DNA of 64,000 nt, taken from the NCBI GenBank assembly GCA_900696465.1, contig CAADGE010000035.1, forward strand, positions 62,001 through 126,000, given 5' to 3'. The DNA is from an uncultured Planctomycetota bacterium. GTDB taxonomy: Bacteria > Planctomycetota > Phycisphaerae > UBA1845 > UTPLA1. Positions within the stretch are counted from its first letter, which is position 1. Every line of letters begins with the position of its first letter. The translations under genes were made by a program, and so were the position numbers. Below, piece after piece: positions 1 through 64,000 of this stretch. Under the pieces are notes generated by a model that worked only from the letters and a program-made list of their open reading frames with translations, made no database searches and was not told where the DNA came from.

Positions 1-2
1 AG

Positions 3-977
<975 letters not shown>

Positions 978-980
978 GCG

Positions 981-995
981 GCGGTCGGCGACCGC
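981..995. terminator. Short GC hairpin after permease gene
   Basis: GCGGTC-GGC-GACCGC, a perfect 6-bp stem with a 3-base loop, three bases after the permease stop codon. There is no following T-tract, so it is at best an RNA 3'-end stabiliser or part of a Rho-dependent end. It sits between two convergent genes. Confidence 0.3.
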
Positions 996-1064
996 GGAGG
1001 CCGATGCGCGAACTGGTGCGGACCTGCGACACCTCGGTCAGGATCGACCGAATCCGGAACAAAG

Positions 1065-1715
1065 TTATTGCAGAAAGGGGTTGCAACGGCGCTCGTTGCC
1101 GATCGTGGTGACGGGACCGTGACCGGAATAAACCCTTGTTTCATCCGGCAGGGCAAGCAGTTTCTCGCGGATGTTTCGGATCAGCCGGTTGTGGTTGGAA
1201 TGATGGAAATCCGTCCGGCCGATGGACCCCTCAAACAGGGCGTCTCCGACGATCACCACGCCCGCGACGGCGCAGTAGAGTGCCCGGCCGCCGGGCGAAT
1301 GACCCGAGACATCCAGCACATGCCAGGTTGAGCCGTCCAGGGTCAGCTCTGAACCGGGGACCAGGTCGCGCGTTTCAGTGATGCCCGGCGCGAAGGGGGC
1401 GCCGAGGCCAGTGGAGAGGTTTTCGCGGGCGTCGGTCAATGCGGCGGCTTCCTCTCGTGCGATGAAGATGGGCAGCTCGCAATATGCCTGGCGGATCTCG
1501 GGCACGCCGGCGATGTGATCGGCGTGTCCGTGTGTCAGAACGATGGCGTCGGGCTGAAGTCGCCGCTCACCGATGCGACGAAGCATCTGCGCGGCCGAGG
1601 GTGGCAGGCCGGGATCGATGATCCAGCAGGGGCCGCCGTCTCGCCGCCAGACAAGGTATGCATTCTCGCCGAAACTCGGATCGACGAAGGCCTCAATCTG
1701 AATCGTGTCGTTCAT
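1065..1715 (-). CDS. MBL-fold metallo-hydrolase (glyoxalase II-like)
   Basis: 216-residue cytoplasmic metallo-beta-lactamase-fold hydrolase. The metal motif THGHADH is at residues 61-67, with later ligands in GHSPGG, GDALF and GHGP. The short length and C-terminal GHGPVTTIGNER resemble the YcbL/GloB-like group that hydrolyses thioesters such as S-lactoylglutathione, but the thiol partner cannot be read from sequence. The frame is open upstream to 1772. The start at 1715 was chosen because the family N-terminus begins there (MNDTIQIEAF) and an AGGAGG lies 19 nt upstream, which is farther than ideal. It lies 102 nt downstream of the large PQQ protein on the same strand and could be co-transcribed with it. 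Confidence 0.85.
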   Translation of the reverse strand: MNDTIQIEAFVDPSFGENAYLVWRRDGGPCWIIDPGLPPSAAQMLRRIGERRLQPDAIVLTHGHADHIAGVPEIRQAYCELPIFIAREEAAALTDARENLSTGLGAPFAPGITETRDLVPGSELTLDGSTWHVLDVSGHSPGGRALYCAVAGVVIVGDALFEGSIGRTDFHHSNHNRLIRNIREKLLALPDETRVYSGHGPVTTIGNERRCNPFLQ

Positions 1716-1817
1716 GTTCGAAATTACCTGCCGCCTCCTGTACGGATGGATGATAGTGGCGGACGGCGGCAATGAGGAGCGGGCAGGACGGGATAATGAG
1801 TCTGCTGAGAAATGGCG

Positions 1818-4800
1818 TCAGCGCGCGTCGTCGGGACGCGAAGCGGTCAGACCGATCAGCCGATTGCCGTCCATCAGCAGCAGAGAATGATCGCGAAGTA
1901 TCATCCCCCCGAAGGAATCGATTGGTTCCGTGAGCAGCTCGCCGGAATCGGTCATCGGCAGTTCCGTACCGGAGGCAAGGTCGTAGCGGCGAATGCGATA
2001 GCGCTTACCCTGCTCGCGGGGATCGGCCTCCTGCTCAGTCGCGGCGCGTCGATCGCTCTCCACTGCGGCACGGCGCGAGCGCGATGCGTCCAACGGAGCC
2101 ACGGTTACTACGCTTTCGGCGGAAAACCGCGGCGCCTGTGCCTTCAGGCAGCCCGGCGCGGCCGCCTCCCAGCGTGTGCGACCGTCGGCGGCGTCAATGC
2201 AGCTCAGCCGATCAGCACCGGCGGCGTAGATCGCACCTTGCACGCGCTGCGCCCAGATACCCTGATCGGCTCGTGTGCCGATCGGTTGGCTTCTCCAGAG
2301 GATGCGACCGTCGTCGAGATCATACGCCTGAATTCTCCTCGCATCGGTGCTGACGTACAGCGCGTCGGCATCGGCCTGCAAGGTGGATAGATGGAAGTGT
2401 TCAGGCGTGGTCACCCGCCAAAGCGCCTTTCCGTTGGTAACGTCCATGCACTGAATCGAGGTGGAGCGGACCAGCAGCAGACGATCCGCCCGCGGGAGCA
2501 GCAGGGCCTGCAGGGGCCAGGAATCCGCCGGCTGGATCGTCCGCAGATGTCGACCGTCGCGGACATCGAGTACGGCGACGCGCAGCTCGACGCCCTGAGA
2601 AAGGGCCACGCAGACATGGCGCTGGTCGGCGACGATCGGCGCCGCCGGCGAAGAGCCGAGGTCCGCGCTCCAGCGCAATGTTCCATCGAGGGTGGACAGG
2701 CACACGACACGGCCGCGATCACTCGCTGCCAGGAACAGCTCGCCGGCGATGCATTGGTGCAACCACGATGGCACCATCTCCGGCTCCAGCATGGGGTCGT
2801 CCGGGGGCGTCTCTCCGAATTCCCATGCGAGCTGGCCGCTGGTTCGGGTAAGTGCAAACAACCGTGTCACGGTGGCAAGGTAGTACCGAGAGGCATCCAT
2901 TCCCACGAGCACCGGATGGGAAAGTTTCATCGCGAACGGCCGCGGCCATCGTGAACGGCCGGTAGCCGGGTTGCGACAATCGAGCTGGCCGCCGCTGACG
3001 GTGAGCGCGTCGTCCCAGCCGGAGCCGGGAAGCTCCGGCTGCAGCGGTTCGAGAATCGCGACACGATCGGGAAAGAGCCGGTCATACGCGGGAGAAAGTG
3101 GACCGGTGAGAATCGCGCGCGGCGGGTGCACATGCGGCTGGGCCGCCAGCAGACGCCGGCGCCGGTCTTCGAAGCGATCGTCAGGACGGCCGGCGGACGG
3201 TGCGTAGTCGGGATAGTCTCGCGCACCGCGTTCGAGCCAGTCCACGGCGTCCGCGGTTCGACCATCGGCGAGAAGTGCCTCCACGTATTCATTGATCCAT
3301 CTCGGACGATCTGTATGGCGGCGATCGGCAAGGGCCCTGCGATAATACCTCGAGGCTTCGCGGTGATGACCGGCCTCCTGCATCTTTCGGGCGTAAAAGG
3401 CGGCGGCCTCGGTGGACATGCTGCTGTTTGGAAACATCTCGGAGACTTCGAGCAACGCGGACGGGTCAGTAAGTCCACGGGCGATCTGCAATCGATCGCG
3501 GGCTTTGCTATCGATGTCGGCATAGATGTCCGCGCCGTGGCGGCGTATCAACATACCGATGCAAGCGGCGGCGAAACGGCCGGCCTTGGTCGTGTCGGTC
3601 GAAGTATCAACCGCGAGCCAGATGGTGGGATCGCCGGGCATCGAAGGCGGCGCCTCGTCCGGAATGGAATCAACGGAAAGCGCGTCAATGGAATCCGTTC
3701 GTCGGAGCTGGACGTCCCGCAGCCCCGGATCGGAAAGAACCTGCTGATACGCCTCGACGGCGGCGCGAACATCGTCTGCCAGAATGAAGGCCCTTGCCAA
3801 TCGCAGGCGCTGCAGGACTTTCTCCTCTGTGGTGGCGGCACAATGCCCCGCCATCTGCAGAAGCCGGACTGCGACGTCGATCGCGCGCGGCTCACGATCG
3901 GAGGATGCAGGTGTTGAAGCGTCACGGGTGATCAGCGATTCCGCGAAATGGGTCAGGCGCAGCAGCATTCTGCGGCGCGCGTCGGGGTCGGTCATTCGGG
4001 CGAAGCCGCCGAGACGACGGACGGCTTCGTCAACGGCCTCGAGTCCGCGAGTGGCCTGACCGGACTCAAAGGAGAGTTCTGCGAGATTCATGGCCACCCA
4101 CGGATCATCCTGGCGTTCGATCAGGCGTCGCGCCATGCGGTCGAAGGCGTCGTCGCGACTGACCAGTCCGTAGAGCAGTCGCGGCGCCGAGATGAGAATC
4201 TGGTCCTTGAGCGGGAGGACATGACCGGCGTGCTCGGTCGGCCAGCGATAGACCTGCGCACGGCCGCCATCGAGTGGGTATTTCAGCAGGCCGCGATCGG
4301 TGGGAACGAGCAGGCCGGTATCGGTCAGTGCACCGCGTCCGAGCAATTGCCCCATCTCGAGCGGTCGCTGCCAGACGATTCGCCCCTCGGCGAGGTCGTA
4401 GCACACGACGCGCGATCCGACGAGGTAGAGCAGGTCGCCATCGACGCCGAGCATCGTCTCCGGAGCTTCGAGCGTCCGCGAGGCCACCTTGCGGATGAGT
4501 CGCCCGTCATCCTGATGGAGCATCAGCAAATCGGACGAGTCGAGCGGCATGCAGATGACCGCATCCCGCCAGCAGACGACGGGCGAATAGTTCCACGAAC
4601 GAACCGGTCGGCCGCCACGATCCGGCCAGGACTGTTCGGAGTCCGGTTCGAGAGCTGATTCGTAAGTATGAATCCACTCCACGTGATTTGTGATCAAAGA
4701 GACGGCGGCAATCGAGCCGAGATTCGACTGAACAAAGATCCGGTCGGAGTCCGCCGCCGGGTGGCTGACCGTGACCCGGCGGTATCCATAGCTACCGGTT

Positions 4801-6356
4801 GCGGCTTCGCCGACGTGGATCATGTCCAGCAGCCTGCCATCGGCCGCGCTGAGTCGCAGAAGGTAGCACGCCTCAAAACCGAATGACTTTCGCCTGCGCC
4901 CGATGGCGTAGAGGAAGTCACCTTGTAAGATGGGAGCACCATCCACGACTGCTTCCTCGAACGCAGTCGACATAGCAGTGAGATCATTTCGCCAGATCAG
5001 CTCGCCGGACGCAGCATCCAGACAGACGAGGGCCGACCCGGCGGCAAGGTTTTCAGTGTCACCCTGTACGCCAAGGCGGGCCGGGCGATTCACGACAGCA
5101 TAAAGTCGGCCGGAACCTTCACCATCATTGATCGCGCCGAGATGATCCGCGTAGAGCAGCGTGTGGAGCGGCGGGGCCGACTCGTCATACATCCACGCTT
5201 CGATCTCGGGCTCCGCCGGCGCGGACTCGTAGGACCAGACTACCTGTGAGGTGTCGTTCGGGTTCACCGCTCGAATCCGGCGGCTGTCCTGCGCATAGAG
5301 CAATGCGCCGCCTGCGACCGGCATCGTGCCGAGCATGCCGCCGGTCTGCAGCACGCGGCTGATCGCGTCGTCGGATGATTCACCGGTGTGCCACTCATCG
5401 GCATCGAGGGCGTCGCGTTGCGAATCACCGTAGGCGAACTTCCAGAGCGTGGCCTCGGGCATCGCGGAGCACTGAAAGCGTGCACGACGATGGGCAGCAC
5501 CGCAGAAGATCGCGGGGGAGGCCGCATCCGCAATACCGGAAACGATGGACGACGTTCCCTCGGCATTCCTGACAGCGGCCGTTTGAAGCTCGCTCAACTG
5601 TCGCCGGACGAAATCGCCGATCGGTTGTTCGCTTCCGGCCCAGGAGACGACCGGGCCGGGACGATCCGCGGTAAATTCCTCCGCGAGTGATTCGAGGATC
5701 GAACGATCACCCAGCCACGCGGAACAGAGCGCGGACTTGACCCGCCAAGGAGCGCCGAGCTGCGATCGGTCCGGATGTTCAGTGCAGAGTCGGGTAAGCC
5801 ATCGGCGGGCCGCGACAAACTGACTTTGCTCGATGGCGTACTGCGCCGCGAGATCCAGCGCCTCGGCGCCGCTGGATGTGGCGAAGTAGTCCTGGCCGAC
5901 GCGAAGGAGTCCGGGCAGATCGCCGCTCGTGCGGGCCGTGTTCAGCGCGGCGCGCGCTGCCGGTTCGAAAGCGCGGCGGTAGGTTGCCAGGCCGGCGTCG
6001 GGCCAACGGACGATGCGCCGTCCGATCGCTTCATGTATCGCGATGTATCGGCCCGGTTCGGTCAAGATCACGTGCTGCCCGAAGTCGCGCACGACCTGCT
6101 GAAGGCGCGTAGCCGCCTCCAGCCATTGTCCATCCTCTGCCAACTGCTCGGCGCGCCGGAGGGCCTGTTCTGCTTCGAAGCTGGTATCCAGATAGACAGC
6201 GCGCGGATCAGTCGCGGCATCCGCCGGGGGCTCTGCGACGGCCGGACGGATGGCCGACCCGCCGAGCGCCAGCACGATCGCAACTGCGAAAATCCTCGGA
6301 CCCATCTTCACCGGCCACCTCGGGCGATTCAGGAAGCGCAATGGCTTCCACATCAC
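1818..6356 (-). CDS. Giant secreted PQQ-like beta-propeller / TPR protein
   Basis: 1,512 residues. The N-terminus carries a signal peptide (hydrophobic stretch around residues 20-40 ending in a VAEPP-like cleavage region), so it acts in the periplasm or envelope; Met18 is an alternative start. Residues of roughly 100-740 and 1140-1500 contain repeated YAxxxRRxxCxDxxxGxxxW-type blades typical of PQQ-enzyme-like (WD40-like) propellers, for example VVCYDLAEGRIVWQ and VVCLSTLDGTLRW. Between them (about 750-1120) is a helical region with TPR-like repeats. No catalytic PQQ-dehydrogenase residues are recognisable, so a scaffold or binding role is more likely than an enzyme. Long proteins of this propeller-TPR-propeller type are common in planctomycetes (general knowledge). 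Function unknown. Confidence 0.85.
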   Translation of the reverse strand: MMWKPLRFLNRPRWPVKMGPRIFAVAIVLALGGSAIRPAVAEPPADAATDPRAVYLDTSFEAEQALRRAEQLAEDGQWLEAATRLQQVVRDFGQHVILTEPGRYIAIHEAIGRRIVRWPDAGLATYRRAFEPAARAALNTARTSGDLPGLLRVGQDYFATSSGAEALDLAAQYAIEQSQFVAARRWLTRLCTEHPDRSQLGAPWRVKSALCSAWLGDRSILESLAEEFTADRPGPVVSWAGSEQPIGDFVRRQLSELQTAAVRNAEGTSSIVSGIADAASPAIFCGAAHRRARFQCSAMPEATLWKFAYGDSQRDALDADEWHTGESSDDAISRVLQTGGMLGTMPVAGGALLYAQDSRRIRAVNPNDTSQVVWSYESAPAEPEIEAWMYDESAPPLHTLLYADHLGAINDGEGSGRLYAVVNRPARLGVQGDTENLAAGSALVCLDAASGELIWRNDLTAMSTAFEEAVVDGAPILQGDFLYAIGRRRKSFGFEACYLLRLSAADGRLLDMIHVGEAATGSYGYRRVTVSHPAADSDRIFVQSNLGSIAAVSLITNHVEWIHTYESALEPDSEQSWPDRGGRPVRSWNYSPVVCWRDAVICMPLDSSDLLMLHQDDGRLIRKVASRTLEAPETMLGVDGDLLYLVGSRVVCYDLAEGRIVWQRPLEMGQLLGRGALTDTGLLVPTDRGLLKYPLDGGRAQVYRWPTEHAGHVLPLKDQILISAPRLLYGLVSRDDAFDRMARRLIERQDDPWVAMNLAELSFESGQATRGLEAVDEAVRRLGGFARMTDPDARRRMLLRLTHFAESLITRDASTPASSDREPRAIDVAVRLLQMAGHCAATTEEKVLQRLRLARAFILADDVRAAVEAYQQVLSDPGLRDVQLRRTDSIDALSVDSIPDEAPPSMPGDPTIWLAVDTSTDTTKAGRFAAACIGMLIRRHGADIYADIDSKARDRLQIARGLTDPSALLEVSEMFPNSSMSTEAAAFYARKMQEAGHHREASRYYRRALADRRHTDRPRWINEYVEALLADGRTADAVDWLERGARDYPDYAPSAGRPDDRFEDRRRRLLAAQPHVHPPRAILTGPLSPAYDRLFPDRVAILEPLQPELPGSGWDDALTVSGGQLDCRNPATGRSRWPRPFAMKLSHPVLVGMDASRYYLATVTRLFALTRTSGQLAWEFGETPPDDPMLEPEMVPSWLHQCIAGELFLAASDRGRVVCLSTLDGTLRWSADLGSSPAAPIVADQRHVCVALSQGVELRVAVLDVRDGRHLRTIQPADSWPLQALLLPRADRLLLVRSTSIQCMDVTNGKALWRVTTPEHFHLSTLQADADALYVSTDARRIQAYDLDDGRILWRSQPIGTRADQGIWAQRVQGAIYAAGADRLSCIDAADGRTRWEAAAPGCLKAQAPRFSAESVVTVAPLDASRSRRAAVESDRRAATEQEADPREQGKRYRIRRYDLASGTELPMTDSGELLTEPIDSFGGMILRDHSLLLMDGNRLIGLTASRPDDAR

Positions 6357-6493
6357 ATCATATGGGCCGCAAAAGCCGTGACAGGTGGATTATCGGGGAA
6401 ATAACGTCGTGGGAAGAGTCGTATCACCGACCCTTGGGCGGTATTCGAGACGGTTCGTTCTCGTGAACAAAGCGCGGGGTTGACTGGCGCGCT

Positions 6494-6525
6494 AATAAAA
6501 AGGCCCAGGGCGTTACTCCGGGGCC
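6494..6525 (-). terminator. Rho-independent terminator after lipoprotein gene
   Basis: Read on the minus strand: GGCCC ... GGGCC stem with a 14-base partly pairing interior, followed at once by TTTTTATTAG. It lies about 40 nt past the stop codon of the DUF4410-like lipoprotein gene and before the PQQ gene start. Confidence 0.6.
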
Positions 6526-6562
6526 GGGGGATCGAACTTGTATGAGCCGTGTCGGCGTCAGG

Positions 6563-7111
6563 TCAGCTTGCCGCTTTTTCCTTTTCCTTGGCCTCTTCCT
6601 TCGTGACCTTGCCGAAGAACTTGGCGAGGCCTGCGGCCATGGATTCCGCGAGGTCGTCGTCGCCGGTTCGAGTGGCCTCGCTCTTGGTGACGATCTGCAC
6701 GCGGCCCACTTCGGAGTTGCCTTCCTTGAGCCAGAAAAGGGCCACGACGAACTTCTCCGGCATGACACCGCCGATGCCGCCGCGATGGTACCACATGATC
6801 TCCGGCTCGATCGTCAGTGTGGGGCTGCCGCCTTTAAACATGGCGTCTTCGTCATTTACCAGTTCCTCACGCATTGCCGTCACGAGCTGCGACTTGAACT
6901 CACTGCTGACCAGGCCGCCCAGGTTGGTGCGCGGCGGGACAATCTGCACGCTCTTGTAGCGCGCGAAGCTGCCGCCTGCCGTGCCCGGAACGGGCTCGGC
7001 CTTCGAGCTGGCACCTTTGCCTTCCTTGAGCACGCGCTTGGCCGCCGTCATGCAGCCGGCATTCAGAAACAGCAGGGACGACAGAAACGACAAAGCAAGA
7101 ATCGTTCGCAC
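6563..7111 (-). CDS. Lipoprotein, DUF4410-like
   Basis: 182-residue predicted lipoprotein. The GTG start at 7111 is preferred over the upstream frame start because GGAAGGAGG lies 7 nt in front of it and gives an ideal signal peptide: VRTILALSFLSSLLF then the lipobox LNAGC. The mature part (ARYKSVQIVPPRTNLGG, later MPEKFVVALFWLKEGN) resembles the DUF4410 family of small outer-membrane-associated lipoproteins of unknown function. The C-terminus is a charged Lys/Glu helix. It is likely a single-gene transcript ending at the terminator near 6500. I assign location (lipid-anchored) with good confidence and no function. Confidence 0.75.
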   Translation of the reverse strand: MRTILALSFLSSLLFLNAGCMTAAKRVLKEGKGASSKAEPVPGTAGGSFARYKSVQIVPPRTNLGGLVSSEFKSQLVTAMREELVNDEDAMFKGGSPTLTIEPEIMWYHRGGIGGVMPEKFVVALFWLKEGNSEVGRVQIVTKSEATRTGDDDLAESMAAGLAKFFGKVTKEEAKEKEKAAS

Positions 7112-7337
7112 GGGTTGCCTCCTTCCGGGCAAGGGCGGGCCGGGCCCACCGAACAACAGGTCACAAAATACCGATGCCGCTGTGTCAATCGATCACGATC
7201 GACGAACCGTCAGACGGCTATCCACTCGAATGTGAACGCATTCTAAAGGGACACCGTACCCGGTCAAATGTCAGCAACGGGGATTGATTGACATGCAGAC
7301 GACCACAGAACCGGAGAATTTAATTCTTCCAGAATTG

Positions 7338-7847
7338 TCACCAGCGGCGGCTGCCAGGTTTTCTGCCGTGCTCCATATCGACCATCACCTCCCGCCGGTC
7401 ACGCCAGATCGACTGGCGATACCAATCAGGATTCTCACGGAAGTGCCGCCGGGATGCCTCTGAGAAGAAGGCGTCCATCTCCGGGAGTTCCGCGGCGTCG
7501 GGATAGAATTTGAGGGCTTCGTCCAGACAGAGCCCGGCCTCGCGGACAAGCTGACGGGCAGACGGGCGATCGGATTCACACTGGGCAGCCCGGAGCACGG
7601 TCTGAAAAAGCGTGAGCCAGCCGAGAAGGTCCACGGCGCGGGAGGGCTCCATCGTAGCATTTACGACATCTGACTGAGCCGATGCGCGCGTCGGATCGGG
7701 CTGGATGGTAAAGGTATGCTTGCGGCGATGAGAACAGGATGAGCAGAGGGATTCGATCTGCCAGGGTGCCTGCTTATCGGCGGTACGGGTCAGTTGCCCG
7801 TTCGGTTTGAGCGGGGCATGGCCGCAGGACTCGCAGGCAGTGGCCAT
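7338..7847 (-). CDS. Hypothetical zinc-ribbon protein
   Basis: 169 residues from the ATG at 7847, or 189 from 7907; neither has a Shine-Dalgarno site, so the start is uncertain. The N-terminus has paired CxxC motifs (CESCGH and CSSCSH, about 33 residues apart) that should bind one zinc. The rest is helical (DLLGWLTLFQTVLRAAQ and ARQLVREAGLCLDEAL) with an Arg/Trp-rich tail. I recognise no family. It is cytoplasmic by lack of signal or membrane segments. The gene stands alone, 226 nt upstream of the DUF4410-like lipoprotein on the same strand. Confidence 0.6.
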   Translation of the reverse strand: MATACESCGHAPLKPNGQLTRTADKQAPWQIESLCSSCSHRRKHTFTIQPDPTRASAQSDVVNATMEPSRAVDLLGWLTLFQTVLRAAQCESDRPSARQLVREAGLCLDEALKFYPDAAELPEMDAFFSEASRRHFRENPDWYRQSIWRDRREVMVDMEHGRKPGSRRW

Positions 7848-7962
7848 CAGAAAGAAAAACGCCTCGGCGACGCTGTGAAGGCGGACTATCGGGTCACGGC
7901 AGATCATTGCGACATTTTGGATGGATCGCCTGCCGGGCGAAAGCCGAATCCGGACGGGCCCG

Positions 7963-8000
7963 AAAAAAACCCCGCAAGTCTCTCTCGTAGACTCGCGGGG
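7963..8000 (-). terminator. Strong intrinsic terminator with no obvious upstream gene
   Basis: On the minus strand a 12-bp stem (CCCCGCGAGTCT / AGACTTGCGGGG, one mismatch) with a 7-base loop is followed directly by TTTTTTT (A-run 7963-7969 on the plus strand). The plus strand has no T-tract, so it acts on minus-strand RNA. No minus-strand gene precedes it: 8001-8185 is non-coding as far as I can see and the next gene (HAD) is on the plus strand. It may end a small RNA. The rest of the 7848-8233 gap holds no gene I can support. Confidence 0.7.
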
Positions 8001-8233
8001 CCGTTGAAAGGGACACGACAGCTACATCTCATTCGTAGGCACCGAGGTGGTATGAAATCAAACGAGTCCAGCGATTTTTTTAGTGGAATGCTGCAATGCA
8101 CCGGAGAAGCCGCATTACCGTACGCCCGGGTCGACAACGCCCGATAGCAGTCCTATGCTCGGCACGCCTCGGCTGACCTGTACGAATGAAAGAGACGGGC
8201 CGGCGGCGACCCCACCCGGAATCGGATGCTGCA

Positions 8234-8929
8234 ATGAGCACACCCAGAGGATCAGGCCCGGCTGATGACCGCGCATCGCCCATCGGCGTTATCTTCGACA
8301 TGGACGGCGTGCTGGTCGACAGCGGACACGCGCACTACCTGAGCTGGCGGCGGCTGGCGGAGGAGCGCGGCATGCGCCCGATGGACGAGGCGGAATTCAA
8401 GTCTTCCTTCGGCGGTCGCAGCGCCGAGATCATCGCCCGCTGGTTCGGCGAGAGACGCAATGAGATCGTCAAGTCGATGGATGAACGAAAAGAAGCCATT
8501 TATCGCGAGTTGATTCGCGGGCAGGTGCCTGCGATGCCTGGAGCAGTTGAGCTGGTCGCCGCTCTCCATGCCGCGGACATCCGCATCGCTGTTGGCTCAT
8601 CCGGTCCGCCGGAGAACATCGACCTGGTGTGCGATGAGATGGGGCTGCGTCCGTACCTGTCGGCGATCGTGACCGGTATGGACGTGCAGCGCGGCAAGCC
8701 GGACCCGCAGGTCTTTTTACTTGCGGCTGAGCAAATGGGAACGCGTCCGACTGATACCGTGGTGATCGAAGACGCCCCGCTGGGCGTTGAAGCAGCGAAG
8801 CGTGCCGGGATGCGCTGCATTGCTCTGACGAGTTCGCATCCTGGCGATGTGCTGCACGCTGCAGACGAGATTGTTACGGGGCTCGCGGAGATCGGCGTCG
8901 ATCGAGTACGGCGGATGCTGAGCCGGTAG
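8234..8929 (+). CDS. HAD-superfamily phosphatase / beta-phosphoglucomutase-like
   Basis: 231 residues from ATG 8234; ATG 8186 in the same frame is the alternative and neither has a clear ribosome site. HAD motif I FDMDGVLVDS has the nucleophile Asp22 and acid/base Asp24. Motif II is the serine in VGSSG, motif III the lysine in GKPDP, and motif IV EDAPLGVEAA. The helical cap between motifs I and II (subclass IA) is the type seen in beta-phosphoglucomutase and phosphoglycolate phosphatase. Cytoplasmic hydrolase or mutase of a small phosphorylated sugar; substrate not deducible. Stands alone, convergent with the beta-CASP nuclease gene. Confidence 0.85.
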   Translation: MSTPRGSGPADDRASPIGVIFDMDGVLVDSGHAHYLSWRRLAEERGMRPMDEAEFKSSFGGRSAEIIARWFGERRNEIVKSMDERKEAIYRELIRGQVPAMPGAVELVAALHAADIRIAVGSSGPPENIDLVCDEMGLRPYLSAIVTGMDVQRGKPDPQVFLLAAEQMGTRPTDTVVIEDAPLGVEAAKRAGMRCIALTSSHPGDVLHAADEIVTGLAEIGVDRVRRMLSR

Positions 8930-9195
8930 CCCGGTGATGAATCGCGGAGGACTGCGCTCTGCCCGCGGCGCGGGCTGCGCAGTATTTCCCGATTCACGAG
9001 CGATCCGATCCCGGGAAGTCTGGCAGGCGTCGGTAAACCACGGACAGTACAGTTCTTAATCAATTTCCGTTGCCCGCATCGCTCGTCAAACGAGCGTGGC
9101 ACACTCCCTGCATAAGGACGAACGCAAACTCAACGCGGTATCCGCGGATACCTCCGTGAGCTTACCGCGGGGTCCGGTTGTCGGCCTGGCCAAGA

Positions 9196-9220
9196 GCCCG
9201 GGCCGGTCGATAGCCCGGGC
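9196..9220. terminator. GCCCGGGC hairpin between convergent genes
   Basis: Two copies of the self-complementary octamer GCCCGGGC (9196-9203 and 9213-9220) form an 8-bp stem with a 9-base loop in either strand, just downstream of the beta-CASP gene. No T-tract follows. The rest of the 302-base gap 8930-9231 shows nothing else. Confidence 0.4.
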
Positions 9221-9231
9221 CCCGCGGTATT

Positions 9232-10635
9232 TCATTCAAGCACAAATAAATCCCCTGCCTCGGGCATTTCAATTTGCCCGAATCCGTCGCCTTGCATGGT
9301 CTCTCGCATTTTCTCCATCTGATCCATTTCACCGTGTACCAGAAAGGCGCGTTTGCACTTCGGGGCCAGCGGCTTGATCAACCGCTGCAACTCGTCGCGA
9401 TCGGCATGGGCGGAAAAGCCGTTGAGCACGACGACGTTGGCTCGAAGCTTGAGCTTCTGGCCGAAGATGCTGACGTGCGGCTCGCGCTCGACGATCCGTC
9501 GCCCCAGGGTGTGGGCGGCCTGAAAACCGACGATGAGGATGGTGTTCTTCGGGCTCTGGATGTTGTTTCGCAGGTGGTGGACGATCCGGCCGGTCTCGCA
9601 CATGCCGCTGGCGGAGATGATGACGCATGGCGCTCGCCGGCTGTTGAGCCGCTTGCTCTCCTCGGCATCACGGATGAAGGTGCAACAGGAGGCGCCCATG
9701 ATGTCGCCGTTGGCCATCTGAAAGGCACGAGTTTGTGGGTCAAACAGCTCAGGGTGGAGGCGGAAGACCTCGGTCGCGTTCACTGAGAGCGGGCTGTCCA
9801 CGAAAATCGGCAGCTTGGGGATGCGGCCTTCGGTGAGCAGTTTGTGCAGCGTGTAAACGATGACCTGCGTGCGACCAACGCTGAAGGCAGGGATGATGAC
9901 CTTGCCGCCGCGTGCGTGCGTGTCGTTGACCACTTCGGCGAGTAGATCGGGCAGGTCGGCGCTGGGCGGATGCCGACGGCCGCCGTAGGTCGATTCGCTG
10001 ATCAGGTAGTCGCACTCCGGCAGGGGTGCAGGATTTCGCAGGATGGGCATGTCGAACCGCCCAAGGTCGCCGGTAAAAACGAGTCGAACCGGCCGGCCGC
10101 CGTCCGGCGGGGTGTAGTGCAGCTCGATGCTTGCGGCGCCGAGCATATGACCGGCCTGATGAAAACGAACGCGTAACCGTTTCGTGATGTTGAAGAATCT
10201 CTCGTAGGCCACCGTCTGGAACAAATGCATTGCTCCGACCGCATCGTCTTCTTGGTAGAGCGGCTCGATCAGCGGTTCGCCGGCGCGAGCTTTCTTCTTG
10301 TTGATGAACTTGGCGTCTTCCTCCTGGATGTGTGCCGAGTCGGCCAGCAGCAGGGTGCACAAGTCGCGCGTGGCGTGTGTGGTGTAAATGGTCCCCGTGA
10401 AACCCTGCCTGGCCAGCAGGGGCAACCGTCCGGAGTGATCAATGTGGGCGTGCGACAGGACGACGGCATGAAGTCGGGAAGGATCAATCGGGAATCGTCG
10501 ACTCCGTTCAAGCGAGTCGACGCGCTTGCCCTGGAAGAGGCCGCAATCGAGCAGGACAGGCATGCCGTCGGCGATCAGCAGGTGACAGGAGCCCGTTACT
10601 TCGCGGGCAGCGCCGTGAAATTTTATTTCGAGCAT
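9232..10635 (-). CDS. Beta-CASP metallo-beta-lactamase ribonuclease (CPSF-73/YSH1-like)
   Basis: 467 residues. Residues 62-67 are the metal motif HAHIDH, and the start is the canonical MLEIKFHGAAREVTGSCHLL. Later family motifs are the ESTYGGR block, IPAFSVGRTQ, the beta-CASP signature ISASGMCETGRIVHHL, FSAHADRDEL, and a C-terminal KRAFLVHGE with the last histidine ligand. Proteins of this type are zinc-dependent RNA endo/exonucleases related to eukaryotic CPSF-73 and are widespread in bacteria and archaea, acting in RNA processing or decay. Length is normal for the short bacterial group without KH domains. The gene lies 50 nt downstream of the GT4 gene on the same strand. Confidence 0.93.
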   Translation of the reverse strand: MLEIKFHGAAREVTGSCHLLIADGMPVLLDCGLFQGKRVDSLERSRRFPIDPSRLHAVVLSHAHIDHSGRLPLLARQGFTGTIYTTHATRDLCTLLLADSAHIQEEDAKFINKKKARAGEPLIEPLYQEDDAVGAMHLFQTVAYERFFNITKRLRVRFHQAGHMLGAASIELHYTPPDGGRPVRLVFTGDLGRFDMPILRNPAPLPECDYLISESTYGGRRHPPSADLPDLLAEVVNDTHARGGKVIIPAFSVGRTQVIVYTLHKLLTEGRIPKLPIFVDSPLSVNATEVFRLHPELFDPQTRAFQMANGDIMGASCCTFIRDAEESKRLNSRRAPCVIISASGMCETGRIVHHLRNNIQSPKNTILIVGFQAAHTLGRRIVEREPHVSIFGQKLKLRANVVVLNGFSAHADRDELQRLIKPLAPKCKRAFLVHGEMDQMEKMRETMQGDGFGQIEMPEAGDLFVLE

Positions 10636-10685
10636 ACGCTGTCACCCGTTTTCGTCTCTGGGTTGTTGGTACACCGCCCGTGCCG

Positions 10686-11843
10686 CTAACGCGCGAGCAT
10701 GATTCGACGATACAGCGCATCAAGCCGCTCGACCATGACGCGATGGTCGAATTCCCGAATGCACCGCGCCCGCCCCGCCTCGCCGAAGGCGCGCCGCATG
10801 GCCGGGTCACGGGCCAGGCGCGCGATCGCGTCGGCAAATCCGGCATGATCGCCCAGCGCGACCAGCGCTCCGGTCTCGCCGGGGGTGACGACTTCCGGCG
10901 CACCGTCGATCGCAAAGCTGACGGCGGGCTTCTGCATGAGCATGGCCTGAACGACGGCCCGCGGAAGCCCTTCCCACTGCGAGGTGTGGGCGAGGAGATC
11001 AATCGCCGCCAGGACGCGCGGCATCTGCGAGGGCGGCAGCAGACCGGTGATGATGACTCGATCGCGAAGTCCGCGGCGGGTGAGTTCCTCCTCATAACGG
11101 TTTCGATGCGCGCCATCACCGATCCAGACGAAACGCAAACGCGGCTCGACGCGCGTCGCCAGCGACATGATCTCGATGAGCTGTTCATAACCTTTGTTGA
11201 CAAAAAGCCGGGCAACAGTCCCGACGACGACCTCGTCTGCGTTAATGCCCCATTCCGCCCGCGTCTGCGCGGGCTCCTGCCTGGCAGGGTCAAAGTCGTC
11301 CGCCACGATCCCGCTGCGAATGGTTTCGTACTGTGCAGGTCGGCCGACGCCGGCAGCCAGGGCCTGTCGCGTCATGGCATTTGCAACCGTGACAATTGCA
11401 TGGCACTTCGTCGCACAGTATCTCTCCGCCGCGGCGTACGCTGCCTGTGTGAGCCGGCCTTGCGTGCGGTTGAAGCTCATGCCGTGAATGGTGTGCACGA
11501 TGATCGGCACACCGGCCAGATCCGCCGCGATACGCCCGAGCACGCCGGCCTTGCTGGAGTGTGTATGCACCACATCCGGACGAAGGGCCTCGATCCGGCG
11601 CACCAGCGCACGCAGCGCCTGCGCATCCCGAAGCGGGTGGACGGCGCGAATCAGCGGTGCAATTTCCTCGTACGCATACGCGCCTGATTTCGCGCGATCG
11701 ACGAGTGAACCTTCCGGGCCGGTGGTGGGGCCGGCAAGCAGATGAACCTCGTGCCCGCGCTCGGCCAACCCCTCGCAACTGAGGATGGTGTTCTCCTGCG
11801 CGCCGCCGATGATCAGCCGGGTGATGAGGTGGACGATTCGCAT
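10686..11843 (-). CDS. Glycosyltransferase family 4
   Basis: 385-residue GT-B fold transferase. The N-terminal acceptor domain begins MRIVHLITRLIIGGAQENT, whose GGAQ loop is typical of GT4 enzymes. The C-terminal nucleotide-sugar domain shows VVGTVARLFVNKGYEQLI, the linker FVWIGDGAHR and the donor-binding EGLPRAVVQAM, with the family EX7E glutamates. Peripheral, cytoplasmic face of the membrane; likely builds an envelope or exopolysaccharide glycan. Donor and acceptor sugars cannot be named. It is followed by the beta-CASP nuclease with a 50-nt gap and preceded by truA on the same strand with a 152-nt gap. Confidence 0.9.
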   Translation of the reverse strand: MRIVHLITRLIIGGAQENTILSCEGLAERGHEVHLLAGPTTGPEGSLVDRAKSGAYAYEEIAPLIRAVHPLRDAQALRALVRRIEALRPDVVHTHSSKAGVLGRIAADLAGVPIIVHTIHGMSFNRTQGRLTQAAYAAAERYCATKCHAIVTVANAMTRQALAAGVGRPAQYETIRSGIVADDFDPARQEPAQTRAEWGINADEVVVGTVARLFVNKGYEQLIEIMSLATRVEPRLRFVWIGDGAHRNRYEEELTRRGLRDRVIITGLLPPSQMPRVLAAIDLLAHTSQWEGLPRAVVQAMLMQKPAVSFAIDGAPEVVTPGETGALVALGDHAGFADAIARLARDPAMRRAFGEAGRARCIREFDHRVMVERLDALYRRIMLAR

Positions 11844-11995
11844 GCTCGTTCAGTTTAAGTGGAACTTGGGTGCGTGCGAGGGATGCTTTTCCGCGTCCGT
11901 ATCAAGCTGGCAAGGATTCCGTCGGGACTGCGACGAGCAGCGGCGATTGTCACCGGTCATCCGCTGCTGCCACGCAAACCAACGGGCGCAAAATT

Positions 11996-12895
11996 TTATG
12001 CCGGCGGTTCTTCTTCGACCTCGATGCCCGGCGGGATGGGGGCCTCGCTGCGCGGCCGGACGTCGACCGCTGCCCGCAGGGCGCCCCGTGGCGGTTGCAA
12101 TCCGCGAGCACGTTCGAGCATTTCTGCGGTAGGCGGGGGCAGCCCGGGAATGTCGTACTTGACCCATCGGAGGCATAGGCCGCGCGCCGGGGCCGTCGGA
12201 CCGGCGTGTGAACGGCTCCGAGCTTCGAGTATCTTGCGGGCCTGCTCGACACTCCAGTGACCGCGGCCGATCTCCACCATCGTGCCCACCATATTGCGCA
12301 CCTGTTTGTAAAGAAAGCCCTCGCCTTCGATGTCCATGCGAATCTCCGGACCTTCTCGATAAAGCTCGATCCGCTGGACGGTGCGGACGTTCGACTGCCG
12401 GTCATTTCCCGCGGAGGCGAAGGAGGAAAAATCGTGGGTGCCGATCCAGTGTGCGACCGCGGCTCGCATGCGCTCCAGGTCGAGCGGTTGCCAGAAATGA
12501 TAGGTGAAACGCTGATTGAGCTGTTCGCAGGGCCGGGCCGAGACGTTGTGAATGCGATAGCGGTAGAGCTTGCTGACGGCCGACTTGGTGGAATGAAAGG
12601 TCAGGGGAACTTCCATCAGATTCAACAGGGTCATGTCTTTCGGAAGACGCGCGCCAACACTGCGAAAGATGGCATGATCCGATGCGGGATTGGTCGTGTA
12701 GAAGTTCGCCACATAGCCCTGGGCGTGAACACCGGAATCCGTCCGGCTGCAACCGATCACCACCACCTGGTGGCGCACGCAGCGGCGAAGGGCCTGCTCC
12801 AGGCATTCCTGCACGGTCCGCAAGCCGGGTTGTTGCTGCCAGCCGTGGAAGTCCGCTCCGTCATAGGCGAGCACCAGCATGAGGTTGCGCATCAT
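11996..12895 (-). CDS. truA: tRNA pseudouridine(38-40) synthase TruA
   Basis: 299 residues. Converts uridines 38, 39 and 40 of the tRNA anticodon arm to pseudouridine. The catalytic aspartate is Asp53 in the signature SRTDSGVHAQGYVANF. Other family blocks are the N-terminal YDGADFHGWQQQPGLRTVQ and the C-terminal FLYKQVRNMVGTMVEIG. The C-terminus is some 30 residues longer than E. coli TruA and ends in an acidic/proline tail (VEEEPPA). The start could also be the next Met; no Shine-Dalgarno site is visible. It precedes the GT4 gene and follows the receiver-GGDEF gene by 74 nt, all on the minus strand. Confidence 0.95.
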   Translation of the reverse strand: MMRNLMLVLAYDGADFHGWQQQPGLRTVQECLEQALRRCVRHQVVVIGCSRTDSGVHAQGYVANFYTTNPASDHAIFRSVGARLPKDMTLLNLMEVPLTFHSTKSAVSKLYRYRIHNVSARPCEQLNQRFTYHFWQPLDLERMRAAVAHWIGTHDFSSFASAGNDRQSNVRTVQRIELYREGPEIRMDIEGEGFLYKQVRNMVGTMVEIGRGHWSVEQARKILEARSRSHAGPTAPARGLCLRWVKYDIPGLPPPTAEMLERARGLQPPRGALRAAVDVRPRSEAPIPPGIEVEEEPPA

Positions 12896-12969
12896 GACGC
12901 ATCCATGTTAGATGGCGGAATGCGGCGTGGCAAAACGTCGGCACGACGAAAGCGGCGGTTGTGGCGATA

Positions 12970-14106
12970 TTACTCGCCGGATGGTCCGTTCGAGGCGATG
13001 TGCGGACTTGGCGCCGGTTGCGGGTTGCTCGCAAGGATTTCCTCCGGCGGAATACCGACGTAGGCACGCTGCGTTCGTCGCCGGCCGCGGGCACGGGCGT
13101 GCCGTTTGCCGGGCGCGATTTCCGGGAGATTGTTCGGGTCGAGGTCCCAGTAAGCGACGGTCCGGTTGCGGCCCAACTGCTTGGCAGCGTAGAGGGCGAT
13201 GTCGGCCTGGCGCAGGAATTCGTCGCCGTCGAAATCGGCCGGCTCGCCACTGAAGGACGCAATCCCGAAACAGGCGGTGAAATGCTTCGGGCTGGTCGCC
13301 GCGTCGAAAGCGATGGAGGCGAAGGTCTGTCGAAGACGCGCGGCGATTGCCACGCCGGTCTGGCGAGAGGAATTCTTCAGGACCATGGCAAGCTCATCGC
13401 CGCCGAGCCGGCCGGCGCGACAGTCAGGTCCGGTCAGCCGCTTCATGAGCCGTGCGAAGGTAAGCAGCAGTTCATCGCCCAGGTCGTAGCCGTGTTTCTC
13501 GTTGGCCGACATGAGCTGATCGATGTCCGCAATGAGCAGAATGCTCTCGCGGTTACTGCGCCGGGAGGAATTGACCGCCTCGGTGATCTGCATGAAAAGC
13601 TGTCGGCGATTGGCCAGCGTGGTAAACGGATCTTCGAGGGCCAGCTTGCGATAGGCCTCGCGAAGGGCCTGCTCCCGGAGGACGACGCGCAGTCGCGCGA
13701 GCAGGTCGACTTTGTTGACGGGCTTGGCGATGACGTCCTGTCCGCCGGTGGCAAAGCACCTGGCGGTCAATTCGTCGGAGCGATCCTCGCCGGTGACGAA
13801 GATGATCGGGATGTCCGACGTGGACAGCCGGGCCTTAATCTCCTCACAGACCCTGAATCCGTCCATGTCCGGGATGTTGACATCCAGCAGAATGATGTTG
13901 GGGCGGTACTTTTCGGCGATGGCCAGACCGGTCTGACCATCTGCGGCGCTGGTCGTGCGATAGCCGCCTGCCTGGACCACGACGGTGGCGTAGCGCACGA
14001 AGTCCATATCGTCGTCGACGATCAACACCAACGGCGCATCGTCGTGCTCTCGGCTCGAATCTGCGTTTCTTAGTCCCATCCGCCTCTGCTCGCTCTGTTC
14101 GTACAT
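12970..14106 (-). CDS. Response regulator with GGDEF domain (probable diguanylate cyclase, degenerate)
   Basis: 378 residues. Residues 26-145 form a canonical receiver: acidic DDD 31-33, phospho-acceptor Asp75 in LLDVNIPDMDG, Thr105 and Lys128 in AKPV. Residues 155-320 form a GGDEF domain. Here the active motif reads GGDEL (235-239), the usual DxLTGLxNRR is EDPFTTLANRR, the FK of DxDxFK is replaced by LM, and the RxxD inhibitory-site arginine is a threonine (TGPD 225-228). It may make cyclic di-GMP weakly or only bind nucleotide. The tail (about 330-378) is basic then Pro/Ser-rich and probably disordered. No histidine kinase lies nearby. The upstream gap 14107-14383 holds no gene. Confidence 0.85.
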   Translation of the reverse strand: MYEQSEQRRMGLRNADSSREHDDAPLVLIVDDDMDFVRYATVVVQAGGYRTTSAADGQTGLAIAEKYRPNIILLDVNIPDMDGFRVCEEIKARLSTSDIPIIFVTGEDRSDELTARCFATGGQDVIAKPVNKVDLLARLRVVLREQALREAYRKLALEDPFTTLANRRQLFMQITEAVNSSRRSNRESILLIADIDQLMSANEKHGYDLGDELLLTFARLMKRLTGPDCRAGRLGGDELAMVLKNSSRQTGVAIAARLRQTFASIAFDAATSPKHFTACFGIASFSGEPADFDGDEFLRQADIALYAAKQLGRNRTVAYWDLDPNNLPEIAPGKRHARARGRRRTQRAYVGIPPEEILASNPQPAPSPHIASNGPSGE

Positions 14107-14383
14107 CAGACAGAGGATTGCCCTCCGCCGCTGACCATATCGGAACTCACTCGTTTCGGCCTCTCATTCATATTTCGGCTATGCACACCCGAACCACGAT
14201 TATTTCGATGCAGGAGTTCGCCACGATGCCGGTCAGAGAACTCGGAGCCGCTGTCAAATAATAAGATATTCAGGCACGGGGCGCGCCTATCAAGACGCTT
14301 ATTTAGTGACAGAGAAGTGCGTGTGAACGATATCAGGAATGATAATTTCGACGACGTTGCTCAAAGTGGAGCTGTGAAATCAA

Positions 14384-15004
14384 TCAGGAATCCGAAGGAG
14401 CCGCGCCACCGCCGGAGACACGATTTCGGACCAGGTCGAGAATGTCGCGCTCGAGGGATCGGTCGCGCGGCATATCGGTCCATGCCTCGCGCTGTCGGTC
14501 ACTGACACCAGCATCACGATCGATCGGCGTATCGCCCGGATAATCCTGAAAACGAACGTTGTCGCGAAAGACGCGGTGATCAGCCGTATCAAGGCGCTGG
14601 ACGCGAACGATGCACTTGGCGATCGCACCGTTGGCCGTATCCTGAAACACGAGCGTGGCGGTGCGGCGCATTCGATTGGGATATCCGATGGCCGAATCGC
14701 GGATACGCCCTGTTCCGCCGCGCTGCTGGTATTCTTCGGTCGCACTGCGGATCGTGCCGGTCTCCGGCGCGATCTCCTCGAGACGGAACCACTGTCGCAT
14801 CGCATAGACACCGGCATCGAAGGCCGCGTCGCGCGTCACATTCGGCAGGGCTGCCTGCGACCAGCCGTCGGTGCGCGGACCGAGAATCCCTCCCGAATCC
14901 GCCTCCGTGCATCCAACGGAAATACCCAACCCCAGGAGGACAATCCCGCACAACGAACGCACGGCCGGTCGGGTAAGTCGTGTTGTCCAGCGGACTGAGT
15001 TCAT
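14384..15004 (-). CDS. Hypothetical lipoprotein
   Basis: 206 residues from ATG 15004, chosen over the in-frame GTG at 15013 because GGGAG sits 8 nt upstream. The signal peptide runs through LCGIVLLGLG to the lipobox ISVGC, so the protein should be lipid-anchored outside the cytoplasm. The mature part contains blocks AFDAGVYAMRQWF, YQQRGGTGRIRD and RTATLVFQDT, which look like a compact beta domain, and ends in a charged helix and a Gly/Ala/Ser tail. I recognise no family. It is divergently placed from lpxK with 172 nt between the start codons. Confidence 0.65.
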   Translation of the reverse strand: MNSVRWTTRLTRPAVRSLCGIVLLGLGISVGCTEADSGGILGPRTDGWSQAALPNVTRDAAFDAGVYAMRQWFRLEEIAPETGTIRSATEEYQQRGGTGRIRDSAIGYPNRMRRTATLVFQDTANGAIAKCIVRVQRLDTADHRVFRDNVRFQDYPGDTPIDRDAGVSDRQREAWTDMPRDRSLERDILDLVRNRVSGGGAAPSDS

Positions 15005-15176
15005 CCTGCGCACTCCCGGTCGAATATACCTGCCGGCGCACGGCCCGGCGCGAGGTACCCGGCCACGCGATGATGGTATCGAAGACTAGCTCGCAGGTGA
15101 GGGGCCGTCAATACAGGAGGATCAGATCGCGCAAAGGTGGCCCGCAGCAGGGGAAACACTTAGACTTCCGCCAAGG

Positions 15177-16283
15177 ATGGCGAACCTTTCAAACGTGTAT
15201 TTCGACCTCATCTCACAGCGGCGGCGAGGGCTGTTTTCTGATCTGGTTCGCGCGATGCTGGCCGTCGCATCGGTGCCTTACGCAGCGGCCATCGTTCTTC
15301 GAAATGCCTACTACGATCTGTATCCACGCGCCTCCGCCAGGCCGAAGACGCCGGTCATTTCCATCGGAAACATCACCACCGGCGGAACGGGCAAGACGCC
15401 GATGACCGCCGAGCTGGCGCGACGGCTGATCGAGCGCGGTCGGAGCGTGGCGATCCTGCTTCGCGGTTACAAAGGAAAACCGGCGACATACGACGGCAGC
15501 AGGGCAGACTCACGCGTCGAGAAGTGGAGCTCGCACAGCGATGAGGCACTGGTACTAAAGCGACGATGCCCGAAGGCGATCATTCTGGTCGATCCTGATC
15601 GGGTCGCCTCAGCCGAGCGCGCCGCGGAGCAGGGGGCCGAGGTCATTCTTCTGGATGACGGTTTTCAGCATCGCCGGCTGGCGCGCGACCTCGACATCGT
15701 GCTGGTCGACGCGACCAATCCGTTCGGTCACGGCCACATACTTCCACGCGGTCTTCTGCGCGAGCCGGCATCTTCGCTGCGGCGCGCCGGTCTGGTCGTC
15801 ATTACCCGCAGCAATGAGATCGACTCGGCAAGCCGGGGTCTGCTGTTAGGAACGTTGCGGCGTGTCTCCGGCAACAAACCGATTCTGGAGGCCGTACACC
15901 GCCAGCGTGGTTTTGTCGACGAGCGCGGCCGAACGGTGGAGATTGCGGATCCCGGTGCCGTGCAGGCCGTGGTCTTCGCGGGAATTGCCAATTTCGAGAG
16001 CTTTCGGCGCGGGGTGGAGAAGCTCGGTGTTCGTGTACTCGCGGCGTATCAGTACCCGGATCATCATGCCTACAGCAACGAAGAGATCGCGGGGCTTCAG
16101 GACCTTGCCGCGGACCTGGAAGCGAATGCCGTGCTGACGACGGAGAAGGACGCAGTCAAACTCGTGGGCCGCTGGGACGAGAATGCGGTACGTCTGCTCG
16201 TCGTACAACTGGAGATCGAATTCGACGCGGAAGGCGATAGAATACTCGACCAGGCGATCGATCGGGCGGTAAGACCAGCATAG
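15177..16283 (+). CDS. lpxK: Tetraacyldisaccharide 4'-kinase LpxK
   Basis: 368 residues, normal length. Phosphorylates the 4' position of the lipid A disaccharide at the inner face of the inner membrane. The N-terminus has a membrane-associating helix (DLVRAMLAVASVPYAAAIV), followed by the atypical P-loop GNITTGGTGKT at 64-74. The catalytic region ILLDDGFQHRRLARDLDIVLVDA is complete, as is the DHHAYSNEEI block near the C-terminus. AAGG directly precedes the ATG. First gene of a four-gene run (lpxK, deoxyhypusine-synthase-like, gmhB, small membrane protein), suggesting LPS assembly. Its presence shows the organism makes lipid A. Confidence 0.95.
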   Translation: MANLSNVYFDLISQRRRGLFSDLVRAMLAVASVPYAAAIVLRNAYYDLYPRASARPKTPVISIGNITTGGTGKTPMTAELARRLIERGRSVAILLRGYKGKPATYDGSRADSRVEKWSSHSDEALVLKRRCPKAIILVDPDRVASAERAAEQGAEVILLDDGFQHRRLARDLDIVLVDATNPFGHGHILPRGLLREPASSLRRAGLVVITRSNEIDSASRGLLLGTLRRVSGNKPILEAVHRQRGFVDERGRTVEIADPGAVQAVVFAGIANFESFRRGVEKLGVRVLAAYQYPDHHAYSNEEIAGLQDLAADLEANAVLTTEKDAVKLVGRWDENAVRLLVVQLEIEFDAEGDRILDQAIDRAVRPA

Positions 16284-16331
16284 TGCCGATCGCGATCGAC
16301 CTCTCACGCTGTCTGCGCATCGGGTTGCTTC

Positions 16332-17294
16332 ATGGCGAAGAAATACAAACCTGTCGACCTTTCGAAGCTCCGCACGTACTCAATCCGCGACCGGTCGCAC
16401 AAGTTCGACTCGCGGCTGGCGGCACGGCTGCCGGGCAAGGGGACGAACTTCCTGAGCTGGTGGGAATCGCTTCCGCCGTATCTCGGTACGGAAAATCTTC
16501 GTCGACTGGTCGCCGCCATCCTCACCGCACGCAAGGCGAATCGACCTGTTGTTCTGGCACTCGGTGCTCACGTGGTCAAGGTCGGCTGCTCACCGATCGT
16601 CTGCGACCTGATGGAGCGCGGTCTGGTGACGGCCGTGGCGCTCAACGGGGCGACGGCGATTCACGATGTGGAAGTGGCGATCTTCGGCCAGACGAGTGAA
16701 GAAGTCGCTGACACGATCCGCGACGGCAGCTTCGGCATGGTGGAAGAAACGCCGGCGTTTTTTGTCGATGCCATGGCAAAGGCACCTTCAAATGAAACCG
16801 GCCTCGGTGAGGCGATCGGCCGACACCTGAACGAAACCCGGCCGCCGAACCTGTCGCTCAGCATCCTGGCGACCGCGGCGCGGCTGGGCCTTCCGGCAAC
16901 AGTCCACATCGCCTACGGCACCGACACGATCCACATGCATGCGAACGTGGCCCAAAGCGATCTGGCGGACCGCAGCGCGATCGACTTCCGATTGATCTGC
17001 GGCGTTGTTGCGGACATGGCGCCGGCAAGCGGGGCGACGGATTCCGGCGTCTGGGTCAACGTCGGCTCGGCCGTGCTCCTGCCCGAGGTCTTCCTCAAAG
17101 CCGTGGCCGTCGCGCGAAACCTCGGCGCGAACCTCGACGACCTCATCACGGCGAACCTGGACATGCTCCGACACTATCGCCCGAGCGAAAACGTCATCGG
17201 CCGGCCGGTGAAGAAAGGCCGCGGACTTTCCGTCGTCGGCCATCATGAAATCCTTCTGCCGCTCCTGCGACAGGCGCTGATCGAGTCCGCCTAG
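16332..17294 (+). CDS. Deoxyhypusine synthase-like protein
   Basis: 320 residues. The fold family is recognisable: LALGAHVVKVGCSPIV (75-90), VALNGATAIHDVEVAIFG (102-119), LPATVHIAYGTDTIHM (187-202) and the TDSG turn (236-239) match blocks of NAD-dependent deoxyhypusine/homospermidine synthases. Compared from memory with the human enzyme, the stretch after the SDSG turn that carries the catalytic lysine (SWGK) is absent: here TDSG runs directly into the next strand, VWVNVGSAVLLPEV. Bacteria lack eIF5A, so a deoxyhypusine role is unlikely. Its place between lpxK (48-nt gap) and gmhB (64-nt gap) suggests an envelope-related job. Family fairly sure, reaction unknown. Confidence 0.75.
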   Translation: MAKKYKPVDLSKLRTYSIRDRSHKFDSRLAARLPGKGTNFLSWWESLPPYLGTENLRRLVAAILTARKANRPVVLALGAHVVKVGCSPIVCDLMERGLVTAVALNGATAIHDVEVAIFGQTSEEVADTIRDGSFGMVEETPAFFVDAMAKAPSNETGLGEAIGRHLNETRPPNLSLSILATAARLGLPATVHIAYGTDTIHMHANVAQSDLADRSAIDFRLICGVVADMAPASGATDSGVWVNVGSAVLLPEVFLKAVAVARNLGANLDDLITANLDMLRHYRPSENVIGRPVKKGRGLSVVGHHEILLPLLRQALIESA

Positions 17295-17358
17295 CACCGA
17301 CGAGTCGCGACGGCGGCCGATCATCGAGAGTGCGGGATGCGAAGCTGAACGTGCACTT

Positions 17359-17928
17359 ATGGCATCGATCTCCGCGCAAGCTGCTGTCTTTCTCGATCGA
17401 GATCACACGCTGATCGAAGACCCGGGCTACCTGAACGATCCGTCCGCCGTGCGACTGCTTCCCGGCGCGGCAGAGGCGGTACAGCTTCTTCGCGCGGCCG
17501 GCTATCGGATCGTCATCGCAACCAACCAGTCGGGGTTGGCACGCGGCCGGATCACGGAAGCGCAGCTTGAAGCAGTTCACCAAAGGTTGCGGGAGATGCT
17601 ACAGGCGCGCGGCGCCGATGTGGATGCGATCTACCATTGCCCATACCTGCCCGGCGAAGAAGCCGTCGTAGAGCAATTCCGCCGTGACAGTGAGCTGCGC
17701 AAGCCGCGGCCGGGCATGCTGCGTCTGGCGGCACGCGAGATGGGGCTCGACCTGACGCGATCGTGGATGGTCGGTGACTCGGCCCGCGACGTGGAAGCGG
17801 GCCACGCGGCGGGATGTCGAACGATTCTGATTGGCGGCGGCACGGGGGAAGAAATCGACTGTGATCATGTTGCCCCGGACCTGCTGCATGCGGCACAATA
17901 CATCCTCTCACAACACGGAGGTGCGTGA
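17359..17928 (+). CDS. gmhB: D-glycero-beta-D-manno-heptose 1,7-bisphosphate 7-phosphatase-like (HAD-IIIA)
   Basis: 189 residues, the usual GmhB size. Removes the 7-phosphate during ADP-heptose synthesis for the LPS core. Motif I reads FLDRDHTLIEDPGYL (nucleophile Asp13, acid Asp15; most family members have DRDGT). Motif II is ATNQSGLARG, motif III the lysine in RKPRPGML, and motif IV VGDSARDVEAG. The zinc loop CPxHP...CxCRKP seen in E. coli GmhB is reduced: one cysteine (CPYLP) remains and the CxC pair is replaced by DSELRKP, so this is probably a zinc-free variant. Closely related histidinol-phosphatases cannot be fully excluded. Neighbouring lpxK supports the heptose role. The next gene starts 1 nt after the stop. 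Confidence 0.82.
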   Translation: MASISAQAAVFLDRDHTLIEDPGYLNDPSAVRLLPGAAEAVQLLRAAGYRIVIATNQSGLARGRITEAQLEAVHQRLREMLQARGADVDAIYHCPYLPGEEAVVEQFRRDSELRKPRPGMLRLAAREMGLDLTRSWMVGDSARDVEAGHAAGCRTILIGGGTGEEIDCDHVAPDLLHAAQYILSQHGGA

Positions 17929-17929
17929 C

Positions 17930-18310
17930 ATGAACGAAGACGGAACGACCACGCTGGCCAATCCTCCCGCACGATCAACTCTTCCTGCTTCGACCGGGCG
18001 CGAGAGTCACCCTGCGAGACCGCCCGCCGCGCGCACGGCGGAGGACGCCGCCGCGCTGGATGCCATCCTCGAAGAACTACGAATGCTGCGCCGCGAACAG
18101 CGACATGAGGACTTTTCGATTGCCCGGCTGGCCGCAGCCATCGCGCAGGCATTTGCCCTGTGCGCGATCGGCTGGGGGTTGTTCGCATGGATCGATGCGA
18201 CGCCCGAGCAGACGGCCGCTGCCGCGACAAGCGCGACCATCCGCCTGCTCGCCGGCATCGGGTTCCAGCTTATGGCCCTGACGTTCTTCGTGGCCTCACG
18301 GAAAAACTAG
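17930..18310 (+). CDS. Small two-helix membrane protein
   Basis: 126 residues. The start at 17930 is set by GGAGG 8 nt upstream and lies one base past the gmhB stop, so translation is probably coupled. The N-terminal 60 residues are polar, Pro/Ala-rich and probably disordered. Next comes an amphipathic segment (DAILEELRMLRREQRHEDFS), then two hydrophobic helices (about 65-85 and 100-120) with a short Lys/Asn C-terminus. No family recognised. The operon position suggests an envelope role; an intrinsic terminator follows. Confidence 0.7.
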   Translation: MNEDGTTTLANPPARSTLPASTGRESHPARPPAARTAEDAAALDAILEELRMLRREQRHEDFSIARLAAAIAQAFALCAIGWGLFAWIDATPEQTAAAATSATIRLLAGIGFQLMALTFFVASRKN

Positions 18311-18342
18311 AACGACTCCAGCATCATCTCCGGCAGAAAGAC

Positions 18343-18375
18343 AAAAGGCCCACGGACACAAGTCCGAGGGCCTTT
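18343..18375. terminator. Bidirectional intrinsic terminator
   Basis: AAAAGGCCC-ACGGAC-acaa-GTCCGA-GGGCCTTT: a near-perfect 12-bp stem (one A-A mismatch) flanked by A and T runs, so it can end transcription from both sides. It closes the lpxK-gmhB operon on the plus strand and the lipoprotein pair 18427-19451 on the minus strand. Confidence 0.8.
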
Positions 18376-18426
18376 CGTATGTTGTGGCAGAAGATGACAG
18401 ACAAAACGGCGACACGAGCGGCGTCG

Positions 18427-18921
18427 TCAGCGCGGGGTCGATTCGAGAATCGGCGGCACGACGTCTTCGACGATCTCACCGGCTTCCATAAGCAGCTCTC
18501 GTGCCCGCATGATCGAACCTTCCAACTGCCGCACCTCCACGTCGGTGGGATGCCGGCCGGATTTGAGCAGGTCTGCCCGCTGCTCGATCATGTCTTCCAT
18601 CTTGATGCGGATGGTCGCGTAGATCATGTTCTCGGCCATCGACTTGCGGAGGGCTTCGTCTTCGATGACCAGCGCCTTCTGCTCGCCCCACTCTGTCTGA
18701 CCGGCCTGAGACACATCCGGGCGCTGCGCCGCGGGCTCCGTCTGCGCGGGGACGCGGTCGGCCACCATCGGTTTCGCAGGTTCCGCCGGGCGCGGCGCCG
18801 GTTCCTTGGCCTGTGCTGTAGATTCGGTCCGATCCTGTGTGCAGCCGGCAACACCGAGATGAGCGAGTATCGCCAGCGCGAGGCCGGCGCACCATGCAAA
18901 ACGCGTCGTGATCCGAGTCAT
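18427..18921 (-). CDS. Hypothetical lipoprotein
   Basis: 164 residues. AGAGGA 6 nt before the ATG supports the start. Signal peptide WCAGLALAILAHLG leads into the lipobox GVAGC. A Pro/Ala/Glu-rich linker (about 30-75) is followed by a helical domain of alternating charges (MAENMIYATIRIKMEDMIEQ, then VEVRQLEGSIMRARELLMEAGEI). It ends ILESTPR. No known family. It lies 77 nt downstream of another lipoprotein gene, so the two probably form one transcript ending at the shared terminator near 18360. Confidence 0.7.
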   Translation of the reverse strand: MTRITTRFAWCAGLALAILAHLGVAGCTQDRTESTAQAKEPAPRPAEPAKPMVADRVPAQTEPAAQRPDVSQAGQTEWGEQKALVIEDEALRKSMAENMIYATIRIKMEDMIEQRADLLKSGRHPTDVEVRQLEGSIMRARELLMEAGEIVEDVVPPILESTPR

Positions 18922-18998
18922 GTCGTTCCTCTTAACTGTCGGGGTGTATGTCCTTCGTGTGAATCCGTGATCCGCCGTCCTTGCGAATCGAATGACTT

Positions 18999-19451
18999 CT
19001 AGGGTTGTCGGTTCTCGCCGCCGGAGGCCGTCTTCACGTCACCCTCGGGGCTTTTCTCCGCCGGCGCATCCGCCTTCTTCCAGTCGGACGCCTCGGGGCG
19101 CGTGACTTCGATCTGCGTGGCGATCAGCTTTGGCTCGTCGCTGCTCTTGTCGCGGTAGCCGGTCACGGCGACGGCATCACCCTCGCGAACGTCCTCCAGC
19201 TTGTGCTTGCGGCCGTTGATCCAGACTTCGGTGTCCTCACGAATCGATCCGGCCAGCTCTCGCTCGGTGCCGTTCTCATCCTTGAAGATCATCGAGACCT
19301 GGTTGTTCTTCAGGTCCACGCGCTTGGCCACGCCAGTGATCTTCTTCATCTTCGGCGGTTTGTTCTTGTCGTCGGAACAGCCCGTCATCAGGACGGCGAC
19401 CGCCACAATCCATACTCCGCTCATGCCGATTGCCCGGCGAAATGTAGCCAT
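18999..19451 (-). CDS. Lipoprotein with OB-like/DUF5666-like domain
   Basis: 150 residues. Signal peptide GVWIVAVAV with lipobox LMTGC. The mature part, about residues 35-110, reads as a small beta barrel: MKKITGVAKRVDLKNNQVSM, then ELAGSIREDTEVWINGRKHKLEDVREGDAVAVTG. The pattern of a constant strand, a value strand and a DVREGDxVxVxG turn is like DUF5666 and other periplasmic OB-like domains. A charged low-complexity tail follows. Location outside the cytoplasm is well supported; function unknown. First gene of a two-lipoprotein unit. Confidence 0.7.
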   Translation of the reverse strand: MATFRRAIGMSGVWIVAVAVLMTGCSDDKNKPPKMKKITGVAKRVDLKNNQVSMIFKDENGTERELAGSIREDTEVWINGRKHKLEDVREGDAVAVTGYRDKSSDEPKLIATQIEVTRPEASDWKKADAPAEKSPEGDVKTASGGENRQP

Positions 19452-19596
19452 TCAGAATCCTCGCAGTGGGTTCGTTTGTGCAGGGCACGTCGCCTGCAAC
19501 CTCGTACTGTAGCCCTGAAGCAACAGGTCTTCAAGCCAGCGCAAAATGCCGCTGATTCGTGCGGGTTGTTGACAATCCCACGGCCCGAACGACGAT

Positions 19597-20286
19597 TTGA
19601 GCGTGACCTCAGAATCCTCCACGCATGCCGCGGCCGTCTCCTGGACTCCGGAACGTCTCTCCGCGTGGCGACGCGCCTCGGTCGTGGCGGCAGTCTCACT
19701 GATGCTGCTGGCATGGCTGCTTGCCCGGCTTATCTGGCTGCCGTTTCTCTTCGGGCTGTTTTTCTTTCTGGTCGCGGGACTGCTGGTGGGGTCGGTCGCA
19801 TTTCGTTTTGCGCGGACGGCAAGACCGGTCCCCGGGGCAGTGGTCGTACGCACGGCCGCGTGGATCGCCATCGTGACGCTGACCGCTTCGACCTGCTTTG
19901 AGTACCTGCACTTCGCGCAGACGTTCAGCGACCCGCCGCGCTTCGCGGAGGCGCGCAACGCCGTGCAGGCCGAGGGCGGCTCTCTCGCCGAGCTGCATCA
20001 ACGCCTGTCTGATACTTTCCGTGCCGCGCTGAAGGCACAGTATCCGCCCGGCGGCGTACTGGGATACATACGATGGACGGTGGCCGCGGTCGATCTTCCA
20101 ATCGAGATCGAAGGCCATGCGGAGCAGATTCGCAGCGAGCACGCAGGGTTGCTCTGGCTGATCCGCACCCTGATGGCGACGGTGCTCGTTGCCGCCGGGT
20201 TGTGGTCGAGTCTTGAGTCGCTGCGCTCGGCGACACCGGTCCGAAACATTCTTCTCCCGGGCGAGCCCTACGAAGAAGACGAGTGA
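19597..20286 (+). CDS. Hypothetical membrane protein
   Basis: 229 residues; the first usable codons are TTG at 19597 and GTG at 19603, with no Shine-Dalgarno site, so the exact start is open. Two closely spaced hydrophobic helices lie at about 28-70 (VSLMLLAWLLARLIWLPFLF and the next). A third is at about 84-102. A soluble loop follows with SDPPRFAEARNAVQAEGGSL and IRWTVAAVDLPIEIEGHAEQ. A final helix is at about 185-205, then an acidic tail (YEEDE). No family recognised. It stands alone between two lipoprotein genes on the other strand and a regulatory pair. Confidence 0.65.
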   Translation: MSVTSESSTHAAAVSWTPERLSAWRRASVVAAVSLMLLAWLLARLIWLPFLFGLFFFLVAGLLVGSVAFRFARTARPVPGAVVVRTAAWIAIVTLTASTCFEYLHFAQTFSDPPRFAEARNAVQAEGGSLAELHQRLSDTFRAALKAQYPPGGVLGYIRWTVAAVDLPIEIEGHAEQIRSEHAGLLWLIRTLMATVLVAAGLWSSLESLRSATPVRNILLPGEPYEEDE

Positions 20287-20672
20287 ACTCGACCCCCTCC
20301 CGCGAATGCATCAGGGCATCCTTGCCGCCGGCCATACCTCGACCTAGAATGAGCAGAACCACAGGCGGACCGACCCCGCCGGGGCCGGGCGAACCTCTTT
20401 CCTCTCCCATCGCCCGATATCCGTAGCAAGAATGCCGAACCAGCCGCTCTGCGCTGTTGTAACGATTGCAGCAATTCGAGTGGTTTTAACTCACGTGCGA
20501 GCCGGTCAGGCCGATCAAGGGGACGGAAGCGCTGAAGAGGGCCTCTGCTGCGCACACGCGCAGTCGGGGCGACTGAAGCGGGCGAATACAAACTCGCGGT
20601 GGTCTGGAGTGTGCACGGGCATGCGCCGGAACCGGGGAATGCGAGTCGTGTTTCGTCCCGAGGTTGCCACGC
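20287..20672. other. Intergenic region without recognised gene
   Basis: 386 bases between a membrane-protein gene and the HTH-receiver gene, both on the plus strand. Open frames here are short and of shadow type. I see no terminator with a T-tract. GAGG at 20660-20663 is the ribosome site of the next gene. The promoter of the HTH-receiver/HDOD pair is presumably here but I cannot place it. Confidence 0.5.
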
Positions 20673-21254
20673 ATGCCTCGTCCCAAGGATGTCCTGACGA
20701 CCGGAGAAGTCGCACGAATCTGTAACGTTGCGCCGCGCACCGTTTCCAAGTGGTTCGATTCGGGCAAGCTCCGTGGCTATCGAATTCCCGGCAGCAAGGA
20801 TCGACGCATCCCGCTTGATCAACTCGTGCGATTCATGCGGGCGCATGGTATTCCGCTGAACGGACTCGACACCGGCCTGACGCGCATCCTGATCGTTGAA
20901 TCACAACAGGACACGGCCGATGTTCTGTCCGCCGCACTCTCCAACGAAGCGAGTTATCAGGTAAGCGTCACGCGAACCGCATTCGAGGCGGGCGCAGTCG
21001 CAGAATCCTTCAAGCCACACGCCATGTTGCTGGACCTCCAGGTGCCCGGTCTGACCGGCCGCGAGGCCATTCGCGGAATCCGGAACCTGCCTGAATTCGC
21101 GAAGGTGAAACTCATCGCCATCGCGGGACCGCTGCGGCCGGGCGAAGACGAGATGCTCCGCCAGGAGGGTTTTGACGGGATTCTCGTCAGACCCTTCGAA
21201 GTCGGGCAGGTGGTCCGCCTGATCGAAAACAACCTCGCCGAAATGCCGACCTGA
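20673..21254 (+). CDS. HTH (excisionase/MerR-like) DNA-binding protein fused to a receiver-like domain
   Basis: 193 residues. The ATG at 20673 has GAGG 9 nt upstream. Residues 7-55 are a helix-turn-helix of the HTH_17/excisionase type (LTTGEVARICNVAPRTVSKW ... RIPLDQLVRFM). Residues 70-190 fold like a CheY receiver: Asp121 in LLDLQVPGLTG is the phospho-acceptor. The usual acidic pair is E76-S77, the switch Ser/Thr is Ala151 and the conserved lysine is Arg173 (VRPF). Phosphorylation is therefore doubtful and the domain may be a dimer or ligand module. This HTH-plus-receiver layout is one I associate with planctomycetes. The HDOD gene follows after 60 nt. Confidence 0.8.
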   Translation: MPRPKDVLTTGEVARICNVAPRTVSKWFDSGKLRGYRIPGSKDRRIPLDQLVRFMRAHGIPLNGLDTGLTRILIVESQQDTADVLSAALSNEASYQVSVTRTAFEAGAVAESFKPHAMLLDLQVPGLTGREAIRGIRNLPEFAKVKLIAIAGPLRPGEDEMLRQEGFDGILVRPFEVGQVVRLIENNLAEMPT

Positions 21255-21314
21255 ATAGCGCGGCCGGCGTCTCACGATCTTTCGCGAGACCGCCTGCCGC
21301 CGGAGTAGGATCGA

Positions 21315-22385
21315 ATGAGCCGTCTGCTTTCGACTGAGGACGTCGCCACCAGCGATACAATCGAAACCATCCTCGGACCGATCGCTCTGCTGGGGCGATC
21401 CCGCATCTCCGCGTACGTCCGTGCCCTGTATGGCATGCCGCAGACCGGAGTCGACCAGACGGCAGCATTCCTCTCGCGCGATCCGGCGCTTGCCACCCGG
21501 ATCATCGCCGTCGCCAATACCGTGCAACACGGCGCCGGCATCGCCGCCACCCGGCTGGACGCCGCGGTCGTGCGCCTGGGTCACGATCGTACAAAATCAC
21601 TCGCACTGATCTACGAAATCGGTCGCGTCCTCTCGGAACATGCCGCGCCCGACTTCACCGCGACGTGGCATCGCGCTGTCCTGCGCGGCTGCATGGCCCG
21701 TGCACTGGCCATGAATGTCTCGCCGCGCCAGGCGGGAGCCGCGTTTCTCGCCGGCACGCTGCTGGACATCGGTACGCTGCTGTTGGCGGCGGCTGAGCCG
21801 GAAGCATATGAAGAAATCGAGCGCCGCGCGGATGGATCGCCCACACGACTCGCCGTTCTGGAGTGGCAGTCTTTCAATTTCAATCACCTTCATGTCGGCG
21901 CGAGATTACTGAAACACTGGTGCTTTCCGGAGGAGATCATCGAGGCCGTCGGCCGTCACCACACCACGCCGCCTGCCCAGGCCACATCGGACCCGGGCGT
22001 TCGTCTCTGGCAGTGTGCGTACATCGCCGGCGCGCTTCCGATCGGTGAAGGCCGCATCGCTCCCGGCGACGCCCTCTCGCTGATCCGCCTGCTGACAACG
22101 GCCTTCAATCTGCAATCGAGCGCCGTCGCTACTCTGCTATCGCAGTCGGCCGCGGAGTATCGGGACATCGCCGAGGCCTTTCGGCCGATGGCTCCGCCGA
22201 CACGCAGCGCCGAGGAAATGCTCCTGCCGACGGCACTTGCACTGGGTGTGTCTCCCGAGGCCGCGAACGAATCGTCAAGTGCAATCCCCGCTCCCTCGCG
22301 TGTGCAGAACGAAACGCCGCATCGACCAATGACACGCGCGGAAGAAAGCGACCGACTGCCGGCCTTCGTGGCTGCCACCCACTGA
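21315..22385 (+). CDS. HDOD domain protein
   Basis: 356 residues. Residues of about 15-220 form an HDOD domain (a degenerate HD hydrolase fold used as a signalling module). Signs are AAFLSRDPALATRIIAVANT, then AVVRLGHDRTKSLAL, FLAGTLLDIGTLLLA and WCFPEEIIEAVGRHH. The catalytic HD pair of true phosphohydrolases is not kept in its usual place, as expected for HDOD. The C-terminal 90 residues are Ala/Pro/Ser-rich and probably disordered. GGAG lies 10 nt upstream of the ATG. The partner is probably the HTH-receiver protein just upstream; together they look like a signalling pair with unknown input. Confidence 0.82.
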   Translation: MSRLLSTEDVATSDTIETILGPIALLGRSRISAYVRALYGMPQTGVDQTAAFLSRDPALATRIIAVANTVQHGAGIAATRLDAAVVRLGHDRTKSLALIYEIGRVLSEHAAPDFTATWHRAVLRGCMARALAMNVSPRQAGAAFLAGTLLDIGTLLLAAAEPEAYEEIERRADGSPTRLAVLEWQSFNFNHLHVGARLLKHWCFPEEIIEAVGRHHTTPPAQATSDPGVRLWQCAYIAGALPIGEGRIAPGDALSLIRLLTTAFNLQSSAVATLLSQSAAEYRDIAEAFRPMAPPTRSAEEMLLPTALALGVSPEAANESSSAIPAPSRVQNETPHRPMTRAEESDRLPAFVAATH

Positions 22386-22422
22386 TCCGCCGTGCGCAAA
22401 CTGCGTCTTCGCTTCCGTTCGA

Positions 22423-22824
22423 CTACAGCCCGATGACATCGAGAATGTCCGTCGTGCCCGGCAGAACCTGCGGCATCGTGCGGATTTCCTGCGGCGTGAG
22501 CCAGCGGAGATCGGCAATCTCGCGCGGATTAGGTCGCGGCGTGCCGGAGCGTATCATCGCCGACCAGCAGTAGAGCACCAGCGCACCGTCATGCTTCGTC
22601 TGCGTCATGAGCAGTTCGCCCGGTTCGACATCGACGTGTATCTCCTCCTGCATCTCCCGCACGAGGGCCTGCTGCTGCGTCTCGCCCTCCTCGATGTGCC
22701 CCCCCGGAAAACACCACGCAAACGGTACGCGCACCGTCCCCGCACGCTGAATCATCAGCAGCCGACCATCCTCACGGATGATGCCAAGCACGCCGAGGAC
22801 AGGATTGGAAGGTGGAGCATTCAT
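22423..22824 (-). CDS. Nudix hydrolase
   Basis: 133 residues. The complete Nudix box spans residues 42-64 (GHIEEGE...REMQEEI), with the metal-binding glutamates of REMQEE present. The N-terminal LGVLGIIREDGRLLMIQRAG strand pair is typical. A MutT-type pyrophosphohydrolase of a nucleoside diphosphate linked to X; the substrate may be an oxidised nucleotide but cannot be told from sequence. Convergent with the HDOD gene (37-nt gap) and 84 AT-rich bases downstream of phoH on the same strand. Confidence 0.9.
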   Translation of the reverse strand: MNAPPSNPVLGVLGIIREDGRLLMIQRAGTVRVPFAWCFPGGHIEEGETQQQALVREMQEEIHVDVEPGELLMTQTKHDGALVLYCWSAMIRSGTPRPNPREIADLRWLTPQEIRTMPQVLPGTTDILDVIGL

Positions 22825-22908
22825 ACGTGGTCGGGCTCTCGAATCGAATTACATGCAAGAAAAGAGCAGCATCCTGCACACTCGTACTTGTAAATTGTAT
22901 TTCGTATT

Positions 22909-24213
22909 TCACAACAGATTTGCCGCCAGTTCCGCCAACTGGCTCCGTTCCCCCTTCGATAGCTCGATGTGCGCCGCCAGCGGCTCCGCCCGAAACCGGT
23001 CCACGAGATAATTGAACCCGTTCGACGAACTGTCCACGTACGGATTGTCGATCTGATACGAGTCGCCGGTCAGCACCACTTTCGTCCCATGCCCCACGCG
23101 AGTGATGATCGTCTTGACCTCCAGCGGCGTCAGGTTCTGGGCCTCATCCACGATCAGAAACTGCTTGGGAATGCTTCGCCCGCGAATGTACGACAGCGGC
23201 TGCACGTCCACTGTGCCCTTGTGCCAGAGTTCGCGCACGTCCTTGCGCCCACCAATCGCGCCGGCCGCGTCGAGAAGAGTTTCGAGCGTGTCACTGATCG
23301 GCTTGAGCCACGGGGCGAGCTTGTCCTCGATCCCACCGGGCAGGGCGCCCATCGATTTCCCCACCGGTGTCGTCGGGCGTGTGACCAGCAGACCGCGATA
23401 CGTCCTGGCATGAAGCACCTGGTGCAACCCTGCGGCCATGGCCAGCAGGGTCTTGCCGGTGCCGGCCTTGCCCATGATGGTCACCAGCTTGATCTGATCG
23501 CAGAGCAGGGCATCGAAGGCGAAGTATTGCTCCTTGTTTCGCGGGCGGATGCCGCAGATCGGCCGGGTGGAATCGTGAACGCGAACCAGGTTCTGACAGG
23601 CCGCATCGATGCGGCCGAGCGCCGAGGCAGCCCGCCCGTTGTCGCTCTTGAGCAAAACGTATTCGTTGGGGTATCGACTGACGCCGGGCGGCAGCGGCAC
23701 CACACCCTCACGGGAAAACTGATCGATTAGCTCCGGCGGCTGGGCCAGTTCGATTCGCCCTGTGTAGAGGTCCGACAGGCCGACGCGGTCGGTGATGTAG
23801 TCCTCCGCGAGCAGACCAAGGGCATCGGCGCGAATGCGCAAGTTGATGTCTTTGGTGACAATGACCACCTTCGTGCAGGGGTCTGCCGACTGGATCTCCC
23901 GGGCGATTCGCAGAATCTCAGCGTCGGCATAGGCGTTCTTCGCGGTCGCGGTGGCGTCGCTGCCGCAATGCACACGAAGCGTACCGCCGGACCGCAGGCG
24001 AACGCCCTGGGCCAGACTCTGTGACTCGCGCAGATGATCCAGCAGCCGGGAGACCTCGCGGGCATTCTGCCCCCGGCTGGAGATTTCGTGCTTGAAACGG
24101 TCGATCTCGATGATCACCTCGATGGGGATGATCACGTCGTTGTCGGCGAACTGCAGGATCGAATTGGGATCGTGCAGGAGGATGTTGGTATCGAGGATGT
24201 AGTGCTTGCGCAT
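22909..24213 (-). CDS. PhoH-family ATPase with N-terminal PIN domain (PhoH2/YlaK type)
   Basis: 434 residues from ATG 24213. Residues 1-140 form a PIN ribonuclease domain (YILDTNILLHDP with the first Asp, later VIVTKDINLRIRADALG with the distal acidic residues). Residues 220-430 form a PhoH P-loop ATPase: Walker A GKAGTGKT near 245, FLIVDEAQNLTPLEV and GDSYQIDNPY. PhoH2 proteins are RNA helicase-nucleases. TATATT lies only 9 nt before the chosen ATG and there is no Shine-Dalgarno site, so the mRNA leader may be only a few bases, or the start may lie downstream. An in-frame upstream codon at 24252 is less likely. Neighbours: Nudix downstream, lemA divergent. Confidence 0.9.
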   Translation of the reverse strand: MRKHYILDTNILLHDPNSILQFADNDVIIPIEVIIEIDRFKHEISSRGQNAREVSRLLDHLRESQSLAQGVRLRSGGTLRVHCGSDATATAKNAYADAEILRIAREIQSADPCTKVVIVTKDINLRIRADALGLLAEDYITDRVGLSDLYTGRIELAQPPELIDQFSREGVVPLPPGVSRYPNEYVLLKSDNGRAASALGRIDAACQNLVRVHDSTRPICGIRPRNKEQYFAFDALLCDQIKLVTIMGKAGTGKTLLAMAAGLHQVLHARTYRGLLVTRPTTPVGKSMGALPGGIEDKLAPWLKPISDTLETLLDAAGAIGGRKDVRELWHKGTVDVQPLSYIRGRSIPKQFLIVDEAQNLTPLEVKTIITRVGHGTKVVLTGDSYQIDNPYVDSSSNGFNYLVDRFRAEPLAAHIELSKGERSQLAELAANLL

Positions 24214-24395
24214 CGCGGATTGAATATATCGCGGCCGGTGACTGTCCTGCAACCGACCCGGCGCTTATAAATCGTGCACGCTTTTCACATGGCCGGGCGC
24301 GGGCAGGAATGGTAATCTTTCCGGGCCGACGGCCGCTGCGTCAGCGCGTCGATGCACTGTGTTTCATTAGTAAGCCGGCATAGCAGGAGTTCGGC

Positions 24396-24953
24396 ATGAC
24401 ACCGCTTCTCGCCCTGGCCATCGGAATCCCGATCGTCGTGATTCTCTGGGTGATCGTCGTATACAACGGCCTGGTGCGCCGCCGGATGAACGTCCGCGGT
24501 AGCTGGGCGCAGATCGACGTGCAGCTCAAGCGACGCTATGACCTGATTCCCAATCTCGTGGAAACCGTCAAGGGATACGCCGCGCACGAGAAGGACGCCC
24601 TCGAGCGGGTAATCTCGGCGAGAAATCAGGCCGTCAGTGCACGCGGTCCCGGAGAAGTTGCGGTCGCGGAGGGTCTGCTCGGCGGCGCGCTGCGGCAGCT
24701 TTTTGCCTTGTCCGAGGCGTACCCCGACCTGAAGGCCAACGCGAATTTTCAGCAGTTGCAGGGCGAACTGGCCGGCACGGAGAACCAGATCAGTGGCGCA
24801 CGGCAGCGCTACAACCAGTCCGTTGCGGACTACAACGAGGCAATCCAGGTGTTCCCCAACCTGCTGATCGCCGGTCCGATGGGGTTCCGGCCGGAGGAGT
24901 TCTTCGAGATCGAAGAGGCCGCCGCGCGCGAAGCCCCGAAGGTCAGGTTCTGA
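24396..24953 (+). CDS. lemA: LemA family protein
   Basis: 185 residues, the normal size. A single N-terminal membrane helix (about 4-24) is followed by the conserved NxxVRRRMNVRGSWAQIDVQLKRRYDLIPNLVETVKGY block and long helices up to NLLIAGPMGFRPEEFFEIEE, the family's C-terminal signature (usually GFxxxxyFe). LemA proteins are membrane-anchored with the helical domain outside; the molecular role is unresolved. AGGAG lies 6-8 nt upstream of the ATG. Often lemA is followed by a TPM-domain (YgcG) gene, but none is present here; a 606-base non-coding stretch follows. Confidence 0.92.
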   Translation: MTPLLALAIGIPIVVILWVIVVYNGLVRRRMNVRGSWAQIDVQLKRRYDLIPNLVETVKGYAAHEKDALERVISARNQAVSARGPGEVAVAEGLLGGALRQLFALSEAYPDLKANANFQQLQGELAGTENQISGARQRYNQSVADYNEAIQVFPNLLIAGPMGFRPEEFFEIEEAAAREAPKVRF

Positions 24954-25559
24954 GCCGCATACTATTGCCTGCGGCGCCTGTACCGCTTGAGCTTGGGTGG
25001 TACGGCCGTCTCGGCCGTTGACTGATCTTTTCAAGGTTCATTGTTCGTCCGCCTAGTCGCAGAAGGCCTTCCACGCGGCATCTGCTTCAGGGGACTTCAA
25101 AGCTCCGCATCGATTTATCGCAGCTTGCGCGTTGATGTAGCGGCCGGCGTCCCCGACGGCGACGGCACATACTCCGGCCTGCGAGAACGCAGGCCGCTAC
25201 GAGAATGCGCAATCCGCTATAGCTCCGCCATGCTTCCGGAGCCCCTTCAGGCGAGCATTGCCCACCCCTTCCAAGATGAAAAAGCACGGCGCGCTCCTGA
25301 AATAAGCTGAAGAATCCGGAAATTTAGAAGCAGATGCTCATCAACGGTGGCTCCAAGGATTTCCATTGCAGCACGCGGGTTGCACTGCATGTAAACACCT
25401 TGATCGGCGCTCGCGCCGAGGACCGCAGAAATACACCCGTCGCTCGCGCTCCGGGCTCAGATCTCGCTCCACTACGTGGCGATCCCGGCGCGCCAGGGCC
25501 GCTGCCTCAGCTCGTCGAACGTACCGGTAAATCAGAGAATGCTTTAACCCCGATTCGCC
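24954..25559. other. Long intergenic region, no gene seen
   Basis: 606 bases after lemA. Open frames here are short, lack ribosome sites and match no family I know. The stretch contains a nested inverted repeat (25138-25200, listed separately) and several words of the type CGGCGCTCGCGCCG, giving it the look of a decayed repeat region. The downstream gene (queuosine transporter) ends at 25560 on the other strand. Confidence 0.5.
25138..25200. repeat. Nested inverted repeat
   Basis: Outer arms GTAGCGGCC (25138-25146) and GGCCGCTAC (25192-25200) are perfect 9-bp inverted copies. Just inside the right arm lies a second perfect hairpin, GGCCTGCG-AGAA-CGCAGGCC (25176-25195). No T-tract and no flanking open frame, so it is not an obvious terminator. 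The form resembles dispersed intergenic palindromic repeats of GC-rich genomes; only one copy is visible in this window. Confidence 0.6.
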
Positions 25560-26354
25560 TCAGTCCTGCAATGAAAACGGCGTGAAGTCCGTGCGATGGT
25601 CGTAGTAATCTTCATTCTCGGCGCGCTTGAGCCAGCCGACGACGGCGTAGGTCACCGGCGTCATGACGGCCTCGACCGCCGTCTTGAAGAACCAGTTGAA
25701 GCAGATCACCTTGATCATCGTGCCCGGCTCCCAGATACCGAGGAACGCGATCGGATAGAACAGTGCGCTGTCAATGCCTTGGCCGACGATCGTCGAACCG
25801 ATCGTGCGCGTCCACAGGTACTTGCCGCGTGTCCACACTTTCATCCTGGCCATCACATAGCTGTTGGCGAAATCGCCCGCCCAGAAGGCCATGATCGACC
25901 CCGCCACGATTCGCCAGGTGTTGCCGAAGACCAGCTCGATCGCCGGCTGGAGCCGCTCGTTGTGGGCCTCTGCGGGATCCACCGGCAGCAGTATGATCAC
26001 CCAGCACATGATGGCCGCGAAGATCATCGCCCCGAAGCCGGCCCAGATGACGCGTCGCGCCCGGGCATAGCCGTACACCTCGGTGAGCACGTCGCCGAAG
26101 ATGTAGCTGATGGGGAAGAAGATATTGCCTGCGCCGAAGGTGAGGGCGGCGCCGATCCAGGGCAACTCGAACGGCAGCGGCAGCAGACAGGCCTTGCCCG
26201 GCCCGATGAGATTCGAGCAGAGCAGGACGGTCACGAAGGCCGCCATGAGGAGACTGTAGTAGCGGTAGTGCCGCGGATTGGACGCGTCGCGCGGCATAGC
26301 GCATTCGAGCGTTACTGGAGATGTGGGAATCGGGCGATCGGACATGGGCCTCAT
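25560..26354 (-). CDS. Queuosine precursor transporter (VUT/YhhQ family)
   Basis: 264 residues. Multi-pass inner-membrane protein with about six or seven hydrophobic segments. The signature of the VUT/YhhQ family, ISYIFGDVLTEVYGYARARRVIW, is at about residues 80-105, and IVGQGIDSALFYPIAFLG is the second family block. The family imports queuine-type deazapurines (preQ0, preQ1 or queuine) for tRNA modification. Other in-frame starts exist at 26345 and 26297; no good ribosome site decides. The C-terminus is charged (YYDHRTDFTPFSLQD). No other queuosine gene is in the window. Confidence 0.88.
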   Translation of the reverse strand: MRPMSDRPIPTSPVTLECAMPRDASNPRHYRYYSLLMAAFVTVLLCSNLIGPGKACLLPLPFELPWIGAALTFGAGNIFFPISYIFGDVLTEVYGYARARRVIWAGFGAMIFAAIMCWVIILLPVDPAEAHNERLQPAIELVFGNTWRIVAGSIMAFWAGDFANSYVMARMKVWTRGKYLWTRTIGSTIVGQGIDSALFYPIAFLGIWEPGTMIKVICFNWFFKTAVEAVMTPVTYAVVGWLKRAENEDYYDHRTDFTPFSLQD

Positions 26355-26472
26355 TGAATCGGCCCGCTGCTTGCTTCGTCAAGCATTGCGGGTGGCACGC
26401 AATAAAACGGCCGACACGGCAGTGCCGCGCCGGCCGCAATTGTGCAGATGTCTGCGGGCAATCAGATCGAGT

Positions 26473-27990
26473 TTACGCGAGGTTCATCGTCATCAGGAAC
26501 TCGGCATTGGACTTGACCTTGCGCAGTCGCGTGGTGAGCAGTTCCATGGCCTCGACGGGGTTCATGTCGACGAGGACGCGGCGGAGCTTGTAAATCAACT
26601 CCAGCTCCTTCGGATCGAGCAGCAGCTCTTCCTTGCGGGTGCCGGATGCGGCGATGTCGATCGCCGGCCAGACGCGCTTGTCCACCAGACGGCGGTCAAG
26701 ATGAAGTTCGCTGTTACCCGTGCCTTTGAACTCCTCGAAGATGACTTCGTCCATCTTCGAGCCGGTATCGACGAGGGCGGTGCCGATGATGGTCAGCGAG
26801 CCGCCTTCTTCGATGTTTCGGGCGGCACCGAAGAATCGCTTGGGCTTCTGCAGGGCGTTGGCGTCAACACCGCCGGTGAGAATTTTGCCGGAGTGCGGCA
26901 CTTCGGTGTTGTAGGCGCGGGCCAGCCGGGTGATCGAGTCGAGCAGAATGACCACATCGCGGCCGTACTCGGTGAGCCGCTTGGCCTTTTCGATAACCAT
27001 CTCGGCGACCTGCACATGGCGGCTGGCGGGTTCGTCGAAGGTGCTGGAGACGACCTCGGCCTTGGTGTGCCGCTGCATTTCGGTCACTTCCTCGGGCCGC
27101 TCGTCGACCAGCAGGATGATGACGTAGGCGTCGGGATGGTTCGTGGTGATGGCGTTGGCGATTTTCTGGAGGAGGACCGTCTTGCCGGTGCGCGGTGGTG
27201 CGACAATGAGCATGCGCTGACCGAAGCCGATCGGGGTCACGATGTCGATGACCCGCATATTCACTTCATCCGGACTCGTTTCCATGATGATTCGGCGATC
27301 CGGGTGGTGCGGGGTCAGGTCTTCGAAGACGGCCTTCTCGGTGACCTTGTCGGGCTCTTCAAAGCAGATGGCCTCGACGCGCAGCAGGGCGAAGTACTTT
27401 TCGGATTCCTTCGGCGGACGGATCTGTCCGGCGATGATGTGGCCGCTGCGCAGGCCGAAGCGACGGATCTGCGAGGGGCTGATGTAGATGTCATCGGGAC
27501 AGGGGACGTAGTTGTACTCGGGGCTGCGCAGGAAGCCGAAGCCGTCGGGCAGGATTTCAAGGACCCCCTCGCCGTACATCAACCCGTTTTTGTTGATGCG
27601 CTCCTTGAGAATCTTGAAGATCAGCTCCTGCTTCTTGAGGGCGGCGTAGTCGGTGACGCCTTCTTCCTTGGCCACCTCGTGCAGCTCGGGGATGCCCATC
27701 TTCTGCAGTTCGGTGATGTGCAGGTCGCCGCGCTTGATCTTCTCGTAGCGCTCATGGGTTTCGCGGTCGAAGCCGTCCTTCTGAACCGGTTCGGTGGTAT
27801 CCGCAGCCGCAGCCGGGCCGTTGTTGTTTTCCACCTCGTCGACAACGCCAGCAGCGAAGTCTTCGTGGTCCGTTGCAACAACCTCAACCGGCTCCATTTC
27901 CTCGACGGCGCGCCGTGTACCGCTGCCAGTGGCGGCCGGCCGGCGGGGCTTCTTCTGGAACGAACGTTGACCGCTTGGGGGTTTAGGCAT
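26473..27990 (-). CDS. rho: Transcription termination factor Rho
   Basis: 505 residues. The ATG at 27990 is fixed by GGAGG 8 nt upstream; the open frame continues to 28125 but without support. Hexameric RNA-dependent ATPase that ends transcription. The first 90 residues are a basic then acidic, disordered extension. Next are the Rho_N domain ([18 protein letters not shown]), the RNA-binding cold-shock domain ([20 protein letters not shown]) and the ATPase with Walker A APPRTGKT near residue 263, [11 protein letters not shown], and the Q/R-loop region [14 protein letters not shown]. Located 150 nt after coaE on the same strand. The scarcity of T-tract terminators in this window fits heavy use of Rho. 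Confidence 0.97.
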
Positions 27991-28140
27991 GATGTCTGCC
28001 TCCAGGTCTTCGGGCAATAAACATGGGTGTGACTCTCGAAATACGCATCGACGCTGTCCAGGCCGACGATGCACGTTCATGTTGAGATCGACGGCGTATG
28101 TCGACGCAGCCGACCATCGGACCAAACGGAAAAGACGGTA

Positions 28141-28806
28141 TCAGAGGGTACCAGACTCCGCGAGGATCTGCGTGAAAATGCGCTCCACCTGCTTTCGCAG
28201 GTCGCTCAGCGTGGAGTTGTTCTCACACGTATAATCGGCCCTGGCGCGCTTCATGTCCAGGGGTTGTTGCAGTTTCTCGCGTCGTCGCAGTTCGCCCTCG
28301 GGCCAGTTCCGCGTTTTTTCGGACCTCGCGATACGCTGTTCGATGGGGGCATCCACAAAGATCACTGCATCGCACAACAGGTCAAGATCCGTTTCGTAGA
28401 GCAGCGGACTGTCCAGCACAATCATTTTGATTCGCGGCTGTCGCTCGTACACGGCGATCTGATCGGCACGGCGCACAGCGATTCGCGGATGAAGCAGGGC
28501 CTCCAGTTTGTGCCGCTGAACCGGGTCGTTGAAGACGATCGTGCCGATCTTGCGGCGGTCAATCGTGCCATCCGGCGCGAGTACGCCCGGCCCCCACCAG
28601 CGACTAAGCGTTTCCTTTACTTCGGGGTGGTTGATCTCCTGATGGCTCAACTCGTCCGAATCGATCACGCCGGCGCCGAGCTCGCTGAGTATCTGGGCGA
28701 CACTGCTCTTGCCGGACCCGACGCCTCCGGCCAGTCCGACCAGCGGTTTGCTGCGACCGGTCCTGTTCGATTCGTAAGCCGTGGGCCGTACTCCTTCAAC
28801 CCTCAC
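28141..28806 (-). CDS. coaE: Dephospho-CoA kinase
   Basis: 221 residues, the normal size. Last step of coenzyme A synthesis: phosphorylates the 3'-OH of dephospho-CoA. P-loop GGVGSGKS at 27-34, then VIDSDELSHQ (the conserved D of DxD), LLHPRI and VLDSPLLYETDL. The start is a GTG at 28806; no in-frame ATG precedes the P-loop, so it is likely correct. AAAGG lies very near it. First gene of a probable coaE-rho unit. A candidate promoter lies 200 nt upstream. Confidence 0.95.
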   Translation of the reverse strand: MRVEGVRPTAYESNRTGRSKPLVGLAGGVGSGKSSVAQILSELGAGVIDSDELSHQEINHPEVKETLSRWWGPGVLAPDGTIDRRKIGTIVFNDPVQRHKLEALLHPRIAVRRADQIAVYERQPRIKMIVLDSPLLYETDLDLLCDAVIFVDAPIEQRIARSEKTRNWPEGELRRREKLQQPLDMKRARADYTCENNSTLSDLRKQVERIFTQILAESGTL

Positions 28807-29206
28807 GCCTTTCGGGCAACCGGATCCATCCGGTTCGCGGACGATGATCTCCTAAGTGCCTCTTGAGCTATGGCTTAGGAATCGTCGAGCGGCATGCCGC
28901 CCGTGAAGCGTCGAGATGCGTCCTTCTGGAAGTACCCGAGTGGGGTGAACCGTCGTTCTATGCGTAACTGTAAGAAACGGAAATCGCCCCATGAACTCGG
29001 AACTGCATATATTCTAACACGCGATCGGGCGTTTGTCACTGATTTTTTTTGGGCCGTCAGGTACCGTTTTTTGCCGCCCGGCGGACCTTGTCCGGCACCC
29101 CCGGAAGCTCTGTATTCACCCATATTTCCGGCTGCTTTTGGTCGTAACTGCTACGGATGCAGAACCTAAAGGGGGGCATCGCAGTCAGGTGCCAATCGGT
29201 TCTTCA
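28807..29206. other. Intergenic region upstream of coaE
   Basis: 400 bases between the semialdehyde dehydrogenase end and coaE. Compared with its neighbours it is AT-richer around 28960-29060, with a T8 run at 29042-29049. A candidate minus-strand promoter (29011-29039) would give a leader of about 200 nt before coaE. An 82-codon minus frame (28875-29123) lacks a ribosome site and family similarity, so I do not call it a gene. Confidence 0.5.
29011..29039 (-). promoter_or_regulatory. Candidate sigma-70 promoter for coaE-rho
   Basis: On the minus strand GTGACA (29039-29034), 17-nt spacer, TAGAAT (29016-29011): five of six matches at both boxes. It faces coaE. Sigma class is inferred from the consensus only. 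Confidence 0.45.
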
Positions 29207-30733
29207 CTATCCCCGCGTTGTCACGAACTCTCCGGCATGGCTGTCGGGGTGCCAGCGGGAGAGGATCATTCGCTGCTGTGTATAGAACATAATCCCTTCT
29301 TTGCCCTGGATGTGCAGGTCGCCGAAGAAACTGCCCTTGACGCCGGTGAAGGGGAACATCGCCATCGGGGCCGGCACGCCGACATTCACGCCGATCATCC
29401 CCGCGCCGGCGCGATGCTTGAACTCGCGGGCCGCGTGGCCGTCGCGCGTGTAGATGACTGCCCCGTTGCCGTAGGGGCTTTTGTTCGTCAGCTCGATGGC
29501 TTCGTCAAGCGATGCCGCTCTGGTGACACTGAGCACCGGGCCGAACAGCTCCGCCTGCGAGACGTGCATCTGCGGGGCGACGTGGTCAAAGACCGTTGGG
29601 CCGAGATAAAAGCCGTTCGGCGCGTCGGGCACCTTCACCCCGCGGCCGTCGCGAGCGAGCTTGGCGCCTTCCTTGACGCCCTTGTCGATGTTCGTCAGCA
29701 AACTGTCGAGATGTTGCTTCGTCACCACCGGCCCCATCTGCGCGTCGCTGCCGATGTCCGTGCGGCCGACTTTGAGCTTGGCGGCGGTGGCCGAGAGCTT
29801 CTCCACGAGCGGATCGCCTGCACTGCCGATGGCCACCGCCAGAGAGCCAGCCATGCAGCGCTGGCCCGAGCAACCGAAGGCCGACGCTTGCAATGCCCCG
29901 ACGGCCTTGTCCATGTCCGCATCGGGCAAGACGAGGATGTGATTCTTCGCCCCGCCGTTTGCCTGGCAGCGTTTGCCGTGCTTGATGGAGGTCTCGTAGA
30001 TGTATTTCGCGATCGGCGTGCTGCCGACGAAACTGACCGCCTGCACATGCGGATGCGTGAGCAGGGCGTCCACTGCTTCCTTGTCGCCGTGGACGACGTT
30101 GAAGACGCCCGGCGGCAGGCCGGCCTCGGCAAACAGCTCCGCGAGTCGCATGGCCGAGAGCGGCACCTTCTCGCTGGGCTTGAGCACGAACGTATTACCG
30201 CAGGTGATGGCGATCGGGGCCATCCACAGCGGGACCATGAAGGGAAAGTTGAACGGCGTGATGCCGACGCAGACGCCCAGCGGGTGGAAATATGTCTCGC
30301 AGTCGACATCGACGGCGATGTTGTGCATCGTGTCGCCCATCGTGAGCGTGGGAATGCTGCAGGCGTACTCGACCATCTCAATGCCGCGGCGTACCGAGCC
30401 GACGGACTCTTCGTGCGTCTTGCCGTGCTCGAGCGAGATCAGCCGAGCGATCGACTCAGCGTTTTTCTCCAGCAGGGTGACGAGGCGGAACATGACGCGG
30501 GCGCGCTCGACGACCGGGGTATCCCGCCACGCCGGGAAAGCGGCGTGCGCATTCTTGACGGCGGCATCGACCTCTGCGGCCGTGCAAAAAGGGCACTCGG
30601 CGATCTGCTCACCAATCGACGGGTTATAAACCGGCCCGCGGCGGGTCGATTTCGAATCGACAAACTCGCCGCCCACAAACATGCGGACAGGCTTCACGGC
30701 GGATTTGGAGGGAGCGGTAGCGGTCACGGACAT
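29207..30733 (-). CDS. mmsA: CoA-acylating methylmalonate-semialdehyde dehydrogenase
   Basis: 508 residues. Oxidises methylmalonate semialdehyde or malonate semialdehyde to propionyl-CoA or acetyl-CoA with NAD and CoA (valine, pyrimidine/beta-alanine or inositol breakdown). Aldehyde-dehydrogenase fold with NAD-binding ITPFNFPFMVPLWM and FVGSTPIAKYIY, and the catalytic cysteine in CSGQRCMA at about 284. The family hallmark is a non-canonical site: the general-base glutamate is replaced (QANGGAKNHILVLPDAD). GGAGG lies 7 nt before the ATG and TATACT (-10-like, 30765-30760) about 26 nt before it. Nearby beta-ureidopropionase-like 31499-32368 hints at reductive pyrimidine breakdown through beta-alanine. 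Confidence 0.93.
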   Translation of the reverse strand: MSVTATAPSKSAVKPVRMFVGGEFVDSKSTRRGPVYNPSIGEQIAECPFCTAAEVDAAVKNAHAAFPAWRDTPVVERARVMFRLVTLLEKNAESIARLISLEHGKTHEESVGSVRRGIEMVEYACSIPTLTMGDTMHNIAVDVDCETYFHPLGVCVGITPFNFPFMVPLWMAPIAITCGNTFVLKPSEKVPLSAMRLAELFAEAGLPPGVFNVVHGDKEAVDALLTHPHVQAVSFVGSTPIAKYIYETSIKHGKRCQANGGAKNHILVLPDADMDKAVGALQASAFGCSGQRCMAGSLAVAIGSAGDPLVEKLSATAAKLKVGRTDIGSDAQMGPVVTKQHLDSLLTNIDKGVKEGAKLARDGRGVKVPDAPNGFYLGPTVFDHVAPQMHVSQAELFGPVLSVTRAASLDEAIELTNKSPYGNGAVIYTRDGHAAREFKHRAGAGMIGVNVGVPAPMAMFPFTGVKGSFFGDLHIQGKEGIMFYTQQRMILSRWHPDSHAGEFVTTRG

Positions 30734-31086
30734 TTTGGTGCCTCCGGTTGATTGCTAAGAGTATATTAACCGACGCCCGGATTAAGGCCAAAGACAGAGT
30801 CGTGCAGGCATATCGGCAGTAGGGCTGCATGAGTTGCGAGCGATAGGATTCGTGAAATTCTGCGCCGCTGGACTGAAGCGCAAGGGAGTCCGCGTAAGCA
30901 AAGACGGTGCCGCCCTGTTCGAATATTTTTTGAACTCAAGCGATGTCGACAGAAGCGAGATATTCTTCGTGTTCGCGCCGTCTTAAGAATCAGATAAATC
31001 GCGTACTTCCTGTCCCATTTTCGCGCATTTTTGAGCATTCTTTCTTCGGCGGTGTATAATCTGACGCGAGCGTCCAGGAGAATCCG
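30734..31086. other. Divergent promoter region
   Basis: 353 bases between mmsA (minus) and the DUF104 gene (plus). It carries a -10-like TATACT for mmsA (30760-30765) without a clear -35 box, and a well-formed promoter for the DUF104 gene (31031-31060). The middle, about 30880-31040, is AT-richer than its neighbours. A minus-strand frame across this stretch is antisense to the DUF104 gene and not supported as a gene. Confidence 0.5.
31031..31060 (+). promoter_or_regulatory. Promoter of DUF104 gene
   Basis: TTGAGC (31031-31036), 18-nt spacer, perfect TATAAT (31055-31060). The predicted start of transcription near 31067 leaves about 20 nt before the ATG at 31087, with AGGAG in between. One of the best promoter matches in the window. 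Confidence 0.65.
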
Positions 31087-31314
31087 ATGATTCACAAGAT
31101 CGATGCAATTTACGAGAACGGCGTCCTCCGGCCGATCGGTCCGCTGGGCGGTCTTCCGGAGCGTGCGTTGGTCAGCGTCACGGTCGACACGGCTTCGGAT
31201 TACATTTCCGAACTGTCGGGCCTCTTTGAGACGCAGTCGGACGATGCCTCGGAGGTTGTCGAGCAATTCGTCGAGGCCGAATTCGCACGGATGAACGCTC
31301 GGAAGCTCAACTAG
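31087..31314 (+). CDS. DUF104 / AF2212-like antitoxin, orphan
   Basis: 75 residues. The N-terminal half (AIYENGVLRPIGPLGGLPERALVSVTVD) is the diagnostic DUF104 pattern seen in VapB-like antitoxins that partner PIN-domain RNases. The C-terminal half is an acidic helix, as expected for a toxin-wrapping segment. AGGAG is 6-7 nt before the ATG. No PIN or other small toxin gene lies on either side: the next plus-strand gene is the amidase at 31499. The partner may be lost or elsewhere. A DUF104 protein can also act as a free-standing regulator, so antitoxin function is not proven. Confidence 0.75.
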   Translation: MIHKIDAIYENGVLRPIGPLGGLPERALVSVTVDTASDYISELSGLFETQSDDASEVVEQFVEAEFARMNARKLN

Positions 31315-31498
31315 TTACACCCTGCCGCAACAGCGGGCCGCCAGAACGTATCCGCGCATGGGCGATAAGCGTACCTGTCTTCTCTGCCTGCTTACGGACG
31401 TTTCATCGTTGTGATCGGAGCGGCTTCGCCTGCCCCTGCCGCTTCGCGGTGACTTCGGATATTATTCTGCTTACTTCAGTAAAAGAAGGAGCAGTCCT

Positions 31499-32368
31499 AT
31501 GCCACGCATCATTCGAGGCGGTCTCATTCAGGCAACGCTTTCCGAGCCGGGCAATGCGCCGATTGAGAAGATCAAGAAATCCATGATCGACAAGCATGTC
31601 GGCCTGATCGAACGGGCGGCCAAGGAAGGCGCACAGGTCGTCTGCCTGCAGGAGCTTTTCTACGGGCCGTACTTCTGCTGCGACCAGGACACCAAGTGGT
31701 ACAGCATGGTCGAGAAAATCCCCGACGGGCCGACGACCAAGCTCATGTGCGACCTGGCGAAGAAGCTCAAGCTCGTTCTCGTCGTACCCATGTACGAGGA
31801 AGACCTGCCCGGCGTCTATTACAACTCCGCATCGGTCATCAACGCGGATGGTCAGTACCTCGGCAAGTACCGCAAGATGCACATCCCCCACGTCGCCCCC
31901 GGCTTCTGGGAGAAGTTTTTCTTCCGCCCCGGCAACCTGGGCTACCCCGTCTTCGACACCGCCGTCGGCAAGGTCGGCGTCTATATCTGTTACGACCGGC
32001 ACTTCCCCGATGGCGCGCGATGTCTGGGGCTCAATGGTGCGGAGATCGTCTTCAACCCGTCGGCGACCGTCGCGGGGCTCAGCGAATATCTCTGGAAGCT
32101 TGAGCAGCCGGCGCACGCGGTCGCGAATCAATACTTCGTCGGCGCGATCAACCGGCCGGGCTACGAAGAGCCGTGGCGCATGGGCGAGTTCTACGGCCAG
32201 AGCTACTTCTGCGACCCGCGCGGGCAGATCATCGCCCAGGGCAAACGGCTGGAAGACGACGTGGTTGTCGCCGACCTGAACCTCGACATGATCCGCGAGG
32301 TGCGAAACACCTGGCAATTCTTCCGCGACCGCCGACCTGAGAGCTACGGCGAGATTGTGCGGTTGTAG
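31499..32368 (+). CDS. Carbon-nitrogen hydrolase (beta-ureidopropionase / N-carbamoyl amidase-like)
   Basis: 289 residues. Nitrilase-superfamily amidase with the complete triad: Glu52 in QELFYGPYFC, Lys126 in YRKMHIPH and Cys164 in VYICYDRHFPDG. The closest types I recognise are beta-ureidopropionase (N-carbamoyl-beta-alanine to beta-alanine) and N-carbamoylputrescine amidohydrolase; GLNGAEIVFNPSATVAGLSEYLWKL is shared by that branch. AAGGAG lies 7-8 nt before the ATG. Next to mmsA, a beta-alanine route is attractive: beta-alanine, malonate semialdehyde, acetyl-CoA. No dihydropyrimidinase or dehydrogenase gene is present in the window, so this is inference. Confidence 0.88.
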   Translation: MPRIIRGGLIQATLSEPGNAPIEKIKKSMIDKHVGLIERAAKEGAQVVCLQELFYGPYFCCDQDTKWYSMVEKIPDGPTTKLMCDLAKKLKLVLVVPMYEEDLPGVYYNSASVINADGQYLGKYRKMHIPHVAPGFWEKFFFRPGNLGYPVFDTAVGKVGVYICYDRHFPDGARCLGLNGAEIVFNPSATVAGLSEYLWKLEQPAHAVANQYFVGAINRPGYEEPWRMGEFYGQSYFCDPRGQIIAQGKRLEDDVVVADLNLDMIREVRNTWQFFRDRRPESYGEIVRL

Positions 32369-32634
32369 TCCTCGGGCCGCGAGAATCCGCGATGGCGCGG
32401 GGGAATTTTCCGCAGATGCCCGCTGCCCTTGTGAGACGGGCCGCGTGTAACTGGCCGCGACTGCCCTGTTAACGGGCCTCATCCTGACAGTCTGATTCAT
32501 CCACTGCTGGCATCCCGCGTGCCTGTTCTTGCATCGGGCGCACTGTTTCCTTGCGCGTCAACCGGGTCCTATCGGCCGGAGCGCCAAGGGGCCGCCGCGC
32601 ATCGCTCGACAAAGGTCTGCACGGAGAGACGGAC

Positions 32635-34278
32635 ATGAATACCGAAATGCTGCTGGGAGATGAGGCAGTGGGGCTGGCGGCGCTGCACAGCGGGATATCC
32701 GGCGCCTTCTCCTACCCCGGAACACCAGCGACGGAGATCTTCGAGTTCATCGAAACCCGCCGCGACCGGGATGGGCGGGCCGCCGAAGTTCATGCGACCT
32801 GGTCGGCCAATGAGAAGGTCGCCTACGAGGAAGCCCTCGGCATGTCCTTTGTCGGCAGGCGGGCCATCGTTTCCATGAAGCATGTCGGTCTGAACGTCGC
32901 CCTCGATCCGTTCATGAGTTCGGCATTGACCGGGGCGCGCGGCGGATTTGTTCTCGCCGTGGCCGACGATCCCGGCATGCACTCTTCGCAGAACGAGCAG
33001 GACTCCCGTTACCTCGGTGATTTCGCGCGGATACCGGTCTTCGAGCCCTCGAATCAACAGGAAGCGTACGACATGACCCGTGAGGCGTTCGAGATGTCCG
33101 AACGCTGGGGGCTGCCGATCATGCTGCGACTCGTCACGCGGCTGGCGCACAGCCGGTCGGCGGTGCACATCGGCACGTACGATCACGGACCGGGCCAACA
33201 CGGACTCGAACGCGGCGACGGCGCGAAACTGGCCCCGATCGACTGGCGGCAGTGGACGCTGCTTCCACCTAATGCGCGGCAGCGGTATCGCCGTCTGCTC
33301 GAGATGCAGACGGTCCTGCGGGAGTACTCGGAGCACTCGTCCTTCAATCGACTCGAACTCAGCGGCCCGCGCGGCATCATTGCCTGCGGTCTGGCGCACA
33401 ATTACGTACGCGAGGCGATCGGAGATGACCCGCGCTACAGCGTGCTGAAAATCTGTACCTATCCGCCGCCGGTTCGGCTCCTCCGCGAACTGCTCGATCA
33501 CTGTGAGGAGGTGCTGGTGGTCGAAGAGGGGTATCCGTATCTCGAACGCCTGTTGACCGGCCTGCTCGGAATGCCCGGCAAGCGCATCAGTGGCAAGCTC
33601 AGCGGTGCCCTTCCGCCGGATGGGGAGATGACCGTGGATCGGGTCCGTGCGGGCCTGGGGCTTCCGGCCAACCTGCAAGAGCGTACTGGCGTGCCGGAAG
33701 CCCTGCCGGCGCGGCCACCACGGTTGTGTGACGGGTGCCCGCATTGTGACACTTTCGGCGCGATGATGGCCGCGCTGGAGGGGTACCCCTCGGCCTACCT
33801 GTTGAGCGACATCGGCTGCTATTCCCTCGGCGCGCTTCCGCCCTACAACGCCGTGCAGGCCTGCGTGGACATGGGCGCCTCCATCTCGATGGCTCACGGT
33901 GCCGCCAAGGCGGGCGCCTGGCCGGTGGTTTGCACGATCGGCGATTCAACCTTTACGCACTCAGGCATGACCGGACTGATCGGCGCGGCGCGTGAGAACG
34001 CCGACATGACGGTCATCATCCTCGACAATGCGACCGTGGCCATGACCGGCGGGCAGGAGGCCCTGGCCACGGGCGATGAATTGCTCAAGCTGCTGGCCGG
34101 ACTGGGCGTGCCGCCGGAGCATACCGTCCGGATTGATCCGCTGCCCAAGCATCATGCGCACAACATGGCCGTGCTACGGCGCGAGATTGAGTATCACGGT
34201 CTGTCGGTGATTGTCGCGCATCGGGCCTGCATCCATCACGTGCGTCGGACCAAGGCCGGCGCCTATGCAACGGCCTGA
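32635..34278 (+). CDS. iorA: Indolepyruvate:ferredoxin oxidoreductase alpha-like subunit lacking the ferredoxin domain
   Basis: 547 residues from ATG 32635 (GGAG 8 nt upstream; the frame is open to 32551). Domains: pyrimidine-binding domain with YPGTPATEIFEFIE (about 1-240), a transketolase-C-like domain (VLVVEEGYPYLERLL, about 270-330), and a TPP domain (365-547) with IGCYSLGALPPYNAVQAC, IGDSTFTHSGMTGL and ILDNATVAMTGGQE. This is the IorA family that oxidatively decarboxylates aryl-pyruvates to aryl-acyl-CoA. The normal C-terminal 2[4Fe-4S] ferredoxin domain (about 60-80 residues, two CxxCxxCxxxC motifs) is missing; the protein ends in RRTKAGAYATA. The usual CPGCPHR is CDGCPHC here, adding a cysteine. 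Next gene 22 nt on. Confidence 0.82.
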   Translation: MNTEMLLGDEAVGLAALHSGISGAFSYPGTPATEIFEFIETRRDRDGRAAEVHATWSANEKVAYEEALGMSFVGRRAIVSMKHVGLNVALDPFMSSALTGARGGFVLAVADDPGMHSSQNEQDSRYLGDFARIPVFEPSNQQEAYDMTREAFEMSERWGLPIMLRLVTRLAHSRSAVHIGTYDHGPGQHGLERGDGAKLAPIDWRQWTLLPPNARQRYRRLLEMQTVLREYSEHSSFNRLELSGPRGIIACGLAHNYVREAIGDDPRYSVLKICTYPPPVRLLRELLDHCEEVLVVEEGYPYLERLLTGLLGMPGKRISGKLSGALPPDGEMTVDRVRAGLGLPANLQERTGVPEALPARPPRLCDGCPHCDTFGAMMAALEGYPSAYLLSDIGCYSLGALPPYNAVQACVDMGASISMAHGAAKAGAWPVVCTIGDSTFTHSGMTGLIGAARENADMTVIILDNATVAMTGGQEALATGDELLKLLAGLGVPPEHTVRIDPLPKHHAHNMAVLRREIEYHGLSVIVAHRACIHHVRRTKAGAYATA

Positions 34279-34300
34279 GTTTCCACCCAAGGGTGACGAA

Positions 34301-37300
34301 ATGGAACTCAATGTGATTCTTGCAGGGGTTGGTGGTCAGGGCATTCTGACGACAGCGGCGGCGCTGACCATGGCGGCGATACGCCGCGGGCTATCCGTCA
34401 AGCAGGCCGAGGTGCACGGCATGTCGCAGCGAGGCGGTGCGGTGCAGTCCCACCTGCGCATCGCGGATCATCCGCTCTACAGCGATCTGATTCCGCACGG
34501 TCGGGCCGATATGATTCTCGCCGTCGAGCCGCTCGAAGCCCTGCGCTATGTCGATGGCCTCTGCGGTGACGGCGTCATCATCTCCAACACGTCGCCCGTG
34601 GTGAACATCCCGAATTACGGTAATGTTGATGACTACCTTCAGCGAATCAGCCGACGACCCAATCACATCCTGATTGACGCCAGCAACCTGGCGGGTATCG
34701 CTGGTTCGACGCGCGCCGTCAACATGGTCATGCTCGGCGCATGCTCCATCGAGCTGGACTGGGATCCGGCCGAATACGACGCAGTTATCGCCGAGATGTT
34801 TGCCGCCAAGGGACCGAAGCTAATTGCCGTGAATCAGCGGGCCTTCGCACTGGGTCGCCGCGCGGCTCGGATGTACCGCGAGTTGCTCGCTCGCGGTGCG
34901 GATGCGATGGCCGCCCGGCAGTGGATAGCCGATCATCCCAACGAAGAGCCGGATACTCTGGCGCAGGTCGAAGGATTGCCGTCGCGCGTACTGGAGCCGT
35001 CGGAAGCCCTCACGCCTGAGCAGACGGCGCGGATCGGTTCGCTGCTCGATGCCGTCTGGTCGCAGGAGCGTCGACAGCTTTATGAGCACGAGGTCTATCA
35101 GCTTCTTGAGGTGGCAGGAGCCATTTCCCCGCCGCGGCATTTCTTTGTCCACCGTGGCGAACAGGTAACGGAGCAGATGCTCAATGCCCTGCCCGGCGAT
35201 CGTGTCGTGCTCAAGATTGTCTCACCGACCATCGTGCATAAGAGCGATGCCCAGGCGGTCGTCTTTGTCACGAAAGACTACGGCATTGTGCCTGGCGAGG
35301 TGGACCAGCTCATTGCTCGCCAGCAGTCGACCGGGGCACGGGTGGACGGTGTGCTCGTCGTCGAGCGCGTTGAGTACGATCGATCGCACATCGGCGGTGA
35401 GTTATTCGTCGGTATCCGGCAGACGCGGGAGTTCGGCCCGGTCATTGCGGCGGGTCTCGGTGGTGTCGATACCGAATACCTTGCCGCGCGGCTGCGGCCC
35501 GGTATCGCCGTCGCCAAGGCCCTTGCCACACAGACCAGCGCCCGGGAGTTCCTCGATCTCTTCCGGAAGACGGCGGCGTATGAGGTGCTGACCGGACGAG
35601 TCCGTGGTCATCGACGGATTGTTTCCGACGGCCAGTTGCTTCGGTGCTTCGCTGCATTCATCGCCACGGCCCGGGAGTTCTGCCTGCCGCTCGAAGATGC
35701 GGAGGCGCCCCGGTTGGTTGAGATGGAAGTGAATCCCTTTGCATTCCGACAGATGACGATGGTGCCGCTGGATGGTCGCGGGCGACTGGGCAGATCGGCT
35801 CGGTGCACGCTGCCTCGGCCGGCCCACAAGTTGCGCTGCCTGCTGGAACCGAGGTCGATTGCCGTGGTCGGTGTCTCCGCGAAGCGGGAGAACTTCGGCC
35901 GGATCATTCTGAACAACATCCGACATTGCGGCTTCCCGACGGAACATCTCTATGTCATCAAGGATGATGTGCAGGAGATTGACGGTATGCCGTGCGTAGC
36001 GGCGCCGTCCGCAGCGCCGGAGCCGATTGACTTATTGATCGTTTCCGCCGCAGTTGAGGATGTGCCCGGCTTCGTGGGAGATGTCATCAACAGCGGGCGT
36101 GTGTCGTCGGCGATTCTGATCCCCGGTGGATTCGGCGAGACCGACGGCACGCAGAAGGTCTCGCAGACGGTCGGCGAACTCATTGAGAAGTCCCGCAGGA
36201 GAACCGACGGCGGTCCGATTTTTCTGGGCGGCAACTGTCTCGGCGTGCGGTCGCGACCGGGACGATACGACACCTTCTTCATACATGACAAGAAACTCGA
36301 TCCGCGGCGATCGGTCCCCGCGAAGCGGCTGGCCCTCATCTGCCAGAGCGGCGCGTTCATCGTGTCGCGGCTTTCGAATCTGCCAACGCTCGACCCGACG
36401 CTGGCGATCTCGCTGGGCAATCAGTCCGACCTGACGGTATCTGATCTGATGGCCGAGGCCGCACAACGGGACGATCTGGATGTGATCGGCGTCTATATGG
36501 AGGGATTTCGGGACGGCGATGGTCTTGAGTTCGTTCGCGCGGTACGCGCGGCGCGGGACGCAGGCAAGGTGATCGTCTTCTACAAGGCCGGCCGGACCGA
36601 AGCGGGCCGTAGTGCCACCGCCGGGCACACCGCTTCCATTGCCGGCGACTACGATGTCTGCGATGCGGCCGTCGGCGCGGCCGGCGCGATCGTGGTGGAC
36701 ACATTCAAGGAGTTCGAGCAGGTTCTCGAGCTGGCAGTCTGTCTGCACAACAAACCGATCGGCGGCCGGCGCATCGGAGCGATCAGCAACGCCGGCTTTG
36801 AGGCCGTGGGGATGGCGGACGCGACGATCGGCACGCGGTATCGCGTGGAACTGCCGGCGCTGGCCCCTGACACGACCCGGCGGCTTTCTGCGGTGCTGGC
36901 GAAGCACCGGCTCGATTCGCTGGTCAATATCCGCAATCCTCTGGATGTCACACCGATGGCATCGGACGAGGCGTATGAGGATGGGGCCCGCGTGCTCTTC
37001 GAGGCCGACGAGATCGATGCCGTGCTGGTGTCGATGGTTCCGCTGACACCGGCGATGCTCACGGCTGCGGACGAGATCGGCGATCCGCGCTCGATCGCCT
37101 GTCGTCTGGTGGCACTGCGGGAGACTTACAAAAAGCCATTGATCGTGGTGATAGATTCCGGCTCGCCGTTTGACGCACTGGCAGACGCACTGCGGAGCGG
37201 CAACATCCCGGTCCTGCGGTCCTGCGATCAGGCGATTCGCTCACTGGGACGCTACTTGTGTCACCGTGCAGCGTCGCATCGGTGCGACGCTGTCGCTCCA

Positions 37301-37342
37301 GCAGCTGAGCAACTGAACGCAGAGGCCGTCGGCGCGGTCTGA
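34301..37342 (+). CDS. IorB-type 2-oxoacid oxidoreductase gamma subunit fused to ADP-forming acyl-CoA synthetase
   Basis: 1,013 residues from ATG 34301, where the IorB family begins. Residues 1-190: pyruvate/ketoisovalerate oxidoreductase gamma domain (ILAGVGGQGILTTAAALTM, VKQAEVHGMSQRGGAVQSHL). 260-490: ATP-grasp domain of ADP-forming acetyl-CoA synthetase (VVLKIVSPTIVHKSDAQAVV). 513-620: CoA-binding Rossmann domain (PRSIAVVGVSAKRENFGRII). 676-815: succinyl-CoA-ligase-like domain with the predicted phospho-histidine His776 in AGHTASIAGDYD. 820-1000: second ligase subdomain. The synthetase is ordered beta-alpha, opposite to most one-piece ACD enzymes. With IorA it could turn aryl-pyruvate into acyl-CoA and then acid plus ATP. 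The frame is continuous through all junctions, so the fusion is not an artefact of two stops. Confidence 0.85.
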   Translation: MELNVILAGVGGQGILTTAAALTMAAIRRGLSVKQAEVHGMSQRGGAVQSHLRIADHPLYSDLIPHGRADMILAVEPLEALRYVDGLCGDGVIISNTSPVVNIPNYGNVDDYLQRISRRPNHILIDASNLAGIAGSTRAVNMVMLGACSIELDWDPAEYDAVIAEMFAAKGPKLIAVNQRAFALGRRAARMYRELLARGADAMAARQWIADHPNEEPDTLAQVEGLPSRVLEPSEALTPEQTARIGSLLDAVWSQERRQLYEHEVYQLLEVAGAISPPRHFFVHRGEQVTEQMLNALPGDRVVLKIVSPTIVHKSDAQAVVFVTKDYGIVPGEVDQLIARQQSTGARVDGVLVVERVEYDRSHIGGELFVGIRQTREFGPVIAAGLGGVDTEYLAARLRPGIAVAKALATQTSAREFLDLFRKTAAYEVLTGRVRGHRRIVSDGQLLRCFAAFIATAREFCLPLEDAEAPRLVEMEVNPFAFRQMTMVPLDGRGRLGRSARCTLPRPAHKLRCLLEPRSIAVVGVSAKRENFGRIILNNIRHCGFPTEHLYVIKDDVQEIDGMPCVAAPSAAPEPIDLLIVSAAVEDVPGFVGDVINSGRVSSAILIPGGFGETDGTQKVSQTVGELIEKSRRRTDGGPIFLGGNCLGVRSRPGRYDTFFIHDKKLDPRRSVPAKRLALICQSGAFIVSRLSNLPTLDPTLAISLGNQSDLTVSDLMAEAAQRDDLDVIGVYMEGFRDGDGLEFVRAVRAARDAGKVIVFYKAGRTEAGRSATAGHTASIAGDYDVCDAAVGAAGAIVVDTFKEFEQVLELAVCLHNKPIGGRRIGAISNAGFEAVGMADATIGTRYRVELPALAPDTTRRLSAVLAKHRLDSLVNIRNPLDVTPMASDEAYEDGARVLFEADEIDAVLVSMVPLTPAMLTAADEIGDPRSIACRLVALRETYKKPLIVVIDSGSPFDALADALRSGNIPVLRSCDQAIRSLGRYLCHRAASHRCDAVAPAAEQLNAEAVGAV

Positions 37343-37367
37343 TGGGCATCTTTTGTAAGCGTGTTAA

Positions 37368-38561
37368 TCAGGGCTTCTCCGGCGTCTGAGCGACCGGCGG
37401 TGAAAAGCGGGCCCGCTGCTGGGAGGTCAGCACCTCCTCGTGCAAACGCTTTTTCATCCGTTCGAAGATTTCGTTGATCGGTCCCAGGTAACGATCCAGA
37501 TCGGCCTGATGCGCGGCCTTTGCCTGCGGGTTGGTGGTGCTCGCAATAAGCTTTTCGAGCTGTTCGATTTCCGTCTGACGGGCTGATCGTCGATTGATGG
37601 CTTCGTTCTTGGAGCTCTTGAGAATGGCTTCGACCTGGGTTCGCTGCCGATCGTCGCAGGCATAGGTATCGCAGAACCACTTCACGTAGCGATCCCATTC
37701 CGACTCATTCACGGCGATGCGCTTTTCATCAAGCGGTTTGCTGGCCTGCGCACGTTCGACGAGCGCGTTGCGTTCGGCATCGCGGGCGGCGTACTGATGC
37801 ATGACCGGCGCATGGATGGGGTCGTTCTGCAGGCCCCAGTCGGAGGGCTCCCACTTGCCGGCCTGCCACTTCTGAACGAGCCGCTGCATGTCGTTGTTGC
37901 GTCGGAGAAACGCGCCGACATCGGCCTGCAGGAGCTTGCGCTGATCTTCGGTCATGGTGCGCTCGAGTTGCTGCGTAACCCGCTGGACCATCTGGGCGCC
38001 GTCATCCATGACGGGCTTGAGCTTGGCCGCCCACTGCTGAACCTGTTCCGGCGTGAAAGGTTCGCCGTTGGCGCGGGCACGCATGATGTCCATGGCCACG
38101 GGGGCCATGTCCTTGAAGTGCTTGAAGGCCAATGCCATGGCCTCGCGCTGAACGGAGGAGTTGAGCTGGTTGCGCTGGTCGTGGGAAAGATTCCAGCGAG
38201 ACTGCACGGAGTTGAGAAAGACCTCCTGTCGCTCGGCCGGTTTCCAGGGCGGAATGCGACTGACTTCGCTCATGACCTGTCGGGCCCAGGCATCCTCCGG
38301 GGCGGTCCAGCCCTGTTGGCGGAAGATGTTGTCGGTGGCGTCCTCGATGATGGGGATCTGGTTTTCCCATGGGCCGATCCGCTGTGCTTCTTCGAGCATG
38401 GTCTGCTCGGTTTTCTTCAGTTCATCTTCGGAGACGGGTCGCCGCTCCTGTGCAAAAGCAGCGCATGGTGCCAACAAAATGAAACAGAGAACGGTACGGG
38501 CGCCCCAGTGCCTCAACAGATCAATGACAGGGCTGAACATCATACGAGTTTCAGAGTCCAT
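37368..38561 (-). CDS. Hypothetical secreted helical protein
   Basis: 397 residues. An N-terminal signal peptide (TVLCFILLAPCAAFAQE) directs it out of the cytoplasm; Met7 or Met8 are alternative starts. The mature part is almost all charged amphipathic helix, with repeats such as FKHFKDMAPVAMDIMRARAN, WDRYVKWFCDTYACDDRQRT and RQTEIEQLEKLIASTTN. No enzyme motif is visible. It resembles periplasmic chaperone-like or CpxP/Spy-type helical proteins in style only. The start overlaps the end of the PH-domain gene by 11 nt, so it is the third gene of the hpt operon and probably translationally coupled. Confidence 0.65.
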   Translation of the reverse strand: MDSETRMMFSPVIDLLRHWGARTVLCFILLAPCAAFAQERRPVSEDELKKTEQTMLEEAQRIGPWENQIPIIEDATDNIFRQQGWTAPEDAWARQVMSEVSRIPPWKPAERQEVFLNSVQSRWNLSHDQRNQLNSSVQREAMALAFKHFKDMAPVAMDIMRARANGEPFTPEQVQQWAAKLKPVMDDGAQMVQRVTQQLERTMTEDQRKLLQADVGAFLRRNNDMQRLVQKWQAGKWEPSDWGLQNDPIHAPVMHQYAARDAERNALVERAQASKPLDEKRIAVNESEWDRYVKWFCDTYACDDRQRTQVEAILKSSKNEAINRRSARQTEIEQLEKLIASTTNPQAKAAHQADLDRYLGPINEIFERMKKRLHEEVLTSQQRARFSPPVAQTPEKP

Positions 38562-39156
38562 GGTTTCCCCGGTTCTGCGCGCGGCGAACGGCCTCGCGAA
38601 GCTGCTCGTGAACTTCGAGGGGCCGCGAGATCACCCGCCACGAGGCCGCACCACCCGCACCGCCCGCAGCGGCCGTCTGAAACGTCACTGTCCCTGTGCG
38701 GGTGAGGCGTTCGCTGACCGACAGCGTGATATAGGTATTCTGGATTCGATCGAGCGAGCAGGTGAAGACTTCGACGCTGAAGACGCCGCGGATGCGCATG
38801 ACCCGCCGGTTGGTCAGCACATACAGGCGTGAGACCCACTCGAGCATGCCCCAGGCCAGGCGACCGACGGCCATCCACAAGCCCAGGTGATAGAGATACC
38901 ATTTCGACGTAAACGGAATCGGCAGGTCCTCCATCATGCTCAGGGCCATGATCGCGATGCCGACGAGAACCCATCGGAGCGACACGAGCAGAACGAACCA
39001 GGGTGATGGCTTGATGGCAAGGTGAACGATCTCGCCGCCATCGAGCAGATGCGCCGGAATGGCCTGCTGCAAAGTCAGTACGGCGCCGCTGCGACCTTCG
39101 GCGTGGGCTACCAGGTCGCGGGCAGGGCGAGTTTGCGGTTTCTCGGTGACGGTCAC
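38551..39156 (-). CDS. Bacterial PH-domain (bPH2/YdbS-like) membrane protein
   Basis: 201 residues, starting with a GTG that overlaps the hpt stop (GTGA). Two hydrophobic helices at about 50-70 and 88-105 are followed by a PH-like beta domain: YVLTNRRVMRIRGVFSVEVFTC, SLDRIQNTYITLSVSERLTRTGTVTF, the bPH_2 pattern. Proteins of this group are peripheral to the inner membrane and of unclear role, perhaps membrane-stress sensing. An Ala/Gly run (AAAGGAGGAASW) breaks the last strand. Middle gene of the hpt operon. Confidence 0.8.
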   Translation of the reverse strand: MTVTEKPQTRPARDLVAHAEGRSGAVLTLQQAIPAHLLDGGEIVHLAIKPSPWFVLLVSLRWVLVGIAIMALSMMEDLPIPFTSKWYLYHLGLWMAVGRLAWGMLEWVSRLYVLTNRRVMRIRGVFSVEVFTCSLDRIQNTYITLSVSERLTRTGTVTFQTAAAGGAGGAASWRVISRPLEVHEQLREAVRRAQNRGNHGL

Positions 39157-39695
39157 GCGTACAACTCCGGTCGCAATACGCCGATGTCCGGCCAGTTGCG
39201 ATAGTGCCCGTCATAGTCCAATCCGTAGCCGACCACAAAGACATCATCGATGTCGAACCCAACGAAATCGGGAACAAGGTCTTTCGGTGCCCGGGCGGTC
39301 TTTCGCAGAAGGACACAAATCCGAAGACTCGCGGGTTCTCGGGCCATCAGGTGATCTCGCACGGCTGTCAGCGTTCCGCCGCTGTCCAGGATGTCATCGA
39401 CGATCAGAACGTGTCGACCTTTGATATCGAGACTCAGGTCCTGAACGAGCCTGGTCTCGCCGCCGGTCGTCGCCGCGCCGCGATAACGGCTCAGGGTCAT
39501 CAGGCCGATTCGCATCTTAAACGGCAGGCAGCGGATCAGGTCGGCGAGGAAGATGATCGATCCCGCCAGGATCGGCACGATGATGAGCCCTTCGCTGGAA
39601 TCGCGGTAGGTCTCGTCGATTCCCCGGGCCAGCTCTCTGACTCGCTCCAGAATCCGATCTCGAGGAATGAGGATTCGGGCGATGTCGCTTTCCAT
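39153..39695 (-). CDS. hpt: Hypoxanthine phosphoribosyltransferase
   Basis: 180 residues, normal length. Purine salvage: joins hypoxanthine or guanine to PRPP to give IMP or GMP. PRPP loop VLIVDDILDSGGTL at 96-109; the start of the flexible loop is LSRYRG; the base-binding region is DFVGFDIDDVFVVGYGLDYDGHYRN. The start MESDIARILIPRDRI matches the family N-terminus (xxDIexvLisexxI), so ATG 39695 is well supported. No Shine-Dalgarno site precedes it; instead TATAAT ends 6 nt before the ATG, pointing to a leaderless mRNA. First gene of an operon with overlapping stops and starts. Confidence 0.95.
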   Translation of the reverse strand: MESDIARILIPRDRILERVRELARGIDETYRDSSEGLIIVPILAGSIIFLADLIRCLPFKMRIGLMTLSRYRGAATTGGETRLVQDLSLDIKGRHVLIVDDILDSGGTLTAVRDHLMAREPASLRICVLLRKTARAPKDLVPDFVGFDIDDVFVVGYGLDYDGHYRNWPDIGVLRPELYA

Positions 39696-39701
39696 CGTGG
39701 C

Positions 39702-39729
39702 ATTATATCGGTGGCCGCCTACCTGTCAG
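39702..39729 (-). promoter_or_regulatory. hpt promoter, predicted leaderless
   Basis: Minus strand: CTGACA (39729-39724), 16-nt spacer, TATAAT (39707-39702), then six bases and ATG. The expected first transcribed base coincides with the A of the start codon. Confidence 0.6.
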
Positions 39730-39881
39730 CCCGACAGAACAGGTCGAGCATCACTTGAACTACGCCCAGTATTTTCCTATCTCTAGTATTGATAAGCGGT
39801 TAAGCCCCAGGCGGCTGGAGCGGCTGACGACTCCCGCGATGCGCGGCACCCCAGTCATTGCTGCATACTGCATGCAGGCGG

Positions 39882-42800
39882 TTACTTCTCTTTAAGTTCG
39901 AGCGCGCCGCGCCAGTCGTCGTCCGGCGGGAACGTCTTGAATTCCTGACAGGCGTCGATGTAGCGACTGGCGCCGGCGTCGTCGAACCGTCGGGCGAGCA
40001 TCCGCGTGAAGTGGACGATGCATTCGTCCCAGCGACGCTGCTTGTAGAGTTCGACGCCGTGCTCGAAGCGCTCGATGTATTCGCGCTGCTCGGGCGTCAG
40101 CGTACCTTTTCGGCCGACGACTTCGTACACGGGAATGGTCTGTGCCTTTCCCTTGACCTGCAATTCGGCCAGGTAGCGAAACTCAAATGCATCGCGCACA
40201 ACTTCGCGCGTCGGCCCGCTGACCAGAATCGAGGTGCCGAATACTTTGTTGGCCGGCTCGAGTCGAGCGGCGAGGTTCACCACATCACCAATCACGGTGT
40301 AATCGGCCTTGATTTCGGAACCCATATCGCCGTTCATCGCCATGCCGGTGGCCAGGCCGATCCGCATCTGCAAGGCGTCGAAGATGCGGGCGGCAGGATC
40401 GCCGCGGCGCTCTTGCTTGAGCTTTTCGAGTTCCTCCAGGCCGATGAGCGATGCTTCAACGGCGGCGCGGGCATGTTCCGGCATCGGATCGACGCTGGCA
40501 TTGAAGAATGCCATGATGCCGTCGCCCATGAACTTGTTGAGCAGGCCGCGCTGATTCCAGATGACCTGACTCATGCGATGCAGGTAAGTGTTGAGTACGC
40601 GCTGGATGAGTTCGGGGTCTTCCGCTTCCGTGAGGGTGGTAAAGCCCTTGAGATCCGAAAAATAGCAGGTGACCTCGCGGGTCTGAACGGTCTTGAAAAC
40701 TTGCGCGGCCTGCGGATTTTCGGCGATCCGCGCCGCAATGGCCGGCGAGGTGTATTGGCCAAGCTGCTTGGCAAACAGTCGCCGCTCGCGTTCGGCCGTT
40801 AGCTGGCGGAAAAGGGTGACGAAGGCCCAGGTAAGAAACATGCAGACCAGCGGAGCAGCCAGCGCCGCCCAGACATCCATTCGCTCGAAGAGCACTTCGC
40901 AGTTGAACAGCAGATACGCGGCGAGCAGACCGATCGTGGCGGTCAGAGCCCATCGAGGCGGCTGCGTGCTGGTGAGGAAGCTGACGATCGCGCCGGCTGC
41001 CAGGCAGATGAGCACGCCGACCCAGGCGGGCGCGATGCGGATCAGCCGATCCTGCAGGATCGCATTGAGCACATGCGCATGACACATGACACCGTTGGTG
41101 CGTGGATCGATGGGCGTGGTGACGATGTCGCCCTGTGCCGTGGCGGCAAAGCCGAGGAAGACGAACTTGCCCGCCAGATGATCGTTGAGTTCCTGCTTTG
41201 TCCGATCGATCATGGCCTGCATGGATTCGTTCGCACGGCGGCGCGCCGAAAGCTGTTCGTCGATGATCTTCTTCGCTGACCGGAAGCGCCTGGCATCAGC
41301 GGCGAGCTTTGGATCGGCATCGATCTCTACCTGCGGTATTTCAGCGAATTCCCGGCAAGTCAGCTCGATGGTGTCGATGGCCTGGGATTCAATGGCTTCG
41401 ATCTCGTTGAGCAGTTTCGCCAGGCGATCTTCCATGGCTCGTCGATCTTCGGGAGTGCCGGTTGACATCAGTCGGGCGAGGCGGAGTTCCTGCTCAAGCT
41501 TTACCTGTTCTCCGACCAGTCGTAGGTAATGTGCATCGGCGGTGTGGGTTTCAGGACCGGACTCCGCCCCCTCTCGCGATTCGACGCTAAACTCGCCCTT
41601 GGCGACCGTGACCAGATCGGCCAGCAGGTACTTCATGGAAACGTCGTTGTCCCGGCGCTGCCGGCGTGCGTCGACGATGCTCATCAGCTTGGCGGCCGAC
41701 AGGTGCGGCATGTCCTTGCCCTCGCGCCATCGCGGGGCCGTACCACTCCAGTGGATGACCATCGCTCCGTCGCGATCCAGCGGCAACCGTCGCGGCTGAT
41801 CTTTGTTCGAGGTCAGCAGCAGATCCGATCCGTCCAGCGCAAGCCCGGAGAGGTTCAAGCCAAGTGTGTGGATGGCGGCTGACAGGCCGAGGTGGGGGAG
41901 TACGCCTTGCTCGACATCAATCAGCACGGGAACCCGTCGCACCGAGCCGTCGATATCGGGGCGGAAGTTGACGGCGGCGATGTCCATCGCGGCCTCTGCC
42001 AGAGGCGCCAGCAGCGGCGCGACGTTTTCCGCACGGGGCAGTCGCGCCATCGCCTCCGCCTTTGCCGGGTACAGTGACTTCAGCAGGATTTCAAGCGCCT
42101 GCTGACGATTGATCGCCATCCACAGGTCGCGGCGGTCGGCCGTGCGGCGACCGCTTTCCTCACCGAGGACTGCATCGAGAATCTGTTCGGGGTCTGGCTT
42201 GTGTCCGTTTTCGAGCAGGGTCCTCACGCGTCGTCGGGCCGCTTCGGTTTTGGCTCCGGCCAGGATGCGCAGGACCTCGTCTGTCGGCGCGGCCAGCCGG
42301 TCGGCCAGCTCGTGTTCGTTCAGTGTGAAATTCGAGATGAGCAAACGAGTGGCCCGCTCGCGCAGCGCCAGCCGGTGGACGGTCTCGACATCTTCAGTGT
42401 GTTCAGTCTCGTCGAGTGCCATGACGGCGTCATCGGTGCTCGCATCCGGATGGCGGTCGAAGTAGTCGTACAGCTGTCGACTCAGTGGGAGCGGATGTCC
42501 GGGGAGTCGGATATCCAGTTGCGTTGACATGATCACGCAACCGGCGCGGCGAATGGCCTCGGCCAGCTCAAGATCACCGTAAAGGAGGTTGGCCTCGGAA
42601 AGCTCCCCGACGATTTCAACCTTCTCGCCGGGCAATGCATCAAGACGCGGATCGGCCAGTTGCAGCTTTTCGGGCTCGGAGAAGAGGAAATCGACGAGGA
42701 TCATTTCCGGGTTGAATTCGGCAATCGTGCCGATCAGGTCGGCCATCTGGCTTCGCGGCCAGGGCCACCGACCGATCCGGTCGAGAGAGCCGTCGTCGAT

Positions 42801-42986
42801 ATCGACGTGAACAATTCGCGGGTCGGCCGGCAGGGTGTTGAAGTGCCGCATTCGCCAGTCGAAGGACATGAGTTCGAGCCGTGGCTCGTTATCGCGCGCG
42901 AAGAAAAAGACGGCTGTTCCCGCCGCAATGGCGAGACCCAGGAGAAAACCTTGCAATTGTTGAAGCCGTCGGCGGTTTATTAGCAT
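39882..42986 (-). CDS. CHASE2-domain class III adenylate/guanylate cyclase
   Basis: 1,034 residues. One N-terminal membrane helix (about 12-30), a large extracytoplasmic CHASE2 region (about 32-645) with the typical SFDWRMRHFNTLPADPRIVHVDIDD start, then three or so membrane helices (about 650-745), then a class III cyclase domain. Metal-binding aspartates lie in CYFSDLKGFT (about 776) and NKFMGDGIMAFF (about 817); TVIGDVVNLAARLE near 895 is the transition-state block. A short helical TPR-like tail ends the protein. The CHASE2 region is about twice the usual length because of helical inserts around 150-330 and a coiled coil around 490-560. Likely makes cAMP in response to an external signal. 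Stands alone. Confidence 0.9.
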   Translation of the reverse strand: MLINRRRLQQLQGFLLGLAIAAGTAVFFFARDNEPRLELMSFDWRMRHFNTLPADPRIVHVDIDDGSLDRIGRWPWPRSQMADLIGTIAEFNPEMILVDFLFSEPEKLQLADPRLDALPGEKVEIVGELSEANLLYGDLELAEAIRRAGCVIMSTQLDIRLPGHPLPLSRQLYDYFDRHPDASTDDAVMALDETEHTEDVETVHRLALRERATRLLISNFTLNEHELADRLAAPTDEVLRILAGAKTEAARRRVRTLLENGHKPDPEQILDAVLGEESGRRTADRRDLWMAINRQQALEILLKSLYPAKAEAMARLPRAENVAPLLAPLAEAAMDIAAVNFRPDIDGSVRRVPVLIDVEQGVLPHLGLSAAIHTLGLNLSGLALDGSDLLLTSNKDQPRRLPLDRDGAMVIHWSGTAPRWREGKDMPHLSAAKLMSIVDARRQRRDNDVSMKYLLADLVTVAKGEFSVESREGAESGPETHTADAHYLRLVGEQVKLEQELRLARLMSTGTPEDRRAMEDRLAKLLNEIEAIESQAIDTIELTCREFAEIPQVEIDADPKLAADARRFRSAKKIIDEQLSARRRANESMQAMIDRTKQELNDHLAGKFVFLGFAATAQGDIVTTPIDPRTNGVMCHAHVLNAILQDRLIRIAPAWVGVLICLAAGAIVSFLTSTQPPRWALTATIGLLAAYLLFNCEVLFERMDVWAALAAPLVCMFLTWAFVTLFRQLTAERERRLFAKQLGQYTSPAIAARIAENPQAAQVFKTVQTREVTCYFSDLKGFTTLTEAEDPELIQRVLNTYLHRMSQVIWNQRGLLNKFMGDGIMAFFNASVDPMPEHARAAVEASLIGLEELEKLKQERRGDPAARIFDALQMRIGLATGMAMNGDMGSEIKADYTVIGDVVNLAARLEPANKVFGTSILVSGPTREVVRDAFEFRYLAELQVKGKAQTIPVYEVVGRKGTLTPEQREYIERFEHGVELYKQRRWDECIVHFTRMLARRFDDAGASRYIDACQEFKTFPPDDDWRGALELKEK

Positions 42987-43372
42987 GGCACGCTGGCTGA
43001 TAGGTTAGCGTTAAACACACTGCCAGAAAACCATGCGGAAGTTCGTATCTGAGACACGCTGCGCGTTCGATGTGACATGGATATAAAGCGATTTACCGGC
43101 AGGCACGTCCTGTTCGATGAGACCGATCACGCGCGATTGATGCAGCGGGTGCCAGAAATCAGCATGCGAGTTACACGGGCTGCCAGTTCTCAAATTCCTG
43201 ATGCAATTGGCTTGACACTCCTGAAAGCTGAGATATGTTGTATTATATCGAATAGGCACTCCGCAAAGGGCACGCACACCACGAAAGGAGGGCCGGGCCA
43301 ACCAGCTAATCTCGCACAACCTGCCTGAGTCGCTCTGCAAATGGGGGTTACCCTTTTCGCAAGAGGTGGGCC
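42987..43372. other. AT-rich divergent intergenic region
   Basis: 386 bases between the cyclase (minus) and the Cys-rich lipoprotein (plus), clearly AT-richer than the rest of the window; 43201-43260 is about 38% GC by count. It holds a TTGACA box (43212) with a -10-like TATGTT and an AAGGAGG at about 43285 that has no following start codon in reach. No gene recognised. Confidence 0.5.
43212..43239 (+). promoter_or_regulatory. Candidate promoter for Cys-rich lipoprotein pair
   Basis: Perfect TTGACA (43212-43217), 16-nt spacer, TATGTT (43234-43239, four of six matches); a TATTAT at 43241-43246 is too far for normal spacing. Predicted leader about 125 nt. Confidence 0.45.
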
Positions 43373-43648
43373 ATGATCAAATCGCTTAAGCTACTGATGT
43401 TTTGTTGCCTGGTGTTCTGCCTGGGCAGCGTTTCGTCCTGCCCCCAACCCGGTTGTGATGGTTCGTGCGCTTCACCGGCGGACCTGGACGACTGCCGCTT
43501 CTGTTGCAATTCGCATGCCTTATGTATTCAATGCTGCCGCAATAACTATCAGGGCGGTGATCTGACGACTTGCGAGAACTACTGCAACTTCATCACTGAA
43601 GAGGTGCTTGTCAATGTTGGTAATCCTGTGCCGCACTCTGGCATGTGA
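43373..43648 (+). CDS. Small cysteine-rich lipoprotein
   Basis: 91 residues. Signal peptide KLLMFCCLVFCLG then GSVSSC, where Cys23 is the likely lipid-bearing residue. The mature part of 69 residues has 11 cysteines (23, 28, 32, 41, 44, 45, 51, 54, 55, 67, 71), including two CC pairs, giving CxxCC and CxxCC motifs. Possible roles are a disulfide-bonded knot or metal-binding protein; no family recognised. AGAGGTGG sits just upstream of the ATG. Codon and base use are AT-richer than most neighbours. The thioredoxin-fold gene starts 18 nt after its stop with a strong ribosome site, so the two are one unit. Confidence 0.65.
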   Translation: MIKSLKLLMFCCLVFCLGSVSSCPQPGCDGSCASPADLDDCRFCCNSHALCIQCCRNNYQGGDLTTCENYCNFITEEVLVNVGNPVPHSGM

Positions 43649-43666
43649 GGCGGGGAGGATCATATC

Positions 43667-44755
43667 ATGTTCACACGTATCTACCTCCAATTACCCCTTC
43701 TGTTTACTGTCGTTCAGGCACCGGAGTTAACAGCCGCCAAGTGGTTCAATTTCGATTCGCGTGACCTGCGTGAGAGCAAGACTCGGGTTGTGATGTTCGT
43801 CGACGCCTCGTCTTCATCGCAGATTGATCAGGCGATATCGCTCCACAAGAAGCTCGGTCCTTCCTGCTCATTCATGATGATCACGCCGGAGCAGCCGAAT
43901 CGTGTCGAGCGCATCCTCCGCAAGCATCGGATTCGCTTTCCCGTTGGTGCCGGGTCTCGAGCCCATGTTGCTTTCGGCGTCAAAACATTTCCCAGCGTTT
44001 TGCTCTGCAAGCCCGGCTCCTCGGAAATCACGATCACGAATCCGGACGACTTTGTCTTGCCCGCGACGAACTTGCCCGTCGAAGTGCAAGCCGCGATTGA
44101 TCGCATGTATGCGGAAGATTCGATGGCCCACTATTCGCTGGACTCGTTGCAAAAGCTGGCTGAAACCTTCGGCCGAAGCGATCCCGCAGGATTCCTGCAA
44201 GTTTGCGATTATCTGCTCTCGCTGGAGCCGCCCACCGGCCAGCGCGAGCCGACGTTGCAGGATCGGATACGATGGACAGGGCAGATTTACCATCTCCGAC
44301 ATCTGGTTGATCCTCAGATAAAGGAGAAACAATCGGTTGATACTCCCTTGATACATGCCATGAAGTCCATCGAGCGCGACACGATACAGTCCGTTCTGCC
44401 CGTCAACCTGAATGCCGACCTTGCGACGAAATCAGAGGAGCAGATTGTCGCCGATTACACGGCTCAGCTATCAACGGAGGCGATCCCCTCGCTGGTGCGA
44501 CAATCGTACCTGACGGCGCTTGCGAAACTCTCGAAAGATCAGCAGCGAGGAGTCCTTCTGCGCATACTTCCGAAGGAGACCGACCCCGCGCTGCGGCAGA
44601 TGATTGTGTGCCGGATTCACGACGCTTGCAGGCCGGGCGATCGAGGGGCCATCGACGCATTGCAACGCGAACTGGAAACCGATCAGAACTATCGATGGTC
44701 GCGACCTGCGATCGAAGAAGTGCTGAATTATCTTCAGTCCGTGCCCGAGGAATAG
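43667..44755 (+). CDS. Secreted thioredoxin-fold protein without the CxxC
   Basis: 362 residues; GGAGG 8 nt before the ATG. A signal-like N-terminus (IYLQLPLLFTVVQAPELTA) is followed by a TlpA/thioredoxin-like domain at about 25-115: VVMFVDASSSSQIDQ, FMMITPEQPN, FGVKTFPSVLLC with the cis-proline. Where redox thioredoxins have CxxC this one has SSSS, so it cannot do dithiol exchange. The C-terminal 240 residues are helical (HEAT- or TPR-like: VRQSYLTALAKLSKDQQRGV, DPALRQMIVCRIHDACR) with no known family. Base composition about 50% GC, unlike most of the window. Genetic linkage to the Cys-rich lipoprotein suggests they act together. Confidence 0.62.
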   Translation: MFTRIYLQLPLLFTVVQAPELTAAKWFNFDSRDLRESKTRVVMFVDASSSSQIDQAISLHKKLGPSCSFMMITPEQPNRVERILRKHRIRFPVGAGSRAHVAFGVKTFPSVLLCKPGSSEITITNPDDFVLPATNLPVEVQAAIDRMYAEDSMAHYSLDSLQKLAETFGRSDPAGFLQVCDYLLSLEPPTGQREPTLQDRIRWTGQIYHLRHLVDPQIKEKQSVDTPLIHAMKSIERDTIQSVLPVNLNADLATKSEEQIVADYTAQLSTEAIPSLVRQSYLTALAKLSKDQQRGVLLRILPKETDPALRQMIVCRIHDACRPGDRGAIDALQRELETDQNYRWSRPAIEEVLNYLQSVPEE

Positions 44756-44786
44756 TCGATCAGGGCCGGATCGTGGGCTCGGGCCG

Positions 44787-46094
44787 TCAATCGTAGAGCT
44801 TTTTCACCGTCGATCCGGGATAGTACGCGGCGAGGATGTCTCGGTAGTTCATGCCGCGGCGGGCCTTGGTCTCCATGCCATACTGGCAAAGGCCCATGCC
44901 GTGGCCAAAACCCTTGCCATCCTTGAAGACGAATCCGTCCTTCGTCGTCTCGATCTGGAAGTTGGTCGACTTGAGCACGCGGCTGCCGATGGACAGGCGA
45001 AAATCCTCTCCAACGAGCACCTCGCGCTGGCCGCCGGAGCCGACGATCTCGATGCTGATGACCCGTCCATCCGTCGTGCGCTTGCGGGGTTTAAGTTCCG
45101 TCACCGTGCCGATCTTTCGGATCGTAGGATAGCGCGCCGTCAGGCGCTTGGTGACTTCGGCTCGGGAGAGCGTCTCCGGCCCCCACCGATAGCGCGGTGC
45201 AACGTAACAATCGTTGCACGCCACGCCGCCGACCAGCGGGGCCACGGGCGGATCATTCGGCTTGACGTTGTTCACGTGCTGCGAGAGGCCGCCGCAACAG
45301 GAGGAGTAGTAGGTGCAGAAGATATCTTCCGACTTGCCGTCGTGATAGACGGCGACCTCGCCGCGCGTCTCCTGCACCGCGCGATCGCTGACCGGGTCTT
45401 CCATGGTGACGCCGTTGTAGACCTGGCTGCCTTCGTCATCGTAAACGTCGAAGGTCGTACCGGCGGGCTTTTCGCGCTTGCAGTAGAGCGCGTAGGTCCG
45501 CGCCGCGACGCACTGGGCCTTGAACGATTCAAAGTGAAAATAACGCGGCAGTTCACCTCGAAGCACGCCGCGCAGGTAGGACTCGATGTCCAGATGGTTC
45601 GTGAAGACGACGCCATCGCCCTGCCGCTGGATACGCATCGCGCCGCGGTAAGTCTTATCCGCCAGGACGAGCGCTGCATCTCGCGAGGGCGTCAACAGGA
45701 TGTCATCGGAGGGGATCAGCTTCTCGCCGAGTTGAATGCCTGCCGATGAGGCCGGTCGCACCGTGACGCCTGACAGCGGGGACTGGGTATCGCCGAACTG
45801 GGTGCCGGTGCGCGTCTCCGTGAGGGTAAAGGGGGCGGTGACGGAGAGCGGTTCCGACGGCCGTGGTCGTCGCCCCAGAAGGCGCACGCGGATCTGACGA
45901 TCGATCACGACCGGCTCAACGGGTTTTTCTTCCGGTTCGCGCCGCCAGATCGAGGACTCAGACAGGCCGAGGCAGCCGACAAAGAGCAGGGTGAAGGCCC
46001 CGAGGATGAGACTCAGGGTGCAGGCCGGTCCCGCTCGGCGCAGCCGGAGTGCAAAGTCGTGCAGTCGGGTGTGATGTCGGGAACGCTGTGTCAG
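44787..46094 (-). CDS. SpoIID/LytB-domain lipoprotein, probable CTG start
   Basis: About 435 residues. The C-terminal 330 residues are a SpoIID domain (YLRGVLRGELPRYFHFESFKAQ, ARTYALYCKRE, YYSSCCGGLS, GFGHGMGLCQYGM), a peptidoglycan lytic or amidase-enhancing domain. The longest frame with an ATG/GTG starts at the GTG at 45908, but that would cut off a perfect export signal encoded upstream: basic n-region, hydrophobic segment, lipobox LFVGC. The upstream frame has no ATG, GTG or TTG before a stop at 46110; it has a CTG at 46094 preceded by AAGGAG at 8 nt. I therefore propose a CTG start. The domain contains several cysteines in CxDC and CC pairs. Confidence 0.75.
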   Translation of the reverse strand: MTQRSRHHTRLHDFALRLRRAGPACTLSLILGAFTLLFVGCLGLSESSIWRREPEEKPVEPVVIDRQIRVRLLGRRPRPSEPLSVTAPFTLTETRTGTQFGDTQSPLSGVTVRPASSAGIQLGEKLIPSDDILLTPSRDAALVLADKTYRGAMRIQRQGDGVVFTNHLDIESYLRGVLRGELPRYFHFESFKAQCVAARTYALYCKREKPAGTTFDVYDDEGSQVYNGVTMEDPVSDRAVQETRGEVAVYHDGKSEDIFCTYYSSCCGGLSQHVNNVKPNDPPVAPLVGGVACNDCYVAPRYRWGPETLSRAEVTKRLTARYPTIRKIGTVTELKPRKRTTDGRVISIEIVGSGGQREVLVGEDFRLSIGSRVLKSTNFQIETTKDGFVFKDGKGFGHGMGLCQYGMETKARRGMNYRDILAAYYPGSTVKKLYD

Positions 46095-46102
46095 GGCCGT
46101 GG

Positions 46103-46108
46103 CTCCTT
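46103..46108 (-). promoter_or_regulatory. Ribosome binding site supporting the CTG start
   Basis: AAGGAG on the minus strand, 8 nt before the CTG at 46094. There is no other start codon of the usual types within the proper distance in any frame that leads to a protein. Confidence 0.6.
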
Positions 46109-46171
46109 CCTACGGCAATCGACGGTATTGTAGGCGAGAGCCGGCGAAAGTCGAAAGCTTGGCCGCGCACC

Positions 46172-48961
46172 CTATTGCACGACCAGATTCAGCAGCCGGC
46201 CGGGGATGTAGATCGTCTTCGCAACCGTCCTGCCGGCCAGTCGATCGGCGACTTTCGCGTTGGCCATCGCCGCGTTTCGGGCGGCCGCTTCGTCGGCATC
46301 CCGCGGGATGGTGATTCGCGCGACGACCTTGCCGCTGACCTGCACGGGAATTTCCACTTCATCATCGACGACAAGCTTTTCGTTCCAGTTCGGCCACGGT
46401 TCTTTCGAAACGCTGTCCGTCCAGGCAGGTCCGCGCAGCCGCTGCCAGAGCTCCTCGCAAAGATGCGGCGCGAAGGGAGACAATATCAGCACGAGACGCT
46501 CGGCCTGATCCTTGCGGATCGATTTGGCTCGGTAGACCTCGTTGACGAACTCCATCATGGCGCTGATCGCCGTGTTGAAGGCCATGCGCTCAATGTCCTG
46601 CGTCACCTTCTGGATCGTCTTGTGCAAGGCGCGTTCGAGGGGATCGGCTTCCGACCCGGAACCTGGAGCGCGGGAGGCGGTTTCGGCGCTGACGACAAAC
46701 GACGACAACTCGCCGGAATCCTCGTCCACGATCAATCGCCACGTGCGCTGCAGGAATCGAAACACGCCGGGCACGTCGCGCGGATTCCACGGCTTGCTCG
46801 CTTCCAGCGGGCCCATGAACATTTCGTAGAGACGCAGCGCATCCGCGCCGAACTCGTTCACCACGTCGTCGGGGTTGATGACGTTCTTCAGACTTTTTGA
46901 CATCTTCTCGACATTTGCCGAGAGCACTTCCCCGGTTTCACGCAAGACCGCCTTGCCGTCGTCGCGAAAGTCGATTTCGTCGTAGCCGTGCGGAATGCCG
47001 CGGGCGTCGCGGTACGCGTAGGCCCGGATCATCCCCTGATTGAAGAGCTTGCCGAACGGCTCGACGGTCGATACATGGCCGAGGTCGTAGAGCACCTTGT
47101 GCCAGAATCGGGCATAAAGCAGATGCAGCACGGCGTGTTCCGCGCCGCCGAGATAGAGATCAACGCCGCCGACGTGCGGTCGGCCGTCCTTTCGCTTGGA
47201 GAGCATCCAGTAACGCTCGGCGTCCTGCCCGACGAAGCGATGATCGTTACGAGGATCGCAGAATCGCAGGTAATACCAGCAGGAGCCGGCCCACTGCGGC
47301 ATCGTGTTGAGTTCACGCCTGTACGTCCGGCCGTCGCGCGTCACCGTCGCCCAGTCCTTGGCGCGGCCGAGCGGCGGCTCCGGCATGCCGCCGTCATTGC
47401 CCTCCGAGACTGTCGGACGGAAGTCGTCGATCTCCGGCAGGGTGAGCGGCAATTCGGATTCATCCAGCGGCACGATCTCGCCGTCCGGCCCGTGCAGCAC
47501 GGGAATCGGCTCACCCCAGTACCGCTGACGGGAAAACAGCCAGTCCCGGAGCTTGTAGTTGACCGCTCCCTTGCCGATGCCGCGTGCCTCCAGCCAGCCG
47601 ATGATCTTTTTCTTTGCTTCGGCCATGGTCAGGCCGTTGAGAAAGTCGCTGTTGATCGCCGGTCCGTCACCGAGATAGGCCTCGCCATCAAAACCCTCGG
47701 GCGGCTGCACCGTGCGGATGATCGGCAGGTTGTAAACCTTTGCAAAATCCCAGTCGCGCTGATCCTGTCCCGGTACGGCCATGATGGCGCCGGTGCCGTA
47801 ACTCATCAGCACGTAATCCGCCACCCAGATCGGAATGCGCGCCCGGCTGTCGACTTCAGGAAAGACGGGATTGAACGCGTACGCCCCGGTGAAGACGCCC
47901 GTCTTTTCCTTCGCCTCGGCTGTGCGGGCCAGTTCGCTGCGATTGATTGCCTGTTCGCAGTAGGCGTCGACCGCGGCGTGGCGATCCGGCGTTGTGATCA
48001 TCCTAACCAGCGGGTGCTCCGGCGCGATCACCATGTACGTTGCGCCGAAGAGGGTGTCCGGTCGCGTCGTGTATATCTCCAGCGACGCGTCATGGTCTGC
48101 GACGCGAAACGTCACCTCCGCGCCTTCGCTGCGACCGATCCAGTTCCGCTGCATCAGCTTGACCGACTCCGGCCAGTCCAGCTCTTCCAGGTCCTCGGCC
48201 AGCCGGTCAGCGTACTTCGTGATGCGCAGCATCCACTGCTTGAGGGGCCGCTTGTAGACGGGGTGGTCGCCGCGCTCGCTGCGGCCTTCGTTGGTCACCT
48301 CTTCGTTGGAGAGCACGGTGCCCAGGGCCGGGCACCAGTTGACCGGCACCTCGGCGAGATAGGCCAGCCTCTGAGAATCGACGTATTCGCGCACCGCCTT
48401 TTCGCCGCGCGCACGGACTTCGTCGGGAATCGGTAGTTCGGAGATCGGCCGCGCCCTGCGCGTCTTCTCGTCGTACCAGCTGTTGAAGATCTGCAAAAAA
48501 ATCCACTGAGTCCATTTGTAGTAGTCGGGGTCGGTTGTTGACAGCTCGCGATCCCAGTCGTAGGAGAAACCCAGCATCTTGAGCTGCCGACGAAACGTCG
48601 TGATGTTCTGCAAGGTTGTGATCGCGGGGTGCTGACCCGTCTCGATGGCGTGCTGTTCGGCCGGCAGCCCGAAGGCGTCCCAGCCCATCGTGTGCAGGAC
48701 GTTGTAGCCGCGCATGCGCCGATATCGCGCGACAATGTCCGTCGCCGTATATCCTTCGGGATGTCCGACGTGCAGACCGGCACCACTGGGATAGGGAAAA
48801 AAATCGAGGATGTAATTCTTGGGCCGGGCGATGTTGAAATCGCGGTCGCCGGGATTCGGCGCGCGAAAGGTCTTCTTCTCGTCCCAGTATGCCTGCCACT
48901 TCTCGCGCAGCGACTTCGGCGAGTACGCAGCAACGGGTAAGGATGAGTCCTGTCTGGCCAT
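46172..48961 (-). CDS. leuS: Leucyl-tRNA synthetase
   Basis: 929 residues from ATG 48961; the frame is open to 49069 but residues before it are arginine-rich and unlike the family. Class I synthetase charging tRNA-Leu. HIGH-type motif HVGH at 64-67 ([18 protein letters not shown]), CP1 editing domain with [21 protein letters not shown], and KMSKS at about 683-687 in [15 protein letters not shown]. The anticodon-binding domain and the C-terminal domain ([19 protein letters not shown]) are complete. The gene is 77 nt upstream of the SpoIID-like lipoprotein on the same strand. The ribosome site is weak; GGGGAT lies 11 nt upstream. Confidence 0.96.
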
Positions 48962-49296
48962 GCTCAATTGATCCCCGGCATGTAAATCGAGCAGTGTAAG
49001 TGCCGATGGCGTTGTTTCCCACGCGTGTCGAACGCACCTTCGGCGACAGCGGTGTTGCATTCTCGCCACGCAGCGTTACAACCGGACCGCCGCCAAGACA
49101 CGTCCGGTAAGAATGGTCGTCCATAAAGCCAACCTATTCAAGTGGTTACAAACTGAAGCCCCTCATCGTGAGGAGCCGGCCTTCGAGGCGCGCCACTTGC
49201 TCCCCCCTGTTTCTTCGCCGACGCGGTGGAAGCCGTCGGCATCCGACACGCCACAGGAGGCGGGTCGTCACCCGGAAGTCGAAAGGCGGTCATCGC

Positions 49297-49560
49297 GTGG
49301 ACGAAACCACCTTCCAGAACAAGCTGTCGGAACTGGTCCAAGAGATCAGCACCCTGCCCGAGGGCGAGCGATCGAAGCTCGAAGCCCTTGCCGAGCAGAC
49401 CCGGCAGCGACACGAGAAGCTCAAAGCAACGGTGTCGAGTCTGCACGACTCGATTGATTATCTGCGGCTGTCCATCAAGTATCTGCTCTTCGATCTTGAA
49501 GCGACGCGCCGCGAGAACGAGTACCTTCGCAAGATGCTGGAGGAAGAACCCGAGGCATAA
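49297..49560 (+). CDS. Small coiled-coil protein
   Basis: 87 residues from GTG 49297 (AAGG about 10 nt upstream). The frame is open to 49168 but those residues are arginine-rich and not protein-like, so I set the start at VDETTFQNKLSELVQEI. Almost the whole chain is one amphipathic helix with heptads (LVQEISTLPEGERSKLEALAE, then LHDSIDYLRLSIKYLLFDLEATRRENEYLRKML), so an elongated coiled-coil dimer is expected. No charge or membrane signal suggests export. I have the impression that close relatives are common in planctomycetes but cannot give a function. A strong terminator follows. Confidence 0.7.
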   Translation: MDETTFQNKLSELVQEISTLPEGERSKLEALAEQTRQRHEKLKATVSSLHDSIDYLRLSIKYLLFDLEATRRENEYLRKMLEEEPEA

Positions 49561-49786
49561 GCCGCCTGGCCCGGAACTTGGCATCAGCCATTGCCTCGGA
49601 TCAATACTGGAGACCAACCGGAAGCCCGATCTCGGGCGGTGAATCGTACGATGAAATACGGCGGCGGCCTGTTGGGGAACAGGTCGTCGCTCCGCGGACC
49701 GGGGGGGAAGCGGATTTCAGACGATTGACCTGCAGATGACGTCCGATTCGCTCTCGGATGCTCATTCTTCCGGAAGGTGAAACGAG

Positions 49787-49812
49787 AAACGCAGGCGCGT
49801 GCCTGCGTTTTT
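49787..49812 (+). terminator. Intrinsic terminator
   Basis: AAACGCAGGC-GCGT-GCCTGCGTTT: perfect 10-bp stem, 4-base loop, with a T-tract (49808-49812) then CG and TTTTT. It ends the coiled-coil gene; the reverse strand has A-rich flanks that could also end the antiporter gene. Confidence 0.85.
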
Positions 49813-49831
49813 CGTTTTTACGGTCGCCGAT

Positions 49832-51211
49832 TCAGACGAACAGGATGGTCACGAGAATGAAGACTGGGATGAGGATCATCACGCTATAGACCATGTAGCC
49901 GAAGAAGCTGGGCATCTTGACGCCGGCATGCTCGGCGATGGACTTGACCATGAAGTTTGGACCGTTGCCGATGTAGGTGTTGGCGCCCATGAAGACAGCG
50001 CCGAGCGAGATGGCGATGAGGTGGTCCTCGCGAAGGAGCGCCCCACTGAGCAGCTTGATCGTGCCGGGCCCGTCCACAGTAGTCATCGAGTTGGCCGTCT
50101 CAAAGAAGACGACGTAGGTCGGCGCGTTGTCGAGGAAGCTGCTGAGGATGCCGGTGGCCCAGAAGAACTTGTTAGGCGTATTGATTCCGAGACTGGCACC
50201 CTTCTCGTTGAGGATCTCGATCGGTACCTGCATGCAGACAAAGATTCCGATGAACAGGCAGGCGACCTCGAGGATTGCCGTGTAGTTGAAGTTGTTTTCC
50301 TTGCGAATGCCATTCGGCGTCGTCATCAACGACAGTCCGACAAAGCCCAGTTGAACGATCTCGCGCAGGAACGGGAAGGGCGTCCAGTCAGTTCCCGGGA
50401 ACGCCTTCGACGAATCGAGCGTGGCGGTGGCCAACACCACGCCGGCCAGCCAGAGGAAATTGATCTTTCCACCGACGGCGATCTTCGTCACGAGGGCTTC
50501 GTCCCTTGCGATGTCCGCGGCCGACTCGGTGCGATAAGCCCGTTGGTCCCACAAGTAATAAATCGCCAGCAGGATGCCCAGGCAGAAGAACCACTGCTTC
50601 CACAATCCGAGCGTCCATAGGAACGGAACGCCGCGCAGGAATCCCAGAAACAGCGGAGGATCACCAATAGGCAGCAGGCATCCGCCGATGTTGCTCACGA
50701 TGAAAATGAAAAAGATGACGGTATGTACGACGTGCTTGCGCTGGGAATTGGTGGCCAGCAGCGGCCGGATCAGCAGCATGGAAGCGCCGGTCGTCCCGAT
50801 CAGACTTGCCAGCAGTCCGCCGATGCCGAGAAAGGCAACGTTGGTGCTGGGGTGTGCCGGAATGTCGCCGCGGACGCTGATGCCGCCGGAAATCACGTAG
50901 AGACTGAACAAAAGCGAGATAAAGGGAACGAACTCGATGAGAATTGAGTGGTCCAGCACGCTCAGGACAGTCGAGAAGCCGGGCTCGGCCGCATGTTCGC
51001 CGTGTCCGAACCCGTAACCACGGAAGTGGTAATAGACCAGCGTGATGATTCCGAGCAGAACGGCGACGATCAGTTTGTTGGTATTCCTGTGCCACCAGTG
51101 TTCAGTCTGCTTCAGAAGCGGCAGGATCGCGATACAGAGCAGGATGGCCACAAATGGCAGGACCGGCAGCAGGCCAGGCACGTGGTGGGTGTCAGCATCA
51201 GCGAGGATCAT
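49832..51211 (-). CDS. NhaD-type Na+/H+ antiporter (ion transporter superfamily)
   Basis: 459 residues from ATG 51211; the frame is open to 51352 but those residues lack membrane character. About 11-12 hydrophobic segments. Family signatures: LLASLIGTTGASMLLIRPLLATN, FFIFIVSNIGGCLLPIGDPPLFLGF, and SSFLDNAPTYVVFFETAN, with the conserved acidic/asparagine residues of the substrate site in both repeat halves. NhaD proteins exchange external protons for cytoplasmic Na+ or Li+ and help salt and pH balance, which suits a marine or alkaline habitat. Related citrate/arsenite carriers share the fold, so the ion is likely but not certain. Divergent from the DUF1579 gene. Confidence 0.88.
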   Translation of the reverse strand: MILADADTHHVPGLLPVLPFVAILLCIAILPLLKQTEHWWHRNTNKLIVAVLLGIITLVYYHFRGYGFGHGEHAAEPGFSTVLSVLDHSILIEFVPFISLLFSLYVISGGISVRGDIPAHPSTNVAFLGIGGLLASLIGTTGASMLLIRPLLATNSQRKHVVHTVIFFIFIVSNIGGCLLPIGDPPLFLGFLRGVPFLWTLGLWKQWFFCLGILLAIYYLWDQRAYRTESAADIARDEALVTKIAVGGKINFLWLAGVVLATATLDSSKAFPGTDWTPFPFLREIVQLGFVGLSLMTTPNGIRKENNFNYTAILEVACLFIGIFVCMQVPIEILNEKGASLGINTPNKFFWATGILSSFLDNAPTYVVFFETANSMTTVDGPGTIKLLSGALLREDHLIAISLGAVFMGANTYIGNGPNFMVKSIAEHAGVKMPSFFGYMVYSVMILIPVFILVTILFV

Positions 51212-51413
51212 GCGAAAGCTCAGTCCGGTTATCGAGGTCGGTTTGCGCCTAACTAACTTCTCCAATACATCGGCAACGATCGAAGCGACTTCCGGTAAGA
51301 ATCTTCGACGGTCGGGCCCGGTCGCTGCATCTACAAGGACAACGACGCGCAATATCCGCCGAATCGCACTCCGTGCATTTTCAAAGGGGGTAAAATCCGA
51401 GCCATTCGGCCGC

Positions 51414-51442
51414 TTGACACGGCTTGTAAGTTAGGTTAAAGT
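51414..51442 (+). promoter_or_regulatory. Promoter of the DUF1579 gene
   Basis: Perfect TTGACA (51414-51419), 17-nt spacer, TAAAGT (51437-51442). Predicted leader about 108 nt, with the ribosome site AAAGGAAG close to the ATG. The remaining part of the 345-base gap 51212-51556 shows nothing else. Confidence 0.6.
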
Positions 51443-51556
51443 TCGGACCTGTACGAGACGCACCGGTGCAGCGATTCCCCGGAACGTGGCGCTCGGCCGC
51501 GGAGGCCGGCAGCGGGCGGATCGAAAGTGCCGGCCAGATTTGAAAGGAAGTTACGT

Positions 51557-52204
51557 ATGACGCAGGACACGAGAGCAAACTGGATATCTCGCAGTCGACC
51601 GTGGATCGGCGCACTGGCGCTGGTGGCAGTGACCGCAGCCGTTACGACGACCGTCGTCTCGGACGAAAAGGCACAGGAACCAAAGATGAGCCCCGAGGAG
51701 CAGAAGATGATGGAAGCGTGGATGAAGGCCGCCACGCCGGGGGAACATCATCAGAAGCTCGCCAGACTTGTGGGCACCTGGGAGGCGCGGACGAAATTCT
51801 GGATGGACCCGACGCAGCCCGCCGAGGAAGGCACGGGTACCGCGAAGTGGAAGTCGATGTACGACAATCGCTACTTCATGCTGGAGTGGGATGGCAAATC
51901 GGAAAAGATGGGTCCGTTCCAGGGTCTGGGCATCAGCGGCTATGACAACGTGGCGAAGAAGTACGTTGATGTCTGGATGGACTCCATGAGCACCGGCATC
52001 ATGATTTCCTGGGGCACGCCCGATGCTACCGGCAAAGTCATCACGTACGTCGGCGAGATGCACGACCCGATGACCGGTCAGCTCAAGAAGAGTCGATCCA
52101 TCCTGCGACTCGTCAGCGAAACCGAGATGACTTATGAGATGTTCGAAAAGGGTCCGGACGGCAAAGAATATCGCAACATGGAGATCGTCTATCGGAAGAA
52201 GTAG
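51557..52204 (+). CDS. DUF1579 family exported protein
   Basis: 215 residues from ATG 51557 (AAAGGAAG about 6 nt upstream). An N-terminal hydrophobic helix (IGALALVAVTAAVTTTVV) acts as signal peptide or anchor. The DUF1579 domain covers about 65-215: KLARLVGTWEARTKFWMDP, YFMLEWDGKSEKMGPFQGLGISGYDN, VDVWMDSMSTGIMISWGT. The fold is a lipocalin-like beta barrel, so a hydrophobic ligand is possible. The family is common in planctomycetes and acidobacteria; function unknown. A 10-bp inverted repeat lies 33 nt downstream. Confidence 0.88.
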   Translation: MTQDTRANWISRSRPWIGALALVAVTAAVTTTVVSDEKAQEPKMSPEEQKMMEAWMKAATPGEHHQKLARLVGTWEARTKFWMDPTQPAEEGTGTAKWKSMYDNRYFMLEWDGKSEKMGPFQGLGISGYDNVAKKYVDVWMDSMSTGIMISWGTPDATGKVITYVGEMHDPMTGQLKKSRSILRLVSETEMTYEMFEKGPDGKEYRNMEIVYRKK

Positions 52205-52236
52205 CCGATCTCGAAGTCAGAATGGATCGTCAGGCA

Positions 52237-52269
52237 GGGGCGCGGCCGATCGGAGGGGATGGCCGCGCC
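52237..52269. repeat. Perfect inverted repeat after DUF1579 gene
   Basis: GGGCGCGGCC (52237-52246) and GGCCGCGCCC (52260-52269), a 10-bp stem with a 13-base loop. No T-tract follows; it may protect the 3' end of the mRNA. Confidence 0.55.
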
Positions 52270-52332
52270 CTATCTGCATCCGGCGATCAATCGGCAGCTT
52301 GCATTGAAGCATCGACCGCCGGAGTTAACTCG

Positions 52333-52542
52333 TCAGTGAATGTTCGCACGATCGAGCTTGTTCACGAACCAGATGCCGTAGGCCACCAGTCCGAATCCGC
52401 CGAGGATGGCGATGATCCCGATCGAGAGCAGCAGCCGGTCGTGCGATAGCGTGTACTCCCGAACGGCCCAGGCGCCGAACAGGTCTGCCGCGACAATAGC
52501 CAGCACGATGAAGAAAATGTGAAACGAGCGCAGCGAAAGCAT
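52333..52542 (-). CDS. Small two-helix membrane protein
   Basis: 69 residues. The ATG at 52542 is fixed by a full AGGAGGT five to six nt upstream, the best ribosome site in the window. Two hydrophobic helices (FHIFFIVLAIVAADLFGAW and LLLSIGIIAILGGFGLVAYGIWFV) are joined by a short polar loop (REYTLSHD). The tail is positively charged (NKLDRANIH), so both ends should be cytoplasmic. No family recognised. The nearest same-strand gene upstream is the beta-propeller lipoprotein, 186 nt away. Confidence 0.75.
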   Translation of the reverse strand: MLSLRSFHIFFIVLAIVAADLFGAWAVREYTLSHDRLLLSIGIIAILGGFGLVAYGIWFVNKLDRANIH

Positions 52543-52727
52543 GGCGCACCTCCTGCCCCGCAGGGCGTATGGGTCGGTCCGCTTCCGCAATTTTAAGCGG
52601 CAATCGGTGTGCCAGCACGCGGATCCATTTCCCATGAAGGCATTCGGTGTGCGCGATAGGTGTTGGCCAAGGGCTCCGGCGCACCCTTCTCATGTACGCA
52701 CTGGATGTCGGTTGGCTCAAACAGGTC

Positions 52728-54644
52728 TCATCGACGGCGATGCCGGCGGTGCGCGGCCGAGATGGCCAGCACCGGCATGATGAACAGGGGAACCGCTCCA
52801 GTCGCGCCGCACATGCCGGACATCAGCAGCGCCAGCAGGTTGAAGCCGCCGCCGAAGCCGGGATCGACCGGAATGCCGAAGCTGGCGCCGCAGTCGTAGA
52901 TCGCCATGCGTGACATCTCATCGGCGGTGAAGAACTCCACGGCGCCGAGTGCGGCGGGGGCATCGCGGTCCGTGATGTCGACCGTCTTGAAACCGGTGTG
53001 CGAAAGGGAGTAGACGCGCTGCCCGATGAGGCCGACACGCTGCACGCTGCCGGCATGATCAAACCATCCGCGTTGTGTCAATGCGGCGTCATTGTAATCA
53101 ACAAGCTGCACGGCGCTGACACACTGCGGCGCAACATAGGGTGTGCCTGCGGCGATATCCTGCCTCAACACCCCGGGCGGGCTGGAGCCGCCTCCCGCCG
53201 ATCCGTCGAAATGCTGGAAGGGAATCGCGATGAGCCCCAGTTCGTCGATAATCTTGAAGGCCTTCTCGTCGTAGAGCGCTTCGGACTCCGTGAAACTGCC
53301 GGGGGGGCCAAGGATCACGCGGGCAAGCTGCGATGGGTTTGCCGGGTCGCTTACGTCGTAATAGGCGACCGCAGGTCGGCGGCCGTTGGTGTCGTCCACG
53401 CCGACAGCGATCAACCGCTCGCCGCGCGGTTCGATGTGCGTCGAGAACCCGGGGACTTCCAGCTCACCGGTCACCACGGGGTTCGCTGGATCGCGCAAGT
53501 CGACCACAAACAACGGATCGACCCGAAGGAAGGTGACCAGGTAGCCGCGCGGTCCGTCAAAGCGGACGGCCTCTAGCGATTCGTTCTGGATGATCGGGAC
53601 CTGGCCCAAGGGTGTAATGGCATCCAGATCCGTCAGGTCATACGTGTAAAGTCTGACCTGCTGGAAGCCGAAGCCGCCGGATTCCGTCGCAATGCGCAGC
53701 ACCGATTCGAACACGTCCATATAGAACCGGTTGCGAATAAAGCCCGGCACATCAACCGATCCGCGAATGGTGATGGCACCGGCGGGGTCGGAGATATCCA
53801 CGGCCTGCACGCGCGTATAGGTCTGAGAGCTGTTGAAGTCGAAGATGCGGCTGGCGACGAGCAGTAACGACTCCTCCGCGTGCATCTCGAGTCCTTCGCC
53901 TGCAAAGGTCTCGCGCTGCACCGGGATGATGTTCGCCGGATCCGCGACGTTGATCGACGCGACAAAGCCCTGATCGATGTGGGCATCTCCCTGTACGGCG
54001 TCGTACGCGTAGGGAATCTCATTGCGGCCGATGACGTAGATGACTTGACCGACGCGGCGGCTGGCGTTGGCGAACCCGACGAGGTTGATCTTGCCCTGCA
54101 ACGTCGGCGCGGCGGGGTTGCTGACATCGATAACGGCCAGACGGCTGCCTTCAAAGTCCGGCGCAGGGGCGGCATTCGATGCAACAGCCACATCAGCCGG
54201 CAGCGGCGTGCCTTCGATATAAGGGAAATAGTAATCCGCGCTGAGCAGCGCGAAGACCTGCTGGCCAACGACGTACATCTCGACGCCGCGGCCCTTCAAA
54301 TCAAGCTGACCGAGAATCGTCGGTGCGTCCGGATCGGCCACGCCGATGATGATCAGCCCCTTGAGGCGATTGAGCGCGTAGAGCTTGTCGCCGACAAGCT
54401 TGACGATGTCGGCCTCCTCGATTTCGCGCGCAACGGCCGCACCGGCGCCGCCGTCCGCCATCGGGGCAAACTGTCCGGCAGGTGCGCCGAATTCGCCCGT
54501 CACGTTCGATCGAGTCTGTGTGAGCGTGTCACAGCCGGCTGCCGTCATCAGAAGCGCGGCAGACAGTCCGGTTGTCAGGGTGACAAGACTGGCGAGTTTC
54601 GATCGCGCGACCAACACATTTTTTTTATGATTTGAGGGAGTCAT
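52728..54644 (-). CDS. Beta-propeller lipoprotein with C-terminal Cys/TM/Arg tail
   Basis: 638 residues. N-terminal signal with the lipobox TAAGC (Cys38). The mature part matches the secreted beta-propeller family (Pfam Beta_propel): REIEEADIVKLVGDKLYALNRLKGLIII, LAVIDVSNPAAPTLQGKI, EGLEMHAEESLLLVASRIFDF, IPFQHFDG. It ends in MCGATG, a hydrophobic stretch (VPLFIMPVLAISAA) and HRRHRRR, a layout like C-terminal sorting signals of the CTERM type. Having both a lipobox and such a tail is unusual. An alternative is that the tail is a plain membrane anchor. Probably surface-exposed; role unknown. Confidence 0.82.
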   Translation of the reverse strand: MTPSNHKKNVLVARSKLASLVTLTTGLSAALLMTAAGCDTLTQTRSNVTGEFGAPAGQFAPMADGGAGAAVAREIEEADIVKLVGDKLYALNRLKGLIIIGVADPDAPTILGQLDLKGRGVEMYVVGQQVFALLSADYYFPYIEGTPLPADVAVASNAAPAPDFEGSRLAVIDVSNPAAPTLQGKINLVGFANASRRVGQVIYVIGRNEIPYAYDAVQGDAHIDQGFVASINVADPANIIPVQRETFAGEGLEMHAEESLLLVASRIFDFNSSQTYTRVQAVDISDPAGAITIRGSVDVPGFIRNRFYMDVFESVLRIATESGGFGFQQVRLYTYDLTDLDAITPLGQVPIIQNESLEAVRFDGPRGYLVTFLRVDPLFVVDLRDPANPVVTGELEVPGFSTHIEPRGERLIAVGVDDTNGRRPAVAYYDVSDPANPSQLARVILGPPGSFTESEALYDEKAFKIIDELGLIAIPFQHFDGSAGGGSSPPGVLRQDIAAGTPYVAPQCVSAVQLVDYNDAALTQRGWFDHAGSVQRVGLIGQRVYSLSHTGFKTVDITDRDAPAALGAVEFFTADEMSRMAIYDCGASFGIPVDPGFGGGFNLLALLMSGMCGATGAVPLFIMPVLAISAAHRRHRRR

Positions 54645-54873
54645 TCGGGCGGGTCCTCGGCGAGGCGAGTCATTGCAGGCGGGCGGCCTTCACCAACGAG
54701 CGGTTCGTCTCCGCCGCCGGCACACGGATTATACCGATCGGGTGACTTTATCGACAAGGCGGGTCCTGACAGCGTGCACCATCACAAAGTACGGCACCCC
54801 GAACGAGGGAAATGGCCCACGGATTATGGGTCGGGTGGTGCATTAAAGCCGCGAAATGCAGGACGCGGCGGGG

Positions 54874-55428
54874 TCAGGCGCCTCGCCCTGCAAAGAGCGA
54901 CGGCAGAACATCCGCAACAACGTGGGCATCGCAGAAGGCGCCGCGGCCGATGAGCATCAGGCAGGCCTTCTGAACCTGAGCTTCATCAAGCCCCGCGGCG
55001 AGCATCGCCTTTCGCGTTTCGAGGAAATCGTCCGGCGATGCAACCCCGGGTGCGTCACGCAAGGCGGCGGTCAAACGTTCGGGGAATTTTACGCGCCGAA
55101 GCAGTTCAGTGAGTTTCTTTGCTTCGGCGGCGACATCCTCAGAGCGCGGCATGCGCATGTACTCCTGCGCCGCCTCGCCCGGTGCCAACTCGAACCAGAC
55201 GATGCTGTCGCGCAGGTGACGATCGTAGAACGCATGCGGAATCTCGCGCACGACGTGGTGGAAACGCTGTTCGGGAAGCCAATCGGCAAAGCGCGACGAC
55301 GTGATGACGACGTTTGTACCCGGGTAATGAATCCCGTCGCCGACGCGCACCGTGACATCTTCAAAGCGGGCGGAAAGGTAGCGCTGCAACTGCGATTCGA
55401 TTCGGGCGTAGTCCTTCGGGGCGATCAT
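54874..55428 (-). CDS. Hypothetical cytoplasmic protein, possibly BolA-like N-terminus
   Basis: 184 residues. The first 95 residues (ARIESQLQRYLSARFEDVTV, VVITSSRFADWLPEQRFHHV) resemble in rhythm the BolA fold (strand, RF pair, QR-F/H helix), but this is a weak, by-eye match. The C-terminal half is helical (VAAEAKKLTELLRRVKFPER, DDFLETRKAMLAAGLDEAQVQKACLMLIGRGAFCD). No signal peptide or membrane segment. The start at 55428 has no clear ribosome site. Stands alone between the beta-propeller gene and a divergent lipoprotein gene. Confidence 0.6.
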   Translation of the reverse strand: MIAPKDYARIESQLQRYLSARFEDVTVRVGDGIHYPGTNVVITSSRFADWLPEQRFHHVVREIPHAFYDRHLRDSIVWFELAPGEAAQEYMRMPRSEDVAAEAKKLTELLRRVKFPERLTAALRDAPGVASPDDFLETRKAMLAAGLDEAQVQKACLMLIGRGAFCDAHVVADVLPSLFAGRGA

Positions 55429-55689
55429 GAGTACCCGCTCCGTCCGTAGCGGAGGTCAGTCACGCGTGCTTGCTCGTCAACGTCGGCGCGTGGCATCCGT
55501 GGCTGGCGGGCATTGTCATCGCCGCACGGTTCAGCGCCAACGGGAAAAGTGCGCTGCGTGTGAAATGATCGCGTGTCGCGTGAGCGCCGACGCGATGAAC
55601 GTCCGAATATGTCGGCGCAGTTGAGCAGCGCACGACTCGCGGATAGAGTGAGATCGTTGGGATCGTCTTTCGCCGAAGAGGTCCGATTC

Positions 55690-56466
55690 ATGTTCATACC
55701 GCCGGCGCGCCTGCGTGCTTCTGCTGGGGCGATTGCTTTCATGGCAATGGGCATCGTTATCGGCTGTACGAACGAGACTGCGCATGTCGGTGAAGAGGAC
55801 AGCACCGGAACGGGGTCGATCGTGGTGGCCGATGATCTGCTGGCCAGGTCGGCCGCGGCCCACAAACGTCTGACCACGCTTCGTGCCACCGGCTTTCTCA
55901 GAGATGCTCGCCGAGGCCCTGCGAGAGTACTCCCCCTGCGATGGATGCTCGCAAAGCCGGAACGCTGCCGGCTACAGATCGGCGAGGAAGTGGCCATCGT
56001 TCTGCAGGACCAGTGGTGGTCGTACCGCGCCGATGTGCAGCGCTTCCGCACGCATCGACTCTTCACAAAGACGCCGGTGGAAACGGCGGGGATGCTGCTA
56101 TCAGACGGTGTGTCATTTTTGCTGCCGTCCCTGTTTCTGCGCGGGGAATCCGCATTCGAACGCGACCGCTTCGGCAAATTCATCGGCTGGCGACTGATGG
56201 GCGCCGGATGGCTCGGCGCGCTGCCGTGTTATGTCTTCGAACGGCAAGACGCATCGACTGACTCGCCGACGGTGATGCGCCTGTATCTCGATCAGGAATC
56301 GCTGCTGCTTCGAGGATGGACCTTGGAAGCCCTGCGTGAGGACGGCAGCCGGCGGCTCCTGCTGGAAGTTCGATATACGGAGCTGCTTCCCAATTTGACG
56401 CCTGCCCCGGACGCCTTCCAGGTCCGGCCCCCGGAGCCGATTCCGATGACCGAAGATTCACGATAA
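55690..56466 (+). CDS. Hypothetical lipoprotein (LolA/LppX-like fold possible)
   Basis: 258 residues from ATG 55690; GAGGT about 7 nt upstream decides against the longer frame beginning at 55573. Signal peptide ASAGAIAFMAMG with lipobox IVIGC. The mature chain alternates strands with many aromatic residues: ARVLPLRWMLAKPERCRLQI, VLQDQWWSYRADVQRFRTHR, VMRLYLDQESLLLRGWTLEA. The pattern of a half-barrel with a late LLRGWTLEA strand recalls LolA/DUF2092 lipid-binding folds, by impression only. The GT39 gene starts 44 nt further, so the two could work together. Confidence 0.65.
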   Translation: MFIPPARLRASAGAIAFMAMGIVIGCTNETAHVGEEDSTGTGSIVVADDLLARSAAAHKRLTTLRATGFLRDARRGPARVLPLRWMLAKPERCRLQIGEEVAIVLQDQWWSYRADVQRFRTHRLFTKTPVETAGMLLSDGVSFLLPSLFLRGESAFERDRFGKFIGWRLMGAGWLGALPCYVFERQDASTDSPTVMRLYLDQESLLLRGWTLEALREDGSRRLLLEVRYTELLPNLTPAPDAFQVRPPEPIPMTEDSR

Positions 56467-56510
56467 CGGCCGCACTTGCCCGATGAGTTGCTTGCATTCA
56501 GGACGGAAGA

Positions 56511-58250
56511 ATGAGTTCAATCGCCCACGACGACGCGACGGGTCGACCAACCCTGCCCGATGCGCGGCCGGTATCGGAGAGTGCCGTAATTCTGGCACTC
56601 TCCGTAATCGTGCTGGTCGGAGCCGCCCTGCGCATCTTCCGGCTGGACAGCGTTCCGCCGGCGATCAACCAGGATGAAGCTATCCACGCCTACGACGCAT
56701 GGTGCCTGCTCCAGACGGGCCGCGACCACGACGGGGCGTCGTGGCCGATCTTCTTTCGGGCCTTCGGCGATTACCATCCCGCGCCGTTCGTTTATCTGTT
56801 GATCCCGTTTCAGGCCGTCATGGGGCTTGGCGTGTGGAGCGCGCGACTTCCGGCCGCGCTCATGGGTGTGCTCGCTCTGCCGCTCGCATTCCTCCTGGTG
56901 CGTAAACGTTATGGAGCGGTCGCGGGACTGGCGACGGCAGCACTGCTCGCGATCTCACCCTGGCATCTGCACTTGAACCGGTTGGCTCTGGAGGCGGGAA
57001 TCTGCCCGACCCTGATTCTTGCCGGGCTGGTCGCACTGGATGCTGCCAATCCGACTCGCTGCGACGATCGTGGCGCTTTGTCCGCGCGGCGCCTTGGTTG
57101 GCTGCTCTTATCCGGGATTCTACTGGGGCTTTGCACGTGGACTTACCACGCCATGCGCGTGTTCGTTCCGCTGCTGCTGTTCGGGATAATTGTCATCTAT
57201 TGCCGAAGCATTCTTGAATCAGCAGCGCGGCCGGCCGGCAGATTCAACCTCATCGTCTGGGCGGGCGGCTTTCTGATCGGCCTGCTGCCGTTTCTTGTGG
57301 CGTGGGTCGTCGCGCCGCAGCAGGTATGGGCCCGGGCGACGTCCGTGTCGAATTTCGACGAATCTGGCGGACTTGCAGGCATCGTACGCGGCATGCTTGT
57401 TCATTACCTGCGCCACTTCTCACCCGATTTTCTCTTTCGTCGCGGCGATCCTTCCATGATCCAGTCCGTGCCGGATTTCGGTCAGCTCTACCTCACCTAC
57501 CTGCTGCTCGTCCCGATCGGTCTCTGGCAGGTCCTCCGCGAAAGCCGCGCGGATCGATTCGGCCGATTGCTCCTCTGGTGGATGCTCATCGGACCAATGC
57601 CTTCAGCGCTTTCTTACTGGCCGGGGGGGCACAGCTTGCGCAGCGTCGGCTCGTTACCCGTGTACGACATCTTCGCGGCCATCGGGCTGTGCAGACTGTT
57701 CTCGATGCCGTTCGGTCGAGTGCGCCGCGTTGCGGTCGGCCTCGCAACGCTCTGCACATTGGGCGTAACCGTGCAGTCGGGCTACTTTCTTCATCGCTTC
57801 TTCGTCGATTACCCGGTCCGCGCAGCGGCGGCCTTTGAGTCGGAATGGCGCGATGTCTTCGCTGCCGCACAGGCCCGGCAGGCGGAGTACGACTTCGTCC
57901 TGTTCACGACACACCGGTCGAATCAGCCCGGCGCGCTGTATCTGTTCTGGACGCGGATGGACCCGGCCGCCTGTCAGGCGGCTCAACGTGTTTGCGAACC
58001 CTTCGGCATCGTCGACCGCATCGTGCAGATCGACCGCGTCGTCTTTCAGCCGAGTGAAAACCTCAAGGCCCTCACCGCAGTGCCGGGCGTTTCGGCGAGA
58101 GTCCTCGCTGCCGAGCGTCCGGAAATACCAGTCGATGGAAAGGTATTGCAGCGCTTCAACTATCCCGACGGGCGCGAGGCCATGATTCTCTACGAGGTGC
58201 GGATCGGTGAGGCGGGGGGCGCTTCAGACGATGCGACAGAAGCGAAGTGA
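56511..58250 (+). CDS. GT39-type membrane glycosyltransferase (PMT/ArnT-like)
   Basis: 579 residues. About 11 membrane helices in the first 450 residues. The first extracytoplasmic loop holds the GT-C catalytic aspartate in the motif INQDEAIHAYDAW (about 48-60), with DYHPAPFVYLLIPFQAVMGLG following, as in the ArnT/PMT_2 family. Such enzymes move a sugar from an isoprenoid-phosphate carrier onto proteins or lipid A outside the cytoplasm. The C-terminal 140 residues are soluble. Lipid A genes in this window make an LPS target possible but nothing proves it. The upstream lipoprotein is probably co-transcribed. Confidence 0.88.
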   Translation: MSSIAHDDATGRPTLPDARPVSESAVILALSVIVLVGAALRIFRLDSVPPAINQDEAIHAYDAWCLLQTGRDHDGASWPIFFRAFGDYHPAPFVYLLIPFQAVMGLGVWSARLPAALMGVLALPLAFLLVRKRYGAVAGLATAALLAISPWHLHLNRLALEAGICPTLILAGLVALDAANPTRCDDRGALSARRLGWLLLSGILLGLCTWTYHAMRVFVPLLLFGIIVIYCRSILESAARPAGRFNLIVWAGGFLIGLLPFLVAWVVAPQQVWARATSVSNFDESGGLAGIVRGMLVHYLRHFSPDFLFRRGDPSMIQSVPDFGQLYLTYLLLVPIGLWQVLRESRADRFGRLLLWWMLIGPMPSALSYWPGGHSLRSVGSLPVYDIFAAIGLCRLFSMPFGRVRRVAVGLATLCTLGVTVQSGYFLHRFFVDYPVRAAAAFESEWRDVFAAAQARQAEYDFVLFTTHRSNQPGALYLFWTRMDPAACQAAQRVCEPFGIVDRIVQIDRVVFQPSENLKALTAVPGVSARVLAAERPEIPVDGKVLQRFNYPDGREAMILYEVRIGEAGGASDDATEAK

Positions 58251-58261
58251 CGAACGGCGCG

Positions 58262-58924
58262 CTAGGGCGTGATGGTTCGCTCAACGGGCTGCTGCGCGGC
58301 TAGATTCTGTCGCTCGATGTATTCCACGATGCCGGTCAGCATTGCCTCCCAGTCGCGGAGGGTCTCGTCAAGCTCGTACTGAAGAATATCGCCGAGCAGA
58401 ACATGGTCGCGTGATTCGATCGCGCCCTTCAGGCCGCGCAACTGCCGGGCCAGATCGTGGAGCCAGTCAAGCAGCGGGCGGTCATGGATGACCACGTGCT
58501 CGAAGTCCAGCCCGCACAGCGACCCGCCCTGAATGATCGCCTCGTGGGTCTGTCCCCAGACGTTCAGGCAGCGGACCAGGGCGGACATGGCCTCCGGGAT
58601 CCGTCCGTGGGCGAGGGCCTCCGACGCCTCCTTCACGGTCACGAAGGTATCGGCGAGTGCCATGCGGGTCTGCTTGAGTGCCACGGATACGACATCGAAC
58701 GGGTGCCCGGTGATGAACTCCAGCCGGGTAAAACCCTGTGCCGGGCTGGCCAGCACTTGATCCAGATGCTCGGGGGAAACATCGACGCCGTCGCAGCGGA
58801 CGCCGAAAATCATCAGATTGGTGCCGCTTAGTTTCCCGCGGGCCGCATCAAGGGCCTGGCCGACGGTGGCGCGATCCACGGGCATGGGCAGTTCAATCGG
58901 TTGACTGTCGAGAAGAATGTTCAT
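58262..58924 (-). CDS. Hypothetical cytoplasmic protein
   Basis: 220 residues from ATG 58924 (MNILLDSQPIELPMPVDRAT); the frame is open to 59059 with unlikely residues. The N-terminus looks like a ubiquitin-like or small beta-grasp module (about 1-80: LMIFGVRCDGVDVSPEHLDQ), followed by a helical bundle (VVSVALKQTRMALADTFVTV, LLDWLHDLARQLRGLKGAIE). No known family. It starts 51 nt after the end of the acidic tail-anchored protein gene, so the two probably belong together. Confidence 0.62.
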   Translation of the reverse strand: MNILLDSQPIELPMPVDRATVGQALDAARGKLSGTNLMIFGVRCDGVDVSPEHLDQVLASPAQGFTRLEFITGHPFDVVSVALKQTRMALADTFVTVKEASEALAHGRIPEAMSALVRCLNVWGQTHEAIIQGGSLCGLDFEHVVIHDRPLLDWLHDLARQLRGLKGAIESRDHVLLGDILQYELDETLRDWEAMLTGIVEYIERQNLAAQQPVERTITP

Positions 58925-58974
58925 TTCCACCCGCCGCTCAGGTGCTTGCCGCGCGCCGTGTGCGTGATCGGCCT

Positions 58975-59847
58975 TCAGGCCAGGATCGTTCGCAGGAGCC
59001 AGATGCAGGCCATTCCACAGGCCGCCGTGATACCGGCTGACGTGAGCATCACGTCCCAACGGAATCGCCGCCGACCCGTGCCGTCGGTGCCGCCGAAGGG
59101 ATCACCGGGACGCCACGTTAACCGTGCGGGCACCAGTCGACCGTCTCCAATGCGCTTCGGAAGTGCCACACGATGGGCACTGACATCCATTTCCGGCGAT
59201 TCGATTTCCGGGGTCGACGCCTCCTGCTGCAATGCGTGTTCCTCTTGCCCCGGTTCGCGCTCGATTTCGGCGGACACCGCTTCCACCGCCGGGAGGCCTG
59301 TGGATCGTGTCAGCCCGGCCAGCGTCTCTTCCACGGGTGTCTGCACGATCGGCATCGACAGGACCACATCCTCGATGGCGCTGTGATCGTCTTCCAGTAC
59401 GGGCAACGCGGACGCCTCCCGGCCGGCGGTGCTCGGGCGTGTCAGGCGGTCGAGTTCGTCGAACCCCAGATCGTCGTAGTCGTCTTGCGCGGCCGTCTGC
59501 TCACTGTTGCGCGACTTGATCTCATCCAGATCGGTGTCCCACGGCCAATTGTCGTGATCCTCCGTTGCCGATGAAGTTGTCTCTGTGTAGACGGATCCTG
59601 CGTCTTCCGTGGCGACCGTCTGGGAGCGAACTTCCTCCAGGATGGAATCCTCGATGTCCGCATCATCGAAGTCCTCGGGACGGCTGATGGTGAGCCGCGG
59701 AGCAGCCGCTTCGACCGTATCGCTGACCTCGTTGAGGAAGTCGTCCAGTCCGTCCTTTGCGACGTGAGAACCGCCAAAGAGCGTCTCCTCGTCGGACGAA
59801 GTCTTCGTTGAATTCAGGGCTGTATCCATTCTCGCATTCTCACTCAT
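58975..59847 (-). CDS. Acidic protein with C-terminal membrane anchor
   Basis: 290 residues; GGGAGG 7 nt before the ATG. The first 230 residues are strongly acidic and low in hydrophobics (DDFLNEVSDTVEAAAPRLTI, FDDADIEDSILEEVRSQTVA), so largely disordered. A basic patch (PKRIGDGRLVPARLTWRPG, GRRRFRWD) precedes a single C-terminal hydrophobic helix (VMLTSAGITAACGMACIWLL). This is a tail-anchored layout with the acidic part in the cytoplasm. No signal peptide, no known domain. Upstream partner of the 58262-58924 gene; function unknown. Confidence 0.65.
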   Translation of the reverse strand: MSENARMDTALNSTKTSSDEETLFGGSHVAKDGLDDFLNEVSDTVEAAAPRLTISRPEDFDDADIEDSILEEVRSQTVATEDAGSVYTETTSSATEDHDNWPWDTDLDEIKSRNSEQTAAQDDYDDLGFDELDRLTRPSTAGREASALPVLEDDHSAIEDVVLSMPIVQTPVEETLAGLTRSTGLPAVEAVSAEIEREPGQEEHALQQEASTPEIESPEMDVSAHRVALPKRIGDGRLVPARLTWRPGDPFGGTDGTGRRRFRWDVMLTSAGITAACGMACIWLLRTILA

Positions 59848-60198
59848 GGGTCGCCTCCCCTCGCGCTACGCTTGGAAGGATCGAAAGTTACGCAACCGAC
59901 TACCCCGTTATCGGCCATTCCGCCCGCGAACTTGATCGGAACGATGCGATGCTAAGTCTCGCAAATGCTTTCTCTTACATTCTCTATCGTCCACCGGGCA
60001 AGGCTTCGAGCGCACTTTCTGCCGGCCCCTGCTTGTCCGCGTTCAGTAAGGTCTCACCAGACCGGAATCCATCCGTCGCTCGCTTTCGCCGACAATAGCC
60101 CAGCCGGCATTCTTCCCGCTTGGGTAGATCTGCTACTTCTAGATTGAGGCGGGGACGGTGTCAGGTGGCGCAACGACGCAGCTCACGAAAGGGCCGTC
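59848..60198. other. Divergent intergenic region, no gene seen
   Basis: 351 bases between the tail-anchored protein gene (minus) and hom (plus). The only short frames lack ribosome sites. I could not place a promoter with confidence, and I see no T-box or other amino-acid riboswitch fold before hom. Confidence 0.5.
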
Positions 60199-61521
60199 AT
60201 GGCGGATCGGATCGGCATCGGCATCCTGGGCTTCGGTACGGTCGGGCAGGCCGTCGCGCGCATCCTGCTGGAAGACGCGGCGGCAATGGAGGCCCGTACC
60301 GGCCTGCGGCTCGAGCTGCGCCACGTCGTTGCGCGCGATCTGACCAAGCCGCGCGAGGTTACGCTGCCTGACGACGTCCTGTCCGCCGATCCGGCGAGGA
60401 TGTTCTCAGACTGCGAAACGCAAATCGTCGTCGAACTGATCGGCGGCGTGGATCGCGCCAAAGAGCTGATACGGGCAGCCCTGCAGGCAGGTAAAGATGT
60501 CGTGACGGCGAACAAGGCCCTGCTGGCCACGGCACCGAGAGAAATCTTCTCAGCGGCGCGCACCGCCGGACGCTGCATCGCCTTCGAAGCATCCGTCGCG
60601 GGCTGTATCCCGATCATCGAATCCGTCCGCCGCGGGCTCGTCGCCAACCGCATCGACGCCGTGCACGGCATCCTCAACGGCACCTGCAACTACATCCTGA
60701 CGCGTATGCTCGACGACGGCATCAGTTACGCGGAAGTCCTCGCCGATGCTCAGCGGCTCGGTTATGCGGAAGCCGATCCGACGCTCGACGTGGACGGCAC
60801 CGACTCGGCGCACAAACTCGCCATCCTCGCGTCCATCGCCGTGCGTCAATCGTGCGAACTCGATCGCGTGCAGGTCGAGGGCATCACGAACATCGAGTTG
60901 AACGACCTGGCCGAGGGTCGGGACCTCGGCTACGTCTGCAAACTGCTGGCCTCCGCGCGACGCCACGACGACGGCCTCGAGCTGACCGTCGCGCCGACCT
61001 TCGTTCCACGTGAGCATCCCCTCGCTGCCGTGTCTGGTCCGTTCAACGCAATCAGCGTCTACGGCAGCGCCGCGGGCCACGCCTTTTTTTACGGTCGCGG
61101 CGCCGGAGGAATGCCCACGGCCAGCGCGGTCATCTCCGATATCGTCGACACGGCGATCGGCAACGCCCGGCGCACGTTCGAGCAGCTTGTCGCCCTGCCG
61201 GATCAGACGCCGTCCGCGAAGTATCGCACGACGGGAGAGTCAATCGCGCGGCACTACCTTCGCATCGGCTTGCTCGATCGCCCCGGCGGCATCGGCCGTA
61301 TCGCCGCCGCCCTCGGCGCCGAAGGCATCAGCATCGCCACCATCACGCAGCACGAACCGCCGCGCGATAGCGCGACACACGTCGTGCCTGTCATCGTGAC
61401 GACGCACCCCGTGAAACGCATCGCCATCGACCGCGCCGTGGCCGCCATGACCACGATCAAAGGCGTCGTCGGCCGGCCGGTGTGCATCCCGGTCTTTACC
61501 GGCGAGACCGACGCAAAGTGA
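60199..61521 (+). CDS. hom: Homoserine dehydrogenase
   Basis: 440 residues. NADPH-dependent reduction of aspartate semialdehyde to homoserine (threonine, methionine, isoleucine route). NAD(P)-binding IGILGFGTVGQAVARIL at the start. The substrate domain has VVTANKALLA, AFEASVAGCIPIIESVRRGL, GILNGTCNYILTRM and GYAEADPTLDVDGTDSAHKLAILA, with the catalytic lysine in the last block. The C-terminal ACT domain (about 350-435: YLRIGLLDRPGGIGRIAAAL) suggests feedback by threonine. The length matches the monofunctional type. GAAAGGG lies about 6 nt before the ATG. No thrB/thrC or aspartokinase neighbours. Confidence 0.96.
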   Translation: MADRIGIGILGFGTVGQAVARILLEDAAAMEARTGLRLELRHVVARDLTKPREVTLPDDVLSADPARMFSDCETQIVVELIGGVDRAKELIRAALQAGKDVVTANKALLATAPREIFSAARTAGRCIAFEASVAGCIPIIESVRRGLVANRIDAVHGILNGTCNYILTRMLDDGISYAEVLADAQRLGYAEADPTLDVDGTDSAHKLAILASIAVRQSCELDRVQVEGITNIELNDLAEGRDLGYVCKLLASARRHDDGLELTVAPTFVPREHPLAAVSGPFNAISVYGSAAGHAFFYGRGAGGMPTASAVISDIVDTAIGNARRTFEQLVALPDQTPSAKYRTTGESIARHYLRIGLLDRPGGIGRIAAALGAEGISIATITQHEPPRDSATHVVPVIVTTHPVKRIAIDRAVAAMTTIKGVVGRPVCIPVFTGETDAK

Positions 61522-61605
61522 CGCCTCCTGCAGGATCGCAAGACATGATGACAAGACAAGCGTTGGGTGGCATGGTTGCGGTATTGGGCAGCATGCCACC
61601 GTGAC

Positions 61606-63663
61606 TCATCCCTTTCCGCCGACGGCCTGCCACAATAACTCCGCGATGTCGAATTGCTTCACATCTTCGCGGCTGCGGCCAGCAAGCCCGTCGATGAGCA
61701 TGCGCTGGCAGAAGGGGCAGCTCGACGCCACCATGTCGGGCTTCGTCTCCAGGAGCTGATCCGTGCGCTTGAGGTTGACGCGTTCATCCTGTGCCCCCGG
61801 CCGGGCGTGCTCCTCCTCCTTGAACATCTGCGCGCCGCCGGCCCCGCAGCACATGCCGCGGTCGCGCGTGGCCGTCGGCTCCAGCACGGTAAGCCCCGGT
61901 ATGCTGCGAAGCGTCTCGCGCGGCGGCTCGTAAATCTCGTTGTACCGGCCAAGGTAGCACGAATCGTGAAAAGCGACCTTGGCGTCGATGCGATTCGTCG
62001 GCCGCAGCTTGCCGTCGGCCACGAGCTGCGCCAGAAACTCCGAATGATGCACGACTCGGAACTTCGCCCCGAAGTCGGGGTACTCATTCGCCAGCGTGTT
62101 GAAGCAGTGCGGGCACGTCGTAACAATCGTCCTGGGCTTGTAGTTGTTGAGTATCTCCGCGTTCTGCTGGGCGAGCATTTGGAAGAGAAACTCGTTACCC
62201 GCCCGCCGTGCCGGGTCGCCAGTGCAGCACTCTTCCTCGCCGAGAATCGCGTAATTCACCCCGGCGGTGTTGAGCAGATTCGCCATCGCCCGGGTGATGC
62301 GCCGCGCGCGATCGTCAAACGACGCAGAGCAGCCGACCCAGAACAGCACGTCGGCGTCGGGCTTCTCCGCCATGCGCGGCACTGCCAGCCCTTCGGTCCA
62401 CGCCGCCCGATCGGACGACGGGAAATTCCACGGGTTTGAATTCGTTTCCATTCCGCGGAAGGCGTTCTGCAACTCGGCAGGGAACTCGGACTTTTCCATC
62501 ACCAGGTTGCGACGCATGTCCACGATCTTGTCCACATACGTGATGAAGACCGGGCACTCCGTCTCGCAGGCCCCGCAGGTCGTGCAGGCCCAGAGCACTT
62601 CGGGCTTGATGACATCGGGCACCAATTCCGGCAATCCGCCATTGCCGTCCTCCGCACCCTCGGCCCCTTGGCTCCTCGACCCCTTGGCCCCTACGAGCGC
62701 CTTCTCATGCTTGTAGAGATAATCCCGCAGATCGAGCGTGAGCTGCTTCGGCGACAGCAGTTTGCCGGTGCCATGCGCGGGGCACTGATCAGTGCAGCGG
62801 CCGCACTCGGTGCAGGTGTAAAGATCGAGCACGGCCTTCCACGAAAGCTGCTCAATGCGCTTAAGGCCCAGTGTTTCCTCGCGTTCCAGCATGCCTTCGA
62901 TGTCCGGCACATTCGGCAACCGCCCGCGCGGTGCGAGCGATTGGAAAAAGACATTCGGGATGCCGGTGACCACGTGGAAATGTTTTGAGATCGGCAGGAG
63001 GTTCAGAAAGAGCAGGACCAGCGTGCCATGCGTCCAGAAACCGAGATGCCGCAGGACGTTCAACGTGCCGTCCGAAACATGGGCAAGCGCCATTGCGGCG
63101 ATGGAGCCCGCCGGCTCGACGGCGTGAAACTCGATGGCCGCGCCTTCAGCCCGTGCGACGCGCACCATCTCCGCCCCGTCGTAGAGCAGGTCCGCCAACA
63201 TCATCGTGGCGATAATGAGCAGGATGAGGATCCCTTCGAAGCCCTTGGAGAGCCGCTCCGGCTTGAGCACGATTCGGTAGTAGAAGAAGAGCGACGTGCC
63301 TGCGAGCACAAGCACGACGAAGATGTCTTTCAGAAAAGAATAGACCTTGCCCAGCGGCTGGCCGACGCCGAAGACCCAGAAGTTGAACGATTCATCGTAG
63401 CCGCGGCCCCAGAGAATCAGCGTCCGCAGCAGCAGGACAATGAAGCCGAGGAAGATGAGCTGATGCGCGATGCCCGCCCACCAGTATCGGCGCATGCGCT
63501 TCTGTGCGAAAGCGTATTCCCATGTGCGCCGGATCCGCTCGCCCAAGTGATCAAAGCGGCTTTCATTCGGCCCCAACGTCATCAATCGCCAGCGGCGATA
63601 CAACTGCCAAGCAAACAGTCCCCAGGCGCCGACCAGGAGAATCGTCATGGTGGTTGGATTCAT
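61606..63663 (-). CDS. Membrane Fe-S heterodisulfide-reductase-like protein (probable ETF:quinone oxidoreductase)
   Basis: 685 residues. The N-terminal 240 residues carry about five or six membrane helices of NarI-like cytochrome-b type (YWWAGIAHQLIFLGFIVLLL, FWTHGTLVLLFLNLLPISKH), with histidines that could hold heme. Then two ferredoxin motifs (CTECGRCTDQCP and CTTCGACETECP). Two CCG domains follow (GEEECCTGDPARRAGN ... TTCPHCFNTLANEYP; CCGAGGAQMF ... SSCPFCQRML), as in HdrD. Next to etfA (87 nt, same strand), this fits the EMO/EtfQ-type enzyme that takes electrons from ETF to menaquinone in fatty- or amino-acid oxidation. A short low-complexity insert (about 330-350) separates the ferredoxin motifs. 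No ribosome site decides the start. Confidence 0.87.
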   Translation of the reverse strand: MNPTTMTILLVGAWGLFAWQLYRRWRLMTLGPNESRFDHLGERIRRTWEYAFAQKRMRRYWWAGIAHQLIFLGFIVLLLRTLILWGRGYDESFNFWVFGVGQPLGKVYSFLKDIFVVLVLAGTSLFFYYRIVLKPERLSKGFEGILILLIIATMMLADLLYDGAEMVRVARAEGAAIEFHAVEPAGSIAAMALAHVSDGTLNVLRHLGFWTHGTLVLLFLNLLPISKHFHVVTGIPNVFFQSLAPRGRLPNVPDIEGMLEREETLGLKRIEQLSWKAVLDLYTCTECGRCTDQCPAHGTGKLLSPKQLTLDLRDYLYKHEKALVGAKGSRSQGAEGAEDGNGGLPELVPDVIKPEVLWACTTCGACETECPVFITYVDKIVDMRRNLVMEKSEFPAELQNAFRGMETNSNPWNFPSSDRAAWTEGLAVPRMAEKPDADVLFWVGCSASFDDRARRITRAMANLLNTAGVNYAILGEEECCTGDPARRAGNEFLFQMLAQQNAEILNNYKPRTIVTTCPHCFNTLANEYPDFGAKFRVVHHSEFLAQLVADGKLRPTNRIDAKVAFHDSCYLGRYNEIYEPPRETLRSIPGLTVLEPTATRDRGMCCGAGGAQMFKEEEHARPGAQDERVNLKRTDQLLETKPDMVASSCPFCQRMLIDGLAGRSREDVKQFDIAELLWQAVGGKG

Positions 63664-63750
63664 GCACTATCCCGTGAGCGGTTTGAGGATCAGACGTGTG
63701 ACATGGCCGCGGCATTAGGTGACCATGCTCGACGCACACTGTAATCGTTC

Positions 63751-64000
63751 TCAATGACTCCGCACCTTCTTCACTGCTTCCGTAAGCAGCGGCACAAACG
63801 TAAACAGGTCGGCCACCACGCCGTAGTCCGCCACCTTGAAGATCGGCGCTTCCGCGTCGGTGTTGATCGCTACGATGCAACGGCTGCCGCGCATGCCCGC
63901 AAGATGCTGTATCGCCCCGCTGATACCGCAGGCGATGTAGAGCTGCGGTGTCACCGTCTTGCCGGTCAGCCCAACCTGCCGCGAGTGCGGCTGATAACCG
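63751..64000 (-). CDS. etfA: Electron transfer flavoprotein alpha subunit, C-terminal fragment
   Basis: The gene runs off the window end; only the last 83 or so codons are seen. The frame is open to 64000 and translates the family's FAD-binding block: [40 protein letters not shown], and [20 protein letters not shown]. EtfA with EtfB passes electrons from acyl-CoA and other dehydrogenases to a membrane oxidoreductase, here probably the Fe-S protein just downstream. An internal GTG at 63954 is not the real start. Confidence 0.95.

Follow-up and report, generated by a model that had tools for sequence, protein, structure and literature searches.

A fused IorB–acyl-CoA synthetase (ADP-forming) and its ferredoxin-domain-free IorA partner in Phycisphaerae: a candidate two-protein route from 2-oxoacids to ATP

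The window analyzed here, a 64,000-nucleotide stretch of a contig from an uncultured Phycisphaerae bacterium (CAADGE010000035.1, positions 62,001 to 126,000 of the forward strand), carries a gene for the alpha subunit (IorA) of an indolepyruvate oxidoreductase-like enzyme (IOR), followed by a gene in which the beta subunit (IorB) is joined to an ADP-forming acyl-CoA synthetase (ACD). The two genes are separated by 22 bases, from the end of the IorA gene at 34278 to the start of the downstream fusion at 34301. The features are as follows.

32635..34278, + strand: IorA-like alpha subunit, 547 aa, with TPP domains and proximal cluster, without C-terminal ferredoxin domain (TIGR03336; POR_N, TPP_enzyme_C)
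33727..34230, + strand: IorA Cys365, Cys368, Cys395 and Cys532, presumed proximal [4Fe-4S] ligands (invariant in 54 clade members; common to the canonical paralogues L060 and L061)
34301..37342, + strand: IorB-ACD fusion gene (open frame; 54 named loci with the same fusion)
34301..34885, + strand: IorB / POR gamma domain, residues 1-195, P-loop-like GVGGQGI at 9-15 (Pfam POR; NF005324; OFOR gamma fold match, Z ~21)
34886..35035, + strand: variable linker, residues 196-245, partly helical (low conservation in alignment A1; pLDDT dip at 222-225)
35036..35791, + strand: putative ACD beta part, ATP-grasp, residues 246-497, with His313 (ATP-grasp_5; H313/K314 invariant; 1wr2 fold match, Z 23.9)
35822..37279, + strand: putative ACD alpha part, CoA-binding and two ligase subdomains, residues 508-993 (CoA_binding_2, Succ_CoA_lig; ACD alpha subunit fold match, Z ~31)
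36626..36628, + strand: His776 in GHTAS, swinging-loop phospho-histidine (aligned with the loop His of PDB 9y43, 8wzu and 4xyl; invariant)

The fusion frame was translated without a stop into 1013 amino acids, and its start was assigned to the ATG at 34301, where the homologue alignments begin, and not to the upstream TTG at 34211. Pfam matches, each above its curated cut-off, were obtained for POR (residues 11-186), ATP-grasp_5 (254-493), CoA_binding_2 (518-650) and Succ_CoA_lig (676-811). Both the stop-free translation and this domain search agree with the original prediction, made from the letters of the DNA, of a single uninterrupted frame from IorB into an ACD. The two ligase domains named there were recovered by different means: the first has the single Succ_CoA_lig match, while the second (approximately residues 820-990), lacking a Pfam match of its own, is supported by the structural match of residues 507-995 to ACD alpha subunits. 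Among the NCBIfam models, the first 191 residues scored 234.6 bits with NF005324 (indolepyruvate oxidoreductase beta), above its cut-off of 222; with TIGR03334, the beta subunit scored 149.1, below its cut-off of 205.8. The ACD part stayed below every cut-off of the substrate-named equivalogs for acetate, 3-hydroxypropionate and 4-hydroxybutyrate (scores and cut-offs: TIGR02717, 208.7 and 567; NF045494, 203 and 1200; NF045492, 189 and 1300; NF045493, 162 and 1300).

The structure predicted for the fusion has a mean pLDDT of 80 and a pTM of 0.76. Modelled residues 1-203 match OFOR gamma subunits (Z ~21), and modelled residues 242-993 match the Nitrosopumilus 3-hydroxypropionyl-CoA synthetase (PDB 9y43) over 666 residues with a Z of 27.7 at 3.6 Å; in the model, the ACD part has the ACD fold. 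H776 and H313 align with the phospho-relay histidines of solved ACDs (the loop His and the ATP-grasp His, respectively), and judged by sequence, residues 242-993 are a complete ADP-forming acyl-CoA synthetase with both phospho-histidine positions. The fused proteins are invariant at both of these histidines and at K305, E476, N478 and E734. His776, which had been placed at the phospho-histidine position before any alignment to the swinging-loop histidine of solved ACDs, is kept in all 54 fused proteins and 26 unfused relatives.

Residues 4-541 of the partner IorA match positions 3-540 of the 595-position TIGR03336 model with 487.0 bits and thus do not reach its cut-off of 650.9. The C-terminal ferredoxin domain with two [4Fe-4S] sites, a point overlooked in the original prediction, is absent from every IorA of the clade, in which a tail of 2-40 aa follows the core; in contrast, an 8-Cys ferredoxin domain was found in the IorA of L060, L061 and L153. 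At eight loci where the domain is absent (L063, L077, L086, L088, L093, L096, L130 and L135), short cysteine-rich tails of the CxxCG or CGCxCG-like kind were seen at the IorA C-terminus. A second, separate IorA group without the ferredoxin domain occurs in a sister family with a short IorB of ~150-170 aa (L148 to L152). For L148, L149 and L152, its neighbours in the cluster are two ligases of the PaaK type, one paired ACT-domain gene and one thioesterase-like gene, the family models having been run on the genes of L148 and L149 and the other genes called by sequence likeness.

The same in-frame IorB-ACD fusion was found at 54 of 80 named GTDB loci by a scan of genome contigs, including L096, whose stop falls at the C-terminal end. 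Sixty relatives were searched as well, and the frame was present in 17 further genomes (54-71% identity, alignment A1), with which the 80 loci overlap in part. If the fusion were not genuine, other genomes could be expected to show a frameshift or a stop in the stretch from residue 190 to residue 260; these loci were inspected for one, and 54 of them keep the frame open. In a class-wide sample, a homologue was present in 46 of 397 genomes, which indicates a patchy distribution. Most fused loci are labelled Phycisphaerae; the others include Armatimonadota (L105, L106, L109, L129), Myxococcota or 'Deltaproteobacteria' (L087, L098, L107, L113, L117), one 'Acidobacteriota' bin and one 'Cyanobacteria' bin, the last of which falls inside the Phycisphaerales group of the ACD tree and is probably mislabelled. 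For pairs of close relatives, whole-gene dN/dS was 0.06-0.32, with low values in each of the three parts, IorB, linker and ACD; the fusion is under purifying selection. In viral contigs scanned with the IorB part, no virus-borne copies were found.

IorA lies directly upstream of the fusion nearly everywhere the contig extends far enough. The exceptions are L123, where none was found, and L095, where a partial match starting only at IorA residue 230 precedes an intact fusion, possibly by frameshift or truncation. Clade IorA, told apart from other homologues by identity (59-100% against at most 45%), was present in 20 of 61 sampled genomes, and all 20 also carry the ACD; the genome studied here has only one IorA of this kind. 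Three of the 61 (G008, G019, G040) have the ACD without clade IorA. No other conserved neighbours were found across the loci, and a substrate clue from conserved operon partners was rejected, IorA being the sole conserved partner. On the upstream side, the window encodes a methylmalonate-semialdehyde dehydrogenase (29207-30733, − strand), which scores over cut-off, as well as a carbon-nitrogen hydrolase (31499-32368, + strand), for which N-carbamoylputrescine amidase is the nearest family, though below cut-off; neither recurs beside IorA and the fusion at other loci.

All fused forms fall inside one set of 60 rows of the ACD tree, with an SH-aLRT of 100. Six rows of this set were not scored as fused, of which two (L111, L122) are truncated where their contigs end and four (L103, L108, L110, L118) resemble later splits. 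Re-inspection of five loci confirmed L096 as fused and gave three neighbouring but separate genes for IorA, IorB and ACD in the bins L110, L116, L120 and L128; the last three of these bins, two of Acidobacteriota (L116, L128) and one of Phycisphaerae (L120), lie outside the fused set. Within the clade, the genes are split in L110 and G024, and G008, G019 and G040 keep the ACD alone, so the fusion is not obligatory. The simplest reading of this history would be an operon first, then one fusion and some later splits, which we can only infer since the root is a midpoint root and the deepest forks are weakly supported. Among unfused beta-alpha ACD relatives, L133 and L139 show a tandem pair of copies, and four of Desulfobulbales (L124, L127, L138, L140) appear, as read from their sequences, near folD-, formate-THF ligase- and metF-like genes.

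With moderate confidence, we regard IorA and the fusion as one two-protein machine for the oxidative decarboxylation of a 2-oxoacid, most likely an arylpyruvate, with ATP formation. IorA, with TPP and one [4Fe-4S] cluster, and the IorB domain would convert the 2-oxoacid, most likely an arylpyruvate derived from aromatic amino acids, into the acyl-CoA, and the electrons would pass from the proximal cluster of IorA to a soluble ferredoxin. Acyl-CoA, ADP and Pi would then be turned into acid, CoA and ATP, via His776 and His313, by the ACD part, which is tethered to IorB. The net reaction would be 2-oxoacid + ADP + Pi + oxidised ferredoxin to acid + CO2 + ATP + reduced ferredoxin. The domain make-up, the catalytic residues, the conserved pairing and the loss of the ferredoxin domain are directly visible in sequence and model; the substrate class, the direction, the electron acceptor and a faster hand-over of the CoA-bound product through the fusion are what we infer. 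IorB is the counterpart of domain III, the gamma domain of PFOR, which holds a CoA-binding P-loop (PMC8091585), and a ligase attached to this subunit would make a hand-over of acyl-CoA attractive. It seems doubtful to us that the link goes as far as a covalent machine for substrate-level phosphorylation, with acyl-CoA and CoA passing back and forth between the two sites without being released and with ATP synthesis coupled directly to the oxidation of the 2-oxoacid.

Arylpyruvate is a plausible substrate, and aryl substrates are suggested by four lines of evidence: the IOR family itself; the P. furiosus enzyme ACS2, which acts on aryl-CoAs and has been placed in the IOR route (PMC3942289); the arylacetate kinases and ligases with which IOR genes are associated in clostridia (PMC13285125); and the PaaK-type phenylacetate-CoA ligases that adjoin the IOR genes of sister families and point to aryl-CoA as a common product. 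The genome also encodes RnfC and two heme-copper oxidases, which make a re-oxidation of ferredoxin possible, and a prephenate dehydratase, so that salvage of aryl acids for phenylalanine would not be needed; all three fit the catabolic direction. Three observations count against this explanation, namely the IorA score below the IOR equivalog cut-off, so that the substrate may differ, the three genomes with ACD and no clade IorA, in which the ACD can have a role of its own, and the Wood-Ljungdahl-like genes, as read from sequence, near unfused Desulfobulbales relatives of the ACD.

The same IorA score leads to the alternative that the 2-oxoacids are non-aromatic, for instance branched-chain or of the pyruvate type, and that the ACD is specific for acetate or branched acids, with the ATP coupling unchanged. 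We consider this unlikely, though worth keeping in view. The Wood-Ljungdahl-like genes just mentioned would fit acetate rather than arylacetate; however, the best-scoring models of both IorA and IorB are those of indolepyruvate oxidoreductase, with IorB above a cut-off, and it is PaaK that adjoins the sister-family IORs. In principle, the ACD and OFOR reactions are reversible, and the ACD could activate arylacetates with ATP for a reductive carboxylation by the IOR part to arylpyruvates for amino acid synthesis, a direction proposed for methanogens and Bacteroides. In the sister families, IOR is paired with PaaK ligases, AMP-forming enzymes that favour synthesis (PMC13285125). Yet an ADP-forming, readily reversible ligase is better suited to ATP harvest than an AMP-forming one, and the prephenate dehydratase speaks against a synthetic role as well, which makes this direction improbable. 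A dual supply of phenylacetyl-CoA for aerobic ring cleavage by the paa pathway, from phenylpyruvate by the IOR part and from phenylacetate by the ACD part, is highly improbable: the genome itself has two PaaA/PaaC-family genes, but such genes occur in 11 of 20 genomes with the pair (9 lack them) and in 23 of 41 others, and the link to aerobic phenylacetate degradation was rejected for want of any association across the 61 genomes. Finally, an assembly or frameshift artefact, conceivable since the sources are nearly all MAGs and a few relatives have separate genes, has a negligible chance, and a frameshift or missed stop was rejected in view of the 54 in-frame loci, found under several phylum labels and on single-contig chromosomes too, and of purifying selection on IorB, linker and ACD.

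Returning to the oxidative, ATP-forming reading, its single steps have known counterparts. IorAB of Pyrococcus and others likewise has TPP domains and four proximal-cluster cysteines in its alpha subunit and a POR domain in its beta subunit; here, however, IorA lacks the C-terminal two-cluster ferredoxin domain and IorB is joined to an ACD. PDB 9y43, also ADP-forming, shares the beta-alpha order with the fusion, but its identity is 23%, it has no IorB domain, and its expected substrate differs. P. furiosus ACS2 is proposed to act downstream of IOR in the same step, aryl-CoA to acid and ATP, with separate alpha and beta subunits unattached to IOR (PMC3942289). In Peptostreptococcales, IOR genes adjoin an ADP-forming ligase (PF13607), a functional pairing by gene neighbourhood; these Firmicutes genes are separate, and no ligase fusion is mentioned in the available part of the source (PMC13285125). 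The OFOR of Sulfolobus tokodaii also has a single proximal [4Fe-4S] cluster and no intramolecular ferredoxin domain, whereas its subunit split and substrates differ and it has no ligase (PMC5020499). A soluble ferredoxin was modelled in the vacant pocket next to its sole cluster, and the enzyme is described as relatively oxygen-tolerant (PMC5020499).

The interpretation first put forward for this locus has stood in part, with respect to the fusion, its intact motifs, the IorA pairing and the fit to 2-oxoacid oxidation with ATP formation; the direct channelling that it also proposed is more speculative. Its beta-then-alpha order is indeed less usual, but not new, as it is shared by PDB 9y43 and by NF045494, the model of an Archaeoglobus acetate-CoA ligase, and domain shuffling is a known trait of ACDs (PMC11494057). 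The original remark that no enzyme of this build is known to have been described agrees with our search of the openly accessible literature (subscription papers being outside its scope), in which no published description of an IorB-ACD fusion was found; the adjacency of IOR and ADP-forming ligase, however, is already published (PMC13285125). New is the fusion, an unusual yet widespread build, while the pairing was known and the chemistry is expected. Two core steps of amino acid fermentation, carried out by separate enzymes in archaea and clostridia, would here be linked in one bacterial chain, in at least one case in the same genome as oxygen reductases. Among uncultured Phycisphaerae, Armatimonadota and Myxococcota-type MAGs, the fusion could serve as a ready genetic marker of 2-oxoacid oxidation that yields ATP, and it could be a natural test case for the channelling of CoA intermediates. 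For the paired loss of the ferredoxin domain, Sulfolobus offers a comparison through its single-cluster OFORs, which are relatively oxygen-tolerant. Downstream of the fusion, the window also encodes a protein of 1034 aa that combines a CHASE2 sensor with an adenylate/guanylate cyclase domain (39882-42986, − strand).

Follow-up and report, generated by a model that had tools for sequence, protein, structure and literature searches.

TlpA/ResA-like oxidoreductases, represented here by 3eyt, 3lor and ResA (1st9), are exported proteins that combine a thioredoxin (Trx) fold with a cis-proline, and P2, the larger of the two proteins described below, is like them in all three respects. The alpha-hairpinins, as described in PMC7191063, have the motif C-x3-C-xn-C-x3-C, with spacers that exclude Cys, and their bonds join Cys1 to Cys4 and Cys2 to Cys3. 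The smaller protein, P1, carries this motif twice, at C51/C55...C67/C71 and at C28/C32...C41/C45, and so shares the C-x3-C...C-x3-C spacing of plant vicilin-buried peptides such as 6o3q.

The genes for P1 and P2 lie on the same strand of the window, by which we mean the whole 64,000-nucleotide stretch of DNA that was analysed, with 18 nt from the P1 stop codon to the P2 start codon (Table 1). The original prediction was correct in its coordinates, frames and spacing for the two genes, and also in the strong ribosome sites that it assigned to them, both of which are purine-rich stretches. The promoter-like sequence 5' of P1 is the single match to its consensus found there, with 1.1 expected from shuffled sequences. 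As originally noted, the unit is lower in GC (0.52 for P1 and 0.56 for P2) than the adjoining genes (0.615-0.628). We found that this composition is a property of the family, with GC under that of the flanks for P1 at 15/17 loci and for P2 at 16/21 loci (the window locus and G056:C179 being outside this locus set). Because low GC recurs with this gene pair across genomes, it is not, taken alone, a sign of transfer at the window.

Table 1. Positions of the features of the P1/P2 locus, of its flanks and of related elements in other genomes (locus, genome and contig handles precede the positions where these lie outside the window)
Feature	Position	Strand	Basis
P1, a small exported protein (91 aa) rich in Cys	43373..43648	+	sequence, profiles
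P2: exported Trx-fold and HEAT-like protein, 362 aa, predicted non-redox	43667..44755	+	
Ribosome site of P1, AAGAGGTGGG, purine-rich	43361..43370	+	read from sequence
Ribosome site of P2, GGGGAGGAT, purine-rich	43652..43660	+	read from sequence
Promoter-like TTGACA-16-TATGTT 5' of P1	43212..43239	+	consensus match only
P2 Trx-fold domain, residues 25-147	43739..44107	+	AlphaFold2 secondary structure; 3lor/3eyt/ResA matches
Ser run S48-S51 in place of a redox motif (S49-Q52 by CxxC register)	43808..43819	+	
Cis-proline P109, conserved	43991..43993	+	alignment, 23/23 members
P2 helical HEAT-like domain, residues 158-357	44138..44737	+	AlphaFold2, Pfam, profile, VIA-align
Flank: CHASE2 and guanylate cyclase protein	39882..42986	-	Pfam
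Flank: SpoIID-domain protein	44787..45908	-	Pfam
1800-base stretch between the SpoIID and CHASE2-cyclase genes, absent in G113 and G098	42987..44786	.	
ORFs with VKOR and Thioredoxin_4 matches	G000:C5:73784-74905 and G000:C35:134110-135303		
(TCCCT)n tracts	L159:7112-7169; L160:7462-7514; L161:1-30; L162:2-31; L132:4297-4336; L174:2258-2292; L199:1396-1445 and 3804-3883; L218:6055-6129; L244 (four tracts)		
Members of a second CxxC-less Trx-fold family	L017, L018, L020, L024, L026, L029, L032, L090, L091, L092, L097		

We first searched 114 genomes of the order to which the window's genome belongs with each single sequence, which gave P2-like matches in 29 genomes and P1-like matches in 10, and from these first matches we built a P1 family profile (A1, 15 rows) and a P2 family profile (A2, 18 rows). 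With the P2 profile, we found full-length P2 at 21 complete loci and as one fragment, in 14 of the 114 genomes (the fragment, at a contig end in G072, lies outside the 21, and the G074 protein is counted as complete, although its last residues are missing at a contig end). There was no full-length P2 in the remaining 283 of the 397 genomes of the class, nor was there one beyond the window's own genome among 343 genomes of the phylum, where the other profile matches had E values of 7.8e-20 or weaker and were confined to the Trx part. The P1 profile matched 24 places in 17 of the 114 order genomes, and 18 of these places, among them all of the 17 best, lie directly 5' of P2. Seen from the other side, P1 is immediately upstream on the same strand at 18 of the 21 complete P2 loci, the exceptions being G021:C7, G014:C54 and G027:C61, and two divergent P2 genes of 518 and 544 residues (G049 and G077) have a Cys-rich ORF just 5'. 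The two genes are thus linked in relatives, as the original prediction needed them to be.

No shared families were seen at matching neighbor positions of the pair loci, suggesting that the pair is a stand-alone unit. The named records of family members (15 loci) are uncultured Phycisphaerae and Planctomycetota assemblies. G080 holds three divergent pairs and G056 holds four. No paralogue of P1 was found in the genome that carries the window (E 0.3 or worse for all further matches), and the single-sequence search with P2 gave no other match there; one extra weak match, to the helical part, was obtained with the P2 family profile (E 5e-4). At one of the loci without P1 (L103, G021:C7), the P2 gene lies 3' of genes for an ECF-sigma-like protein and a ChrR-like cupin, as read from their translations. 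At L057 (G008:C25), a P1-like gene is followed by an exported ORF of 424 aa without a P2 profile or Pfam match, and the product of this ORF is a possible alternative partner of the P1-like protein.

An AlphaFold2 model of P2, made with 17 sequences, has a mean pLDDT of 83.9. With VIA-align, which only re-ranks matches already obtained with Foldseek, the Trx part of P2 matched 3lor (Z 12.2, rmsd 2.9, 121 aligned) and 3eyt (Z 12.1, rmsd 3.3, 123 aligned), and P2 matched ResA at Z 11; the Foldseek E value for P2 and 3eyt was 4.8e-5. Structure prediction therefore supports the TlpA-like fold that had been proposed from the sequence. The description of the redox site as “SSSS instead of CxxC” was right in substance and off by one in register, since the positions that correspond to CxxC are S49-S50-S51-Q52. 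All 23 members of the P2 family are without Cys at these positions and all 23 have the cis-proline, the retention of which had been correctly predicted, and we therefore rejected the idea that the loss of CxxC is a change specific to the window locus. L103 does contain C-F-D-C, but it is located in the preceding strand, off the CxxC register. TlpA-like relatives from this order and phylum, by contrast, carry CGPC or CPPC. As a Trx fold without the CxxC Cys, P2 should not carry out thiol chemistry, and the absence of CxxC with retention of the cis-proline fits the non-redox partner role that was originally suggested for it.

For the rest of P2, the original description was a helical stretch of 240 residues without a known family. 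The region is indeed helical, but it consists of HEAT-like repeats: Pfam HEAT_2 matched 12/18 P2 members (best, 2.4e-6; the window P2, P0002, scored 14.2 against a cut-off of 27.7), the P2 profile matched alphaRep chains with an E value of 2.3e-13, and residues 256-362 matched an Integrator-complex chain (VIA-align Z 10.1, rmsd 2.9, 101 aligned). When we computed charges for 16 P1 and 9 P2 members, the Trx part of P2 had a net positive and the C-terminal part a net negative charge in 9/9 of the P2 proteins examined; mature P1 was net negative in 10/16, zero in 4/16 and positive in 2/16. The P2 encoded at L123:1860-3191 on the minus strand (G080:C139) ends, as read from its translation, in a transmembrane helix and a coiled coil, suggesting that this protein may be membrane anchored via its C-terminal helix. 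A second Trx-fold family without CxxC also occurs in the order; its members have a long C-terminal region and keep the cis-proline, and a conserved H-x-G-G, for example WHKGGE, mostly takes the place of CxxC.

The 91 residues of P1 include a signal sequence and 14 Cys, 11 of which fall in the 69 residues from C23 onward, the number that had been given for the mature protein. Ten of these 11 are core Cys (C28, C32, C41, C44, C45, C51, C54, C55, C67 and C71), arranged as four C-x3-C pairs plus C44 and C54, and the additional one, C23, sits at a possible lipobox, VSSC (residues 20-23). Among 14 P1 members scanned, the window P1 (P0001) is the only one with a plausible lipobox, and the sole other match to the pattern among the remaining 13, in L010, is located past the signal peptide. 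Thus, the designation of P1 as a lipoprotein is not supported as a family trait.

The Cys of P1 are lost in pairs, which points to disulfides. C51 and C71 are jointly missing in 2/17 P1 members (L007 and L008, which belong to different families) and never singly, and C28 and C44 are both missing in the divergent L057 and L094, which are outside the 17-member count (this count also leaves out the truncated L006b, as well as L084, which dropped out at profile alignment). Counting against the proposed pairing, C28 alone is missing in L011, where extra Cys are nearby; C54 alone is missing in L010, so the proposed C45-C54 link is unsupported. Some P1 members have odd Cys totals (9, 11 or 13), which means that not every Cys can be paired within one chain. 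In the genome that carries the window, two ORFs (536 and 672 residues) each matched both VKOR and Thioredoxin_4, and from these matches both ORFs are likely to be VKOR-DsbA fusions; with them, extracytoplasmic disulfide formation is probably possible in this organism. One of the two lies ~8 kb past the end of the window. Because of the paired loss of Cys and the presence of VKOR/DsbA-type oxidizing machinery, disulfides are the more likely of the two options in the original “disulfide-rich or metal-binding”.

The predicted model of P1 is weak (pLDDT 62.6). The best match in the P1 profile search was an alpha-hairpinin, with a nonsignificant E value of 0.19, and an alpha-hairpinin was also the best Foldseek match of this low-confidence model (E 1.0, again nonsignificant; VIA-align Z 4.4, rmsd 4.1, 44 residues). 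Foldseek also matched the model to the copper storage protein Csp1, very weakly (E 5.7). P1 contains CCNSHALC, which fits CCxxHxxC, a pattern that we take to be a PLA2-like PROSITE motif; we regard this as chance because the His varies among relatives.

Judged from its sequences, the P1/P2 family is fast diverging. No other family row exceeds 26 percent identity to the window P2, whose branch is long, unplaced and nearest to members of another family; one G056 pair (family f8) nests with strong support in the f3 clade. Distances between P1 proteins follow those between P2 proteins (r 0.67 for 18 pairs; 0/5000 permutations as high), also when a near-duplicate and a truncated pair (G056c and G075a) are left out (r 0.48 for 16 pairs; 1/5000 permutations as high). 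This correlation is what would be expected of a co-inherited or co-evolving pair, and linked inheritance alone would suffice to produce it. For one close orthologous pair, the dN/dS of P2 was ~0.2.

At the window, the SpoIID and CHASE2-cyclase genes are 1800 bases apart, compared with 87 bases in the congener G113 and ~45 in G098 (in G112, G102 and G108, the cyclase gene was not found within the stretch around SpoIID). Since the flanking genes adjoin each other in a congener, the pair was either inserted here or lost elsewhere, and its absence from sister lineages may come from loss rather than from gain at the window. No clear breakpoint and no direct repeats were found at the junction of the 1800-base stretch, and insertion repeats were rejected on this and on an alignment score of 25 for the empty-site spacer against the insert (shuffled sequences: mean, 23.4; maximum, 34). 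A phage or plasmid origin was likewise set aside, tblastn with P0002 giving no match in phages or plasmids and the family DNA pattern giving none in IMG/VR. The empty site in the congener, the patchy distribution and the one branch that crosses families thus lend some weight to the suggestion that the pair was acquired by transfer.

Within one planctomycete order, P1 and P2 are conserved as a linked pair and have diversified together. We propose, giving the proposal about an even chance of being right, that the two genes are inherited as a single unit and encode a matched exported pair in which P2 is the dedicated non-redox binding partner of P1. The three P2 loci without P1, and the different ORF 3' of the P1-like gene in G008, count against this proposal, as does the weakness of the P1 model. 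P1 would be oxidized outside the cytoplasm by VKOR/DsbA-type machinery and would become a helical mini-protein of two disulfide-stapled hairpins, one with the bonds C28-C44 and C32-C41 and the other with C51-C71 and C55-C67, joined by C45-C54. P2 would hold P1 noncovalently, such that the mostly acidic P1 rests against a basic Trx domain, close to the cis-proline groove, and the acidic HEAT arm would be a scaffold or a second docking surface. The complex would act in the periplasm or at the cell surface, where its role may be recognition of or interaction with other cells or ligands and not redox chemistry.

In a serious though rather unlikely alternative, which takes up the original suggestion of a chaperone, P2 would be a folding helper (holdase) dedicated to P1, shaping it during disulfide formation by general oxidases and then releasing it. 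A Trx fold that keeps the cis-proline without CxxC would suit such a helper, as would a substrate with ten core Cys, and the G080:C139 protein (L123), with its terminal transmembrane helix and coiled coil, looks like a membrane-held one; however, 3/21 P2 genes have no P1, and the matched diversification of P1 and P2 exceeds the need of a general helper. The observation that P2 is sometimes without its partner, and P1 scarcely ever, would instead be in keeping with P1 as a secreted, bacteriocin-like antagonistic mini-protein and P2 as a periplasmic immunity protein that neutralizes P1 by binding. Patchy presence (14/114 order genomes), the presence of more than one divergent pair in some genomes (3 in G080 and 4 in G056) and very rapid divergence (best identity of the window P2, 26 percent) agree with this second alternative, which we nevertheless consider rather unlikely, though serious: P1 is mostly acidic, unlike the cationic antimicrobial hairpinins, there is no dedicated exporter and no recurring neighbor gene, and PADLOC gave no meaningful match. 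The same PADLOC result, obtained with representatives, led us to reject a defense system.

That P1 is a copper or zinc binding protein loaded or docked by P2 strikes us as highly improbable, despite the high Cys density of P1 and the very weak Foldseek match to Csp1 (E 5.7), because its Cys are lost in pairs, because it is exported via a signal peptide from a cell that encodes oxidizing machinery and because no metal-transport gene was present among the few neighbors scanned.

In genus g58 (G055 and G056), a pure (TCCCT)n tract immediately precedes the ribosome site at 5/6 P1 genes; no such tract was seen at the window locus or at the other pair loci examined. Two near-identical orthologues differ in tract length, with 11 and 8 full (TCCCT) units, respectively. 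When we counted repeat arrays (4-9-base units, at least 4 copies) in 100 stretches of G055 (1.71 Mb), TCCCT was the commonest repeat, accounting for 8/18 arrays. The start of a Cys-rich ORF (60-220 residues with at least 10 Cys) lies at most 70 bases past 6/8 of these TCCCT tracts, compared with 56/20000 random positions and 0/10 other repeats (both strands), and at the remaining two the Cys-rich ORF is the second gene. Most tracts are preceded by a similar promoter-leader, consisting of a TTGACC-17-TATATT-like sequence and then CGGGCAGGGCGGAAGGC. The latter element is present in 9/11 aligned leaders, being missing in L160 and L244_8847, and L244_6295 has the element without the promoter part. 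Several tract cassettes have a larger gene 3', which at L174 encodes a P2-like Trx protein (G055:C4, E 1.6e-7).

As a check on switching by masking of the SD, we folded the leaders with 0-18 tract units and found that SD accessibility drops with length in L159, L199b and L132, and slightly in L160, with no useful trend in L218, L199a and L244a; near natural tract lengths, accessibility is flat. The tracts and the shared leader of g58 suggest switchable expression of secreted Cys-rich genes. Clusters of different secreted Cys-rich proteins, with 12-17 Cys, are present at L244:1-11200 and L199:1-4000 (minus), and in these clusters several Cys-rich genes are followed by proteins of ~400-600 residues that are alike by eye. 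One (TCCCT)n tract precedes a pseudopilin-like gene. We tentatively suggest, giving the idea clearly less than even weight, that the window pair is one type in a larger, fast-diversifying repertoire of cassettes for a Cys-rich protein and its partner, which in g58 would be a (TCCCT)n-driven contingency-gene system of free-living planctomycetes. A tract at the ribosome site would be hypermutable, so that cells would switch or tune which Cys-rich protein is made, and the repertoire might serve in antagonism, in recognition between cells, or in evading predators or phages.

There is no named family for P1 or P2 in Pfam or NCBIfam, and neither single sequence reached a Pfam cut-off. In the literature excerpts that we searched, we found neither a P1/P2 pair of this type nor comparable repeats in planctomycetes. 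Each part belongs to a known kind, and the combination of P1 and P2 appears to be new. Two anonymous genes thereby become a testable protein pair that is unnamed in Pfam, NCBIfam and PADLOC (representatives), P2 offers a natural case of a Trx fold without its chemistry that has apparently been turned into a binding module for a Cys-rich partner, and uncultured planctomycetes may possess a contingency-gene repertoire.

Set beside the known systems, P2 differs from the TlpA/ResA-like oxidoreductases in having CxxC in 0/23 members, a long HEAT-like C-terminal domain and a partner, P1. It shares a helical repeat signature with HEAT repeat and alphaRep proteins, but its arm is a short array of divergent sequence, joined to a Trx domain. 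The co-loss of C51 and C71 in P1 corresponds to the Cys1-Cys4 pair of the alpha-hairpinins as given in PMC7191063, whereas C44 and C54 lie inside the spacers that, according to the same source, exclude Cys. P1 is further set apart from the alpha-hairpinins by being bacterial, by its ten core Cys and by being mostly acidic, and the similarity is nonsignificant (E 0.19 and 1.0). With Csp-type copper storage proteins, whose four-helix bundle is lined with Cys, P1 has in common Cys-rich helices, at a match of only E 5.7 to Csp1. The G055/G056 loci, finally, are like the contingency loci of Haemophilus and Neisseria, as portrayed in literature excerpts, in having a pure pentanucleotide tract of variable length by the ribosome site of genes for surface or secreted proteins, and they differ from those loci in belonging to environmental planctomycetes, in their shared promoter-leader and in their secreted Cys-rich products.
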